A DNA stretch of 64,000 nucleotides from Gaertneriomyces semiglobifer (lineage: Eukaryota; Chytridiomycota; Chytridiomycetes; Spizellomycetales; Spizellomycetaceae), in the NCBI GenBank assembly GCA_025558075.1, contig JAHLKF010000020.1:124001-188000 (forward strand). Direction: 5' to 3'. Every line of letters begins with the position of its first letter. The stretch's first letter is position 1. The notes under the pieces are model-generated. The model made no database searches. It was not told the DNA's origin and saw only the letters and a program-made list of their open reading frames with translations. This document shows, one piece after another, positions 1 to 64,000 of the stretch. Both the position numbers and the translations under genes were made by a program.

Positions 1-337
1 CGTCCGGATGCGAGCGTAAGCGCTCGACGAATGGACCACTCCAAAGATAATATCATGGATCAGGGCTCCCGCGGAGGCCGAAGTGACATCAGTAATAAGG
101 TACAGGTTCGATGGTCTGGTTTCCGACGGCGGGAGTGTTTTAATCGTCATGCGGGGGAAATGGATGATGCTCTTTCGTTCGCAAAATGCGAGAACACTAC
201 TATGCCTGGAAAGAATGTGTTTTGCGATATCATCTGCGTGACTGTTTGGAAGAGCATAGAAGATTAAGTGTTGTGCCCTGCTGCGCATAATGTGAAGACA
301 GCATCCCCCGCATGATGGAAGCCGCTATTACATTTTG
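1..337. other. Left-edge non-coding stretch or possible 5' exon
   Basis: This stretch lies upstream of the YTH gene. An ATG at 31 opens a short frame. A GT donor at 100 could join it in phase to an AG acceptor ending at 358, inside the first YTH exon, which would give an alternative N-terminus. The implied 259-nt intron is much longer than the gene's other introns (57-67 nt), so I do not adopt it. Otherwise I see nothing recognisable here. Confidence 0.3.
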
Positions 338-3300
338 ATGCCGCACTTTTTCTCGAAGACGAGATCACGATCTGACCCACGACCACCACTTTCTCGTGGT
401 TCTTCTATATTAAAGGGATCCGATCATCGCAGACTTGAAGTGGGACGTCCGACATCGACCCCTGGACCCACCCAGACTTTGTCTCCGCGAGAGAACCGGC
501 CGCAGGACAGATCAGTACCACCACAACCCGCCAACAAGGACTCTCTTCCACCCCAACGCGATCAAATCCATACTCGGGAAGCGGACCTTGATAAGAAACC
601 GTCGACCCCACATCATACTGGCCGCAGCCCAGGTCCGATTACTGAAGTCCGGGAAGCCGCGTCACGCAACAGCGATCCAGGCGGTGCGGTGAAACGGAAG
701 CGTGAGGCTGAGGAACAGGAGATGGGAGAGAAGAAGTTTTTAAAAGTCGATGACAATAGAATGTCTCCTATTAAGTCAGAAGGTAACAGCTTTTCATGAT
801 GATGTTTACTTCTCAGCGGGCGTGCGCTAATTGGTGATGTCAGATCCGCCAGTTGGTGGTGGTATCCGGTACTTTTACCTTACTGCCCGAAACTATTTCA
901 TGGTCGAAGACAGCCAGAAGGATGTATGTGACCTGTGCAACTAATCATATGGCATAACTTGAAGGCTCACTATTTCGTTGCAGGGAGTCTGGATTGCTTC
1001 TCCAAACACGTCTCGTGCGCTCAATACAGCCTATGAAGCTCGTAAGGATGGAGAGGTACTGCTATTCATATCCGCACGAAGCAGTAAGCGCTTCCAAGGT
1101 ACGTCATAATTCCACTGTGTGGGCTTGTAGTCCGCTAATCATCCTCTACATGTAGGATATGCTTATATGCGCACTCTCAGTGGCCAAACACCGCGCAGCC
1201 TTCGTAGAAACATTATTGGCGACGATAGCTATGATAAACCATTTGAAATTGAGTGGATCAAAGTTGGTGACATGCACTACGGCAAGTCCAGCTACCTCCG
1301 GATTGGTGATATCAGGCATTGGGTGGATGGACAGGTAAGGGACGGCACTCGTCCATGGCAAAGGGGTTGGTGCCCTGATTACTTTTTTTGTGGCAGGAAT
1401 TGTCATGCGAAATTGGCGTCAAGTTGCAAGAACTTCTGGACAAAGAATGCGTTGATCCACCGATGGATGACAACCGATCGGTGTTACAACCACCACCAGC
1501 CACTAATCTTCCAGCGGAAGCCACCAGTGGCAAACCCGCGTCAGAGCTCCCGGCGAATGGTCGTAATCGGTCGCCCCCGAAAGTGTTGTCGGACACTGCT
1601 AAATCTGAGGCTCCGATTATCAAAGCCATCCCGGACAGAACTAACCCAGCACCAGTCGCTCTCCCACAACCGAAAGTCCATCCGTCGCGATTGGCCCTTT
1701 TGGCTGATGCATCAGGTTGGTGTTGTACGCGGCGTTGCTCCGGGCATTGCGACATCGGTTGTCTAATCCTTATCACCATTAGCCCCTGTCCCTCCAGCAA
1801 CTAAGCCACGTGATCCACCAGTTGGGCGACCACCTTCGCGGGATATCCTTCCAAATGCAGGGCGTCAAGAGGTTTCACGAGACAATCGTCCTTCTAAGCT
1901 CTCAAGCGATCAGAGGAATCAGCGGTCACCCGCTGATATGAGATCCGATAGGGATGTTCCAGCACGCAGAACAGACACGTTTCAACAAGGACCCCGAGCC
2001 GACCGACCTACCGCAAACGCCAATACCCTTTCGCGAGAGCCAGAAGGTGAACGCAGAGGTGAACCCGTCAGGGTGGGAAATAACTTTGGACCTCCTTCAA
2101 GGGACTCACCTCGTTTCGGCGACTCTTCTCGCGCGGGCACCAGGCTTGCCTTCGAAGGCGAGAGACATCGAAGCGGCGGCGATGCATGGGGGCCAAGAGG
2201 TGGTGAAAGGGACGCTCCGCCGCGACGTGAGGATTCTTCTCGGGATGCTCAAACACGTCCCACTGCTTCTTGGAGACCTGATCCGCGTCCGGCCTTCAAT
2301 GGGAAAAGAGTGCCGGAGGAAACCGTGAAACCACCCGTTAGGGCTGGGCCAGAGCGCGATGACCCTTCCAAAAGGCCACGTCTTGATCGCGACGGGCACG
2401 ATCAAGTTGACAATCGGGGTGGGCAGCGCGCGTCAGATGCGAGACCTAGTCAAGCAACTGGGCCGTCGGATGGTCCCGAGGCTCGAACTCGCCACAGCGA
2501 TCAACCGATGCCTCCAAACCTACGAGCATCTGGGGACGGTGAGGGTCATCAAAATCGCGGACCTCCTGAAGCTCCGCCTGTTCGCCGAGAAATTCCCATG
2601 AACGCTGCTCGAGCTGCGTTGCTACAGCAGGGATCACAACCCGATAGTGGACCGTCGCAAAGGAATCCCCAAGCACATCAAGGGCGCCAACCTGATGGAC
2701 GAAATCATCCATTACCTCCCAGACCCGAGAACAGCTCACAAAATGGACAACGGCAAAGCAATGTCAACGATCGCCGATCGAATGGTCCTGCGCAAACGCA
2801 AATGAATACGGATATACCAAGGCGTGATTTTCAAAGACGAGAAGCAGCTCCTCCCGAGAGACGCGATGGAGGCAGAAACGAGACGTACGGCCGTAATGAA
2901 CCTCAATCTGCCCGACGCGCAGATTCAATGCCCGGTCCGAATACAAGGCCCGTGGAACCTGGGCCTCGTCGGGATCAGCAACAGCCATCTACTGAGCCAC
3001 CGCTTCACCAAAGGAATTCGGTACCCTCTCGTGGACCAAACAACCGAGGCGGGCCAGACCGACCTCCAACAGAAAGTCAACCCCAAAACCGACCTGTCAA
3101 CAGATCTCACCAACAATCGGTACCTCGCCCGGATAATCGGCGACCTGAATCTCCACATGTACAGCAAGATCCAACCGCGTTCAGAAGGCCTGCACCACCA
3201 CCGCCACCACCCTCTCGTGCCCAAACAATGGATGAGAAGTTCCGGCGATATCAGAACCCGCAAAATGCATCCATGCGGGGACATCGTGCGGAACCATATC

Positions 3301-3377
3301 CGAGAGGTGGGGACCGGCCTCGGAACATGGGCCGAGGTCGTGGTCATGGCGAATACCGACAAGGGCGATTTGATTAA
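338..3377 (+). CDS. YTH-domain RNA-binding protein (YTHDC1-like m6A reader)
   Basis: Six exons: 338-782, 844-923, 984-1098, 1156-1334, 1397-1715, 1783-3377, giving 910 residues. The YTH domain covers about residues 155-290 and is split over exons 2-5. It reads GGGIRYFYLTARN, then GVWIAS, LLFISARSSKRFQGYA, FEIEWIKV and WVDGQEL. YTH domains bind N6-methyladenosine in RNA through an aromatic cage, and two cage tryptophans are present (W178 in GVW, W247 in FEIEW). The order and spacing resemble the nuclear YTHDC1 class. About 600 C-terminal residues are disordered, rich in R, P, Q, D and G, and end in RG-rich sequence (GRGRGHGEYRQGRFD), typical of RNA-granule proteins. The N-terminal 150 residues are also low complexity with basic patches (AVKRKREAEEQ). 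The start at 338 is the first ATG in the exon frame. An upstream exon is possible. The domain call is firm; the exact start is not. Confidence 0.85.
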
Positions 3378-3629
3378 GCCAGAATTTTATTAAATCAGGT
3401 GTCCTCAGAGTCAGAGTGGTCATTCATGTAAAGCATTCAATCGACTGTAATAAAAGCAAAGGACCAGCACCAGAAATGGGAAATGCATCACTATTTGATG
3501 GATGAGAAGTTGATTTACATTATCGAAGAACTATCTTGCTGTAATTATCGTTTCTTTTCTTCATTCCGGTCCCTGCAGGTGGTATTCATTGTGAGCCAAG
3601 CGGCAAGTTTTGACGCAATACAGCTATCC

Positions 3630-4699
3630 TTACATCAGATCAGTAACATTCAACAACAGAGCATCGCTGTCGATGAAGACCCGGTTGTTGGATGTTGCAA
3701 TGGTATGTGCAATATCTCTGGCAGTATCCAGCTTCCGAAGCTCCAGAAAACCTGGCGCGTTCTTTACTGCATTACCGATCAAGTTAGCAGACTGTGCCTC
3801 TCCCTCGGCCTTCACAATGATGGACTGCTTTTCCTGCTTGGCCCTATCCACAATATACGTTGCTCTTTGAGCTTCCTGTTGGGCTATAAAATACGCTACG
3901 CATCAGCACCTAGTGTGGTCATTAGAACAGTTGACAGACGTGCATACGCACCAATTTGCTTCGCTTCAACTGCACGAGTGAACTCCGGACTGAACGCAAT
4001 GTGTGTGATGGAGACATCATCCAATGCAATATCAAAGGTGTTGGCTCGCAAGACGAGTTGCTCACGGATCAAACGTGATACACGCTCACGCTGTGTGATC
4101 AGCTGTGATGCGTTGAACTGGGCACAGACACTCTTCAACACTTCGTTGACTATGGAGGGTAGGACCCGTTCATCAAAGTCCATTCCCAGCGTTTGGAAGA
4201 TCTTGGGAAGTTTGTCGATTTTGGGGCGGGAAAGGACACGAACAGTGATGTTGACCATTTGCAAATCTGAGTTTCAAGTAAGTGTTAAGGAGCCCGTGGC
4301 AGCAGCGCATAGGTGACGGAAAAGGGACAGACCCACCTTTCGTTCCAGTCAATGAGGCAATGTTACGAGGCTTTGCCCTCACATCGTACACAACCGGTGT
4401 TTCAAGCCATGGAAGAACAAAGTGCGTTCCCTCGAGGAACACTTCATCTTTCACACCTCCAATTCGAGAGAACTTAATTGCACGGTGACCACCATCAACT
4501 GGAATGTGTTATTAACGGTAAGTCAGAGACACTTTACTGCATGATCGTGCTGAACACACATACCGTTGAAGAGACTGGCATTGACACCCATCCCAAGTAG
4601 GGTGATGCCGATGAGCGCCCCCGTTGAACCGATGAAACCCTTTCCGGGTTTGCCCTTGGGCATGAACCCCTGCATCATCTTCATCGCTTGTTGTGACAT
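3630..4699 (-). CDS. PHB2: Prohibitin-2
   Basis: Four exons on the minus strand: 4564-4699, 4337-4498, 3952-4266, 3630-3883, giving 288 residues. This is close to the usual size of about 300. Prohibitin-2 forms ring complexes with prohibitin-1 in the mitochondrial inner membrane and scaffolds proteases and respiratory assembly. Visible family marks are an N-terminal hydrophobic anchor (about residues 22-42, [19 protein letters not shown]), the SPFH core with [60 protein letters not shown], and the C-terminal coiled-coil stretch [19 protein letters not shown]. In most relatives the position after LKSV is V-A-Q; here it is C-A-Q. The start is the only ATG ahead of the conserved MSQQAMKMM segment. 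The partner prohibitin-1 is not in this window. The gene is tail-to-tail with the YTH gene. Confidence 0.95.
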
Positions 4700-4981
4700 G
4701 GTTGCGGTGCTTGAGCTTTCTACTCGATGTCCGCCTGGAATGTGATCTGAATTTGAATCTCAGGTTTAAGTTGTGTTCCTTGCGACGTGAGTCAGCAGCA
4801 GCCTGTTGCCATGGCAAAGTCATATCCGCGGAGCTTCGGTTCACCGGAGCCGATGAATATTCTCACTGTACTTTCACTATTCAATTGCAACGCAGTCGTT
4901 TATTTACAGGAAGAATGGTATTAATGTATATAATGAATTGTGAAGCGGCAGCAAGAGATATGGGTATCGTAAATAGTAGAA

Positions 4982-7922
4982 TCAAGGGGCTGGCCGAACC
5001 CTCAGCAGTTCCGGGAACTCGGACCCCACCATGGCCATCACATCATCCACCCGCTTATCATACCAATCACCTCCCTACACAAACCAAGAACCGTATCAGC
5101 ACTCCACCAGCGTTCGCATAAGGATACTCCATCAAAAGGAATTAGGAACAAACGTACCTTCAGGCCCGCCTTTATACCCCCGGCCTCACTTCCCTCAAAA
5201 TACGTTCTCAGTGCCCGTTCGCAAACCTCATTCGCAAGCGATACGCCTTCATCGCTCACAACTCCCTCGCAGATCCTCAAAAAGAAATGAATATCCAAAA
5301 TGAGCTGTTGCACGCCGGCAAACCCAAACCGTCTCCGCTCGCCTATTTTCGATTTCCAACATTTAGGGTCGGCGGACATGTACTCAAACAGCGCTTTTGT
5401 CAGTGAAGTTAGGAATTGAACGGGATGAAGCGAAGGGTGGAGAGATGTGGGTGACGGTGCCGCTAACGAATTGATGTTGGGCTTTGGGGGTGACAGAAGG
5501 ATATTGATGTGGTTGATGGCACGCATGATTTCTGCAGAGGGTTTAGCTGAATCCAGGATGCCCCCATTTGATGTGTAGTCAACTTTCGAGAAGTCGTAAT
5601 ACTGGAGCAAATGGGAAAGTTCACGCGAGATGAGGGCACTCGTCAGAGAGTCGAGCATGGTTTGAAGATGGGAATGTAGATGATCGAGCTCCAGAATGGG
5701 ACGCTGGAAAAGACGAGTAAGCGCACCGTTGGTCTTGGGCAGGATGTCGGTAACGAGGGTGGTGAGGTTAACTAGCTGGATGGAACGTTGGTAAGTTGTG
5801 TAGACTGTCGCTTTAGTGTTCGTGGCGGCGGACGAACCAAGCTCAATAGTATTCGTAGTATTAGAGGGCATCTCGCGGACGAGATCTGTAAGCGAGTTGG
5901 CGTATGTGGTAAAGATGCTCTGAATGACCAAGACGGTGGGGGGATAGAGTGGGAGCGACACGATGGCTTGTAACGTCTCAAGGAATGAGTTGAGGAGATT
6001 GACGCATTCAGCCACCGAAGGCGATACCGGTGTAAGCACGTCCGAGATGGCTGGATCACTTTCTGCATTGATTTGCTTCGACATGACCGTTACTGTAGAG
6101 AAAGTATCCTTCTTCAGGGCCTTCATGACCAGCTCCCGACTCATATTTGCATAGGCCTCCATCGCAGTTCTCACATCTCCTTCAAATAGCTCTTCCATTA
6201 GAAACCCCATCTCCAACCCCACATCGCGCAATTGCTGCGCTGACTCCACCACGTGTCCTAAGCACTCCACAACTTCCTCCCATGAAGGTCCCGCATCGCT
6301 AAAGACCTGTTTCCGAACAATCAACGCAAAGTATTCCAGTTCACGCCGCACCCACTGGACGAAGCCCGCGGACATGGTGTCGTCCGCAAACGAGGCATCA
6401 TACCACTCCGCGGTATTGCGCAACAACCGAAACACAGTGGCTGCGAGCGCGTGGATGTAGGAGGGTATATCACCATCGATCTTGAGCGAGCGAATTTTAT
6501 GTCGCAACACCTCCGTACGTGCACTTAAGAAGAAATCACGGGCAGCACTGCCTAGACCAAGTCGAAGGAGTTTCCCAATATGGCTCTGTACCTGAACTTT
6601 TGACGCCACGGGGTTTGCGAGGTCAAGAGACACTAGTTTTGCGAGCGTTTGTTTCCGGGACTCGAGCATGGATCGGATTTGTTTGAGACGGGGAGAATCT
6701 TGTGTGGCCAATGGAGCAAGGATTGTACGCGCTTTTGTGAGAAGAGATACCGCTTGTTCAAAATCGCGATGGGCGATGAGAACATCGAGATCGTCTGCAA
6801 GAGATAAGAGGTAGCTCGCCTCGGAAGGTGTGAGGGTGTCGGTCTGTTTTCGCTTCGTCGGAAGGGTGGGCAGCGTAGGTTTGTCGCTCTTGGTGGGTGA
6901 TTCTGGCATCTGGAAACCCCAAACAGAGGGAAATGATTAAGTACGATGATCTTCGATGAGGTCGCAATTCCGCTTACCTTCCCGGTTTCCATTCGAACTT
7001 CCTTCTTTTGCCCTTTTTCCTCGACCCACCGCTTGAACGCGGCCAAGAAACCACGCTTACCGTCTCCACTCTCACTCCTATACACTACCGTATCCGGATG
7101 ACGCATCACCTTGAAGGCATTCGTAACATCAATCGAATCCTTCATATCGATGATCGCTACATCATTCAGTGACCAACACCGCTCGATCACTTCACGGGAC
7201 GCTTTCTTGCTGGAAATCAGATTCTTTTTCTTAGTTGTGACCAGAAGCGTATCAACAAGTAAGTAGAGGGTCACAGGAACGAGTGGTTTATATGTCGTGG
7301 CGTGAACTTCCCAAAACTGCGAACCGACTGAAGTGTCGCGAAGAATGTAGCGGTCTGGCCATGGTGGTAGGACTTTGGTAAGCCCTTCAACGGCGCTATA
7401 TAAGCGTTTCATTTGAGTGCGCCTTGTCTCCTCTTCACCCTGTTTGACCAACCCACCACCCCCACCCATCCCTCCGTCTCCAAGCTCCGAATCCTCGCGC
7501 TCCACCGAAACATTCTCTACCACCAATGCATCCTCTTTCTCCCCACATAGCCCACCCACCACATTGCGCACCTCTCCCATCAGGCCCCGCAATAGCAATA
7601 AATCCGCCTCTAGTTTTCCAATTTCCTTGGAGATCCGGACGAAATCGGGGTAATTCTTATAGACGTTTCGTTGGAGGTCGCGGGCGGCCGCGTCGCGGGT
7701 CAACGACAGTGAGGTGTGAAATGTGCGCACGGCATCTTCGGTAGAAAGGTTGGTTAGAACAGAGTGGACGTATTTCTGGGGTACGAAGTCGGGTGTTGAG
7801 AATTGTTGGATGTCGACAGGCGGGGCGTCGGAGGATTGAGAAGGTCGTGTGGCATCTTTTTTGGGAGGAGAGCCGGTCGGGAGTGAGTCGCGACGGCCTT
7901 CTCGATCTCGAGTGGAGGACAT
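4982..7922 (-). CDS. EXO84: Exocyst complex component EXO84
   Basis: Three exons: 6978-7922, 5158-6909, 4982-5074, giving 929 residues. EXO84 is a subunit of the octameric exocyst, which tethers secretory vesicles to the plasma membrane. The N-terminal third carries the Vps51/EXO84-type helical segment (DFVPQKYVHSVLTNLSTEDA, then KNYPDFVRISKEIGKLEADL). A PH domain follows (PPWPDRYILRD, VTLYLLVDTLLVTTKKK, VIERCWSLNDVAIIDMKD, NAFKVMRHPDTVVYRSE). The large C-terminal helical region is typical of the CATCHR fold. The last intron (5075-5157) is needed: splicing replaces an unrelated read-through tail with GGDWYDKRVDDVMAMV, which fits EXO84 C-termini. A poly-glycine patch sits between the coiled coil and the PH domain. 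The gene is head-to-head with the secreted-protein gene, sharing a 447-bp promoter region. Confidence 0.88.
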
Positions 7923-8369
7923 CGCCTGAGCGCTATGAGGGCTATGAGCGGGACAGTTTAAGGTCTGGGAGAGAGCGTGTTAAGCTTCTCAATTTCAATG
8001 TTAGACGTTTTGGAGGTGTGAGGTTTTCGAGTGTCAGCACGCGTTATGTTTCCTTTGTGCAGCGCAAGATCAAATTCATTACCACTTTGTTCCAACGCCT
8101 ACGCTATTCCTTGAAGTTTGATGTCTTACCAGTCCCAGTTCGTAACTAACATCAGCTACCTTGGTCACTCGTCACAGCAAGCCAGTTTGCGGAACGATCC
8201 TCAGATGCCCTTTTCTGAAGAACGGTATAGCCATGAACAACCATCTGCCCGCCAAAGTGACGTCGATTCCTTTGTTGCGATCTTCCCAGAGCCATGATGC
8301 GAGAATATATAAACACCTACAAGCGCCACAAGCTCCCCTCTCCATCACGTCCTTTTAAACGTAGTCAAC
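7923..8369. promoter_or_regulatory. Divergent promoter region EXO84 / secreted protein
   Basis: This 447-bp spacer lies between two start codons on opposite strands. The right side holds a clear TATA element. The left side (EXO84) has no obvious TATA. Confidence 0.6.
8306..8313 (+). promoter_or_regulatory. TATA box (TATATAAA)
   Basis: TATATAAA lies 57 nt upstream of the ATG of the secreted-protein gene at 8370. This is a plausible core-promoter distance with a very short 5' UTR. A strong TATA fits a regulated, highly expressed gene; that is inference. Confidence 0.6.
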
Positions 8370-9231
8370 ATGCCGCGGCGTATCACAGCACAAATCCCAC
8401 TCCCTCTATCCTTCCTCCTCCTAACATTCGTCCTTCTGATCCCATGCATCCAGGCCGTTCAGATCCCGGTCGTTCAAGGCCCGCCTTCGGGAACCACCAC
8501 GACATCATTACAGTCGATACACCCTGCTCTTCCCACGAATATCAAGTCTCCAGACGAGAACGACAGCAAGACTGAACGTGAATGTCCCGCTGCAGTACTC
8601 GACGACGAACCAATTGCAAGAGACCCCACTTGTCCCCCACCAGACGTTTACCTTAATGTTCCCAACCTAAGCGTTGCCAGTATTGACCTACAAGTCGAAG
8701 ACCTGGTCGCACACGTCGCATTAGACGCTGAGGTCGCGACTCTTGTCAAGATCACTGCGGGGGTGGATGTGAGGATCAAGGGCGTTAAACTTCAAATTCA
8801 AGGTTCGGAACCTTTCACTGTTATGGCCGCTCATCTCGAAGGTTTCTGATGCTCATGTGATTTTTTGATGGAAAATAGGTGTGCAAGCTCGTCTCCTCCT
8901 GGAAGCTCGTCTGGATAACGTCTACCGCACGCTTGCCAGAACGCTTGATACCCTTGATCATAATCCAGGAATCCTCACCGCCCTGGCAGATTCTCTGAAA
9001 TCTGTTGCTACTTCTGCCAGCGACGTTGTTGGGTCTGTCGGAGGTCTTGCTGGCGATGTTGTTGGCTCCGTCGGAGATACGGTGGGGAACGTAGGTCAGC
9101 TGGTAAAAGATACAACCAATACAGTCGGCGATGTGGGCAAGATCGTTAAAGATACGACCGGCAACACAGGTCAGGTGGTAGATGGATTGGCAGGTCCCAA
9201 CACTGGCAACCTTCGGCCGGCTATTCCATAA
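8370..9231 (+). CDS. Secreted protein with C-terminal valine/glycine repeats, unknown function
   Basis: Two exons: 8370-8802 and 8879-9231, giving 261 residues. Residues 1-29 form a strong signal peptide (basic MPRR, then LPLSFLLLTFVLLIPCIQA). The mature part has a proline/threonine-rich segment with two cysteines (RECPAAV and PTCPPP), then a beta-like stretch that alternates V/L/I with D/E (ASIDLQVEDLVAHVALDAEV). The last 80 residues are irregular short repeats built on VGSVG, VGNVG, VKDTTN and VGDVG, as in amphipathic-helix or LEA-like sequences. I do not recognise a family. A TATA box 57 nt upstream supports the start. It may be a cell-wall or spore-surface protein, but nothing in the sequence proves this. 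Confidence 0.75.
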
Positions 9232-9332
9232 CTGTAATAGTACCCAAATGACCATGCTCCCACCGTCATTTTGTATCATTAAAACATGTCTCGAACCTCT
9301 ATGTACAACGACAATTATATATCTGTACACAT

Positions 9333-10169
9333 CTACGCCTCGTTCGGCGATCCCTCTGTCGCACTTTCCTTCTCCACAGCTCTCGCCATCCCATCCACCC
9401 AGTCCCTATACGTCCGCCTCCACTCCGCACCCGTCGGCAAGAAATGCCCACCATCGTGCCACACGACCTCTGCTTTCTCAAAGGTCTCTGTCAGAGCTTC
9501 ACTGCGTTCCGGTAATACCCATTGGTCCTGCCGACCAATGACGTGTAAACTCGGCATGGTGAGGGGTGTTGCAAATACGGCGGCATGGTCAGACCGCGGG
9601 ATGAAGCCCGAGATGAGAATGGAGAATTTGGGAGGCGGGGAGAGAAGCGAGGCGTGAAGTAGGTACGCTGCAAATGCCGCGCCTTGAGAGAACCCCAGAA
9701 TGCCGTGGAAGGGACCGGATGATTCCCAGATTCTGTACAATGAAAAAAATATGGTTGGCGTTAAATGAAACACAATCTGTCTATACCGCGAAACGTTACG
9801 TGGATAGTTACTTTTGAACGTGCGAGATACTTTCGTCTACGCCAGAGTAGACTGTATGCGAGTCGTCTGCGGTCCACCATGCTCGTTGGGTTTCGTCTTC
9901 TACACGGTTATGAACGTTTCGCATTAGCAATTCGCCCAAATGTAAACGGAACGAGAAGTGTGTTTACCATCGCTCTGTCTCAGGTTCGACTCCGTCTCCC
10001 CTTCACCGGACGACTGCTTCTTGGGCAGGATATGAGGAGCGTCGATATACACAAAGTCTGCAATGTTCTTCATGTCTTTTGCAACGACGGCCGTGCGTCT
10101 TCGGTAGACGGAAGCATTTTGAGTGTAACCGTGCAGACAGAGGATGCGAAGCTTGGACGGCGCTGTCAT
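9333..10169 (-). CDS. FSH-family serine hydrolase (FSH1-like)
   Basis: Three exons: 9968-10169, 9812-9899, 9333-9732, giving 229 residues, a normal length for the family. FSH proteins are small alpha/beta hydrolases, related to human OVCA2, that cleave esters or thioesters of unknown physiological identity. The family N-terminus is LRILCLHGYTQNASVYRRR. The nucleophile elbow is GFSQGAA with Ser112. The other triad members are very likely Asp166 (GRQDQWV) and His193 (GGHFLP). The short central exon supplies the conserved RAWW segment. No signal peptide is seen, so the enzyme is probably cytosolic. The gene is tail-to-tail with the secreted-protein gene, only about 100 bp apart. Confidence 0.9.
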
Positions 10170-10955
10170 GGTGCGAGGTGAGAGTAGCTATGAGAATCGA
10201 ATGAATCGTCTGTGAGTTTAAGTGTGTATGTATGGAAATGTTATCAGTGGTCGGTGTAATATAATTATTTGAGACTTTGGAAAACAGCCGCTGCGCAGAA
10301 AGTTTGTGACGTTGACACATCGAACGGCGAGTGACAGCGTCCCATGGCCGATTGGAAAACAAAGAGGAGACTTCAATTGGTAGAAAGGATGTCACACTAC
10401 CTAACGGCTGTTGGATATTTGGAGAGAGCGGAGGATGGAGGTCGCAGGCATCACAGGGTAACGAATTCTCCTTTTTCGGTTAGCTGAGCCGGCAGCGAGA
10501 ACAGTGAGAACAGTGTGGGCGCAGCTACTGACTTATTGCGACCTGTGTGCTGGCTGGTGCTTTGAAATCCTTCGAGCGGTAACATGGGAGAACCAAATTA
10601 TTCATTTGATCTCGAGACTACACAGGTCTGGTCCATCTCTGCTCGTCATGGATGTCTCACCGCACCCATATCGTCTAGTCATGTTCCAAGAGACTGCATT
10701 CACCAGGAAAACCCCCTCGTAAATCAGAGCCATGTTCTTTGACTCCAATATCATGCTGTATTGGTTTCTTTTCCAAAGTATGTGTTCGGACGGCGGGTTT
10801 CTCACCTCGTCAATCGATAACACGAAGTGTGAAGATCTGACGGCCTTTTGCATTTACGACGAACCAGTGTTCACAGCGAATATAATATCTTGGATCCTGT
10901 TAGTACAAATACCCCCTTGTCATCGTTGATTTTAGTATTCCAAGGGTAAGGCAGT
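10170..10955. other. Intergenic, FSH hydrolase to GET4
   Basis: About 790 bp between two start codons (divergent genes). Open frames here are short and lack protein-like composition. The 15-mer at 10323-10337 contains AACGGCGAGTGA, also seen at 21041-21052. No gene or RNA is supported. Confidence 0.5.
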
Positions 10956-12167
10956 ATGGAAGGAGGTGACCGAGGCGTAGATCGAGTGCTGAAAAAGCTT
11001 GCAACCGCAGTTCAAGGTGCGTTCCGTCCATCTCATCTCATCTATCAGGAAGCGTATTAAAATGCACCTTCAACAGATGGAAACTATTACGAAGCCCACC
11101 AGATGTACCACTCTGTCAGTCGACGGTATCTGAAACAAGGCAAAGTGACCGACGCCGTCGAGTTACTGTACCAAGGAGCAAAGAACATGCTAGTCAAGGA
11201 TCAGTTGGGGAGTGCGGCCGATCTTGCACAGAGATTACTGGAAGTCTACGACTCCAAGCACGTGCCGATGGATGAGCGGTCAAGAGGTAAGTCTATAACT
11301 CTCACCTCTTCAAGAACCGTGCGTAACCCAATAGCGAATCCCCCGCTTACCCCTTCACTTTGTCAGGCCGACTCCTGGATCTCTTCCACCACTTTCCCCC
11401 ACACACCTCCCAATGCGACGACTACGTCAAACTCTGTCTCCGTTGGTCCACCGCATCCTCCTGTCCCGCGGGAGACCCCCAGCTTCACCACGCCTTTGCC
11501 ACGCGGTACTACGCCACCCACCACTACTACGAAGCCGAAACCCACTTTCTCTACGGATCCCTCGACAGCGCCAAACTCTACGCCAAAATGTGTTGGGAAT
11601 GGGCATTGGAGGGGTATACTACCGATAAAGGCTATTGGGTCACACGTGGGGTGTTGGGGTACCTGGCTCTCCGGAAACTCGCACATGCACGCGCTCTGTT
11701 GAGTGCGTTTACCGCTCTCGCCACCACCACTGCGGATTTGCAGGCTATTCCCATTCCCACCGCGTCAACAACAACGACGGGAGCGACCGGTGTGGTGCAT
11801 TTGTACAGAGCATCGCCCCTGTTGAATTACTGCCAGTTAGTGGTGTTGACGGTCGAAAAGGATGCAAGGGACGGGTTTTGGGCGTTGAGGAGACAGTATC
11901 GGGAGGTGATTGATGCGGACGAGTATTTGGCCGTGTTGGTTGGGCGCGTGGCTGAGGCATGGTTCCCGAGTGAAAAGAGGAGTAATCCGTTGGAGGTATG
12001 GTTTCCCATTTGTGAAGATGGTGTGCCTCTTTTTCATTGGTACTCATTCTTTCTTCGTTTTGTGTTGCCTTTTGCTATAGGATATGATGAAGTCCTTGTT
12101 CGGACCACCCCCGCAAACTACAACTGCACGGCAAATCCAACAAACTTCTGTTAAAGACCTAGACTAA
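10956..12167 (+). CDS. GET4: GET4, guided-entry-of-tail-anchored-proteins subunit
   Basis: Four exons: 10956-11016, 11077-11286, 11367-11995, 12081-12167, giving 328 residues. GET4 (TRC35 in animals) forms an alpha-solenoid that, with GET5 and SGT2, delivers tail-anchored proteins to the GET3 ATPase for insertion into the ER membrane. Family features are the first helices (VLKKLATAVQDGNYYEAHQM, YLKQGKVTDAVELLYQGAKN) and later YYEAETHFLYG and GYLALRKLAHARALL. The C-terminus has SPLLNYCQLVVLTVEKDAR, typical of the fungal and animal GET4 end. Two insertions are low complexity: an A/T/P run before the last repeats, and the short tail PPPQTTTARQIQQTSVKDLD. The last exon begins at the donor-bounded DMMKSLFG, which matches GET4 C-termini. 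Confidence 0.9.
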
Positions 12168-12691
12168 AAGCAAGGAAAACACGCACACACATACTCTTTC
12201 TCTCTTTCCCGTCCCCCATATCTGTTTCTTGATTCCCAACAATCACCCTCCGTTACCCCACACAGAAAGTTGCTTATGTTAGGAATAAACCTTGTACTAA
12301 TAGAACCCAAACCAAAAAAAAAGCGACCCGATTTGAGATGGGTTCATGAGACTCCTTTTGTTTTTCCTGTTATTCACACATTTCTTTTGCCAGTATGCCC
12401 GCCTCCTTATTATTTCAAGACCTCATATGCAACTGCTCTCGTTTCACACTGTTGAACCTCACTCAGTGTGTGTGGTCGTTATACAGATATGTACGATTTG
12501 AGACGAGTATGCGAAAGGAATGTAGGGTATATACATCACACCACCGCTCTCTTTCCGTAAATTTCTCCACAAAACCAAAAATGCGAACAAATCACATAGG
12601 TACAAAGCCAACAAAACCGATCCAAATGAATGGGCTGGTAGTGTAGTGTACTGAATCAACAAACAGACAGAAACATTCAGTTTCAAGATTC
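12168..12691. other. Convergent 3' region, GET4 / hypothetical
   Basis: This 524-bp spacer lies between two stop codons. It is AC-rich and A-rich, with no gene. It marks the start of the microsatellite-rich tract that runs to about 18.6 kb. Confidence 0.5.
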
Positions 12692-13945
12692 TCAAAGGAA
12701 TCGAACCACACAGTCGTCGAAATCCTGTGGCGCTGACGGGTCTGAGAGGAGAACGGGGGGAAAGGGGACACCAAACGGGAATGGTGTACGTGTACGTGTG
12801 AGTCGTGCGCTGCGTCGGTGTGTGGTTGTTGTTGTGTTTGTGTCGGTGTGGTGTGGGTGTGGGATTGTGGGATGTAGGGTTGTGCGCGGTTTGTTTTTGT
12901 GGAATGCGGGTGTTTTGATTTTCTCTTGTGAGATCCTCACATCATCACGCTCATCATCATTATCGTCAGACTGCTTATTATCATCATTATTCCACCAAAC
13001 ACTCTTCAACCCCCCTTCCCTCTTGATTTTGTCCACCAACTCCCTCCGCTCCCTCCCCACATCCCACTGCGCCAACACAGCCTTAGCATCACTCCCCACG
13101 GAATGCAAGTAATGCCGCACCGTCTCTCTTTCGATGTTTCGGGTACGGATTTCGGTGTATTGGTGGCGTCGGTGGCGGGAGAGGTAGGTTTGTGGGGAGA
13201 GGAGGGATGTTAGGTATGTAATTTCTGATGGGGAAAATGTGGGTTGTGTGTTTGAAATTGAGGGGGTGTTTGAAAGTGAGGAAGTGGTGATTGTGTTTGT
13301 GTTTGTCGCTGGAATGCGCGTGATATCGTCTCGTCCAGGACTCGTACGTCTCCGTTTCCGTCGTTGTCCATCCACCGCTAAAACCACAGAAGAAGGCGCA
13401 GACGAAGATGAAGAAGACGATACACCCGCAGAAGAAGAAGGAGACGCGGAGTGAAAAGATGTTGATGTTGTCGCAGGTGGAAACTCAAACGGATCCACCC
13501 CACCTTTCCCACCCACCATCTCCTCAATCTCCCCAGTCACCTCCGCCACCCGGTTTTGTGTAAGTTTACGTGTGCTTGCCCGTGTTCTTCGTACACCTAT
13601 TGACATCTCAGTCGGCGATGACGGCTTCAAAGACGTCGATCTCGCAGTACTCTTTCGCCTCAACGAAGAAGAAGCAACAGCAGAAGACGACGACGCAGGT
13701 GGCAGTGGTAGTGGTTGCGGGATCTCCAAAACCGGAAACAACTCGTAGATCTTGTTGAGTTCTTGGTCGGGCGTGAGGAGTTGGAAAGATGGGATTGCTC
13801 TATCCGTATCCATATCCATATTCGTATCCGTATTCGTTTTCGCTTTCGTGTTTGTGTTTGTGGTTGTGCTATTGTTCGTGGTGGATGACAAGGACCCGTC
13901 GTTATGAGTAGTATCGTTTGTGTTGTATGATACTTCCTTATCCAT
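12692..13945 (-). CDS. Hypothetical low-complexity protein with basic C-terminal region
   Basis: A 417-codon uninterrupted frame. The N-terminal half is dominated by N, T, S and D runs. A predicted helical block in the last third looks structured (SEITYLTSLLSPQTYLSRH, YTEIRTRNIERETVRHYLHS). Basic patches such as RRKRRRTSPGR could be nuclear localisation signals. The C-terminus is RRSARLTRTRTPFPFG and then an acidic DFDDCVVRFL. I do not recognise the family; a chromatin or nuclear role is a guess. The frame stays open upstream of the chosen ATG for about 30 codons (with IIHILPYDDAAFGAFAATA) to a possible AG acceptor near 14050, so an upstream exon is likely missing from this model. Confidence 0.55.
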   Translation of the reverse strand: MDKEVSYNTNDTTHNDGSLSSTTNNSTTTNTNTKAKTNTDTNMDMDTDRAIPSFQLLTPDQELNKIYELFPVLEIPQPLPLPPASSSSAVASSSLRRKSTARSTSLKPSSPTEMSIGVRRTRASTRKLTQNRVAEVTGEIEEMVGGKGGVDPFEFPPATTSTSFHSASPSSSAGVSSSSSSSAPSSVVLAVDGQRRKRRRTSPGRDDITRIPATNTNTITTSSLSNTPSISNTQPTFSPSEITYLTSLLSPQTYLSRHRRHQYTEIRTRNIERETVRHYLHSVGSDAKAVLAQWDVGRERRELVDKIKREGGLKSVWWNNDDNKQSDDNDDERDDVRISQEKIKTPAFHKNKPRTTLHPTIPHPHHTDTNTTTTTHRRSARLTRTRTPFPFGVPFPPVLLSDPSAPQDFDDCVVRFL

Positions 13946-14310
13946 CTCAACGTCGGAAACGGATGAGGGTGCCGTGGCAGCGAAAGCACCGAAAGCAGCG
14001 TCGTCGTATGGCAGAATGTGTATGATCGTCGATCCCGTAACTTCAGGTACTTCTGCTCACACAAACAAAACACGCACATACGGAAAAACAACCAAAAAAC
14101 AAACCACATCCCAAAACGAAAAAAAAAGCCCACATAAAAGACACACACAAGCAAAAACCGAGAACCGAAAAAACAAAAAAAAGGGAAACGAGAAAAGGGA
14201 AAAAAGGAAATCAGAAACAAAACCCCATATATTTTAACCTCCCCACACCCACACTCATCCACACACCCCTCCCCTCCCCATTTCAAAAAAAAAACCAAAA
14301 ATCAAAAACA
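13946..14310. other. T-rich (minus strand) spacer
   Basis: A-rich on the plus strand, with long A and CA runs. It may hold the 5' end or first intron of the hypothetical gene to the left (see that entry) and the 3' UTR of the HAD gene to the right. Confidence 0.4.
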
Positions 14311-15290
14311 CTACAACCTACTTTTCCTCTCCAAAATCTCCACCCCCAGCAACCCCTCCAACTGCACCATCGCCTCCCTCGCTTTGCCAGGATACACTCT
14401 CACAGTCGTCATCCCCACCCCTCTCGCGCTCTTCAGATTCTCCCCAATATCGTCAATCATGATGACGTGTTTGGGGTGGACGCCGACCATGTCGCAGGCG
14501 CGGAGGAAGATGGCGGGGTCGGGTTTGCGGAGGTGGAGGATGGAGGATTCGAGGTAGTGGTCGAAGAGGGAGGTGAGGTGGGGTGGGGGGAGGAGGAAGG
14601 ATAGGTCGTCTTCTTCTTCGTGTTTGGTGGGAGATCCCGCATTGTTGTTGGTGGTGTTGGTGGTGGGTGTTGTCCGCGGAATGATGAAATTATTCGTCAA
14701 TGCAACAACCTTCCACTTCCCAATTTCTACACCCAAAAAAACAAGGGCGGTGAACAAACCCGACCCATTGGAAAAAAACTTTCATACACAAACAGTTGAT
14801 ACAATACCTTTAAGTTTCCTGACACACCCCACCACAACCTCATCCACTTTACTCGCCTCCTTCATCATCTGAAAGAAAAACGATTTTCCATCAACGGTCC
14901 AATCCATTGTCTCATCCCACTCTAACCCACTCTGCTGTTGTTGGTTCGGGGCCCGTTTCTTCATCCACTCACGATACACCTCCCGATTCCCCGGATCCGA
15001 CATCTCACGTCCAAACAACGGATAAAACTCTTCCAACGTAAGTTCATTACGTTCGAGTCGATGAAACGCTCCATGTGGGGTTCGTGACTGTCTAAAAAAA
15101 TAAAAAAGGCATAAATAAAAATACTCTCTGTCTGCTGGTCTATGTCATACAAGGACGATTTGTATACTACTTACATGGCCACATTCAAATAGTTTTCAGG
15201 AAACCCACGAGACCGTTCATATGCTCTTATCCCCTCTAACGGACTGTGTACGCATACCCCTCCGATATCGAAAAAGATCGCTTTGTACAT
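14311..15290 (-). CDS. HAD-superfamily hydrolase (ACAD10 / epoxide-hydrolase N-domain type)
   Basis: Three exons: 15175-15290, 14808-15091, 14311-14726, giving 271 residues. Splicing gives IQSRTPHGAFHRLERNELTL, which matches the cap region of the HAD domain found at the N-terminus of ACAD10 and soluble epoxide hydrolase. HAD motif I is FFDIGGV, with nucleophile Asp8. The usual second Asp is replaced by Gly10, as in several members of this subfamily, so phosphatase activity is uncertain. Motif II is VALTNN, motif III is the Lys in LRKPDPAIF, and motif IV is MIDDIGEN. A non-conserved T/N-rich insertion (PRTTPTTNTTNNNAGSPTK) lies between motifs II and III. The substrate is unknown. A long (GA)n tract lies just upstream of the start codon. 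Confidence 0.85.
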
Positions 15291-15356
15291 CCTCGACAAA
15301 CATGTACTATCGCTTTCTCTTTCTCTCTTGTTTTCTCTTTCTCGTTTTCTGGCTTG

Positions 15357-15357
<1 letters not shown>

Positions 15358-15411
<54 letters not shown>
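15358..15411. repeat. (CT)n / (GA)n microsatellite, about 54 bp
   Basis: An almost perfect CT dinucleotide run. On the minus strand it is a GA tract about 70 nt upstream of the HAD-hydrolase start codon, in its promoter or 5' UTR. GA tracts can keep promoters nucleosome-poor in some eukaryotes. Confidence 0.95.
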
Positions 15412-15414
<3 letters not shown>

Positions 15415-15429
15415 ACACTACAACTTTGT

Positions 15430-16420
15430 CAAACCCTCGTATAGGATGGTAAAGAACCGGTTTAGAGTTCAACGTATCACTTTTTTGTGTGTGGTGCTAT
15501 ACCCGTTCTTGATGTCTTCGCAGAACAACCCAGAATCACGCAGACGAAGACCTGTGCAGCTGCCCGCTCTGTTTAAATACCCGGACCCGTGAAACAGGCT
15601 CAACTCATGTGTTGGAAAAGGTCAGGGCATCATCCCAAATTCACCGTGTGAAATATGTGTGAAGTGTGTGAAATGTACGTTCGGCTGCACACACATCCTT
15701 TTTACACGCGTGTGTGACAAACGTATAAACCCCCGAAATCACAGATCTCATGAAATTCTCAAGTCAAAGCAGGTTGTCTGGACAAACACAATACCCGAAA
15801 CGAAACAAACAACACGTAACAACAACGACAACACAAGTGTGCCTTCCGCCAACACAGTATCACAGCTTCACAGTCAAAAACCAGCTTTCCATGTTAAATT
15901 ACAACAAATAAGAAACGTATATATTGTTTTTCAGCGGTACCACACACACAATCCCAGACGCATTTCCCCCAAGATGATCCCCAACCACTCATTCAAATTC
16001 ATACAAAACCATCACTCAACACCTTCCTTCGACAAGTGCAAACATCCAAACCATCCAAAAAAAATCAAAAAAGCCATCCACTAGGGCGTCTGCCTGAGTA
16101 TCCACTCAAAAGCAAGCGGTCCACTTGAAAGAAATCGATCCAACTCGCGAAAAGCAGACCATGTATGCTCCAATTCCGCAAAATAATCCTTTTTGTGTTT
16201 TTTTTTCATTAAATAAACTGGGGGTTGTCTTTTCCCAACCGAATGAGATACTTGCTGCTTCCAACACACGCACAAGCGCTCGCCAAATATCGGGTCCCAC
16301 AAGAGCGGCAGCGCCAGACGAGCGAATATCTCAACGCAGAGAGAGAGAGAGAGAGACGTGAGAAAAAGAAGCGAGAGACGTTTTCTTAAGGTAAAAATTT
16401 CCGCAAAAGATCAGAGGGCT
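15430..16420. other. Intergenic, microsatellite-rich
   Basis: About 1 kb holding AC-rich sequence, (GA)n near 16340-16356 and no convincing coding frame. It lies between the HAD-gene 5' region and the 3' end of the PRL-type phosphatase. Confidence 0.5.
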
Positions 16421-17374
16421 TCAAGCGGACCCCTCTGCAGCATTCGCCGACCTCCGGAACCGAAACACCTTTCCAAAGCTCTCTTTCAAACTCAAGCTCA
16501 CATTGGCGCCCAACCCACCCATCCCCGTTGTTCCACCACCACTAGCAGCACCATTAGTAGCAGCACCTCCACCACCACCACCACCACCACCACTACCGGC
16601 GACACTCGGTGGTGTACTGCTCCGCTTCAAAAAGCCTCCTCGCGTCTTTTTCCACGCGCGTTTGTAGGAATCAATCCAGTTGAGTTGAATAGTGTTCAAA
16701 GCGCCACGACGACGACGACGCACAAACTCAACAGCGTCCAAGGGCGCCATGCCGGCTTCGACGAGGGCGGCGGTGACAAGGACAGGAGCGCGTCCGAGAC
16801 CCGCGACGCAATGAACGGCAATGACGGGACCCGTGCCTTCTTTGTAGTCCTTTGGCGGATGAGTCAGGCCATTGAAGCGCTCATCGCACAGGGAGAGAAA
16901 GGCGTGTAGGATGGAGGAAGGCGGAACACCTCCGTCCTTGAAGGGCCAATCGTGGACCTGGATGCCGGCTGCCTGGAGGACACCCTTTTCGTAGGTGGGC
17001 TCGCAGAGTCGCACGACGTCGGTGACGCCGCGGAGTTTGAGTTCTTCGAGGTAGATGGGCAGGGTGTTGCTTGTCGGACAGTCGAGGATGACGAAACGGA
17101 GGTTGCGGTGTTCGATGGTGGACATGATGCGGGCAAAAGGAATGTTGCTGGACGAGGTAGAGTTCGGGGTAGGAGGTTGTTGAGTGCTCGAAAAGGGACG
17201 TGGAGAGGCGCGAAAGGGAAAGGGGCGAGGCATTTCATTGTGAGTGGTGGTAGTAGTAGAAATCGCAGGTGGCGATCCTTTGACGCAGACCACGGCGGGG
17301 ACGCGGTCTTGATCCTTGACCATCATCATGGCCGTCGTGGTCGTAGTGGTGGTGGTGGTTGCAGTGGGCGACAT
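16421..17374 (-). CDS. PRL/PTP4A-type protein tyrosine phosphatase
   Basis: Single exon, 317 residues. The catalytic core covers about residues 78-235. It starts with RFVILDCPTSNTLPIYLEEL, has the WPFKDGGVPP loop with the likely general acid Asp147, and the P-loop HCVAGLGRAPVLV with Cys189 and Arg195. VAGLGRAP is diagnostic of the PRL (PTP4A) group. RRRRRGALNTIQLNWIDSYK continues the family match. Classical PRLs are about 170 residues and end in a CAAX prenylation box. This protein has an 80-residue Thr/Ser/Pro-rich N-terminal extension and a C-terminal extension with a long poly-Gly run. It ends NAAEGSA without a CAAX box, so it cannot be anchored by farnesylation in the usual way. KRAWKKTRGGFLKR is a basic segment that could still bind membrane lipids. 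Confidence 0.9.
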   Translation of the reverse strand: MSPTATTTTTTTTTAMMMVKDQDRVPAVVCVKGSPPAISTTTTTHNEMPRPFPFRASPRPFSSTQQPPTPNSTSSSNIPFARIMSTIEHRNLRFVILDCPTSNTLPIYLEELKLRGVTDVVRLCEPTYEKGVLQAAGIQVHDWPFKDGGVPPSSILHAFLSLCDERFNGLTHPPKDYKEGTGPVIAVHCVAGLGRAPVLVTAALVEAGMAPLDAVEFVRRRRRGALNTIQLNWIDSYKRAWKKTRGGFLKRSSTPPSVAGSGGGGGGGGGAATNGAASGGGTTGMGGLGANVSLSLKESFGKVFRFRRSANAAEGSA

Positions 17375-18590
17375 GTGGAAATTGATTTACACCAACCTCT
17401 GATGAGATAATATAATATAATTTTTTGTGCTTTTGCGAGAGCGGCGGTCGGTGATTGGCTTTAATAAGTTGATTTTTTCCAATATCCTGATGGATGAATA
17501 TCAGTCTGGCTCCAATTCGGATGCTGCCAAAAAGTCAGCCGTAGGAACAGTAGAGCAGGAGTGGCGTCCCGTCGTGCGACGAATGGTAGGTATAATTGCA
17601 GTTGTTGTTGTGAATGTAGTAGTAGACAATGGTGGTGGTGAACGGCGGTGGCAGTGGCAGCAGCTGCACAACAGGGGCGACGACGACGACAACGACGAGG
17701 ATGCCGACGATGCCGACGACGACGACGACGACTTCGACGGAGCTAGTCGACAGCAGAAACGGGGCTTCTCAGCCCATGAAGTAGAGACAGACGACGGTAA
17801 AACGAAACGAGAATGGGTACTAGCGGCCAGAATGGAGGACTTTTTTCACACACTACTTTTCCGTGTGTGTGTGTGTGTTGTTGTTGTTGTTGTTGTTGTG
17901 TGCTTGTTCTGTGTGTGTGTATCTAGCACTATGTGTATGTGTATGCTGCAAGTGCAAGTAAGTGTTTTCTGTTTCCCCAGCCGTTTACTTATGCAAATGT
18001 GCAGTTGTCTTATATAAGCGATGCGATTATGGATCAGTTGATTGGGGGAATTGATTGAAATGGATTGGGGAACGTGTGTATGTGTATGTGTATGTGTATG
18101 TGTGCGTGTGGATGAGTTGCTTTATGTGTTTGTTATGCGTCAGTGAGTGGTAAGGTAATATGATTATTAAGTAACTGTACATGTATAAGTAACTATTGAT
18201 ATCATAGTAGCTAGCTAGTAACTAGTAATGGTGCACGTAAGCAGCACACACTAGTTAGTAACTAGCACTAAGCAACACACATGGGGGGAAAGAAACAAAA
18301 GAGAGGCGTTCCCTTTATTATGTGTGTGACTGGCGGGTGGGCATGGAGAGACAGCCAGCCACACAACACACAGTTGATCTTGAAATTGAATGAAAATTTG
18401 GGAGAACGAGTCACATGAGTCATATGACTGCATGTGAATAAGGCACGTTGGTGTCATGTGGTTGGCGCGAGAAAGGGTTTCGTTGAAGGTTGAATTTGAA
18501 TTTGATGCCGAGCGAGCGCGAAATTTAACAGCTCACACACACACACACACACATACACATACACATACACATACATACATACCCGCAAAA
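17375..18590. other. Long divergent intergenic region rich in microsatellites
   Basis: About 1.2 kb between the phosphatase and LCCL start codons. It contains GAC/GAT triplet runs (17670-17740), a (GT)n(TTG)n tract near 17865-17910, TATGTG repeats (18073-18105), variants of AGTAACTA (about 18188-18270) and a CA/ACATAC tract (18533-18582) just before the LCCL gene. Open frames here only translate these repeats. I see no gene. Confidence 0.6.
18533..18582. repeat. (CA)n / (ACATAC)n tract in the LCCL gene leader
   Basis: A dinucleotide and hexanucleotide repeat ending 9 nt before the ATG at 18591. If an in-frame upstream ATG at 18456 were used it would encode a THTHTH run. I take it as 5' UTR. 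Confidence 0.85.
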
Positions 18591-20726
18591 ATGATGAACC
18601 ATAATACAGCAAGTGTGATCCCATCCAGAGCAAATACTAGGACTGTGCCTGTGAATGGCGACGACGATGATGATATTGCTATAGATAATGCATATGTGGC
18701 GAACGATCCTGACAATGATGATGGTGATGGTGAACGGGGGAGGTTCGGTATAGAGAGGTTAGACGATACACAACAGCAACAGCAGCACGAACAACAGGAA
18801 CAGCAGCAGGCGAGTATTGCTACAACGACAACAACAGGAAGTAATGCCGCGCTCCTAAAGCAAAGACCACCACGACAACAACAACAAAGTGATCATCACC
18901 ATCCGGCGGCTGCCATTATTCCTGTAGAGGATGACGACGACGACAACGACGAGCGTCATGCGCTGAATAATGATAGCGCTTCCAAGCCGTCCCATGCAGC
19001 TGCAACTGCTCTTCACCAGCACCATCCCCTCAAGCGTTTATTGGAGCGCTGGGAAAAGAAACTCCGGATACGTCCACAGACAATCAGGCCCATCCCCACG
19101 TTATCTCGCCCCTTGTTCCCTTCCCTCTCCGCAAAATTGGATGCCGCCATCAATATTGTCCCGTTGCACTGGCACTGGCTGCCCCTCTGGATCTACGCCC
19201 TTCTCTGGATGCTCCTCTTTGGCCTCCTCGTCCATTTCAACATTTACAAAGCCTCGACCCCACTCGGGAAACCCGAATATATAAGCTGCACCGATAATCT
19301 GTGGTCCTGGCGCATGGAAACTTGCGGTCTAGACGGCATGTACTGCCACCCCTTTCGTAACGCTTCCTACATCATTCGTTGTCCCACCGGCTGCGATCTC
19401 ACCTTTAACCAGAATCGGCGGTGGCTCGGCGACTCTCAGCGCGGCTTTATGCAGCCATGGGTCGTCGGTGGGAACCCCGCCTACAAGGCCGAAAGCTGGA
19501 TATGTCCCAGCGCCATCCATGCTGGACTCGTCTCCAAAGCCTGGGGCGGGTGTGCAAAAGTCACGCTCACCGGTGAGAGTCTCAACTACCCTGCCAGCGA
19601 GCAAAATGGCGTGACCTCCTTAGCGTACGACGCGTGGTTCCCTAAATCCTACGAGCTGAGTTACGTCGAGTCCTCCCATTGCACAGACTACTCCTGGGCC
19701 ATCACGCCCGTCGCCATCCTCCTTGTCGCCTTTTTCCCACTCGTCCATCCCACCCTCGGCACCTACGCGTTTGCCCTCCTCACCGCAGGTCACTTTTACG
19801 TCACCTTTGTCGGCATCCCTATCCATTCCGACGACTGGCTCGCCGAATCCTGGGCTCGGTACCTCGTCATGCTGGCCTTTGCCTACATCCTCTACCGCCT
19901 CTTCATCCGCGTCACCCTCCCCTCCCAACCTTCCAAATACCTCCTCGATCTCTTTCTCTTTGTCGTCATCCCCTTTTTCTTTGCCCTCCACCTCGAAGTC
20001 GTCATGGCCCCCTTTGCCGATTTCGGACTCACCTCCCGCGCCTTTCGTGAACCCCGCACCCTCATCCTCTTCATCATCGGTGTCCCCACCGTCGTCATCA
20101 TCTGCATCGCCCAACTCTACCTCCTCCGTCGCCACGGTCTCCTCGGCACCTACATCCTCGGCTACGCCCTCGCCATCCTCCTCTACTTTTCCCTCTCCGA
20201 AGCACAAAACCTCCATATCCACTTACACCACTACACACTCGGTCTCATCCTCGTTCCTCTCACACGACTACAAACGCGTCCGTCCCTCATCTTTCACGCA
20301 TTCGCTCTTGGTCTGTTCGTGCAGGGTTTATCAAGGTGGGGCCCCGCTTCTCCATTTGATACCACACTCCAAAACCTCGCGGGAGACGAAGCCGTATGGG
20401 TCCCCCGCCCTTACTTTGACATCTCACCCCTCTCACTCCGCGACACGGCCACAGTCCACTGGTCCATCGGCGACCAAAACACACTCATCGAAGGCTCATA
20501 CGACGCTTACTCCCTACTTTTGAACGACGTTGAAGTCTATCGTGGGACGGAAAATACTGTGGTCGTGAACCGATTGAAAGAGGATGCGGATCGCGGGAGA
20601 CGCTATTATTTGAGGGTCGCCCTTGTGGCGGCGGGCGCGGCGTTGGAGTATAGTTATCCGGTGGTGGTGCATGGGAATGGAACGGTGGTCTATCAGAATG
20701 GAACCGTATCGGATCCGCCGGTGTGA
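18591..20726 (+). CDS. Fungal LCCL-domain multipass membrane protein
   Basis: Single exon, 711 residues from the ATG after a CA-repeat leader. An in-frame ATG at 18456 would add 45 residues that mostly encode the CA repeat. The first 150 residues are low complexity (poly-D, poly-Q, poly-H). A first membrane segment (LPLWIYALLWMLLFGLLVHF) is followed by a luminal or extracellular LCCL domain with paired cysteines and the diagnostic CPSAIHAGLVSKAWGGCAKV. About eight more hydrophobic segments follow, then a soluble beta-rich tail with three NGT/NGTV glycosylation-like sites near the end. LCCL membrane proteins of this layout are widespread in fungi, and their function is unknown. The usual order (TM, LCCL, multi-TM, C-terminal domain) is kept. 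Confidence 0.88.
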   Translation: MMNHNTASVIPSRANTRTVPVNGDDDDDIAIDNAYVANDPDNDDGDGERGRFGIERLDDTQQQQQHEQQEQQQASIATTTTTGSNAALLKQRPPRQQQQSDHHHPAAAIIPVEDDDDDNDERHALNNDSASKPSHAAATALHQHHPLKRLLERWEKKLRIRPQTIRPIPTLSRPLFPSLSAKLDAAINIVPLHWHWLPLWIYALLWMLLFGLLVHFNIYKASTPLGKPEYISCTDNLWSWRMETCGLDGMYCHPFRNASYIIRCPTGCDLTFNQNRRWLGDSQRGFMQPWVVGGNPAYKAESWICPSAIHAGLVSKAWGGCAKVTLTGESLNYPASEQNGVTSLAYDAWFPKSYELSYVESSHCTDYSWAITPVAILLVAFFPLVHPTLGTYAFALLTAGHFYVTFVGIPIHSDDWLAESWARYLVMLAFAYILYRLFIRVTLPSQPSKYLLDLFLFVVIPFFFALHLEVVMAPFADFGLTSRAFREPRTLILFIIGVPTVVIICIAQLYLLRRHGLLGTYILGYALAILLYFSLSEAQNLHIHLHHYTLGLILVPLTRLQTRPSLIFHAFALGLFVQGLSRWGPASPFDTTLQNLAGDEAVWVPRPYFDISPLSLRDTATVHWSIGDQNTLIEGSYDAYSLLLNDVEVYRGTENTVVVNRLKEDADRGRRYYLRVALVAAGAALEYSYPVVVHGNGTVVYQNGTVSDPPV

Positions 20727-21940
20727 ACATGAAATAACCCCTCAACCCACACTGGTGAATTATCTGTATAGGGTGTATATATACGCCATTTTTGGGACCC
20801 GTTAAAAGATCCATTCAAAAAAGTCATTTTAATAGAAAGGAATGAGGAATATGCAACATTCTCTTAGAAAAAGTTTCCAAAACAGAACTGGGAGTCTCAT
20901 CAATCCCAAATATCCCTTGTTTTTTAACGGCGAGCGAAACATCATCCTAGCATTTACAATTCAGGCAAATAGCATTAATGAGCCCCATGGAACAGATCCA
21001 TTTCAGGTATTATAGATCAATCCCGAAAATCCCGGTGTTTAACGGCGAGTGAATGATGTATACCCATTGTACGAATCGCAGCAGTATGCCTTGAGGTATC
21101 GTCAAAAACCATGCCAAATACATTATACCCAACGAAAACAATCGGGCAATATCAATAGCAGTATATACTGGCTTCGCACACTCCGTTCGTTCGCCGACTC
21201 ACCCAAGGCAGAGAGATAACAATGGATATGTGGGTATGGCGGTATTTTTATGTGTTGCCTGATGCCAACGAGTCGAGTGACCATTTACCAGTTCGTGTTA
21301 TGAGTGCTTTTGGCTGATGCCTTAATTTTGAACCTGACTGGATGGCAGTGATAAAGTACAATCGGAAGCTTCGGACGTTACCCGTTCAAGATCAAAAACT
21401 GTCCCGGGGTCATTTGACGCAGATAGCTGAATTTTGAAGCTGAGTAAGAGGTAACGTTGGATGCTCGCGCTGGAGATTGGAGTGGGTGATTCTTGAATTT
21501 AGGAGGCGTACGGGTTTACGTCGCCCACGCGGTTCGGTCAAGTGTGGGAGGCTTTTCATATCATTCTGGCACACCGTGTGCGAATCCGGTCAGCCGACGA
21601 GCAGTGTCATGTATCTACAAGACGAAGGAGATTCTCATTAGTAGTAAGAAGAATAGGTCTTCTCCGTCTGTGTCTAACCCAGTGGCAAAACGCGTGGGAA
21701 ATTCTCGGGATTGATCTTCCTGCGTTCTCACAGTACTTTATATATACTCGTTGCACCAAGGCCTCCAAGACGTAACATTAAGCAATAGAGTAGATCCAAA
21801 CAGATAGACAGCGCATGAGTACTAGCCTCTTCGTCGCAGACTATGTCTTCAAGACTCTGAGGCAGATGAACCCACTCAGTTGAATATAGATCGAATATGT
21901 CACCAAGAAGCTTCATGCGAAACCTCGTACAGGTCGGTAA
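20727..21940. other. Gene-poor stretch with short direct repeats
   Basis: About 1.2 kb. No credible frame. It contains two diverged copies of a block of about 40 bp (20899-20938 and 21016-21053, listed separately). Otherwise I see nothing. Confidence 0.5.
20899..21053 (+). repeat. Two diverged direct repeats of about 40 bp
   Basis: Copy 1 is at 20899-20938 and copy 2 at 21016-21053. Both start ATCAATCCC and end with TTTAACGGCGAG followed by CGAA or TGAA. The shared end resembles the conserved TAACGGCGAGTGAA of the 5' part of fungal large-subunit rRNA, but the flanks do not. Confidence 0.55.
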
Positions 21941-21943
21941 GGA

Positions 21944-23521
21944 ATGTCAGTGGGGGGGGCGACAGTCAAGAAGAAAGTTGTGGATTATTACAGCCACGAC
22001 TGCATCGCCCAAGCACGTGAAGAAGATCAACCTGCCCACGGTCCGGAAAGCGCAGGAAGCTTGCCGCAAAGGCCAATGTCCAGCAGCTTGAGGATTTCCT
22101 ACGACATCGGTATTACTTTCCACGGCTTCCAAGCAAGGTACTTACCCTAAAATAGTGGACCGGTGAAGTCAGTCCGTGGCAGCTGTACTGGCGGACTCTC
22201 GAGAAGCGTGCAATCATGGTGAGACCCACTGGTCCTTCAGTAACATTCCCACTGGCTGATCACTGGATGTACTGGCGCGTCCATAGGCTGCCAATAAAAG
22301 AAGGCGCGAACTTGTATATGACACCGCCCTCACCGAAGGGGTGTCAAAGACCTGCAAAGATCGCGCAAGCGTCAAAAGGATCAGGTATGACCAACAACCA
22401 CGGGTAATCTAATGCTAAGCGTAACACTGTGAATGTAGACTGCCGGAGCAGCAGAGCTCAAAGAGATGCTCAAGTCCAGCATTTGGCAGCTGGACCTCCT
22501 GGCAAGCGTGCAGACGTTCTTTCTTGATAATCAGTGACCGGTGAAGTCGTGAGAACGATTTGAGGGTGCCATTGACTGGGGCGCTCGGTGCTTTGCCGGG
22601 AGATCTGGCGTTCCGGTACGGGAAATACCTGGACGCAAAGGCTGACCAATGGGGCTGCCGGTATCTGCGACGTCGTTCCTAGAAGAGAAAGTCGCAGAGC
22701 TAGAGTTGACACCAGTAGCAGAATGGGAGAGCTTCATGAGACACTGCACCATTTCGGCGAGGGAAACTACTTGGAAATGCGGGGGACGCCAGCAGTGAGT
22801 TCCTGATTTCTCGTGCGAAGAGTGACGGGTTCGCCATCTCCAACGGCCGCGACCGCCTGCCATTGGCGTACTTTGAGGGGTCCCGCCTCAAGCGTGCCTG
22901 CCAAAGGAAAGAAAGCTCATGACAGCAAGAAGATTACAGAGAACCTTGCGGCGATACAGTTCAATGTCCGCAAGGGATACAACGAAACCATGAAGAATAC
23001 GTGGCGTATTCCTCATGGTTTCGTTAACCTTCGGAGCTCAATCAATACGGCTCCAAATCATCTGTTCCATGATGTGAGTATTGTTCAGGTGTGATCTCAT
23101 TGCAAAACGAATGGATACGCAAATTGACCCAATGTTGACAGAAAACCTAACTATAGGTCATTTATTCCTATACGAGATGGAGTGATTGACGGTACCGTGC
23201 ACCACGCAAGAGACGGACATGTTCATTGAGCTCTGATCTACGGAGGGATCATCACCCTTGGCGCTGTTTATCCATGATAATGTGCAGCAGATGCACCGGC
23301 GCAGCAAGCGAATCCGCCGTCACTCCCACATAATGGGCAGTCGGCTGTTTGTCCCGCCAGGAGACTGCGGAAGCGAGTACGGATGTGCAGATTCTGGAGC
23401 GTGACGAGGTTGGCGGTGATGAAGTAGACGGGTTCGGAGACGACGGTGCCCAGAGTAACTCTGGGGTTGTGGAAGGAAAACGAAGGATATCAGCAGCCAC
23501 GAGGACGACGATGACCTTTTG
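21944..23521 (+). pseudogene. Broken pieces of a multi-exon gene, family not recognised
   Basis: Several stretches have protein-like sequence but sit in shifting frames. Examples are KLAAKANVQQLEDFLRHRYY (about 22050-22120), LYWRTLEKRAIM (22193-22218) continuing after a plausible 68-nt intron (22219-22286) into AANKRRRELVYDTALTEGVS, then AAELKEMLKSSIWQLDLLAS (from 22439). Others are GDLAFRYGKYLDAKADQWGC (about 22600), GELHETLHHFGEGNYLEMRG (about 22724), SDGFAISNGRDRLPLAYFEG (about 22827), KKITENLAAIQFNVRKGYNE (about 22930) and STDVQILERDEVGGDEVDGF (about 23373). Joining them needs introns of only 26-45 nt or frameshifts. This points to a decayed gene or mobile-element gene, though an unusual live gene cannot be excluded. 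Confidence 0.45.
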
Positions 23522-23735
23522 ACTCGTTCGAGTCTTGGTGTCAAATGTAGCGTTGTGTGTGCCCTTTTTTCCACACTTTAATAAATTCATCAGAGAGTTT
23601 CTCATGGGATTTAGCGAGTAAAAAATACAATATAATTGCTAGCGGCTGTTATGTACTTTCGATGTGTAGTTGAGAGGCTACCTCTCAAGCAGGTGTTTCT
23701 GTGCGTTCACTTTGGCATCCTTTTTTTTTTTTTCT
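23522..23735. other. 3' spacer of TSC1
   Basis: This short spacer lies between the decayed coding pieces and the TSC1 stop codon. It holds a T-rich run at 23720-23736 and no gene. Confidence 0.5.
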
Positions 23736-26700
23736 TTAGTCGTAGTTGCCAAGCGTTACGGGGACAATAGCGTGATCGCCTTTCTCGTCTAGCGCTGTAC
23801 TCGAAGGCTGCTGCTGCTGTCGAGACCCTTCTTCATATAGTAAGAAAAGTTCCGTGATTTTGTCCTACCAAAATAAAGACGTTTCCCTTATCATCAGTTT
23901 CCCGTTTCAATGAACAAAGTGTTTTCAAGAAAACAGAGAAAGGAACTTTACCTCCAACTGAACATTGATATTCCTCAGAGTTTGGTACTTGGCATCCACA
24001 GCCTTGATACGTTCCTCCGCCGCCCGCTCCACACTCTCCATCACCCGCGCTTGTTCACTCACATCCTTTTCCAACCGCTCACACATGGTTTCCAACGTCC
24101 CCAACTTCCCGACCGCCCTTGCCGCCTCCGCACGTTGCTCTGCCAACGCTTCACGCAAGACACCCACTTCCCGCTCCAACTCCTCCACCTGCATCTCCCA
24201 CTCCCTCTCCCTGGTCGCTCCATCCATTCCCATCGTACCAGCACCCACACCACCCGTCACACCCGCCTCCCTCGTCGTACCCGCCACCTTCTTACTCCAC
24301 GTCTCCATCCACTCCTCACACTCCCTCAACCTCCCCAAATCCGCCGTCACAGCATCCAACTCCGCACTCTTCGCAAACGCCCTCCGTTCCGCATCCCTCT
24401 GTTCCTCCCTCACTACCTCCACTCCCCGTTCCATCATCTTCACACGCTCACTCAACTCCGCAACCCTCTCCCTCAAAACAGTTGTTTCTTCCTTTGCTTC
24501 CATGACATGCTTGTGCATCGCGGCTTCATGCTGTCGATACCGGTCCCGCACCACAGCTGCTTCTTGACGGTACTGCTGCAATGCGTCTTGCAGGGCTTTG
24601 ATTTCTTCATGTTGGAGGTGGTAGGCGTCGTAGATGGATTGTCGGTCTGTGGCGTCCCGTGCTTCTTCTAACATGTGTTGTTTGCGTAGCTTGCGGATGT
24701 ACTTGTAGTGGCGGTACCGCATGTACGATTGGAAATTGACTTCTGTGAGAAGGAGGGCGAGTTGGAGTTTGAGGATCTCGGTTGAGGATGAACTGGGGAG
24801 TGAATGTGCTTGTAGTTGTGGTTGTGGTGGTAGTGATGGGTCGTTGGTTTGTGATGTTGGGGCGGTGTCAAGTTGTTTGAGAAGGGACGATGGTGGTGAT
24901 ACTGCGTGTTTCCGGGTTTTCAAAAGAAGGGAGCGGAATGCTCGGTTCATGTCCACATACATGTCCACCTGCGCGCTCGTCGTGGCACCTCCCGCTTTGC
25001 TAAAATTTTCCGCAGCAGTAGCGGCAGACGCACCCATATCACCGGGTGGTCGCTCCATCAGTTTCTTATCACTTTCCTCAACCACGCACTCTTTCCCCGT
25101 CCAATAAGCGACAGCTTCAAACACCCTTCCCAACAACAAATCCATCCCCATCGTCTTCGTCTCCTCTGTCTTTTTCTTATCCACATGTCGTCGAAATATT
25201 TCGTCGGCCCAGTACCCGCCCCGCGACCGTAACTCGAAACACTCGACCACAATCGTAGACGGCGTGCGTGGGTTCTGTTTACTCTGAATCCGCTCGTTTT
25301 CAGGGTCAGAAAGCAAAAGCAGTGGATGCATGCGATGTGAACTCGCCAACTCCTAAAAAAACACACCCCATTCAATGTCAATCAACAAATCAAAATTATG
25401 ATCATGGGTGTGGGTTTTTACCTGTAACCTCTCCCTCGCTAGCTTCGTCAGATCCACCTCCCCGTCATCCCTCACCCTCACACGCACATCTGCAAACGGG
25501 TCATCGGCAACATCCCATTCACTGCTTGTAGGGGCCAAGATGGTCTCTGGGTCTTTTTGTGTACAGTACTGACGCACCATGCGGAGGGTGTTGTTGGGAA
25601 ACAGACCGTATAAAAGGGTATAGAGATTCTCGACAGCCTGGCGCGCAGAGATACGCGTGAACTCTCCAAGTGCCGATGTACAGTAGTCGGATAGCGACGC
25701 ATGTTCTAATAGGTAAACGACAAAAACAAAAAGGGGGGTTTAGAATGTTTGAAAATTGCAACATTGTCAGTAGCCGTCCCACCTCCCGCACTGACGTATG
25801 GGTCTGGAGAGACAACCGCCGGAACCCAAAAAGGAAAACCCTATATTTTACCTTTCGAAACATCTGCCACATCCAAACTTCCTGCAGACGATACACCAAA
25901 CGGTATCCCAGGCCCTCCAACACCATGTTGGGTAGCCTGTCCACAAGTCTCCAAAACAACAGCATACTCTGTCTCCCAATACACCGCACGCACAAGGATC
26001 TGGAGCAATTCACCCAACACATCTGCAAGTCGGACGGCTACGGCGGGTATGAATGTGCAGAGAACGTTGAGACACGCACACATGACGGCCGGGTTGACTT
26101 CGCACTGAAAACCAAGAAAAAAAGAAAATCCAACTTTTAAGCAGACGTCCCCTCGGGCCATATTTTTCTCGGCAAGTACATGTAGCTGACCTGATACTGA
26201 CCATTGCAGACTTCAGAATCGTCCGAAATAAGGGGCTTTCGGCAACGTAGTACACAGGAGCTTCCTATGCGATTTGATGAGTCTCAGTTTCTACTTTTGG
26301 AGTAAGCATACGGCACTTGAACATTTTCCCACCTGTCGTTTGGCAAACTTCAGAAGAAGTATCAAGATATACGTCCGATGCTTCTTGGACGCAAAGCATT
26401 GGGCGACCACATCGTAAAAATCCTGGGGTAACGACATCAAATGTACAAGAAAGAAGAAGAGAAAACCGAAACGGCAGAAAAAGAAAGTCAGAAAACCTAT
26501 TTCTATTGATGATGTGCCGAATAGTGAACAAGACTACAAAGATGGGTCTACGGCCACATTGCTCTCGAAAACCGTGCAGCCGCAGCCATAACTGCATCGT
26601 GTTCTTTACCTTTGCTCGAGCCATACCAAATCGTAAAAAGATGTTTTCATAGTTAGAGCCACATTTGGTTTGCCAGAACGGGATGGCCAATGGAGTGGGT

Positions 26701-27332
26701 GCCCTAACCGAATTACCAACGTCATGATGTGGCGAAGAGCCTTTGACTACTGCCTGCTCGGCCATCCGCGCACATTCTTCCAGGTACGCCTCCACAAACA
26801 TGAGTCGGAAGGAAGATATCCCTGGTGTAGTAGTAGCTGTGGACGGTGTCCATGGCCAATGTTCAGCGCAAAGCAAATCCACTGTGATATCGCGGCAAAT
26901 GTCCACCAGCGGCTTCCATGAGCATGCTGTCAACACAGGCTTTACGAATGGGTCCCACCAGTCCCCCACGAATCGCGCCGGTTCGTACAGGGGAAGCAAC
27001 CTCTTCAACCATGTCGCAAAAATCAGCAGTCGGATATCCTCAAAAGAGAGTTGGTCGGCTGTCAAGTAGTAGGGAGCTCGAGCGGGGTACTCTTTTGGCG
27101 CGAACGCCGCTCGAAAGACATTGACGAGTTCTATAGCAAGTTTCGTAACCGATTGATGTGAAGATGCCGGCGAAGTAGGTGTTGCAGGCAAGAATGGGTG
27201 GCCTGCAATGTACTGCTGTAAGACGGAAAGCGTCTTTGACGAATCTGGGGATGGGAGATTAGCGAGAATGAGACCTGAAGACCCAGATTTAAGATCGGAG
27301 GCGATTAAGTTGAGAACATCGCGGGCAGACAT
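23736..27332 (-). CDS. TSC1: Hamartin, tuberous sclerosis complex subunit TSC1
   Basis: Seven exons: 26610-27332, 26333-26422, 26202-26264, 25852-26104, 25422-25705, 23952-25352, 23736-23864, giving 980 residues. TSC1 stabilises TSC2, the GAP that turns off Rheb and so restrains TORC1. The N-terminal half is a helical solenoid. Spliced exons give DFYDVVAQCFASKKHRTYIL, the block with WETEYAVVLETCGQ, and ARQAVENLYTLLYGLFPNNT followed by RMVRQY. The last two parallel the human segment with SVYALFHRLYGMYPCNF. MHPLLLLSDPENERIQSKQN then TIVVECFELR matches the region before the hamartin linker. From about residue 640 there is a long coiled coil (LQLALLLTEVNFQSYMRYRH onward) that binds TSC2. TSC2 is not in the window. 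The start at 27332 (MSARDVLNLIASDLKSG) is the first ATG after an in-frame stop. Two introns (187 and 146 nt) are longer than local average. Confidence 0.85.
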
Positions 27333-27600
27333 TGACTCTGCAATGAGGACAGCTTTCTCTTCTGACTGAGAACCTGTAGGCCCTGTAACTGTACTGTCCA
27401 GTGGAAGATCCGAATGTAAGTTGGAGGTGGGAAGTTTCTCCCCAAGTTGCAAGGTGTCAATTTAAGGTTCACTTGGCCCTAACACTCGCTGGCTCCGCGG
27501 ACAGAATTATTCTGCGCGTTCGATATGTGCTAGGTAGATCTAGGCCACAGATCTGGGGACGTTTTTCGCACTAGGTGATTGGGAGAGCAATCGGAGAGCA
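27333..27600. promoter_or_regulatory. Divergent promoter TSC1 / ALG8
   Basis: This 268-bp spacer lies between opposite-strand start codons. It contains GCCCTAA at 27476-27482, a partial match to the telomere-repeat-like motif noted at RPL17 and MOT1/MLH3. No CACGTG is present here. Confidence 0.45.
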
Positions 27601-29637
27601 ATGTCAAAGGATTCTCCGGCGATACCGTCCTTTGGGTCGGTAATAAAGGAGTCGACGACCATCTTTATCTTTGCAACAGTGATAAAACTGCTCCTCATCC
27701 CGTCATAGTCAGTAATCCTCCTCGAAGAGCCTGTTATTCTGAGCCAGCTGACTGATTTCTCTCCTAAATTAAGAAGCCATTCAACCGATTTTGAAGTGCA
27801 CCGAAACTGGTTGGCAATCACTGCGAATTTGCCACTGTCAAAGTGGTACTATGAGGTACATTCATTCAAGTTGACGGTGAGCGTTCAAGATCAAACGGTT
27901 CTGACTCGAATGGCAACCAGAACACATCCGAATGGACTTTGGACTATCCACCATTCTTTGCTTGGTTCGAATGGTCGTTAGCGCAGATCGCTAAGAGAGT
28001 GCATCCGGAAATGCTCGATTTGCACAACCTCAACTATGCGAGCTGGCAAACAGTCGGGTTCCAAAGACTGACGGTCATCGTCAGTGAGGTGGTGTTCTTT
28101 TGTGGGGTCCTTTGGTATGATATCAATGGAAGCTCGTTATTCCCTATACGTTCAACCAAGAGCTGACCCGTTCATGTTAAGCCTTACCCGTCCAGTGTGC
28201 GAAAAAAACGAACGCCTTATAATGACCGCATTGCTATTCCTCAGTCCCGGAATACTCTTTGTCGATCATATCCATTTTCAGTACAACGGGATGCTGTATG
28301 GAATACAGCTATTCTCAATCGCGGCCATGCTCGAGGTGTGAACCACAAAAGATTGCGCAATGCATAATGGGGATTTGACTGACATCTAAGGATCCAGAAC
28401 AAACCGCTTCTGGGAGGCATCCTGTTTGCGATTGTGCTCAACTTTAAGCACATTTACTTGTACCAAGCACCAGCCTACTTTGTCTACTTGCTACGAAGTT
28501 ATTGCTTCCATCACGGGACCTTCAACTTTAGAAATTTCGTCCGGCTTGGCGCTTCCGTCATCTTTGTGTTTGCGACGTCGTTCGGGCCCTTTGTCAAGCA
28601 CATTCCGCAGATTCTGTCTCGCTTGTTTCCTTTCAAGCGTGGGCTATGCCACGCCTACTGGGCACCCAACTTTTGGGCTCTCTACGCATTCGCAGACCGC
28701 CTACTGATTCAGACGGCCAAGGTGACTGGAGCGAAAACAGAGAGCTTGCAGTCTTTGACGAGAGGATTGGTTGGGGATACCGCGTTTGCCGTTCTGCCGG
28801 AAGTCAGCGCCACGGCTACCATGGTACTTACTCTCTTGAGTCAGTTGGTGGGTAACTCTCTTGTACCGCTAAAATATGGTAGTGCTCATCCACATATCAA
28901 ATAGCCTATATTGACCAAATTGTGGATGGACCCCACTCCCAGACGGTTCATCGATGCGCTGATTCTGTGCGGATTTGGATCGTTCTTGTTTGGATGGCAT
29001 GTGCATGAAAAGGCCGTGCTTTTGGTGCTCGTACCATTGAGGTATCTATTTGGCAGCTCTCTATCATGGGTTCCTCGTTTTTCGACCTCCCTAATGCCAT
29101 AACCTATCTCTAGTGTCATTGTCAGGCATTCGAGCAATCACGCGCGTATATTCTACGTCCTCGCTTGCGCTGGTTACTATTCCCTTTTTCCGTTGCTTTT
29201 TGAACCGACAGGTGTGTGTCCGTGGCGTTTGATTCCTCATGCCGACGATAATCCCGTATGCTCATGTCATTGTTTCCAGAAACCGTCACAAAGCTTGTGG
29301 TATTTGTTGCCTTTGTTGCGTTTGGATGGCATTTCTTAGCATACTTGCATCGCGGCCAGTAAGTTTGACGTGCACCATAGCTGTGATGCGGTTCCTTATT
29401 CTAACTCTCTCCCTCACTGGGCTCACCAGAAATGGTCATCCCGCGCTACGTTTGCCTTTCCTGGAACGCCTTTACATTGCGGGACTGTTCGTGCTGTTCG
29501 CATTTACGGAAATCGCACACCCCATATTCGACACTGCCAAGCGTTACGCCTTCCTACCGCTGATGCTGACCTCTGTCTATTGCGCCCTGGGTATTCTCTA
29601 TGGCTGGCTTCAACTGTATGTCCAAAGCATGCGATGA
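27601..29637 (+). CDS. ALG8: ALG8, dolichyl-P-Glc glucosyltransferase
   Basis: Nine exons: 27601-27701, 27774-27855, 27921-28114, 28182-28335, 28398-28847, 28905-29041, 29114-29211, 29280-29358, 29430-29637, giving 500 residues. ALG8 adds the second glucose to the lipid-linked oligosaccharide on the luminal side of the ER, after ALG6 and before ALG10. Family motifs are [14 protein letters not shown] near the N-terminus and [20 protein letters not shown], with the DYPP acidic loop expected to be catalytic. [37 protein letters not shown] and [16 protein letters not shown] complete the match. The last is an almost universal ALG6/ALG8 signature. HFQYNG plus [10 protein letters not shown] favours ALG8 over ALG6. 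About a dozen hydrophobic segments are spread over the length. The donor at 27702 (GTCATA) is weak but gives the only in-frame join to the conserved block. Confidence 0.93.
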
Positions 29638-29829
29638 ATAAAAGCATTTTTTTGGGAATATGCACAGTTCGGCCAAACTATATGTACAAACGACAGACAC
29701 CGGTATTTTTCTCGTGATATCTATGAGAAGGACGCAGAACCAGAATGTTTCAGAAAGCACCATGCATTCGTTAGGATCGTAAGGATTGGAGGAAAAGAGT
29801 TGGGAGTCATGAATGGGTGCGACGTCCGT

Positions 29830-30705
29830 TTATGGGCGAGTGGCAATCCGTGTAGTCCCTATAGACGTGGTATGCGTAGCAGCTATGGATGTTGTTGGGG
29901 CGGTTGCTCTCTTGGCCGTGATGGTTGACGTTGCAAACAGCTGATCGACGAGATGGACGTTCGGGTCGTCAGCTGGACTAGAGAGCATGGGATGTACCCG
30001 TGTAAGGCCGGCCTTAACGGTGTCGTCGGAAAGACTATTTAAACACAGGTCTGCAGAGGATGTACTGCTTCTGGAAGAAAACACGCCGTTCAGACCTTCC
30101 ACAGTCAAATCTCGCTTTGCCGGTTCAGGAACTTTATAGCTCGGGTCTATCGATACAGCGTAAGCATGGTAAAGCACGGGAGCATGTGCGTAAACGGTCG
30201 ACTTACCGCCTTTGAGAAGCTTCATGTTCACCGTTAAGCGCAATATAGAGTTCACTCTAGACTCCTGCAACAGATATCGTCGGGACGAGGACGGTGACGC
30301 GGCGAATTCAGCCAAATTGATCGACACCATTCCCACATCTTCGGAACTTTTCCCTGCGTTTACCACCTGCTTCACCAATATGACCAGTTCACAAGGCTGG
30401 AGCACTCCATCTTTGCCTATCACCATCGTCACATCCGTCCGGAACTGAGATTGCCACGTCACGACATGATCTTTCACGGTAGACCTGGTGAGAGAAGTAA
30501 ACGACTTAGTACAGTGGTTCATCAATGGCTTTGGTCGCGTTGCAAAGACGCTCGCATACTTGGCACTGGTTCCACTTGAACCGTTCTTTATTTTCCATTT
30601 GATAAAGTAAAGGCCGCTGACATATGGCAGATTGGTGAGGTCTTCGAAGACGCAGGTGGCCTCGAACTTGACCTTGCGCGATTTTGGGACAAAGAGTGTC
30701 GCCAT
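29830..30705 (-). CDS. NT-type C2 domain protein (EEIG1/EHBP1 N-terminal C2)
   Basis: A 291-residue uninterrupted frame. The first 165 residues match the N-terminal C2 fold of EEIG1/FAM102 and EHBP1, which binds membranes and links them to actin or endocytic partners: KVKFEATCVFEDLTNLPYVS, GLYFIKWKIKNGSSG, VKDHVVTWQSQFRTDVTMVI, VSINLAEFA and ILRLTVNMKLLKG. No calcium-binding Asp cluster is evident. The remaining 120 residues are S/T-rich and end in TTSIAATHTTSIGTTRIATRP. The segment between KYAS and STVKDH looks like an unspliced 65-nt intron (polypyrimidine end and a CTAAG branch-like site), but removing it breaks the frame. I keep it as coding and mark it as uncertain. The gene is tail-to-tail with ALG8. 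Confidence 0.75.
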   Translation of the reverse strand: MATLFVPKSRKVKFEATCVFEDLTNLPYVSGLYFIKWKIKNGSSGTSAKYASVFATRPKPLMNHCTKSFTSLTRSTVKDHVVTWQSQFRTDVTMVIGKDGVLQPCELVILVKQVVNAGKSSEDVGMVSINLAEFAASPSSSRRYLLQESRVNSILRLTVNMKLLKGGKSTVYAHAPVLYHAYAVSIDPSYKVPEPAKRDLTVEGLNGVFSSRSSTSSADLCLNSLSDDTVKAGLTRVHPMLSSPADDPNVHLVDQLFATSTITAKRATAPTTSIAATHTTSIGTTRIATRP

Positions 30706-31499
30706 TAAATAGAGAGCGGTGTGAAGCCTGTGTTATTTCTCTCTCTCTCTACGGCAAAAAGGATATCTCGAATTGATATGGCAAGCCAAGTTGATGGTTT
30801 TTGGCAACAATTTGAATACAATCCCCCAAACCAGACGTGCCCGCCAGTGAAGTATTCCAGAATCAGCAACAATGCCGTGGGGGTCCAGATTGGGCGGGTT
30901 GCACAATTGCCGGTCGTAGTGGGGATCTAACTCAGACGCTGAGGCTGTAGATCATTCGAATCGGGCTGTATTCCAAGAGTAGAAACCGTCACTTTTTGCG
31001 GGTAGTAGACATTTCCGCTTTCCGCGCGCGGCTCAACCCGTTCAATTCCATTACATAAGCGTAATCTGAATAGGGTAATGGCACCAGCGCGTTTATTACA
31101 TCAGCATTTAATTTAAGTAGGGTTGTTGACACTAAGGCCAAGGGGTGAGGTCAATTCCAATTGGCATTTTGATCTTCGACAAAGAGGAAAAGGAACAAGC
31201 GTTTTTGGCAGTACACACGGACTGTTGATTTAAAAATAAGGATTAGGGGCGTTTTAGAGGTCCCCATCAGTAATCCGCTAGAGGCGAGACTGTGGATGGG
31301 CAGCTTAATAGCTGCATGGCATGAGTCGTGATTTCTATCAAGAAATAGTGCTCTGTTAAAGCATCGCGTAGCTGTCGGCAGAATCCCATTACCAAAGGGT
31401 CTTGCCTTGCCAGAGAGGATTCAGGCCAGCCAAGGTTTCCGAAACCCAGCGTTTGGCGTATTAGATTAGATCCCCTCAAATTACTGAGTTGCCGGCTCG
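30706..31499. other. Divergent intergenic region, NT-C2 / MDV1
   Basis: About 790 bp. A CT run at 30739-30751 lies near the NT-C2 start. No coding frame has protein-like composition. Presumably it holds the two promoters. Confidence 0.5.
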
Positions 31500-33898
31500 A
31501 TGACGCTGCGTATGGATGATCCGTGGCATGGACCGCCGTCCGCAGTGGGCGAGGATCGAGCATGGCGGGAGGTGGCCTCAGAAAAGGAATGGCATCAAAA
31601 AGCCAAAGGTGCGTCGCTTTAACTCAACCTCTGACCCTGTGTGTATCACGTTTTCTAAAGGTTCTCTGTTAGACATGAAAGTGCCGGCATTTAGCAATAT
31701 GAAACGAATAAGTATAGGAAATCTTGCACCGTCATTTCACATGATGCAACGAAAAGATTCGCAATTGGAAAGCACCACGGAGCATTGGAAGTCATTTTCT
31801 CACACCCAAATCAACCCCCTGACTTCTCCTCAAGATATGCGACCACCGGACATCAGCGTTGGAATAGCTGCCGAGCCACTGGATGTCGATACCCATGCAT
31901 ATGCTCCATCCGAAGTGAGGTATATTGTCGCAACTTGATTCTGGGCGTGTCGTTCGACTCGCGCTAACGGTCAAGCTCAGCAGCAGCATACACTCACCAG
32001 GAGCTCGTAGAAACGAGTCCCCAACCCGATTTCTTGGAAGAAGGGAGTCTGTTACGTCTACTATAAGCGTGGCACATTCTGTACGAAGTGTTTTTGATCG
32101 CGAGGTGCCCATGAACGGACATGGGCCATCACCTGTGTCGTCATCGGCCACATTGACGGAGAACGGCGAGCTCGTTGAGCGAATAGACGATGACTTGGAA
32201 GGGGACATGCAGGATGACGAGCTCTCACCAGAAACATCCATTACGTTTTACCAGGGATTTCGCGCGCTTCATCCCAAACTTGCCACTCCTTCCAAGAATC
32301 CTGCGTCTCCACATTCGCTTGGTTTGGGCTTCAATCATGAGCTCACTGTACATACCGGATCCACGCAAAATACCCGAAGGGAGGCAAGGCAGCTCCCCGC
32401 CAAAGCACGTGTGCACGCGACGTCCATCATGAACGTTGCACGGCTGTTCACCGAACTTCTTAATGAGCGCGATGCGGTGCTGCACGAGAGTGAGAAACTC
32501 GAGTGCGAGCGAGGAGCCATATCAGACGAGCTACGGCAAATTGAGGACTTGCTCACAGAATTGGATCGACGAAAACGCGATTTGACGGGGAGACTGAAAC
32601 GGGTTGTTGACCGTGAAGAGAAAGTTCAAGTGTTGCTTGATGATCTTGACTCCAAGATTGGCTCGATTGGAGATGAGACTATCACATTTGAACGTACCAT
32701 CCGGACGCTAAAAGGTCGGTCTGCAGCCATCACGGATGTAGAAACGGAAGAGGAACCAACCAAGATTCCACCGGATACATGCTTTAAGACATTGTACGGC
32801 CATGCGGATAGTGTCGAGGCATTGGACTTTGACATGCCTTTTGGAACGTTGGTAACGGGTTCTGCTGATAGAACTGTGCGCGTTTGGGATTTAAGCAGCT
32901 ACCGGTGCGCCGCCTCCTTAAAAGGGCATACTGGCTGGGTGCGAACAGTTCAGGTCAAGGGCCAAACTGTGATGTCTGGCTCCGGTGATCACACCATTCG
33001 ACAATGGAACCTTACCGCCATCCCGCCGTTACCGTCGGATACTTCTGGCAGTCTACCGTCTGCTCCGTACTATACCCCTGATGAGGACGACGTGTGTACG
33101 CAAATATTCCGGGGACACACCGGTGGTGTCGGATGTTTGATGTTTGACGACACGAAGCTTGTAAGTGGAAGCGTTGACAAGACAGTTCGTCAGTGGGACA
33201 TGGTGACTGGCAAGGAAGTGGCTGTATTACGCAGTGAACGATGGATTGATGAGGACCGCATGGATCCGGTGGACCGGATGTTATTAGGCGATCATCCAGC
33301 ATTGGGTGAGGCAATAACCCCTGACGACAGTGGTGCAGCCATTGTAGGAAAACGACCTGGATTAAAGGTGTACAATGTCGGAGGACATGTAGGTGCACTG
33401 CAGTTCTGGCAGCATGCGCTCGCTGCTGGGTATGGAGATGGTGTTGTTCGGCTATGGGATTTACGCACAGGAAAATGCCATCGCGAATTGGCGGGACACC
33501 TGGGAGCAATTACGACGCTCAAGTTTGATCAATCGCATGTTATCTCGGGAAGTGTTGACAAGACGATTAAAGTGTGGGATCTCCGTGCTGGTGAAGCGGT
33601 AGATAACATCCGATTGGACGGATGTGTGAATGACCTCCATCATGACATGTTCCGAATCACTATTGCTGCCGGGTCCAAAGAAGTCGAGGTACTTTCCCCT
33701 GAAAAGCATTGCTTCTGATCTTCTGCGACGTCTTTATCTAATACTTCCGTTCATACAACTTTTTAGATATACAACCGAACGACATCGGTGGTCAAAACGC
33801 TGGAAGGACATGCTAAGGCCGTGCGTACGTTGAAGCATATGGACGACACCTTAATTTCCGGAGGGATGGATACCACTGTGCGCATCTGGCGTATTTAA
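31500..33898 (+). CDS. MDV1: MDV1/CAF4-like mitochondrial division WD40 adaptor
   Basis: Four exons: 31500-31608, 31661-31914, 31976-33688, 33767-33898, giving 735 residues. MDV1-type proteins bridge FIS1 on the outer mitochondrial membrane to the dynamin DNM1 and promote fission. After a disordered N-terminal region comes FYQGFRALHPKL, then a coiled coil at about 269-370 (VARLFTELLNERDAVLHESE onward), and then a seven-blade WD40 propeller from about residue 385. Visible repeats include SADRTVRVWDL, SGDHTIRQWNL, SVDKTVRQWDM, GYGDGVVRLWDL, SVDKTIKVWDL and, across the last intron, GGMDTTVRIWRI. This order (helical N-part, coiled coil, WD40) is characteristic of fungal MDV1/CAF4. The first exon frame is fixed by the 52-nt intron phase. 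ATG 31500 follows an in-frame stop; ATG 31512 is an alternative. Confidence 0.85.
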
Positions 33899-35218
33899 AG
33901 ATGTACTTGGGTAGATCTAAGGCTCAGAGTGCAGGCCGCAATCCGTTTCGTATGGGCACGTTGCACACACTTGTATAAATTTTAAAGTTGCGTTGAGGAG
34001 GCCGAGTGAGGGGGATCGGGTGAGGTGCGGACAGGCTGGATAGAGATGCTGATACATATTGAATTGGGTTGTGCATAATGATCATTTTTCCTTGAAATTG
34101 AACAACTGTTGGCTCAGTTTAAAATTAAGCTCTCTGCCGATGAGATGGATGCCCATTTTCCCCTCCGAATATTAAAAATAAGTGGCGTTCGGAGGCGTTT
34201 GGCTGAAGGTGTTGTTCGCTCACGTCATCCAATTTCGCGAACGCGTCGAAACGCAACGCAGTCGGGAGAGATGCAGACGGGCAAGCCAAAGGGCCGCCAT
34301 TAAATAAAAGTAGAAGAAATTGAGATTGGCGGCTGAATCCACCACAGAAAGCGACATTGATGGTGAGATGAAGGTTGAAATTGATGGATTGATGGACTGA
34401 GGAGGCCAACTGTGTCGAGGGACGCACAAGGAGCATGGGAATAGAAGCTCATGTCGCACGTCGCGAGAAAAGCCTTTCATCGAGATCAAGAGGCACCCCA
34501 TTTTATTTTAAATTCACGGCCGGTTATCTTCCATTGGATGCTTCTGAGGTCTCTTTCGAACAAACTTTTCCGCACAACCCGCCGCTAATTCTTTTGTTGC
34601 ACGTCGGAGTGACGCTACTTTTTATTGGCCATAATATCCCTCTTCATTTCTTAGGTTCTTATCTAGTATTGAGATCCATCAACTTCAATGTCGCGCAAGA
34701 TACGTTCCCTTATGGACGCCATCAAAGAAAGCTTTGGCAGACAGACCTTTGGGCTTTGCTAAATTTCCGAAAAACTTAAAGATCTAGGCACCTGAATACC
34801 TTACTTTTATTTACACTTAAAGATGGGCTGAGGGGGACGGTTCACATATAGCAAAGTTGAATTCAGGAGGAATACCCATACCCAATCGCAGTGCGGGAGT
34901 GACGAGACGTATATAGGTGCATATCCCTAAAGAATACCCGCCGGATGCTTGTCAGTGTGTTGTGGCTATCTGTTTTTTGTTGTCCATAGTTTTGTAGGAA
35001 CAGAAGCAGATTGAAAGTGAAGAGAGAGTAGTACCTTCCCCCCTGTACATATTGTACAGTTTTCACCCCCACAGAACCCCTTTCTGTTACCAACCATTTC
35101 CTGTACATAATCTGTGGGGTGTATTTCTCGAGCTCTGCTTGAAGCTCGAGCATTACTGTATATAGTCTGAGTCTGTTTTATTGTCAGTAGTAGTTCCCCT
35201 TTAGTGAAAGTCAAAGAA
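33899..35218. other. Intergenic region, MDV1 / Na+/H+ exchanger
   Basis: About 1.3 kb. An ATG at 34690 opens only 24 codons (MSRKIRSLMDAIKESFGR). This could be a microprotein but has no supporting signal. The 300 bp before the exchanger start presumably holds its promoter. No repeats or RNA were seen. Confidence 0.45.
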
Positions 35219-38200
35219 ATGGCACGCTCTTCGCGATCAGTGTGGTGGTGGTGGTCTGTGATCGTACTTGTGTGCGCGCTTGTTCAGATGCAAGTATCGG
35301 GTTCGCCATTGAATTTCCGTCGTGGTGAGTCTAAAAGCAACGTGTATACGCGTAGGAGTCGCAGTGTACTGAATGTTGGCCTTGCATTTCAGACGATGAT
35401 GACGACGATGACAAGTCACGGGCACCCGTTACGGTTCAACAAACCGTGCCGCTCACAGTTCAACAAACCATTATCAACACAGTTGATAGTCGGGTTACGG
35501 TGACGCTTGGCGGAGCGCCTCCCGTCACGGTTGAGAAACCGGCTGCGACTATTGTCTCTACCATTTTCGGCAACCCGCCTCCTGCCGCCACCGTTATTGT
35601 CCAGGAAACCGTGCCTGCCGGCCCACCCTCAACAGCAACAGTCACCCTCACCAATGCCGTGACAGTGTCCAATGTGTTGACGGAAACTGTCGTGCAACCG
35701 ACAACCGTGTTGCAAATGGAAACTCTGGTGCAACAAGTGTTTGTGACTGTCAGTGCAGAAGGAAGCGGTGCTGGCGATGGGAAAGTCTCCGCCGAGCAAC
35801 AAACCAGCGAAGGAGGCGCAGAAGGTGCAGAAGGCGCCGAAGGTGGACACTCCAAACCCGTCGAGGCCGGCAGCCAAACCGCCGGGTCCGCCGAAGGAAT
35901 TGAGGGAGGTGAAGCGAAAGAAGAACATGAACTCCTAGAGACGGCACTCCCATTCCTTTATTGGGCTTTGGGATTCGGTTGTCTCATTCAATGGGGTCTC
36001 ACCCTACTTCCTGCCATCCTCGCCTTACCCTACACCGTATTGCTATTCCTGATGGGTCTTGCGGTCGCTGCGATCGAGGACAAAGTCTCCCTTGGGGTCT
36101 TTGCAGAGGGAGTTCGTGAGATGCGCAAGATTGAACCCGAAGTCATCCTTCTCCTGGTATTGCCGCCATTGCTCTACGAAGGAGCTTCGGCCATGGATTT
36201 CCACGTGTTCGGCAAGGTCGCCGTGTCATCTATCATCCTCGCCGGTCCCGGTGTGGTGGTGGGTGCTTTGATGACCGCCCCGTACTTCATGTTTGTTGGC
36301 AACTATGGGTGGAACTTTTCGTTTGCGATGATGGTTGGTTCAATTTTATCAACTACTGACCCCGTCGCAGTCGTGCAAACCCTCAACTCCCTCGGTGCCC
36401 CAGCCCGTCTCAACAGTTTGATCGACGGTGAAGCGCTTCTTAACGACGGTTCGGGATTCGTCATGTTTCTCCTCTTCCTCGACTTTGCGGCGGGTGAAAA
36501 CAAGACAGCTGCGGATTCCGTCATCACATTGATTCGTTTGGCTGTTGGTGGTCCCATTGCCGGGCTCGTTTTCGCAATGATTACGGTCATGTTCATCAAG
36601 CGTGTGTTCAACGATCCCGTGGTAGAAGCGGGTGCACTCATCATCATGGTCTACACCACCTTTTACATCTGCGAAATTGTCCTCAAAGTCTCGTCCGTCC
36701 TCGCTGTCGTCTGCTTTGGGCTCTACATGGCTTACGACGGTAAATATTCCTTCTCGCCGGAAGTTGAACATCACGTCCATAGTGTGATCGGCCAGATTGG
36801 GTACTGGGCCAACACGTTCATCTTTGTGGTTGCCGGAGTGTTGGTGTATGATGCATGGTCCACCCCCGGAGTTCTCAATGGGAAAAACATCGGAGTATTG
36901 ATCGGCCTCTATGTCGCATTGACTCTCATCCGGTTCCTCGCCATAATGATGTTCTACCCGATCCTCACTCGAATTGGATACGGACTCGACTTCAAGGATG
37001 TCGGACTACTTGTCTATGGCGGTCTACGTGGTGCCGTCGCTATCATCCTAGCGGTTTTGGTCAATATTGACGACCGATTTGCGAACCGACCCACCGATCG
37101 CGCCCTCGTCGCGTTCCACGTCTCTGGCATTGCGCTCTTGACCACCCTAATCAACGGAAGCACCACAAAATGGTTCTACGAAAAACTCAACATTGACCCT
37201 CCGAACCCGCAGTATGGCACACTTGTACGTAACGCTCTGGGGAACGTCGAGGCCGAGACCCGCGAGATCGGTGAGAAACTTGAATTAGATTGGTTTTACA
37301 AGTATGCGGACTGGGAAATCATCTGGAACATCGTACCCGATTTGCGGAACATTAGCATCAAAGGGCGAGTGATCAAGTTCCATGATGCAGGCACCCCGTT
37401 GGGAGCGGAAGAGAGCGACGGCACGGCCACGCTCAAGAATAGCTTGTCGACACTGGGAAGAAACAATGTGTCCGCGCGTCAATTTAGGCTATCGACGTTC
37501 ATTCCTTCCTCGGACCCGAGTGCTCGTCAAAGTCGTATGTCGTACTACGCCTCAGGTGTGAATCCATTAGCTGGAGGAGGTGGAGACAACCGTCGTAGCA
37601 CATGGATGATCGGGGCTAGCACATCTGACGCCACCCAAATGGTGACCACGACGTTTTTGAACGGTCTCTGGGCGCACAACCAATCGCGATTTGAAGAAGG
37701 TTACCTGACGCCTGCCGCACTCCAGATTCTAAAGAAGGCCGCTGATCTTGCACGTGAATCTCCCGAGACGGGCGCTTCCAAGCTGCTGCACGGATGGAAA
37801 GCCATGGAAAAGATTCTTCCGGAATTAACGCCAGCAACATCGTACATCCCGGGATTTATACTAAACAGACTTTTGTCGACCCGCGTGGCAGCAGTGGTAG
37901 AGTCTGTCGCAGGATTTATTCACGCCCACGAAGTGGTTTATGAACAGCTTGAACATCGGTTGGGCCCGAACCTCTGTTTGCCCCTTAAATCCCCAATTCA
38001 TACCGCTACGACACTCGCCAAACGATACCTCCAGGCCACATTCCAGCAACATCCGAGTCTGGTACGAGAGGTGCAAACATTGCAGGTCTCGCGATACCTG
38101 TTGCACGCCAAGCGGGAGCTCGTGGAAGAGTTCTTGGAAGAGGGGTTGCTCGATTCAAAGGCGGGCAATCAAGTGATTGAAGAATTGGAGAAGCGGTTGC

Positions 38201-38247
38201 GGTACCTACGATGGTGGAGGCCGACTGTTGAGGGACGACTGGGTTAG
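35219..38247 (+). CDS. Large Na+/H+ exchanger (CPA1/NHE family) with secreted-type N-terminus
   Basis: Two exons: 35219-35324 and 35393-38247, giving 986 residues. Residues 1-28 form a signal peptide (VWWWWSVIVLVCALVQMQVSG). Next come an Asp run (DDDDDDK), about 110 residues rich in T, V and P (repeated TVQQT, VTV, VPAGPP patterns) and an E/G-rich segment, together an ectodomain of about 180 residues. The transport domain spans about residues 215-620. It contains LPPLLYEGASAMDFHVF, STTDPVAVVQTLNSLGAPAR, LIDGEALLNDGSGFVMFLLF (the ND pair of electroneutral CPA1 exchangers) and GLLVYGGLRGAVAIILAVLV. The order resembles plasma-membrane SOS1 or sperm-type NHEs. The 365-residue cytosolic tail is helical (EELEKRLRYLRWWRP at the end). 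I see no cyclic-nucleotide-binding motif. Likely role: export of Na+ or Li+ and pH control at the surface. Confidence 0.88.
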
Positions 38248-38576
38248 ATCGGTCATATTGTAGCATGGAGCATGAAATAGCATCAACATCAAGCATGAGC
38301 GCAAAGCATAACAAAAACCAAAAAAAAAGGCAAATGACATGGCCTTCGCAGGACTAGTGGTTGTTCCATTGCCAGTTAGCTCTTCTAGTTTCGCCACACT
38401 CAAACAGCATTCAGTGTACATAGAGTTCCCCCAATTTAGCTGTGGTTTACTGAAGACGCTTTCTTGGTATCGTGAGCTTTGTATTATATGAATACCATTA
38501 TGGCTCTGCACTGTCCTAAATACTCTGCTATACGTATCTACGATCTATGCCTTGACTGTCAACTACCTCAACCGAG

Positions 38577-39460
38577 CTAACAGTAGTGTACCCCAAAGTC
38601 AGTAGGTTTGTTGAGCAACCTTCCTTCCATACCTCCATTGACATCGAGGACAGTGCCGGTGATGTTTCCTGCCATGGGAGACGACAGGAACATGATTGCT
38701 AATAGAGAAACCGTTAACATTATCGGACCCAGATATTGTTGGTGGCTTATGCGCACGTACCGTTGGCGATATCGTCAGTCTCGCTGACCTTCTTCATGGG
38801 CGTCGTCGCCATCGCCTGATACAGTAACTCCTTTTCGCACATGGCACGCTCCGCCATTGGAGTTCTTACCCATCCAGGAGCGACGATGTTCACTCTTCCT
38901 TTCGGATGCAGCTTGACGATCTCATTCTTCAAGCTCAACATTAACCCATTCAAGGCGGCCTTCGAGACACTGTAGTCAGCATGGAAGGCTTCGCCGAATT
39001 TTGCTGCAGTGCTGGAGACCAAAACGATACTAGGCGCCGTCACGGAGCATGCCGCATAGATAGCGGACTGGAGGCTTTGAAGGTACTGCTTCACAACCAA
39101 AAACGTGCCATCCAAATTCACCTCGAGAGTATTTTTCCACCTTGACAAGCTCATATCCTTTAGTGGCACATCCTCCTTTGGCCAGATGCCATGGCATGCA
39201 ACCAGGAGTTCAACAGGCCCAAAGCGACATGTTGCACAGGCAAAGAGTTGGTGAACGTCGTTTTCGTTGGCGAGGTTGGCTTTCCATGCTAATGTTCGCT
39301 CGGGAAAGGCATCGAGAAGGGCCTTAAGCGCGGATGGACAGGTGTGGTATTGCAAGACAACTTTGGCTCCCTGTCGGAGAAAGCATTCAGCAGTTTTGAG
39401 CCCAATCCCGCCGGAAGCACCAGTGATGAGGACCGTGCGATTGTTGAACCCGAGATCCAT
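38577..39460 (-). CDS. Short-chain dehydrogenase/reductase (classical SDR)
   Basis: Two exons: 38761-39460 and 38577-38698, giving 273 residues. NAD(P)-dependent oxidoreductase of unknown substrate. The cofactor motif is TGASGGIG at about residues 14-21. The structural motif NNAG is replaced by ACHG (LLVACHGIWPKED). The catalytic residues are Ser in LVSSTAAKF and Tyr/Lys in YSVSK. VAPGWVRTPM follows, as in 3-ketoacyl-ACP-reductase-like SDRs. The second exon adds FLSSPMAGNITGTVLDVNGG, the normal SDR C-terminus, which confirms the 62-nt intron. The enzyme is probably cytosolic. It is convergent with the Na+/H+ exchanger gene. Confidence 0.9.
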
Positions 39461-40016
39461 TTTTTGCCTTTTTTAGTGGAAGAGACCGTTTTCACAAGCG
39501 CCAGGCACCAGCACACAGGAGAATCGTGGTACCTTCCTTCTTTTTATGTTGCGGACGACTGCATTGATCGTGGTGGCTTACAATTAACAATCAACGGGGG
39601 GGTTTTTTTTTCTTGCTGTTGTGGTTTACCGCTTTACCTGCATATGCAAACGCACACTTTGGGCGGGCACTGTCACGCCTTAAACAAGAGCGCAAGTCGG
39701 TGATAACATGACGAAGTCGTATGCGCTTGCATTTTGATGAAGAGGTTGCCATTGTTCCTTTTCAGAAACCAGTTTGGGTCCCACGCACCACTTTTGGATA
39801 TACGCTGAGCACTTTTGTCGGACGCCAAGGCCGGGGAGAAGTCACAACAGTCGTTGCTATCAGGTTAGTCCTCCCCGCCAAAACCATCTGTATGCATTTA
39901 AGTAGACGATGCGAACCACCGCAGCCAACGGACTCTTGCAGGCCAGATTGCGGTTACTGGACAAAGACTTTCCGTGAAACTATCTTTGAAGTTAGCCGAA
40001 AAGCAGCGACATCAGG
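39461..40016. other. Divergent intergenic region
   Basis: About 560 bp between the SDR start (minus) and the duplicated-domain gene start (plus). G-run and T-run at 39595-39611. No gene was seen. Confidence 0.5.
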
Positions 40017-40850
40017 ATGAGTGACGGGAATCATCAAAAGGACCACCCGCCCGCCTACCACGAAACCTTCTCAACCGCGGCACGGCGGCACCCTCCCTTG
40101 CCAGAGAAACCGCTTCCATCTACGTTTGAGTCGTTGCACACTCCGGCATCTGCGTCATCGAGTTCCTATCCGGGCCTCTGTTGCATTTCCCTACACGAAG
40201 GAGACAAACTTAGAATCTTAAACTTCCCAGCTGCTCTTGTTGACCCGTTTCGCTATGTCTTGCAGACCGCATGGCATCGCGGAATTCAAAGCGAGAAAGA
40301 TTACGGGGGCGCTTATCAGTTCAAGATGAAGGGTTACCCGTGGTACGGGGCGGGGGAAGATTCTGTTGGGGCTCGTCGCTTAGTGACTGGAATCATGCAA
40401 TATATGTACCGCAGTGGATGGGAACTGTACGTCCGGACAGATGTATCTAGGAAGCATTGGGACAAGGACACTTTTATCTTTCGCCGAGCTGCAAGCACCG
40501 ATCCCGCCGCATTGTTCTGCTCTATGGCCTTCAATCGCACCGATCGCATTAGACTCATTGATGCCCCTGAAGATATTGTAAGCGCAATGCGTGCTTGCCT
40601 CGCTCAGTCATGGGCAAAGGGAATTAGCTCAGAGCAAATTTATTGCGGGGCCCACGAGTTCAAGTTGAATGGGACACCTTGGTACGCAAGTGGGAAAGAA
40701 ACCGTTACCACGCGGGCGCTGGTGATGAGATTGCTTGAAACGTTGGACCGCATGAACTGGGATGTGTACGCTTCAGTGGATGTCATGTCAACGGGGAGCA
40801 ACGATGGAGACTTGGGGGACGTGGACAGCTTTATTCTGAAGCGGCGTTGA
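40017..40850 (+). CDS. Tandem-duplicated-domain protein with PPxY motif, unknown family
   Basis: Single exon, 277 residues. The N-terminal 50 residues are disordered with PPAY at about residue 12, a ligand for WW domains such as those of Rsp5/NEDD4 ubiquitin ligases. Two homologous domains of about 100 residues follow. Domain A (about 55-158) reads GDKLRILNFP, WHRGIQSEKDYGGAYQFKMK, GYPWYGAGE, RLVTGIM, WELYVRTDVS, DTFIFRR. Domain B (about 166-277) reads TDRIRLIDAP, WAKGISSEQIYCGAHEFKLN, GTPWYASGK, ALVMRLL, WDVYASVDVM, DSFILKRR. The conserved core is W-x-K/R-G-I-x-S-E then GA-x-x-F-K then PWY. I do not recognise a named domain. A soluble cytosolic protein is likely, since no membrane segment or signal peptide is seen. 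Confidence 0.75.
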   Translation: MSDGNHQKDHPPAYHETFSTAARRHPPLPEKPLPSTFESLHTPASASSSSYPGLCCISLHEGDKLRILNFPAALVDPFRYVLQTAWHRGIQSEKDYGGAYQFKMKGYPWYGAGEDSVGARRLVTGIMQYMYRSGWELYVRTDVSRKHWDKDTFIFRRAASTDPAALFCSMAFNRTDRIRLIDAPEDIVSAMRACLAQSWAKGISSEQIYCGAHEFKLNGTPWYASGKETVTTRALVMRLLETLDRMNWDVYASVDVMSTGSNDGDLGDVDSFILKRR

Positions 40851-41185
40851 CGTATTGTGCAAAATATATGTGAGACTTCGGGCAGACTTGTTTACGTAGT
40901 GAATATTCAATGTTAAGATAATCAGATAATCATCAAGTTGATGTTTATGTTGCAACCGTTTTGAGTTTCTGCCAATTAAATTCAGTAGTCTCGCATCCCG
41001 CGTCGCGCTTTTCCAACCCTAAACCTAGCTTACTCACGTGACTCTATCAGAAAACCTGCGTCAGTCAGAAAGTCGTCTCTGCGAAGAGCCCCTTTTTTTT
41101 ACAGCTGCACACGGCATTATCACCGAATCTATTCAGTGGTCGCCAACTCTCCCCTGTACTTTCAACCCCTTCACAGAGAGTAACA
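40851..41185. promoter_or_regulatory. RPL17 promoter region
   Basis: This 335-bp spacer precedes RPL17. It carries AACCCTAA at 41015-41022 and CACGTG at 41035-41040 (separate entries). A T-run lies at 41092-41100. Confidence 0.5.
41015..41040 (+). promoter_or_regulatory. AACCCTAA plus CACGTG module upstream of RPL17
   Basis: AACCCTAA (41015-41022) matches the telomere-repeat-like site bound by Tbf1-type factors. CACGTG (41035-41040) is the Cbf1-type E-box. In some yeasts, such as Candida albicans, both factors mark ribosomal-protein promoters. The module lies about 145-170 nt upstream of the ATG. Occupancy is inference. Confidence 0.55.
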
Positions 41186-42247
41186 ATGACCCGGTATGTT
41201 CTCGATCGGGAGTTGATTTGGCTTCGAGCGTACCGAACTTATGCCTCTTTGTCTTTCGCAGTTACGCTGCTACGGTTGAGAACCCGGCTAAGTGTAAGTT
41301 GATGATTTGCTTATTCTTTTGTAGAAATAGGAGAGCTAGGCTGTCGGCAATGTGGCGAAAGGCGATTATTTGGGAATTGGAAGAGAAATTCGGATGACCT
41401 TTGAAGTGACCGGATGCGAAAAGCGGAACGTGACATGTGCGCGGAGAGATATATCGCAGGGTCGTAGGGCTGCATAGTTGACCCGTCCATATACGGCTTA
41501 TATGCCTGATGGGAACAATGTGCAGAAAAGCGGATCGTCACAGAGTGTGACCAAGCCTCGGGTTAGGAGAAATGTTACAAGAGGGCGACGAATATTTACC
41601 CCGTCGCTTTGCAGCCGCCAAAGCCTGCGGTCGCTACTTGCGCACCCACTTCAAGAACACCCGTGAAGTCGCCAAGACCATCTCCGGCATGAAGTACCGC
41701 AAGGCTGTCAGCTTCCTCAAGGACGTGAAGGAACACAAGCAGGCCGTTCCCTTCCGCCGTTTCTCTGGAGGTGTTGGCCGTACTGCTCAGGCCAAGGTGT
41801 GGGGTGTCACCCAGGCCCGGTGGCCCGAGAAGTCTTGCGCGTTCGTTCTGAACTTGTTGAAGAACGCTGAGAGCAATGCTGAGGTATGATTAAGGGGAGC
41901 GTACAACATGGGACTTTGGTGCTGATGGCAATATGATTTTTCAGGTTAAGGGGCTCAACATTGACAACTTGGTCATTCGCAACATTCAAGTCAACCAGGC
42001 CCCCAAGCAGCGCCGTAGGACTTACCGTGCCCACGGTCGTATTAACCGTGAGTAATGCAGTCATTGTGGGTAATCTTGCTTTGCTTGACAATTATCAATT
42101 ATAGCCTACATGAGCCACCCCTGCCACATTGAGGTTATCCTCGTTGAAGAGGAGAAGCAGGTCGCCAAGGAGGAGACTGCCGTGCAGAAGTTGTCTAAGA
42201 GGAGACAGATTCGCAAGGCAGCTGGCAAGTTCGTCGCTACTGCTTAA
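41186..42247 (+). CDS. RPL17: 60S ribosomal protein L17 (uL22)
   Basis: Five exons: 41186-41193, 41262-41293, 41615-41883, 41945-42047, 42105-42247, giving 184 residues, the usual eukaryotic length. The first exon is only 8 nt (ATG ACC CG). The spliced start reads [20 protein letters not shown]. Core signatures are [60 protein letters not shown] and [20 protein letters not shown], then [20 protein letters not shown]. uL22 lines the ribosome exit tunnel. Intron 2 is 321 nt against about 50-70 nt for the others and could host another element. The promoter carries AACCCTAA and CACGTG. Confidence 0.97.
41294..41614 (+). other. Long RPL17 intron 2 (321 nt), possible ncRNA host
   Basis: The donor GTAAGT is followed at once by TGATGA, a C-box-like hexamer, but no D box (CTGA) sits at snoRNA distance; one CTGA lies about 200 nt away. 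No clear H/ACA hairpin pair was found by eye. Introns of ribosomal-protein genes often carry snoRNAs, so the length is notable, but I cannot support a specific RNA. Confidence 0.3.
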
Positions 42248-42445
42248 GCGTATCATATTTTGCTTTGAATATAAGAAACGCTTGCCCACGAAAGAATGTG
42301 TCCATGGTCTCAGCGTGATGGTTTTATGGCGCATCAGTCGGGTGTGGAACGTCAAACGAGCGCGAGAATGGAATACTGCTCATTTTAGAGCATTGAGCAT
42401 GTGGATAACCGAACTTGCTGTGCTATTATAGTTGGACATTTCTAC

Positions 42446-43327
42446 CTACTTCTCGTCTCGGAGCATTATGGATATTCTGCGGTCTTTGACTATATGTTTG
42501 TTGTTCAAAAGGAGCTGCGGGTTGTTGGGGATCTCATGGGTATAGCCATACCGCAGCTCATCGCTTTGGATATACAGCGATCGCGCTTCGACTAGAGCTG
42601 TGAAATACTGTGATGGGTCATCGGACTTGCGGAAAACAATGGCAGCTGGTGATTGCAGGGAGACCCCTACAATGATAGACCCGGATGCCTATTCCCTCAG
42701 GGTATCAGTACGGAAAGAGAGATGGATGTGAGCACCACCGGTAGTCTTACCTCTAGGTTATCCACGTGTGCGCGGATCTCTCCTCCATTCCCTAGGTCTA
42801 GAATGTGTGGATCCAACCAACGTATTGGCTTTGCGTCTCGCAGCTCCTGCACTGTTCGCTTGGCTCTATCTAAAATCACGACTGCTTCTGCTTCACCCGG
42901 TGACAAGCCTTGCCGCGTTGCGTTGGAGCCATTCCAAGCACTCACAGAGCATTCTCGATATGTGCTTATAACTTTGTCGAAATGTCCTATCACAGAATGT
43001 CAGTAGCGTCCACCGACTCAATTTTTAACATGAGATCACCCGGTTACCTTCCAGATATTTACGCCCGCATAATCTTTTTATCTTTCGATCACATTCAGAA
43101 ATGAGGTGTGAATGTTCGGACTCTGACAGAAAGTTGGGAATGATGATAAGTGCGTCCGATGGAGGGAGAGGCGCAGAGTGAGTTGCGAGGTCTAGGTACG
43201 GATTTGAGGGATCAAGAGTGTATTGGGTAGCTGTTGAGATCGTACGCAGACCACGAAGGTGACGGAAGCTGGGCCAGAGAACCCGACACCGTGCCGTGTG
43301 GAGATGTCGCAATACAGCCATCTTCAT
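42446..43327 (-). CDS. ALKBH7: ALKBH7-like 2-oxoglutarate/Fe(II) dioxygenase
   Basis: Three exons: 43048-43327, 42751-42986, 42446-42688, giving 252 residues. ALKBH7 is the mitochondrial AlkB homologue linked in animals to necrosis control and mitochondrial RNA demethylation. The N-terminal 30 residues (VLRHLHTARCRVLWPSFRHL) are basic and Arg-rich without acidic residues, a likely mitochondrial targeting peptide. IIIPNFLSESEHSHLISECD starts the AlkB fold. The iron-binding HxD is in RAHVDNLE, the second His in YTHEIP, and the 2-oxoglutarate Arg in DRRISIML. The join NLE/ASGSIIVGVSLQSP matches the ALKBH7 segment after HxD. The gene is divergent from the MFSD1-like transporter. Confidence 0.88.
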
Positions 43328-43616
43328 GGTTCAGGAACAGTGCCCGTCGTCTTACGACAAAAAGAATTATCCAAATCCAGTGCATTGCTCCGACGCGTAA
43401 ACAATAATCTGTTCCTTTTAACTTTTTCTCATCAGAAAGAACCGTGGACGGCTATTTAATTTTTGGTTAATAGGACGGCTGCTACTTTTCGCCTGAATGA
43501 CTGTTACTCGCTAACGCTGTGCTTGCTCTGGAAGTGTGTTTAGTAGCCAATTGCGAATTCTTAGTATCTGGAAGGCAATATAGTTTATTGAAACCCCATC
43601 ATCGAAACCGAAAATC

Positions 43617-45443
43617 ATGACAAACGAACTCGGTGAAAGCACCCCTCTTCTGCTCGACCATAATTCGGTACGGTCAGTAACAAGTGATACTGAGGGGGGC
43701 ATAACACCAATTCATGAGGGATCAGAAGAACTTCGTAACCGAGCGCGGCTTCAACGATGGACGAAACGACAGTGGGCAGTCTTGATTATATGCTGTGCCG
43801 TGCCGTTTGCAAACTACTACTGTTATGATATACCTGGTGTGAGTTTACTAGATTACGTGTTTTTGGGTGTATTTAGAGTTTGGCTGATCAGGGGTTCGTT
43901 CGTAGGCGCTCAACGTTCCGCTTCAGCGACATCTTGGAATACCATATGATCGATATCAAACAGTCCTCAACACCATGTACTCATTGTATGCCCTGCCGAA
44001 CGTCTTGCTACCTTTGATAGGCGGTGTGATGACGGATATATATCCCCCCGGAATGGTTTTGCTGTTCTTTAGCACATTTATTCTTTTGGGGCAGTCGCTG
44101 TTTTCCGTAGGCGTGGATATGAAATCAGTGGAGATGATGTATATTGGACGCGTGGTGATGGGATCCGGTGGAGAGAGTTTAGATGTGGGGGTGAGTCGAG
44201 TGATGGTTGAGGCGTTTGGGGACGGTTTGGGATTTGCAATGAGTTTGGGAGTTGGGCTTTGTAGGGTTGCTGGAGCAATGGGAGATGTTATTAGTCCGTT
44301 GGTGGGCGTAATGGTGGCTGGTTGGGTGGGTGTGGCGGTCGCTGTAGCGAGTGTGTTGGCTGCTGCTGGCGTTGCAGGGATGTTGGCTAGAAAGCAAAGA
44401 CTGGAGGAGGTGCATCAACAACGGAGAAGATGCTCAGTGCCCAACACCCCGCGTGAGGAGACTGAATCACTTTTGGGTGATGGGTATTGCAAAGAGGACG
44501 AGGAGGAAGACAGATATAGTTACGATTCTGCTGGAGATGAGCATGTCCAACTGCCGTCTGTGGTTGAAACTCCTCCCGATGTTTCGGAATCAGGCAACGA
44601 AACGGATGCTAGCGAGTCGCCCTCAAAGCCCATGAAGCCGTCCTTTACCATGCGGGTCGCCACAACATTGAGACAAATTCCATTTGGCTTTTGGATACTT
44701 TGTGCGTGTACCCTTGGACTATATGGTGCCAGCGTTCCCTTTTTCCACGTTTGCACCGATTGTAAGTTTTTTATATGCTTATCAGCTTGCATCACTTTTC
44801 GTGGCTGAAACTTGCTTTTTTTCAAGTCTTCCAACAAACGTACGGAGTCTCCCCAGCTCGCGCAGGAGTCCTCATGTCAATTCCTGATGTTATATCTGCA
44901 CCAGGCACTCCCATAACTGGGTTCCTACTGGACTACCTCTCCCACCGTCAAACAGTTCCTCTCCCGTACATCCGCTTCCGTATTCTCTCGCCGCGCGTTT
45001 TGACTCTTCCTATAAGCGGTCTCCTCATGGCGCTGACACATGTCATGTTTCTGTTTCGGGTACAGCCAGAGGCAGGAATGGCGGTGATGGGGGTGGGCTA
45101 CACCTTGTTCGCCGGCGGAGTGTGGAGTTGTGTACCGGAGGTATGCAGACATGTGTCATCAAAGTCTGCGGGTAGCATGGGAGACAATCGGAGTGAGACT
45201 ACCAAAAACATCGGGCTCTCGTATGGGATTTTGACGGTGACGATGAATATAGGGTTGACGGTTTTACCGCAAGTGGTAGCGTATCTCCGAGCGAAGGCAC
45301 ATCGATCTAATGATCAGGGGAACGGTTCGACTCCTGATGCTAGTGAGTGGACGGGTGTTCTGCTGTTCTTGATGGTCTTAAGCTTGATTAGTGCAGCAGG
45401 CGGCGGCTGGATGTGGTGGAGGAAGTCTCGACGTGTAGTCTGA
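43617..45443 (+). CDS. MFSD1-like major facilitator transporter
   Basis: Three exons: 43617-43838, 43906-44761, 44827-45443, giving 564 residues. The layout is MFS with 12 predicted membrane segments and a long acidic cytosolic loop between halves (about residues 240-330, rich in E, D and S). NTMYSLYALPNVLLPLIGGV with TDIY, RVVMGSGGESLDVGVSRVMV and AMSLGVGLCRVAGAMGDVIS are characteristic of MFSD1 and its fungal and protist relatives. In animals MFSD1 is a lysosomal dipeptide exporter; a vacuolar role here is inference. The N-terminus carries GESTPLLLDH, a dileucine-type ([DE]xxxLL) sorting signal that fits lysosome or vacuole targeting. A 51-nt in-frame stretch at 44968-45018 could be an optional intron and is kept as coding. 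Confidence 0.85.
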
Positions 45444-45564
45444 ATGTATGGTTGTTGAGCTGCCTCAGTATTGGCCGTGTAAATAATTAGCATTAGAGGG
45501 TAGGCTATTCACTCGTCACAGTTCCTACATGTAGAAACGTTGAAGCAAACGGCTCCTGTGCGAA

Positions 45565-45631
45565 ATTCGGATTGATATTTATTTTAGATGAACAAGCATT
45601 CGGATTGATATTTATTTTTAAATGAACGAGC
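45565..45631. repeat. Two tandem copies of a 33-34-bp unit
   Basis: Copies at 45565-45597 and 45598-45631 share ATTCGGATTGATATTTATTT and end GAACAAGC or GAACGAGC. They lie in the short convergent space between the transporter and HSF-family genes. Confidence 0.85.
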
Positions 45632-45711
45632 ATCAACACGCCCAAATATCGGACTTCTCCTAAAATGACAGTGGATAAGACAGCGCATCCCACCTAGCGC
45701 TACTCGCAATA

Positions 45712-46957
45712 TCATGATCTTAGGTGAAAGCCTTCTGGTACGGGCAGCGTTAGCCTTTCCCGATCTTCTTCGGTCAATTTTTTGGAATTTGACGCGGTTT
45801 TCGTGGCGCTCGCTTGACGCTCTCCACTGCCCTTCTCTTCAGCGAATCCTTCTCCAGGAGGACTTGCATACGGACTACGTGCGACGCCCAAAAATGAAAC
45901 AAGATTCTCGTAAGGTGGTAAAGACGTTTGCATAGCATTTTTGGAACTAATGGGCTTTAATGACGCAGTGGAGTGGGAAGAATGTGAGCGAGGGTACGGG
46001 TGAAATCGCGCCGACGGGCTGCTCGAGTTGAGAACGTGATCTAATGGCGACGGCGAGCGGCGAGATGATGCTGGTGACTGGCGTGACTGCTGCACCTGTC
46101 TTTCTTGCGCGTGCCTCTGTTGCTGTTGAGACAGCTGTGCCTGGAAAGATGCAAGGAGTCGCTCTTGATCCTCGAGCCGATGCGTAAGGCTCTGAATTAT
46201 TCTATTTTGATTCTCCACCATTGCTCTGAGGCTTGTCAGTTCCCTATGCACTTCGTGCTGCTGATATAAGCCATGGCTAGGCTCGTATCTCGAGTGCTGA
46301 TGATAGGTGACAGGGGGCGGAAGGATGGGTGGTATCCATTCAGACTTGGGTGAAATAGAGCGGTCGTGCTGGGAGTGAGTTCGCGAAGAGTATGGTTGCG
46401 GTGTTGATGAGGTACGGTCGTGGGAGGCGGACCATTGGCCGCCAGAGTTATTCGACCACGAGCTGATGCTCGGACGTGGTTGAGGTGTACCATGAGCAAC
46501 GCGGGCGAGCGTCGTGGCCGCATCCAACTCATCTGTTGTGACTTTCAAACAACAAACAACAAGGTTAGATATCTGCATATAAGTTCCCACTAGCAGACAG
46601 ATACTCACCACTACTTGAGGTAGCACCCGTCCCTTTCCTTTTGATTTCGCACAGCAGATCCGTCCTGCCGCGCAAGAACCTAGGGTGACAAAATTCTCTG
46701 GGCTCGGTGTCCCTGCTTTCTTCCTCCCCGCGGTGGTAGCTCCGGTTCTTCTTGTGAAAACCGTATAAGTTGAGCTGCCGTACAAAGGAGGTATAGTTGT
46801 TGTGTTTGAATGTTTTTGGTAAAATCTGGTTACTGAACTGTGGGGCGTTGAGGATAAGAAAGCTAGTGCCGGAAGATGACCAGGTGATCAAATGCTGATG
46901 GGAAGAGTCGGAGAGCAGCCCATACAGCTTCTGAATAAATGTGGTCTTTTGCACCAT
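45712..46957 (-). CDS. HSF-type DNA-binding transcription factor
   Basis: Two exons: 46609-46957 and 45712-46541, giving 392 residues. The winged-helix HSF domain covers residues 4-105: FIQKLYGLLSDSSHQHLITW, ILPKTFKHNNYTSFVRQLNL, YGFHKKNRS and FLRGRTDLLCEIKRKG. TSFVRQLNLYGF is the recognition-helix signature. The C-terminal part has a short coiled coil (about 205-245, ELTSLRAMVENQNRIIQSLT) that could oligomerise, then Q- and S-rich sequence. The missing long trimerisation zipper and the small size suggest an SFL1/HSF2-like or MGA-type factor rather than the main HSF1. Upstream, 47120-47179 holds several nGAAn/nTTCn units, so the gene may regulate itself. Confidence 0.88.
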
Positions 46958-47934
46958 GATGTTAGTCGGCCTCTTGAGTGCTCAATGCTATATAGGTGTC
47001 GGTCTACAAATGCTTTAAACAAAAAATGGCTTTCAAGAGTATCTAGTCTCAAAGACAATGTGGAACCCTGCACAGGCGGGGTCCTTGGACGTGCTGCCCT
47101 TAAATAAAAAATATATCACTTCCGGAAAGCGCTTCCCGAAACCCCAATCGAAACGGAAAGCGGAATGTTCTTCTCAGAAAGCTTAAAACCTTAGCACCAC
47201 TGCATGACTGCGCCACGGAAGTGCGCCATTTCAAATGGGATGGTTTTGTTGTCAATTCCATGCGCGCAACGTGGGACACATGAGGGACAAGAGCCAGTCA
47301 CTTGGACGTTCCGTTTGCGAATTCCCTCGGCTTGTTTGACAGTTCCAAGGCAGTGGGTTTCTTTATCCTTATCATGCTCGCTGCTGCTGTCATTCTCATA
47401 ATATCCATACTTCTTGTTAATAAGATTTTAGAGCAATGCCAGCCAGTGCTATTATAATTATGATATTATCATAGTTAAAATAAGCTTTATCGATGGAACC
47501 TTCTTTCACTCCGCCCAGCGGGCCATGCATGAACACGGTGGCGAAGTGGAATATTCGCACCACCGAAAGTCGGAAACTTCGGTTTCCATTGGAAGAAATC
47601 CGGAGTGATTCATTCGTTCGATCCAATGAGAAGCATCCACGGTTAAAGTGAGTGGACTCAGCGACTCAGACTTGTCAAGTCACTCCACCGTGGGCCCCGC
47701 GCCGCTGTGTGGGCTGGATCACTTATTGAAAGTTCCACCAAGTCTGGCTCCAGTTGGAAGGAGCGCAAACCTAAGCCCATGGTGAACAGTGGAGCTAAAT
47801 ATAGCCTCCGTGTCTTTCCGTCTATCGGTAGAAAAAAGAAACTCGATCCTCAACCGTGTGAGTTAGAGACCCCACAAATACCCACGCCACAAGACGTTAC
47901 TCAGCACTAATAAACGCATATACAAGTACCCGAC
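46958..47934. other. Upstream region of the HSF gene and microprotein
   Basis: About 980 bp. It holds the heat-shock-element cluster at 47120-47179 and an AT-rich stretch at 47420-47480. A GTG-started frame at 47707-47910 (67 codons) lacks other support. No RNA gene was seen. Confidence 0.5.
47120..47179. promoter_or_regulatory. Cluster of heat-shock-element units
   Basis: It contains TTCCGGAA (47120-47127), TTCccGAA (47133-47140, tail-to-tail units with 2-nt spacing), further GAA units at about 47151 and 47156, GAAtgTTC (47163-47170, head-to-head) and TTC/GAA at 47171-47179. The spacing is partly canonical (nGAAnnTTCn). It lies 160-220 nt upstream of the HSF-family gene. Confidence 0.55.
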
Positions 47935-48105
47935 ATGGACGCTGCGGAATTCAACAAGTATTTTCCGCTGATTTTTTTTGGTGGTATCATTGCGGTAGCA
48001 CTCGTAGCCCGAGTACTCATGGCCCTAGGTCTTTGGTCCGGTTTACGGAGGGAGAACATTATTTCTCCACCGCCAGGCGTCGAGGTCCACCAGAAAGAAA
48101 AGTAG
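47935..48105 (+). CDS. 56-aa single-pass membrane microprotein, unknown
   Basis: ATG at 47935, stop at 48103-48105. The N-terminal MDAAEFNKYFPL is followed by a clear membrane helix at about residues 11-36 (IFFGGIIAVALVARVLMALG), then a basic border (GLRRENI), PPPGVEVHQ and a KEK end. The composition and basic-after-helix border are protein-like and favour a type II or tail-in-cytosol topology. I do not recognise the family; small subunits of ER or mitochondrial complexes have this shape. It is tail-to-tail with MOT1, with only 87 bp between stops. It is too short for standard gene finders. Confidence 0.55.
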   Translation: MDAAEFNKYFPLIFFGGIIAVALVARVLMALGLWSGLRRENIISPPPGVEVHQKEK

Positions 48106-48192
48106 AAAGAGTGAGGGCAACCAGCGCGATTGTTGATCGTATCGTGTAAATAATTTCGGAGCCAAAAATATATCTACTAGAACGTGGCCAAC

Positions 48193-51100
48193 CTACTTCA
48201 GCCCGCTCAAGAAATTGCTCATGTCTAAATCTTCATACTGTTCATCATCCGCCAGCTCTTCCAATTCCTCTAGGATCTCCTTTCGTGAGGCCTTTGTAGA
48301 ATCCGATGCCTTGTCTTTCTTAGGTTGTTCAGGTCCCAGCGAGAATAGGTCGAGCACTTGATCAGTATCCATAGTACGTAAACCGGCATTATCGGCGTTG
48401 ATGACGGAAGACGCAATGTTGAGCTTGAATTTCTGCAAGCTTTATTCAATTCAAGTTAGTTCATAGTAGCGAGATTCAGGAGTCCCGTAAGTGATAACAT
48501 ACCCCATTATCTTTTCCTCCAATGTACCCTTAGTGATCAGCCGATACACATTAACCACTCGCTTCTGCCCAATTCGATGCGCTCGATCCATAGCTTGCAA
48601 ATCCTTCATCGGATTCCAGTCATGTTCGACGAATATGACCGTATCCGCACCTGTCAGCGTTAGACCCAACCCACCGACGCTGGTCGTGAGCAATAGAACG
48701 TCAATTGATGCATCTTCATTGAATTTTCGAACAATGGAATGTCGGTGTGATGGATCTGTACTTCCGTCAAGGCGCATGTACGTGACGCTAGGCATGGTCG
48801 CCTTGAAAAGGTCCGACTCAATGATGTCCAACATGACACGCTGTTGAACAAAGATCAATGCACGGTGCGGGGAAACCGCCTTTTCTGTCATCAAATCTCC
48901 AGATCCAGTATCCGTTGCGCCAATTCCACAATCTTGCAATAGTTGCCCCAAAGCAAGAATCTTGGGCGCGTGCGCCAAGTCTCGTATGTGACTGTGCTGA
49001 TCTGCCAATGATTGCTGGATTCGCTCAAACTGCGGATGATTCGGGTTCACAACTAGGGCGGGATGGTTCACTAGTTTACGTAGGTATTGTAGCGCTTGAA
49101 ACACGTGGCCAGTTTTCCCTTTTTTCTCGCTCTTATTGTCGCCAGCATCGGTGCCCAAGAGGATGTGTTCAGCACCATCTTTAGCCTGAGATTTATAGAA
49201 ATCCTCATAAAGCGTTTTCTGCAGACCCGAAAGTTCACAGTAATAATCCTGGATAATCTTTGGCGGCAAGTCATGCAGGACATCCTCCTTCATCCGTCGC
49301 ATTAAAAATGGTAACACTTGCTTGTGCAGCGCTTCCAATGCCAAAGCGCCCTGCTCTTGCTCTTTTGATGAACTCTTTGCATCTCGAGAAGCGAGAATGG
49401 GTTTTGCAAAGCGATCTTTGAACTGCCTTTCAGTTCCTAAAAATCCAGGCATCAAAAAGTCAAACAAAGACCACAGCTCCAAGACATTATTCTGAATTGG
49501 TGTTCCAGAAAGGATTAACCTGTGCATCGACTGAATTTTCTTTGCAGCCTGAGTGATCTTGGTAGCCGGATTTTTGATGACATGCCCTTCATCCAAGATG
49601 CAGTAATTGAAAGGCAAGCTAGACAAGTGGTCAATGTCGGAACGAAGCACCTCATACGAAGTGATTACGATATCATGAGCCGGGATTTTGGCGGAAAGGA
49701 TCCGTCGTGTATCGGCATTGCCGGAGTAGATCATGGGTTTCAAAAAGGGAGCAAAGGTTTGCACCTCTTGTTGCCAGTGACCTGTCAGGGTCGGTGGACA
49801 TACCACTAGAGAAGGTACGGGGGCGGAATCGGGAGATTGCGTCTTTTTGTAGCGTTCGTCACGGTAGTAGTGATCAGCACTCAACATGCAAATGCTTTGC
49901 AGCGTTTTACCAAGCCCCATGTCGTCACAGAGAATGCCGTGTAAGCCATATCGGTTCAAAAATGCCAGCCAAGAGACACCTTCCTTTTGATAACTTCTCA
50001 GCTCAGCATTTATTGCTACCGGCAATTCAAATTGTTCCACTTTTTCACTGCCGATTAACTGTCCGATGAACCGTCTCTCCTCACTACGTTGATTCACCAA
50101 TTCTTTGCTAAATCCTTCGGGATCGGGTACTCCACTCTCGAGAGGGACGAGCTTTACCAGCTGCGCAAAAATGTTTGTGCATATAAACCGTACATCTTCA
50201 TCTGGATCCGACATCCGGCGCAGTACAGGAATGATGAGGAAGATAATATAAGGAAGTACGGTATGCTGCATCTTTTGAAGAATGCAGAAAACAGCTTCGG
50301 CGGCTCCTTGGCGACGTAAATGGTCCGAGGCGTCGGACATCAGCGGTAACGTATGCGTAATCAAGCACTGCATTGCTGGTGCCGTGATAACAGCACATAA
50401 TGACGACATGCATCGAGAAGCCATGTGACGCACGATAGCAAGAGGTGAGCGCAAACAAAATGCAACGGGGTCTAGAAGAGTGGCCAGTCTCTCGTAGAGT
50501 GAGGAGTCCAGATATGGCGCAATCTGGCCAATGATGTGAAGAGTGAGGCACAGGCCTTTGACCATCTCGGCGTCATGCCGCAATCGGTTCCACCACTCTA
50601 AGTCTTTCCCAGAATTGCTGATTTGTGCAGCGGGTATGCCTCTAAAATTCTCTGATATTGCGCCCCACAGTTTAGGGATTTTCTCAAATATATCTGCGCC
50701 AAACCGCACGCAAATTGCTTCGAGGGTGAACACTGCCCCCCTGGCGGCATTGGCCGCTTGTTTGGTCTCAAGATCCTCCGCAGATGCGCTCATATCGCTG
50801 GATCCCATAACATCAACGATACTTGGATCGAGACTCTTCTTCTTTCTCCCACGTTTGCCGGTCACCTGCCCAGTCCTACGATTGCTCTGAGTGAGAGGCG
50901 GCTCACTGGCAGTGTTATTCCACAGGCTTAAGATTCCCGCTTCTTGGCCGTAAATAGAATCATCGCCCAAGCTCACCGCAGGATCGGAACACAACACAGT
51001 GCACAAGTTCTTGATGATCTTCTCATTGATCACTGGAGGTTTATTGAGCTTGATTGTTAAATCAAGCAGTCGTGACATTGTACGCGCGCTTCGTCGCTGC

Positions 51101-54100
51101 AGATCGATGTTGGTTTCGTTTTTGACCGAGGCCATCAAGGATCGCACCACCGGATTGATTTTCGCCGGGAGCATCTGCATGGATGTAACGGTCGCTGCCA
51201 TGGCAGCTTGCCACCTGACTTCCCACATATTTTGATGTTGTCTGAACGCCTCAATGCTTGTCCGAATCCGACTGACGCTTTCTTCCACTTGAGCTCGCTT
51301 TCCAGGAGGTAATCGAGAGTCCGCATTTAGCACTTGCGGTACAATGTGCTCTAGAACGCTTTCCGACACCTGCGCATTGAACGACATCCCGAATGGTGTT
51401 TGCCTTGGCGGTTCATTTGGCATAGGCGGAAGTTGGGGAATATTTTGTACATGCGAAGATAGCAAATGCAACAAATCTTGCGTGGGATTCCGGACCGCCA
51501 GGAGCGGAGCCATGTGCTCATTGTAATAGAGGAATGTCCCAGAGTCCGCCGTAGTGAGGGCATCGACAAGTGTAGTCCACAAATGGGAAGCCAGCGGTGA
51601 CCTTTCTAGAAGCATCGAAGTTGAACTTTCATTTTTCAAAGACCAAACGAAAGCCCATTCATCCAGCATGATGTTACACATGAGGCGATGCCCGCACCAA
51701 CTTGACGTGAGGTATGCCGTGATTAGATCCTTGATTTGCCTTTCCACTTCAGCATCCGCTGATTCCAGTAGGAAATGAACTAAGTGCCCTAGGGCCGACG
51801 CCCCAGCCAAGCGTCCATGCATGATATCATCCACACTGATTACTGTAAGGTCTTGTTCTGACATCGCTTTATCATGAGGTGCGACATTAATGAATTCGTG
51901 GTCTGCCCCAATCTTGCGCTTCTTCCCCACCTTGTACTCCTGCTTTGCTTGCTGAAGAGGAAAATAAAAGAACTGAAGGTTCAATGGGCGCCCCGGAGTC
52001 TGAAAGACCAGGTCGAACCAAGCAGCTAGAACTGGTGATGCAATTGCTTTCAATAGCTGCGGCCAAGATTCAAGATACTGGAGTATCTTCAACCAGAGAT
52101 CAAGCGTTTGCGCGATCACTTCCTTTCTATCCTCGATGACAAAGTTTTGAAAAATGAGGCGAAGTAGCGCGGGCGAAATCCAGTCAGCTGCGAGACCACC
52201 CACATCATCGCCCTTCCTGTTCTTGAGATTGATGTCTATAAAGGTAGAAACTGTTCTCAAAACAGCCTGACGAACAGCGACGATGGCGTGTCGGAAAAAC
52301 GGGTATAATCGGGTAACGTATGTTTGCAAACTTTCGGGACCCTCCGATCGCATCAATTCCATCATCCCAGGTGCGGTCATGAGCTGTGAAAGCAAGTCCA
52401 TAACTGACGATGTGGCAGACGTCAAATCATCAAGTTCTTGAAGAGAATCCCAAAGAGTGAGCACAACAGAGTGGAAAACTATGTGTGTAGGAAATATCCG
52501 TGTGAGCAACTTGGAAACCGGGAGCAGTGAAGAAGAAGCTACAGCACGGACACTGTCGTCGCTATCTTGTAGCCCGTTTACGATCGCCTGAAAAACTTGA
52601 GTTTCAACACCATCCGCAGACATCAAAATTTTGTCAAGAAGATCCTGACGGACAGCCATCCAGTACTTCAGCCCAACAAGCGCCCCATGTCGAACTTGCC
52701 ATTCGCTCCCGACAACCGTCGCTGCGCCATTGCCACTAGCTTGAAGAAGTTTCAGTAAGCCTAATTCAATGGTTTTCATGCACAAATCTGCAGGAGAGCA
52801 CTGCATTACCACGCCCAAAGCTTGCGCAGCAGTTTCACGAACAGGCGCAACCGCTTGATCATTTCCATAATCACCAAATCGGTCCAGGGCTAGCACGCAG
52901 ACGAGTCGCACTGCGCAATCTTCCAGCCAAACTCGGTGACGGTGAATGTTCGCTTTGCGGTCGAGACCTATCAAGCGGCCGCAGCCAGAACCATGGTGCT
53001 TCAAAATAGAACGAAGGCCCACAGCTGCTCCATGCCGCGTTTCCCAAGAGGGCGAGAACAAATCAAGGCAAAGCTGTTCGCAAAGCCCTTCAAACGGCCA
53101 TTCTGTACCAATTTCGTGATTGCCAGTGGTTGTGTTCAGCTCCATTTTGATTTTTGGATCGATCACCACCTTGTTTGCATTTTGAACCTCTTCACAGACA
53201 GGGGAACCGACCATGGAGCGTCCGGACATGAGACTGTCCTCATCTTCATGCTTGACCTTAATGGCCACAGGTTTTGCGTCCACCGATCCCACAGATTTTC
53301 TTGAGCGCGGCCCAACATCAACTACACGAACCTTACTAGCCCTTTCTTTTACTCCCATTCGGAGCTTTCTCTTGCGAAGCGCACGTTCTCGCGCACTCAG
53401 TCCCGCCAACCCAACTTCCTCGTCGCCTCCACTATTCTGCCCACTGGGGCCTTCCCCGGGTTGATGCTCTTTCGGAGTAGCACCAGTGAGTTCCGGACCG
53501 TGAACAGCAACATCATTTTCTTCCACAAGATCCTTCATGAACTCTGTTCCAATGCCGAGTCGCGCTCTCAGTTCACGCCGCTGCATATCGATGCGTTCTT
53601 TCGGGTCCATCTCAAAATGGGGGTCAAACTCTTTCCCTGCACTAGAAAGAAGGGGGGAGCTGTTCTCAACAACATCACGGATGTCGAGGTCGTCAAACGT
53701 AAGGAGGCAGTTTTCGCTAGTGTCTGGCTCTTGCAATTTGACAACGGAAGGAACCGGAGCGGGGGGATCCCATTGCGGAACACTCTTTGCAATCTCTTCA
53801 ATGGCAAGACCGGCTGCAACGCGGGTATGCCAATCCGGACTTCGTAAATGTACCAAAACCTGCAATTCCAGGGGAGCAGGGTTAGCCATGTCAAAAGCCT
53901 GTATCATATCAACCTCAATCGTTGAAGTTCCGTACCCTTCCCAAGAGATGATATAGTTGATCCGGTTGCTGCTTCTGAATTTCACCAATTTGTTGGGCTG
54001 CTGTATTGCGAACGATCTGGGTTGTCCCAGTGTGCAACAGCAAAACGAGTCGTTCAAGTCTGCATGCCAAAACGCGCGATCGCCAATATTACGTAAGTAC

Positions 54101-54179
54101 TAACGCAACCAAAAATACAAACATCACCCGTGGACGCATCCAGCAGGATACACACAAGATGTGCTTACCTTGTCGTCAT
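48193..54179 (-). CDS. MOT1: MOT1/BTAF1, TBP-displacing Snf2-family ATPase
   Basis: Four exons: 54169-54179 (11 nt, ATGACGACAAG), 53936-54059, 48503-53859, 48193-48439, giving 1912 residues (yeast Mot1 is 1867). MOT1 uses ATP to remove TBP from DNA and redistributes it across promoters. The spliced N-terminus is MTTRLERLVLLLHTGTTQIV, then NTAAQQIGEIQKQQPDQLYH and VLVHLRSPDWHTRVAAGLAI, the first HEAT repeats. The HEAT array continues to about residue 1280. The Snf2 motor has Walker A in DDMGLGKTLQ (about 1357), the Walker B box DEGH (about 1467, LDEGHVIKN), TSVGGLGLTLTGADTVIFVE, and DRAHRIGQKR near 1800. The last exon (GLQKFKLNIASSVINADN to SNFLSGLK) matches the MOT1/BTAF1 C-terminal bridge. 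It is divergent from MLH3 across 535 bp. Confidence 0.95.
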
Positions 54180-54714
54180 GATTAATTCCAGAGACTAAAT
54201 CTGTCCGACTGGTGTATGTGTGCACACATGTAATAGTATTAGTGTAATATCCCGATGGTATATGGGGCCGCGCCAGTGAAAGCAAATCCAGTGAGAAAAT
54301 CTCAACCGGCGAAATGTGTGGGCAAAAACACCGCGTAGGGCGGGGTTCGATCTGCGTTGAGAGGGCCGGTCTGTTTGTTGCGGGGGCCATGAGAGGGGGG
54401 GCCGCTTTTATCATTTGCATCCGCGACGCGGGTACGGGCTAAAATTAGGGTTTCCTGCGCGCAGTCTCATTTACAAGATCACGTGAATTAACCGAGTCAC
54501 GTGTCATCTACTTTGGGTTCGCAACTTTCTCACCCAAGTCGCCCACCAGTTCACTGAGTTATGATATTATTGACATATAGCTAGACGTCGCCCATGGCAA
54601 GTCTTCTGGAAAATGTCCAAACCCAAAAGATATAGTGGCAGTCAGATCGTTATCCACCTAACAAGGATTCGAACGCGCACGATGTAGAGATCTTCCACCC
54701 TGCGCTGGTTAATT
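54180..54714. promoter_or_regulatory. Divergent promoter MOT1 / MLH3
   Basis: This 535-bp spacer lies between start codons on opposite strands. It carries TTAGGGTT (54445-54452) and two CACGTG boxes (listed separately). The minus strand 54655-54720 has a weak tRNA-like look, which I rejected. Confidence 0.6.
54445..54503. promoter_or_regulatory. TTAGGGTT plus two CACGTG boxes
   Basis: TTAGGGTT at 54445-54452 is the reverse complement of AACCCTAA seen at RPL17. CACGTG occurs at 54480-54485 and 54498-54503, 18 bp apart. The set lies near the middle of the MOT1/MLH3 spacer. Tbf1-like and Cbf1-like binding is inferred from motif identity only. Confidence 0.55.
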
Positions 54715-57395
54715 ATGCCGATTGAAAAGCTGCCTGTTGAGACTGTCCAGCAGTTGCGCTCGGAAGTTGTCATCAATTCATTTCCGCAGTGTGTTGTGGA
54801 GCTTGTCCAGAACGCCCTTGGTATGTACTCGTCCGTACACTTTGGCAGCTTCATAGGTATGCTCATCGCGCAAATTGTGTAGACGCCGCTGCAGCGGCTA
54901 TTGAGATACTGGTGGATCTTCAAAGTGGTTCAGTACAGGTCACGGACGATGGATCTGGAATCACTCCATCCGATCTCAAATTGTTAGGACAACGCTATGC
55001 TACATCTAAAGCAGGCAATCAAAACACTTGTACATCTTTTGGCTTTCGAGGAGAAGCTCTGGCCAGCATCAGTGAAATTGCCCGCATTGAAATCATCACG
55101 CGCTCCACTGGGGGATCTCAAACATTCACTGTACACCTCAAGGATGACAAGCAGTTGTTTTTCGGATTAGCCCCTTTTGGGAGACGGCGCGGCACGACTA
55201 TTATTGTTCGCGACATCTTTCACAAGTACCCTGTTCGCCAGAAGAGCCTCTTGGGTAAGGGTACCATGATTGCGATCAGGCGGTCGTTGGAGCCCATTGC
55301 ACTTCTAGCGTACAAAACGAGTATTACGTTAATCGATCAAAATCGCGATTTCAAAGTCTTTGCGACGCGGCGCAGCGACTCTCATCAATCAATGTTTCGT
55401 CAGCTGTTCGGCTTTGGATTAGCGCAGGATCTGGTGCCAGTCAGAAAGGCACGTAGTGGACATCAGATTCACGGTTTTATCAGCAGAACAGGATTTGCCA
55501 ATCGATATCATCAATACATTTTCGTCAATGGGCACCTGATGAATGCGTGTGAGCTACACAAAATCGTTAACGATTTGGTAAGCAAGAGTTCGCTTGGTTG
55601 TGCGGAAGAAGATGAGGGCGTGTTATCCTTCAACAGCCTTGAAATGGAATTCCGTTCAAGGGGGAAACTCAAAAAGTCAAAGTATTCTACAAGGACGCGA
55701 TCGGATCATCCCGTCTTCTTCTTGCTCTTAACGTGCCCCGCTGATACGTACGACATACTGCTGGATCCTATGAAGAACATGGTGGAGTTTCGTAATTGGT
55801 CAGACGTCTTGCACTTGCTGCATACATGCGTGGAAGAGTTTCTATTGCAAGAAGGTTTTGTGGATGCAATGAGCGATACAGAAAGTCTACACGGTCAAGC
55901 GTCTTCACACGACAGCAGCAGCTTGGAGAGTGCGGATGTAAATGTTTCCGCGTCGTTACAAGCCACTTACAGGAAGCGAGCCGCAGACCTTGAGGATGCC
56001 TCCCAGGCGCAGGACGTTAAATCAACTCATGAAGGGTCCCTTGGCAAAGCTGACATCGATTCCGTCCTTCTTGGAATTCAAAGCATTGCAAAGGCGGGTC
56101 CTACGGTTGTTTTAGCCAGTGCCGGCGAGCGGGATGATTCGAATTTGCCACGGAGTGGTGATCAGGTGCGGGCGAGTGTTCGAGGTGAAAGCAGCTGTCA
56201 AAATGGACGTCGTCAAAGTAAGGGTAGGGCAGAGGGTGGCGCTAGTTACGTGGATCGACGGGGTTTACGAAAGAGCAGGTGGACGCATATGGCTAGCGAA
56301 GATGATAAAACATCTGTCGGGGCTATCGGCACTGCACTTCGTGGCTTGTACATGAGCGACTTACTGAAGAAATGGAATAATCCGGTCTTCGCACGCGGCG
56401 AGAAACTCTTGCCGATGTTATTTGGGCAATCTGACGTGACCAACCATGCTTTGTCGAATCTTGATCGCGACGTGGACAAGACCTTTGCTTCCATAGGGGC
56501 ACATACTGTCGAAGAAAGCATTAGCAAAAAAGACCTACAGCACATGCGGGTGCTGAGCCAGGTTGACCGAAAGTTTATCGTGTGTCAAGTTGAGAGAAAT
56601 GGCACAGAAGCGAGCTCTGCAGACGGAACCTCCGAAAAGCGCAAAGGTGGTGGACTATTGGTTATTGTGGACCAGCATGCCGCTGACGAGCGGATCAAGC
56701 TGGAAGCTATGCTGTCCGAGCTGTATTCCGGTGTGGATAAGTGGCACAAGCGTGGCGATGCAATTGAATTGGAAATGGTCGACCCGGACGATGGTTTCAT
56801 TGCTAAACCCGAATGCATAGTGGCGACTGTAGATTTCAATCCGAATCTCACAACGAGCCTTCCAATGTCGGAAGCTCAGAACGCCATGGGCCTTCTGGCT
56901 TCTTTCCGGAGATGGGGTGTTTATTTTTCCTGTCCTCCATTAGACGTTCAGACTCGGATGCACAGCAGCAGTGCTCTCGTGCGACCAGATATGGTAGTTC
57001 CCGTGCACATCCAAAAACTGCCAAGATTAATTGCGGATCGTTGCGTAGCTGATCCCGGTGTGATTAGAGATATCATTCGGCAGCACGTGTATGGAACTGT
57101 GACTGAATCAGCTCCAAGTGGTGCTCCTGTGACTGGTGGCCCACCCAAGGGCATTCTGGAAATCCTGAATTCCAAGGCATGTAGGACCGCAATTATGTTC
57201 GGAGATATGTTATCAAAGGAGGAATGCGAACAATTGATCAGTGGCCTGAAGAGTTGCAAATTTCCCTTTCAATGCGCACATGGCAGGCCAAGCATGGTCC
57301 CTTTGCTTGATCTCCACAGTGTGAGGAATTCACGAAGTTACGCTTCTGAGGCTGACAGAAGTAGAATGGACTGGGTTAAGTGGAGTAACAGGTAA
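54715..57395 (+). CDS. MLH3: MLH3-type MutL mismatch-repair endonuclease
   Basis: Two exons: 54715-54820 and 54883-57395, giving 872 residues. The N-terminal GHKL ATPase has VVELVQNALDAAAAAIEILV, VTDDGSGI and TSFGFRGEALASIS. The transducer domain includes FISRTGFANRYHQYIFVNGH. A long linker (about 385-560) is disordered. The C-terminal domain has the endonuclease motif DQHAADERIKLE (about 631-642), ACRTAIMFGD and CAHGRPSMVPL, so nuclease activity is likely intact. MLH3 pairs with MLH1 for meiotic crossover resolution and some mismatch repair. The start at 54715 fits the family N-terminus MPIEKLPVETVQQLRSEVVI. The motif set separates it from PMS1, which has a different linker and a PMS-type CPHGRP. 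Confidence 0.88.
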
Positions 57396-57527
57396 CACAA
57401 TCGACATTTGGGTTGATGTGACAGAGAGCTTTCGATAGCAGGCTTCTGTGTACGTAGATCGTGGGAGTACCACATGTAGACATTGGTTGTAATTTGCCTC
57501 TAAGGAGCTCACATAAGGAGCCGTTGG

Positions 57528-58880
57528 TCATCCCTTGTTATACCTGTTTCCCACTCCTTTGGGATTCCAGTCCTTAAATTCATCCCAATCAACTTCTCGT
57601 CTTCTCTCGTCCTCCAGAGCTGTGTCATCACCCGTTTCGGCACGGTCTTCTGCATTTCTGACTCTTTCGGATGTGTCTGGGACATTGCCACCGCCACTCA
57701 GAATATTACCGCGTTGCATCTCTAACTCGAGGTATTCTTCAACAGACATCGTTGGGAGGTTATGAGAATATCCAAAGACCTTTTGCTGTATTGCTGACCG
57801 AGTGGAAAGGGTGAATGGGCGCAGGATCTTGCCTGAATGATCCAGCAGTGGCCCGGATGTGGGCATCTGCGAGCGTCTTTGAGAAAGCGTTGCGCTGTCA
57901 TCGGCTTTCGCATTTTCATGAGATCTTCTTGGTGGCGCTTTCTTGAGGAGCTCGCGTTCTGCAACAAGGATAGGAACGTTGGTCAAGGCTTGATGCACAA
58001 GTAATCGGATGGAGGTCAGGACCATGTCGCGCAAAGTAGTCTCATCCACCTCCATTGTCGTGCTTGTTCTTTTGCCGTCTTCGGAATCCTGCATAGCACT
58101 CCATCGCTGCTCCAAGTCTTTCATGATGAGTTTCAATTCTTTCTCCTTCTTGTGTTGCTCGACTTTCATATTCCGTCGCTCTGCAGCTGACATATTGGCA
58201 GTAGAATCTTCACCAGTTTGAAGTGTCTGTTGGACTACTTGGAACCATTTGTATTCTGCAGAGGACGGGGACGCATCGGACGTGATTGGGGCGAAGGGTG
58301 GAATTTCGTGCTGCTCAAGAGTAGAGAAAAACGTCTGATAGTAGGATAGTGATGTACGCAAAGATTGAAGACGAGACTGAGACGTAGTGCAACGTAGCGA
58401 ATGAAGTTCCGCGAGATAAGCGGGCGTCAGAAGGTATCTCAAGTCCGTAGTGTGAATATCGTCGAGAATCTCATTGGAACTGAAGATGGAAAGCCGTCGA
58501 ACAAGTACTTCGCATTGCTCAAATAATCGAATCGCATCGTTCACAGCATTTTGGTACTCTTGGCTGCCTCCAGAAATCTCGCCGGACTGTATGGCGGAGA
58601 AAAGCTTCTCTGCACGATCAAAGTCATCCCGCAGACTACCGCCACCGTAATCGCGACTCCCATCATCTGACAGGGATAAACGATCCAGCGATGCAGTTGC
58701 AGCGCCGATGGTCATAGCTATTTCGTTCCTACGCCGTGTTTCTCTCGTATGGGGGAATGTATGGACAGTGATGAATTGGCGAATTGACGGTACGTTCAAA
58801 TTCTCAACGGATTCGGCGCGTTCAACTGGAGTTAGGGTAACTTGAGCAGTCCGTTGGTCATCGGGATTCCCTTCCGCCAT
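57528..58880 (-). CDS. TAP42: TAP42/alpha4, PP2A-associated TOR-pathway regulator
   Basis: Single exon, 450 residues. TAP42 (IGBP1/alpha4) binds free PP2A-type catalytic subunits and acts downstream of TORC1. The helical N-domain includes DDFDRAEKLFSAI, DAIRLFEQCEVLVRRLSIFS and NEILDDIHTTDLRYLLTPAY, with YLAELHSL typical of the family. A mid-region RRNMKVEQHKKEKELKLIMK, ILRPFTL and TMSVEEYLELEMQRG follow. The C-terminus reads DWDEFKDWNPKGVGNRYNKG, the family end motif. ATG 58880 adds about 55 N-terminal residues before a second ATG at 58715 (MTIGAATASLDRLSLSD), which may be the true start because the upstream part is not family-like. It is tail-to-tail with MLH3. Confidence 0.87.
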   Translation of the reverse strand: MAEGNPDDQRTAQVTLTPVERAESVENLNVPSIRQFITVHTFPHTRETRRRNEIAMTIGAATASLDRLSLSDDGSRDYGGGSLRDDFDRAEKLFSAIQSGEISGGSQEYQNAVNDAIRLFEQCEVLVRRLSIFSSNEILDDIHTTDLRYLLTPAYLAELHSLRCTTSQSRLQSLRTSLSYYQTFFSTLEQHEIPPFAPITSDASPSSAEYKWFQVVQQTLQTGEDSTANMSAAERRNMKVEQHKKEKELKLIMKDLEQRWSAMQDSEDGKRTSTTMEVDETTLRDMVLTSIRLLVHQALTNVPILVAERELLKKAPPRRSHENAKADDSATLSQRRSQMPTSGPLLDHSGKILRPFTLSTRSAIQQKVFGYSHNLPTMSVEEYLELEMQRGNILSGGGNVPDTSERVRNAEDRAETGDDTALEDERRREVDWDEFKDWNPKGVGNRYNKG

Positions 58881-59169
58881 CCTTTGCACCAAACCACATC
58901 TTTTTTACCCACTGCCCTGAAAGCTATCGTTCTCCATTCTCACACGACATTTACATATATAGCAGCACAAGGTTGCAGACAGTGTGGTTGCGTGTGCGTC
59001 AACGAGCGTCATTTCATTCCTTCTTACCTGCCAAACAACTGTGCAGCTCCGTACCGTAGGATAGCGCGGCCTCATTCGATCTAACGACGCCCCCGACCTT
59101 CCGACCTTGCAATACGTTTCATATCAACGGGTTCCATCGACAGATAGACACCGTTTAGACGTGACAGCG

Positions 59170-61689
59170 ATGAGCCAGTCGCTGCCACTGCCTGAAAATT
59201 CCCTTGCAGGTTCCGTGACGCTTCAAGCAGGGAGGAATGGCCAATCTAAAGCGTTCGTATCAGAGCCTCCATTTTTGAAAGCGGATTCGGGAAAATGTCT
59301 TTCTAGTAATGCTTTCGGGCATGATTCTGGGTATGGCGAGGAGCCACAGCAAGTTTTCGCTCAAAGACGGAATAGGCTTTTAGCGTTAATCACTGGCACG
59401 AAGAGTATCATCAAGGATATGACGGGATCTGCAGGAATAATGTATCCCTCATCAGCTTTGAAGAGAGCTTTTGGACCAGGGCACATGCTTACGAGAAACC
59501 GAAGTGTTCACGAGGATATCCCCGTAGCCGCAGAACCTCCAAAGTCGCCCGCTGACGAGAATCCCTTGCAAATTTTGCAACTGGATGTCAAGTCGTATGC
59601 TTATAAAGGATCTGTGGCAGATCTCAATCCGAACGATCAGGGTTTGGTATCACAGCTGTTGCAGGGTAAATTGCAAGAGATATCCCAACATTTGGACCGG
59701 TTGAATGCGAGGATATCAGATACTCGCTCGAAAGTTCTAGTCACTGGTGACTTGAATGCTGGTAAAAGTACCTTTGTCAACGCCATACTTCGCCGAGAGG
59801 TGGTACCGGATGATCAACAACCTTGTACCGCGCTCTTCGCCGAAGTTGTAGACTCGGAGCAAAACAATGGCATTGAGGAGGTACACGGAATTAAAGATCC
59901 GGGAAAATACGATCGGTGCGACCCGACCACTTTCACACGTTTCGACTTTAGACACCTGAGGGAAGTGGTCGAAGATAATGTTGACGGATACGAACAATTG
60001 AAGATTTATTGTCGTGACAAACGGGAAAGGAAACAAAGCTTACTGCACAATGGCATCGTGGATATTAGTCTCATTGACTCTCCCGGTCTGAATATTGACT
60101 CTATCAAAACTACGGCGCTTTTTTCACAACAAGAAGAAATTGATGTTATCGTCTTTGTCGTGAATGCAGAAAACCACTTTACTCTCTCGGTGAGTGGGCC
60201 TAGTAAGGATCGCGGCTTGCTTAATTAGTAGTAACATACTATTTGGCCTTCTCAGGGACGTGACTTTCTGACCACAGCAGGCAAGGAAAAGGCGTATATC
60301 TTCATTGTCATCAACAAATTCGATCAAATCCGTCGCAAAGATCGCTGTCGCCGGGAGATTCTCGAGCAGATCCGTCAGATTTCACCGAGAACGTATGAGG
60401 AAGGGGACAACCTTGTGCATTTTGTGAGCGCGAAACAGTTGCTCAATCACAAGGAAGGTGAAGATACATCTGAAACAATGATCTCAGAGTTTCATAAGAT
60501 GGAGGACGCGTTACGGTCGTTCATCTTGGAAAAGCGTTCGCGGTCTAAGTTGGCACCCGCGAAAATCTACTTGCATAATCTCCTGACTGATATTATCACT
60601 ATTTCTCGCTACAACACCCTTGAAGCGGTGAAACGCGCTGAGAGTGTAACAGCGGAAATGCGCGAAAATGCACCAGTGTACGATCGCATGCTACAAATCA
60701 AAACGAGTGTTTTGGATTCCATTGACAGGACCATCGATGGAACCGGGCAAGAAGTACAGAAATATGCCGAGAAGATGTTGGATCATTTTGTGGAGAGAAT
60801 ATGGGAATATACGGAAGATGTTGAATTCGGCGGCGTGCTCTATATTTGGCAATATGCTCGGGATTTAAGAAACAGGGTGTACAGCGTTGCCGCGTCAAGG
60901 CTGCGACGATGCGAAGATTTTGCCAGAGATCGGGCCGTTAAATGCTTGAGAGATATTGACAGCGTCGCCAAAGACTGCATGTCCATGCCACCATCTATTG
61001 ATATGGATGTGATTAAAGGCATGTTCGAAGGGGATATGTCCACAGCGAACGCCTCCACCCGTGTTGCAACATCATCACCGCCATCAGCACAAATTGTTCC
61101 CTTACCGGTGTCCGACTTCTTCGATCATGCCGACAAGGCCGAGTTGGCTAGGGAATACGCCCCTAGTGTTGGTTTAATAGTTGGGGGACTAATAGGATAC
61201 CGCCATATGGCTGGGCAGATGTTGGGACTGGGGGGGAATGTAATCAAGGCTAATAGTGGAAGGCTGGCATTTGCAGGAATCACCATTGCAGGTAAGGCGA
61301 GCCTCGTTTGATTCTCGAGATGGCATTATTTAACGTGAGCGTGTTATGGTTTACCTGTAGGCATAGGCATTTTCTTGTATGCCCTCTCGAATCTTCCTCG
61401 GACACTTGAGCGTAAAGTCGTATCAAAAATGCGTGATCATTTCCTATCTCTTCACTTCACGTCGTCGAACGCTCAACGCCTGGCTTCGGGCACCAAGCGT
61501 GTCTTACGCTTGGCCATTTGGGATTTCCAGTCACAATTTCAAAGAATTCTAAGGGAAAATGAAGATCGGAGGGAAAAAATGGAAGGAGACGTTCGGGAGG
61601 CTGAACGGTGCAGAAACGTTTGGGGTGGAGTGGAAACGAAGGCCAGGCGCTTAAAGGAAGAGGTGGAGAGCGTACATTTGGAGACGTGA
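59170..61689 (+). CDS. FZO1: FZO1, mitofusin-type dynamin GTPase
   Basis: Three exons: 59170-60189, 60256-61291, 61361-61689, giving 794 residues. FZO1 drives outer-membrane fusion of mitochondria. GTPase motifs are the P-loop GDLNAGKST (about 194-202), a G2 Thr in QPCTALF, G3 DSPGL (about 303) and G4 NKFD (about 360). Helical bundles with heptad character flank it. Two adjacent membrane segments near residues 655-705 (YAPSVGLIVGGLIGY and AFAGITIAGIGIFLYALS) cross the outer membrane, followed by a C-terminal coiled coil (KEEVESV end). MSQS start at 59170; an in-frame TTG upstream at 59107 was not used. It is divergent from TAP42. Confidence 0.92.
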
Positions 61690-62052
61690 CTAAACGCAGC
61701 CATCGCTTCTGTCTTTTAGAAGATTGGCATGATGAAGGAGGGCTGATGCTAGTGTTGATTTGTATACGTAGCTTAGATTTTCATTTTATTTACTCTGTAA
61801 ATATGCAGTGTTGTTTTGAGATCATTTCTCATTAAGGTCGCGAGGTTCTCGTTTTAGCCGCCCCTCCTTCACGGTTGTCCCTACTGCTTCCAGCTTGAGG
61901 TGTTGTGGTCGAAGATGCCGATCAACGCCATCAGCGTAGTGATTACCCACCTCAAATCCCCGGTTATTGGAGTACGGCAGAGGTGCTTTTGAGAATTTCG
62001 CAGAATAGTTGCCTAATATCCAGGCGACTTTCGTTTTAAACTCAAGGCATAT
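61690..62052. other. Convergent 3' region FZO1 / PEN-2
   Basis: 363 bp between stop codons of opposite-strand genes. No gene, repeat or RNA was recognised. Confidence 0.5.
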
Positions 62053-62415
62053 TCAAGATCCGACCGATATATTAATCGAAAGCCGATCTCCTGTTATTCC
62101 CCAATGTGTCCGCTGTGATAGGTAGACCCAAATCCACATGGTAATGATCACAACATAAACTAACGATCCAGCGAGAGACGCCAGCGTAACTGATAGCAAG
62201 GGGATCAGACTACGTCTTAACGAACGAGAGGTTGTCTCTCTACCATCGTACTTACGATTTCGAATCGTCTTACTCCACTCCATGTGGCGTCTCGTCTCCG
62301 GATAAATGTAAATGAAGTTGAAAAGCCATAGCCAGGGCAAGAACAGAAAACCACCGATGAAATATTTCCAAGCTAGAGACCTGATTTCGGTCTCCTTCAT
62401 GTTACGGAGGCTCAT
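62053..62415 (-). CDS. PSENEN: PEN-2-like gamma-secretase subunit
   Basis: Single exon, 120 residues from ATG 62415 (or 115 from ATG 62400); human PEN-2 has 101. PEN-2 is the smallest subunit of gamma-secretase, the intramembrane protease of presenilin, nicastrin and APH-1. The match runs along the whole protein. KYFIGGFLFLPWLWLFNFIY parallels the human KYYLGGFAFLPFLWLVN segment. A basic loop follows, then a second hydrophobic stretch VYVVIITMWIWVYLSQ. The C-terminus HWGITGDRLSINISVG parallels RWGALGDYLSFTIPLG, including the DYLSF-type tail needed for complex stability. A 12-15-residue insertion lies in the loop (IRNRKYDGRETTSR). It contains GTAAGTAC but removing an intron there breaks the frame. 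The gene is divergent from a PDI-like ER protein. Confidence 0.82.
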   Translation of the reverse strand: MSLRNMKETEIRSLAWKYFIGGFLFLPWLWLFNFIYIYPETRRHMEWSKTIRNRKYDGRETTSRSLRRSLIPLLSVTLASLAGSLVYVVIITMWIWVYLSQRTHWGITGDRLSINISVGS

Positions 62416-62629
62416 TTCTGTACTCTCAACACCGTAGCCAACGTGGGTGCATGGTAAACAGTGCTTTTCCGCGAAGGAAGAGAGAGGCTGTCGCGGGCTG
62501 CAAGGAATGCATACATACCGTTGCATGACTGTGCCAAGCGCACCACGCTCACAAATACTAATAGGTAAATCACGGTGCAAAACACAACAACGGTCAAGCA
62601 ACAGGTCGAAAATCAACGTTTCCACAACA

Positions 62630-64000
62630 ATGAGATGGTCACTGGCGGCGACATGGGCCGCCTGGTCCGTCTTCATACTTATTGGCTCGGTGTCGGCGGG
62701 TACAGTGGAAGAATATGAGGAAGCTGACTCTAAGGCCTTATACATTCCGCCGGCCGACTTTGACAAGACCATTTCCGAGGGCCAATGGCTAGTTTTTTTC
62801 GGATCTAAAACTTGTCCTCATTGCCGGGCTTTTACGCCGACATGGGTTCAAGTGCAGCAGGAAGTTTTGCCCAATCACCCCGGTTTTTACATGGGCAAGG
62901 TGGAATGTACCGGACGAGCGGTAAATGAGGATCTTTGTGAGGCGAACAAGGTCAAATTTTACCCAACCGTAAAGCTATTTCACAATGGGAAGCTAATTGA
63001 AGAAGCGGAGGACATCAGGGATGTCGCCAAGCTGTCCAGATACGTGGAGAAAGCTTCCAGAGTTAAAGTTGACCACACCATCAAGGAACTCAACTCACTC
63101 GCGGATGCAGCCACCAAACCCCGTTCTGGCATCAATCCCGATGGCGTTCCCATTCACTTGACAGATAAGACCTTTGCTATTATGACCAACAATACCCCTT
63201 GGTTCGTTATGTTTCATGCCCCTTGGTGCAGCCACTGCCAGAAACTCAAGCCCGTGTTCCTCGATTTGGCGCCGGCAGTGAAAGGCCGCGTCAATATCGG
63301 TCTTGTTAACTGTGATATTGAAACGAAAACTTGCAAGGAATTTGGCATTCGAGGGTACCCAACTTTGAAGTTTTTGCAACTCCCTGATACCCAAATCGAC
63401 TACAAATCCGCTCGTACGCACGATCAACTTCGAGATTTTGCCTTGAGCTTTTCCTCCAAGCCTGCTTTTGCCGCTGTCAAGGCTTCTGAGCTTCCAGATA
63501 TCTTCAAAGCAAACGAGAACGTGTTCGTTTTCGTACAGGATCCGGAATCTAAGGATGAGAAGGCATTGGACGCGTTTATCCAAATTGCCAACATTGTGCG
63601 AACAGACGCACCATTTTATATAACTCCAGACCCAGAAGCCCGCAAGCTTCTGAAAGTCCCTGGAGTACAACACCACCTGATCGCTGTTAAGGATCATGGC
63701 GCGAAGTTTGTGACGTATCAGCAACCCCTAGTGGCGGATTCTGCCTTGGTACCGTATATCAGGCAATTTGTTCTTGACAACCGCTATCCACGTATCGTTC
63801 ATCTCGACTCTGGGAATCAAGAAGAAATTCTTGGTGGAGAGAAGGTCGTTGTATTGGCTGTCATCGATCCCGCCGACTCTCGGCGTTCGAGCATCATGAA
63901 GAAGTTAACGGCTCTTTCAATTGCCTGGGACAAGAAGGAGGCCGATGAGAACCTCCACAATGTGGTTACGTTTGCATGGTTGGATGGAGTGAAATGGAGA
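62630..64000 (+). CDS. PDI-family ER thioredoxin protein (partial, runs off the edge)
   Basis: ATG at 62630, open to the window end for 457 codons without an intron. Residues 1-23 form a signal peptide (WSLAATWAAWSVFILIGSVS). Two thioredoxin domains are seen. The first has WLVFFGSKTCPHCRAFTPTW with CPHC at 62-65 and KFYPTVKLF (cis-Pro loop). The second has WFVMFHAPWCSHCQKLKPVF with CSHC at 200-203 and GIRGYPTLKFLQL. Later sequence (from about 275) keeps a thioredoxin-like pattern without CxxC, as in b domains. Neither active site is the canonical CGHC, so redox potential and substrate range probably differ from PDI1. A C-terminal membrane segment or HDEL would lie beyond the window. Confidence 0.85.
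   Translation, partial: MRWSLAATWAAWSVFILIGSVSAGTVEEYEEADSKALYIPPADFDKTISEGQWLVFFGSKTCPHCRAFTPTWVQVQQEVLPNHPGFYMGKVECTGRAVNEDLCEANKVKFYPTVKLFHNGKLIEEAEDIRDVAKLSRYVEKASRVKVDHTIKELNSLADAATKPRSGINPDGVPIHLTDKTFAIMTNNTPWFVMFHAPWCSHCQKLKPVFLDLAPAVKGRVNIGLVNCDIETKTCKEFGIRGYPTLKFLQLPDTQIDYKSARTHDQLRDFALSFSSKPAFAAVKASELPDIFKANENVFVFVQDPESKDEKALDAFIQIANIVRTDAPFYITPDPEARKLLKVPGVQHHLIAVKDHGAKFVTYQQPLVADSALVPYIRQFVLDNRYPRIVHLDSGNQEEILGGEKVVVLAVIDPADSRRSSIMKKLTALSIAWDKKEADENLHNVVTFAWLDGVKWR

What the first reader, a model, noticed from the sequence alone, without database searches (positions are those of the whole stretch)
62053..62415. PEN-2 gamma-secretase subunit in a fungal genome
The protein aligns by eye along both membrane segments and the diagnostic C-terminal tail with animal PEN-2. 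Gamma-secretase is generally regarded as absent from the well-studied Dikarya, so a fungal PEN-2 implies that presenilin, nicastrin and APH-1 may also be present. That would mean regulated intramembrane proteolysis by presenilin persists in an early-diverging fungus. The longer loop (residues about 45-60) is a lineage-specific change.
Basis: partly seen in the sequence, partly recalled or inferred. Interest (0 to 1): 0.75.

Follow-up and report, generated by a model that had tools for sequence, protein, structure and literature searches.

The report
PEN-2 gene of a chytrid fungus
This is a genuine fungal gene for PEN-2, one of four parts of the gamma-secretase membrane protease; the other three genes are in the same genome, and the complex has already been reported from early-branching fungi, so the gene is ordinary, while the fungal presenilin's extra zinc finger is the less familiar part.

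Summary
In detail: the minus-strand ORF at 62053-62415 matches Pfam PEN-2 (E 1.5e-17) and is the only match found in the genome. Two details are wrong. The gene is not single-exon, and the "longer loop" is an in-frame 66-nt GT-AG intron (62255-62190). NCBI's model of this gene omits it, four other PEN-2 relatives lack it, and removing it lifts the Pfam score from 64.2 to 80.4 bits (120 to 98 aa).

The same genome encodes presenilin (WD and GLGD motifs), APH-1 and nicastrin, so a full gamma-secretase is expected.

It is not new. [quoted passage not shown] PMC10512342 cites components from an anaerobic fungus in 2013; NCBI already names this protein PEN-2.

One side finding seems undescribed in the papers I could search: the presenilin carries an N-terminal MYND zinc finger, as do 79 of 120 listed homologues, including chytrids, Mucoromycota, Catenaria and an aphelid. 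It may be an adaptor on the cytosolic face.

The parts
62256..62415 (-). PEN-2 exon 1 (start ATG at 62415; first hydrophobic segment, conserved Asn33)
   Evidence: Pfam PEN-2; start aligned with P0002 and P0123
62190..62255 (-).
   Evidence: its translation is absent from P0001, P0002, P0123, P0124, P0125; spliced; Pfam score rises on removal
62053..62189 (-). PEN-2 exon 2 (long transmembrane segment, C-terminal GDRLSINISVG tail, stop)
62630..64000 (+). divergently transcribed protein disulfide isomerase-like gene (thioredoxin domains), runs off the window; neighbour, not part of the complex; start codon chosen by eye
   Evidence: Pfam Thioredoxin 5.3e-36 on L019:3447-5417

Best explanation
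A two-exon gene encodes a normal 98-aa PEN-2 subunit of a complete gamma-secretase in a Spizellomycetales chytrid, most likely Gaertneriomyces. Shown: PEN-2 homology, the intron (by comparison, not by RNA), and presenilin, APH-1 and nicastrin genes in the same genome. Inferred from the animal complex: PEN-2 docks on presenilin transmembrane segment 4 (Asn33 to the WN motif), triggers presenilin self-cleavage, and so switches on a four-subunit protease that cuts single-pass membrane proteins within the membrane. The substrates in this fungus are unknown.
For: PEN-2: Pfam 1.4e-22 when spliced. A profile of six rows (this gene twice, as P0001 and spliced; three named chytrids; one unnamed JGI protein) finds human PEN-2 at 3e-21 over model positions 2-97 of 98. 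The predicted fold of P0001 (two short helices and one long, pLDDT 64.5) has human PEN-2 6lqg_D as the best of 6 PDB matches, TM 0.71 by target. Presenilin, 8 exons, 679 aa: PF01080 9.3e-114, WD at the first catalytic Asp, KLGLGDF at the second, PALP. Nicastrin, 7 exons, 709 aa: small lobe 6.2e-42, large lobe 8.5e-34, one C-terminal hydrophobic segment. APH-1, 6 exons, 235 aa: 2.3e-57, GxxxGxxxG and two His aligned with human (motifs recalled). The docking residues are present on both sides: Asn33 in all six rows of A4 and IWNL in presenilin. The WNF-Asn33 contact is described in PMC3625161 (passages).
Against: No expression, splicing or biochemical data were available; the presenilin, nicastrin and APH-1 exon models are mine, fitted by eye to GT-AG sites. 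The C-terminal DYLSF motif of animal PEN-2 (recalled) reads DRLSI here, and WNF reads WNL in the presenilin. P0001 starts 37 residues further upstream and is marked partial, so the start codon is not certain. The AlphaFold model of PEN-2 is of modest confidence (pTM 0.41), and the Foldseek match has E 1.2e-3, above the 1e-3 line. The genome-wide presenilin search rang weakly, below the cut-off, in 3 of 14 control genomes; the PEN-2, APH-1 and nicastrin searches rang in 0 of 14.
Confidence: 0.95

Rival explanations
1. The 22-residue loop is real coding sequence: PEN-2 in this lineage has a longer loop, or the intron is sometimes retained to make a second isoform.
For: The stretch is a multiple of three and has no stop, so an unspliced transcript would still be translated.
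Against: The NCBI model of the same gene omits it; four of four other relatives lack it, three of them named chytrids; it has GTAAGT and CAG ends and a length within the range of the introns that I modelled in the other three subunit genes (57-102 nt); removing it improves the family score.
Confidence: 0.04
2. The sequence is a contaminant (an animal or protist scaffold in a fungal assembly).
For: None found beyond the absence of PEN-2 from the well-studied Dikarya.
Against: The named relatives found are all chytrids (P0002 Spizellomyces, P0123 Powellomyces, P0124 Batrachochytrium); the fifth, P0125, is unnamed. The contig is 368,072 bases, the same length as the NCBI contig that carries P0001 from a record whose name begins Gaertnerio. 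The four subunits lie on four contigs of 0.37 to 1.96 Mb.
Confidence: 0.01
3. The complex is decayed or used only in a protease-independent way, as proposed for presenilin in a moss.
For: Protease-independent roles of presenilin are described in mammals and a bryophyte (PMC2770060 passages).
Against: Both catalytic aspartates and PALP are present, and all four subunit genes give open spliced models. Keeping PEN-2, APH-1 and nicastrin argues for a working complex (inference).
Confidence: 0.1

Closest known systems
NCBI protein of Gaertnerio[myces], 'Presenilin enhancer-2 subunit of gamma secretase-domain-containing protein, partial' (P0001)
   Different: model begins 37 residues upstream
PEN-2 of Spizellomyces palustris, Powellomyces hirtus, Batrachochytrium salamandrivorans (P0002, P0123, P0124)
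   Same: 61, 64 and 58% identical to P0001, 93-98 aa, same GDR(L/I)S tail
   Different: nothing notable
Human PEN-2 (PDB 5a63_D, 6lqg_D)
   Same: aligned almost end to end by the profile; shared GGF, LP, LWL-N, R-WG, GD-LS and final G
   Different: DYLSF (recalled) reads DRLSI
Animal gamma-secretase (human presenilin-1, nicastrin, APH-1A, PEN-2)
   Same: all four subunits, both catalytic Asp, PALP
   Different: first catalytic motif WD, not YD; the fungal presenilin has an N-terminal MYND finger with no counterpart in the human alignment

Membership tests
PEN-2 (PF10251) | profile match above the curated cut-off | tested here: met
   80.4 bits against 25 when spliced, 64.2 unspliced
PEN-2 (PF10251) | about 100 aa with two hydrophobic stretches | tested here: met
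   98 aa; hydrophobic 18-38 and 50-79; helices 45-60, 64-80, 86-127 of P0001 in a model of modest confidence
PEN-2 (PF10251) | Asn33 that contacts presenilin TM4 | tested here: met
   invariant N in all six rows; contact described in PMC3625161 (passages)
PEN-2 (PF10251) | C-terminal DYLSF motif (recalled) | tested here: inconclusive
   D, L and S kept; Y to R and F to I
gamma-secretase complex | presenilin with both catalytic Asp and PALP | tested here: met
   WD, KLGLGDF, ALPALP in the spliced model, aligned to human presenilin-1
gamma-secretase complex | APH-1 in the same genome | tested here: met
gamma-secretase complex | nicastrin in the same genome | tested here: met
   three further matches are below the cut-off
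gamma-secretase complex | assembly of the four proteins and proteolytic activity | not testable with these tools
   needs bench work

The most novel reading that the evidence does not exclude
Gamma-secretase of early-diverging fungi is a distinct variant. Its presenilin carries a cytosolic N-terminal MYND zinc finger of one common type, ancestral to fungi and aphelids and without counterpart in human presenilin-1. It could tether transcription cofactors or substrates bearing proline-rich peptides to the protease, so that cleavage and signalling are physically coupled.
Probability: 0.5. Interest if true: 0.55.

Novelty: already known. Interest (0 to 1): 0.3.

Why it matters
It confirms, with all four genes modelled in one genome, that the parts of presenilin-type proteolysis persist in a chytrid order that has genetic tools (transgenic Spizellomyces punctatus, PMC7213984; search listing and start of abstract seen only). 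That makes the function of gamma-secretase outside animals and plants testable. The MYND finger on fungal presenilins offers a concrete handle: a putative binding module fused to the catalytic subunit.

Tried and rejected
My first presenilin model (692 aa, made, used) joined the MYND part to the rest through a 37-nt intron. Alignment with P0003 and P0004 showed that this was wrong. The corrected model (679 aa) keeps exon 1 open through GRGNAAQLINTE and uses a 76-nt intron.

An apparent 'LD' in place of YD/WD at the first catalytic site came from reading through an intron in the raw frame. The spliced frame reads WD.

NCBIfam gave no match for PEN-2, as expected for a library made for bacterial and archaeal genomes. 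Rfam gave nothing at gathering thresholds in the window. The presenilin homologue search drew words only from the first 500 residues, scored only the 7,993 candidates sharing most words, and listed 120 of 133 proteins. It cannot show that MYND-presenilins are absent outside fungi.

The single-sequence search with the unspliced PEN-2 reached 2 proteins and the two-row profile 5, so the spread of PEN-2 in fungi is under-sampled here. Presenilin gives the better picture of spread. I did not search other fungal genomes for APH-1 or nicastrin.

Full report
What is in the sequence. The open frame at 62053-62415 on the minus strand is a PEN-2 gene: Pfam PF10251, E 1.5e-17, 64.2 bits against a cut-off of 25, model positions 2-93 of 93. 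Human PEN-2 in the PDB matches at 1.4e-10. It is the only PEN-2 match found in the 20.86-Mb, 66-contig genome, and 0 of 14 control genomes match. Chance is not a serious explanation.

The long loop is an intron. At that place the DNA reads AAATC-GTAAGT...TATCAG-TTACG, a 66-nt GT-AG stretch (62255-62190) that keeps the frame and has no stop. Splicing gives RNLTL, as in P0001 (RHLTL in P0002). Four other relatives (P0002, P0123, P0124, P0125) are 93-98 aa without the insert. Splicing raises the Pfam score to 80.4 bits.

Which organism. The contig that holds the window is 368,072 bases long, and so is the contig listed for P0001. Gaertneriomyces is a genus of Spizellomycetales, Chytridiomycota. 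A presenilin of Gaertneriomyces sp. JEL0708 (P0003) is 92% identical to my first presenilin model, so the window is probably another species or strain of the genus. Genus and species are inferred from the record, not shown independently.

The other three subunits. Presenilin exons on C1, APH-1 on C2 and nicastrin on C13 were found by family search and spliced by hand at GT-AG sites. Controls: the presenilin search, run at E up to 1, rang in 3 of 14 control genomes, over the cut-off in 0; the other two rang in 0 of 14. Below-cut-off matches elsewhere in this genome were 1 for presenilin (C21) and 3 for nicastrin. Presenilin: 679 aa, 8 exons, C1:151515-149001 minus; PF01080 9.3e-114. Nicastrin: 709 aa, 7 exons, C13:335042-337649 plus; Ncstrn_small 6.2e-42, Nicastrin 8.5e-34, N-terminal hydrophobic stretch and one C-terminal hydrophobic segment. 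APH-1: 235 aa, 6 exons, C2:321373-320319 minus; PF06105 2.3e-57. Alignment to human chains puts WD and GLGD on the two catalytic aspartates of presenilin-1 and keeps PALP; APH-1 keeps GLGMGLMSG and the two aligned His. Nicastrin's best PDB match is 4r12_A, ahead of human nicastrin. The residues that join PEN-2 and presenilin in the human complex, Asn33 and the WN of TM4 (PMC3625161, passages), are both present. A regex count on presenilin homologues found WN in 87 of 120, another residue before N in 12, and no match to the pattern in 21.

Structure. P0001 is predicted as two short helices and one long helix (mean pLDDT 64.5, pTM 0.41; N-terminal 38 residues below 50). The best of 6 Foldseek matches is human PEN-2 6lqg_D (TM 0.71 by target, E 1.2e-3; 0 matches at E 0.001 or better). 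Confidence is modest; the alignment has 6 rows.

What is already known. PMC2770060 (2009, passages) held that presenilin, nicastrin and APH-1 are missing from fungi, on 4 fungal genomes including a microsporidian. [quoted passage not shown] PMC10512342 (passage) cites a 2013 report of gamma-secretase components in the anaerobic fungus Orpinomyces; that report itself was not seen. A chytrid PEN-2 is therefore an expected member of a known complex.

A side finding. The presenilin model begins with a MYND zinc finger (residues 58-96, Pfam 2.9e-7), in the same open exon as sequence that P0003 and P0004 also place before TM1. Among the 120 listed homologues, 46 of 60 and 33 of 60 match zf-MYND at E up to 0.01, 79 of 120 in all. 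A separate pattern count gave 63 whole and 16 partial fingers, with 41 having neither. Some of the 41 are visibly short or N-truncated models; Piromyces finnis P0094 and similar unnamed sequences with long N-termini seem truly to lack it. Against my reading, P0003, the closest relative, is one of those without the finger; its model starts just after the finger. The finger of Spizellomyces P0004 is predicted with block pLDDT of 87-95 (whole model 62.4). In the Foldseek search of that model human presenilins come first (6iyc_B, E 1.6e-11), and two solved MYND domains (2dan, 9de2) appear at E 1.3. The finger's own sequence matches the MYND domains of CBFA2T1 and DEAF1 at about 4e-4. Human presenilin-1 aligns only from residue 199 of the query onward, so the finger has no counterpart there. 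The first catalytic dipeptide is WD in 113 of 120, other in 3, unmatched in 4; human has YD. No paper in the searched library joined presenilin with MYND in fungi (none; 12 papers, by title and start of abstract unrelated, not read). That library covers open-licence papers only. Function is inference: the presenilin N-terminus faces the cytosol in animals (recalled), and MYND domains bind short proline-rich peptides (recalled; the title of 9de2 names an ETO2 MYND with an MPPL peptide).

Verdict. The MYND-bearing presenilin is the part worth a follow-up.

Noticed in passing
L016, G000:C1:151515-149001 (minus): Presenilin with an N-terminal MYND zinc finger; 79 of 120 listed homologues match zf-MYND, and the named ones among the 120 are early-diverging fungi and an aphelid (names, grouping recalled).
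   Followed up: partly
presenilin homologues P0003-P0122: First catalytic motif is WD in 113 of 120 listed presenilins, where human presenilin-1 has YD.
   Followed up: partly
P0018, P0019, P0021: Batrachochytrium salamandrivorans and Polyrhizophydium presenilin models are fused to ARM/HEAT repeats in the annotation; may be real fusions or merged gene models.
   Followed up: no
window 59107-60228: Dynamin-family GTPase domain upstream of a long ORF (60415-61311) and a short one (61375-61689) without Pfam match; possibly one mitofusin-like gene with introns.
   Followed up: no
window 18456-20726: ORF of 756 aa with an LCCL domain.
   Followed up: no
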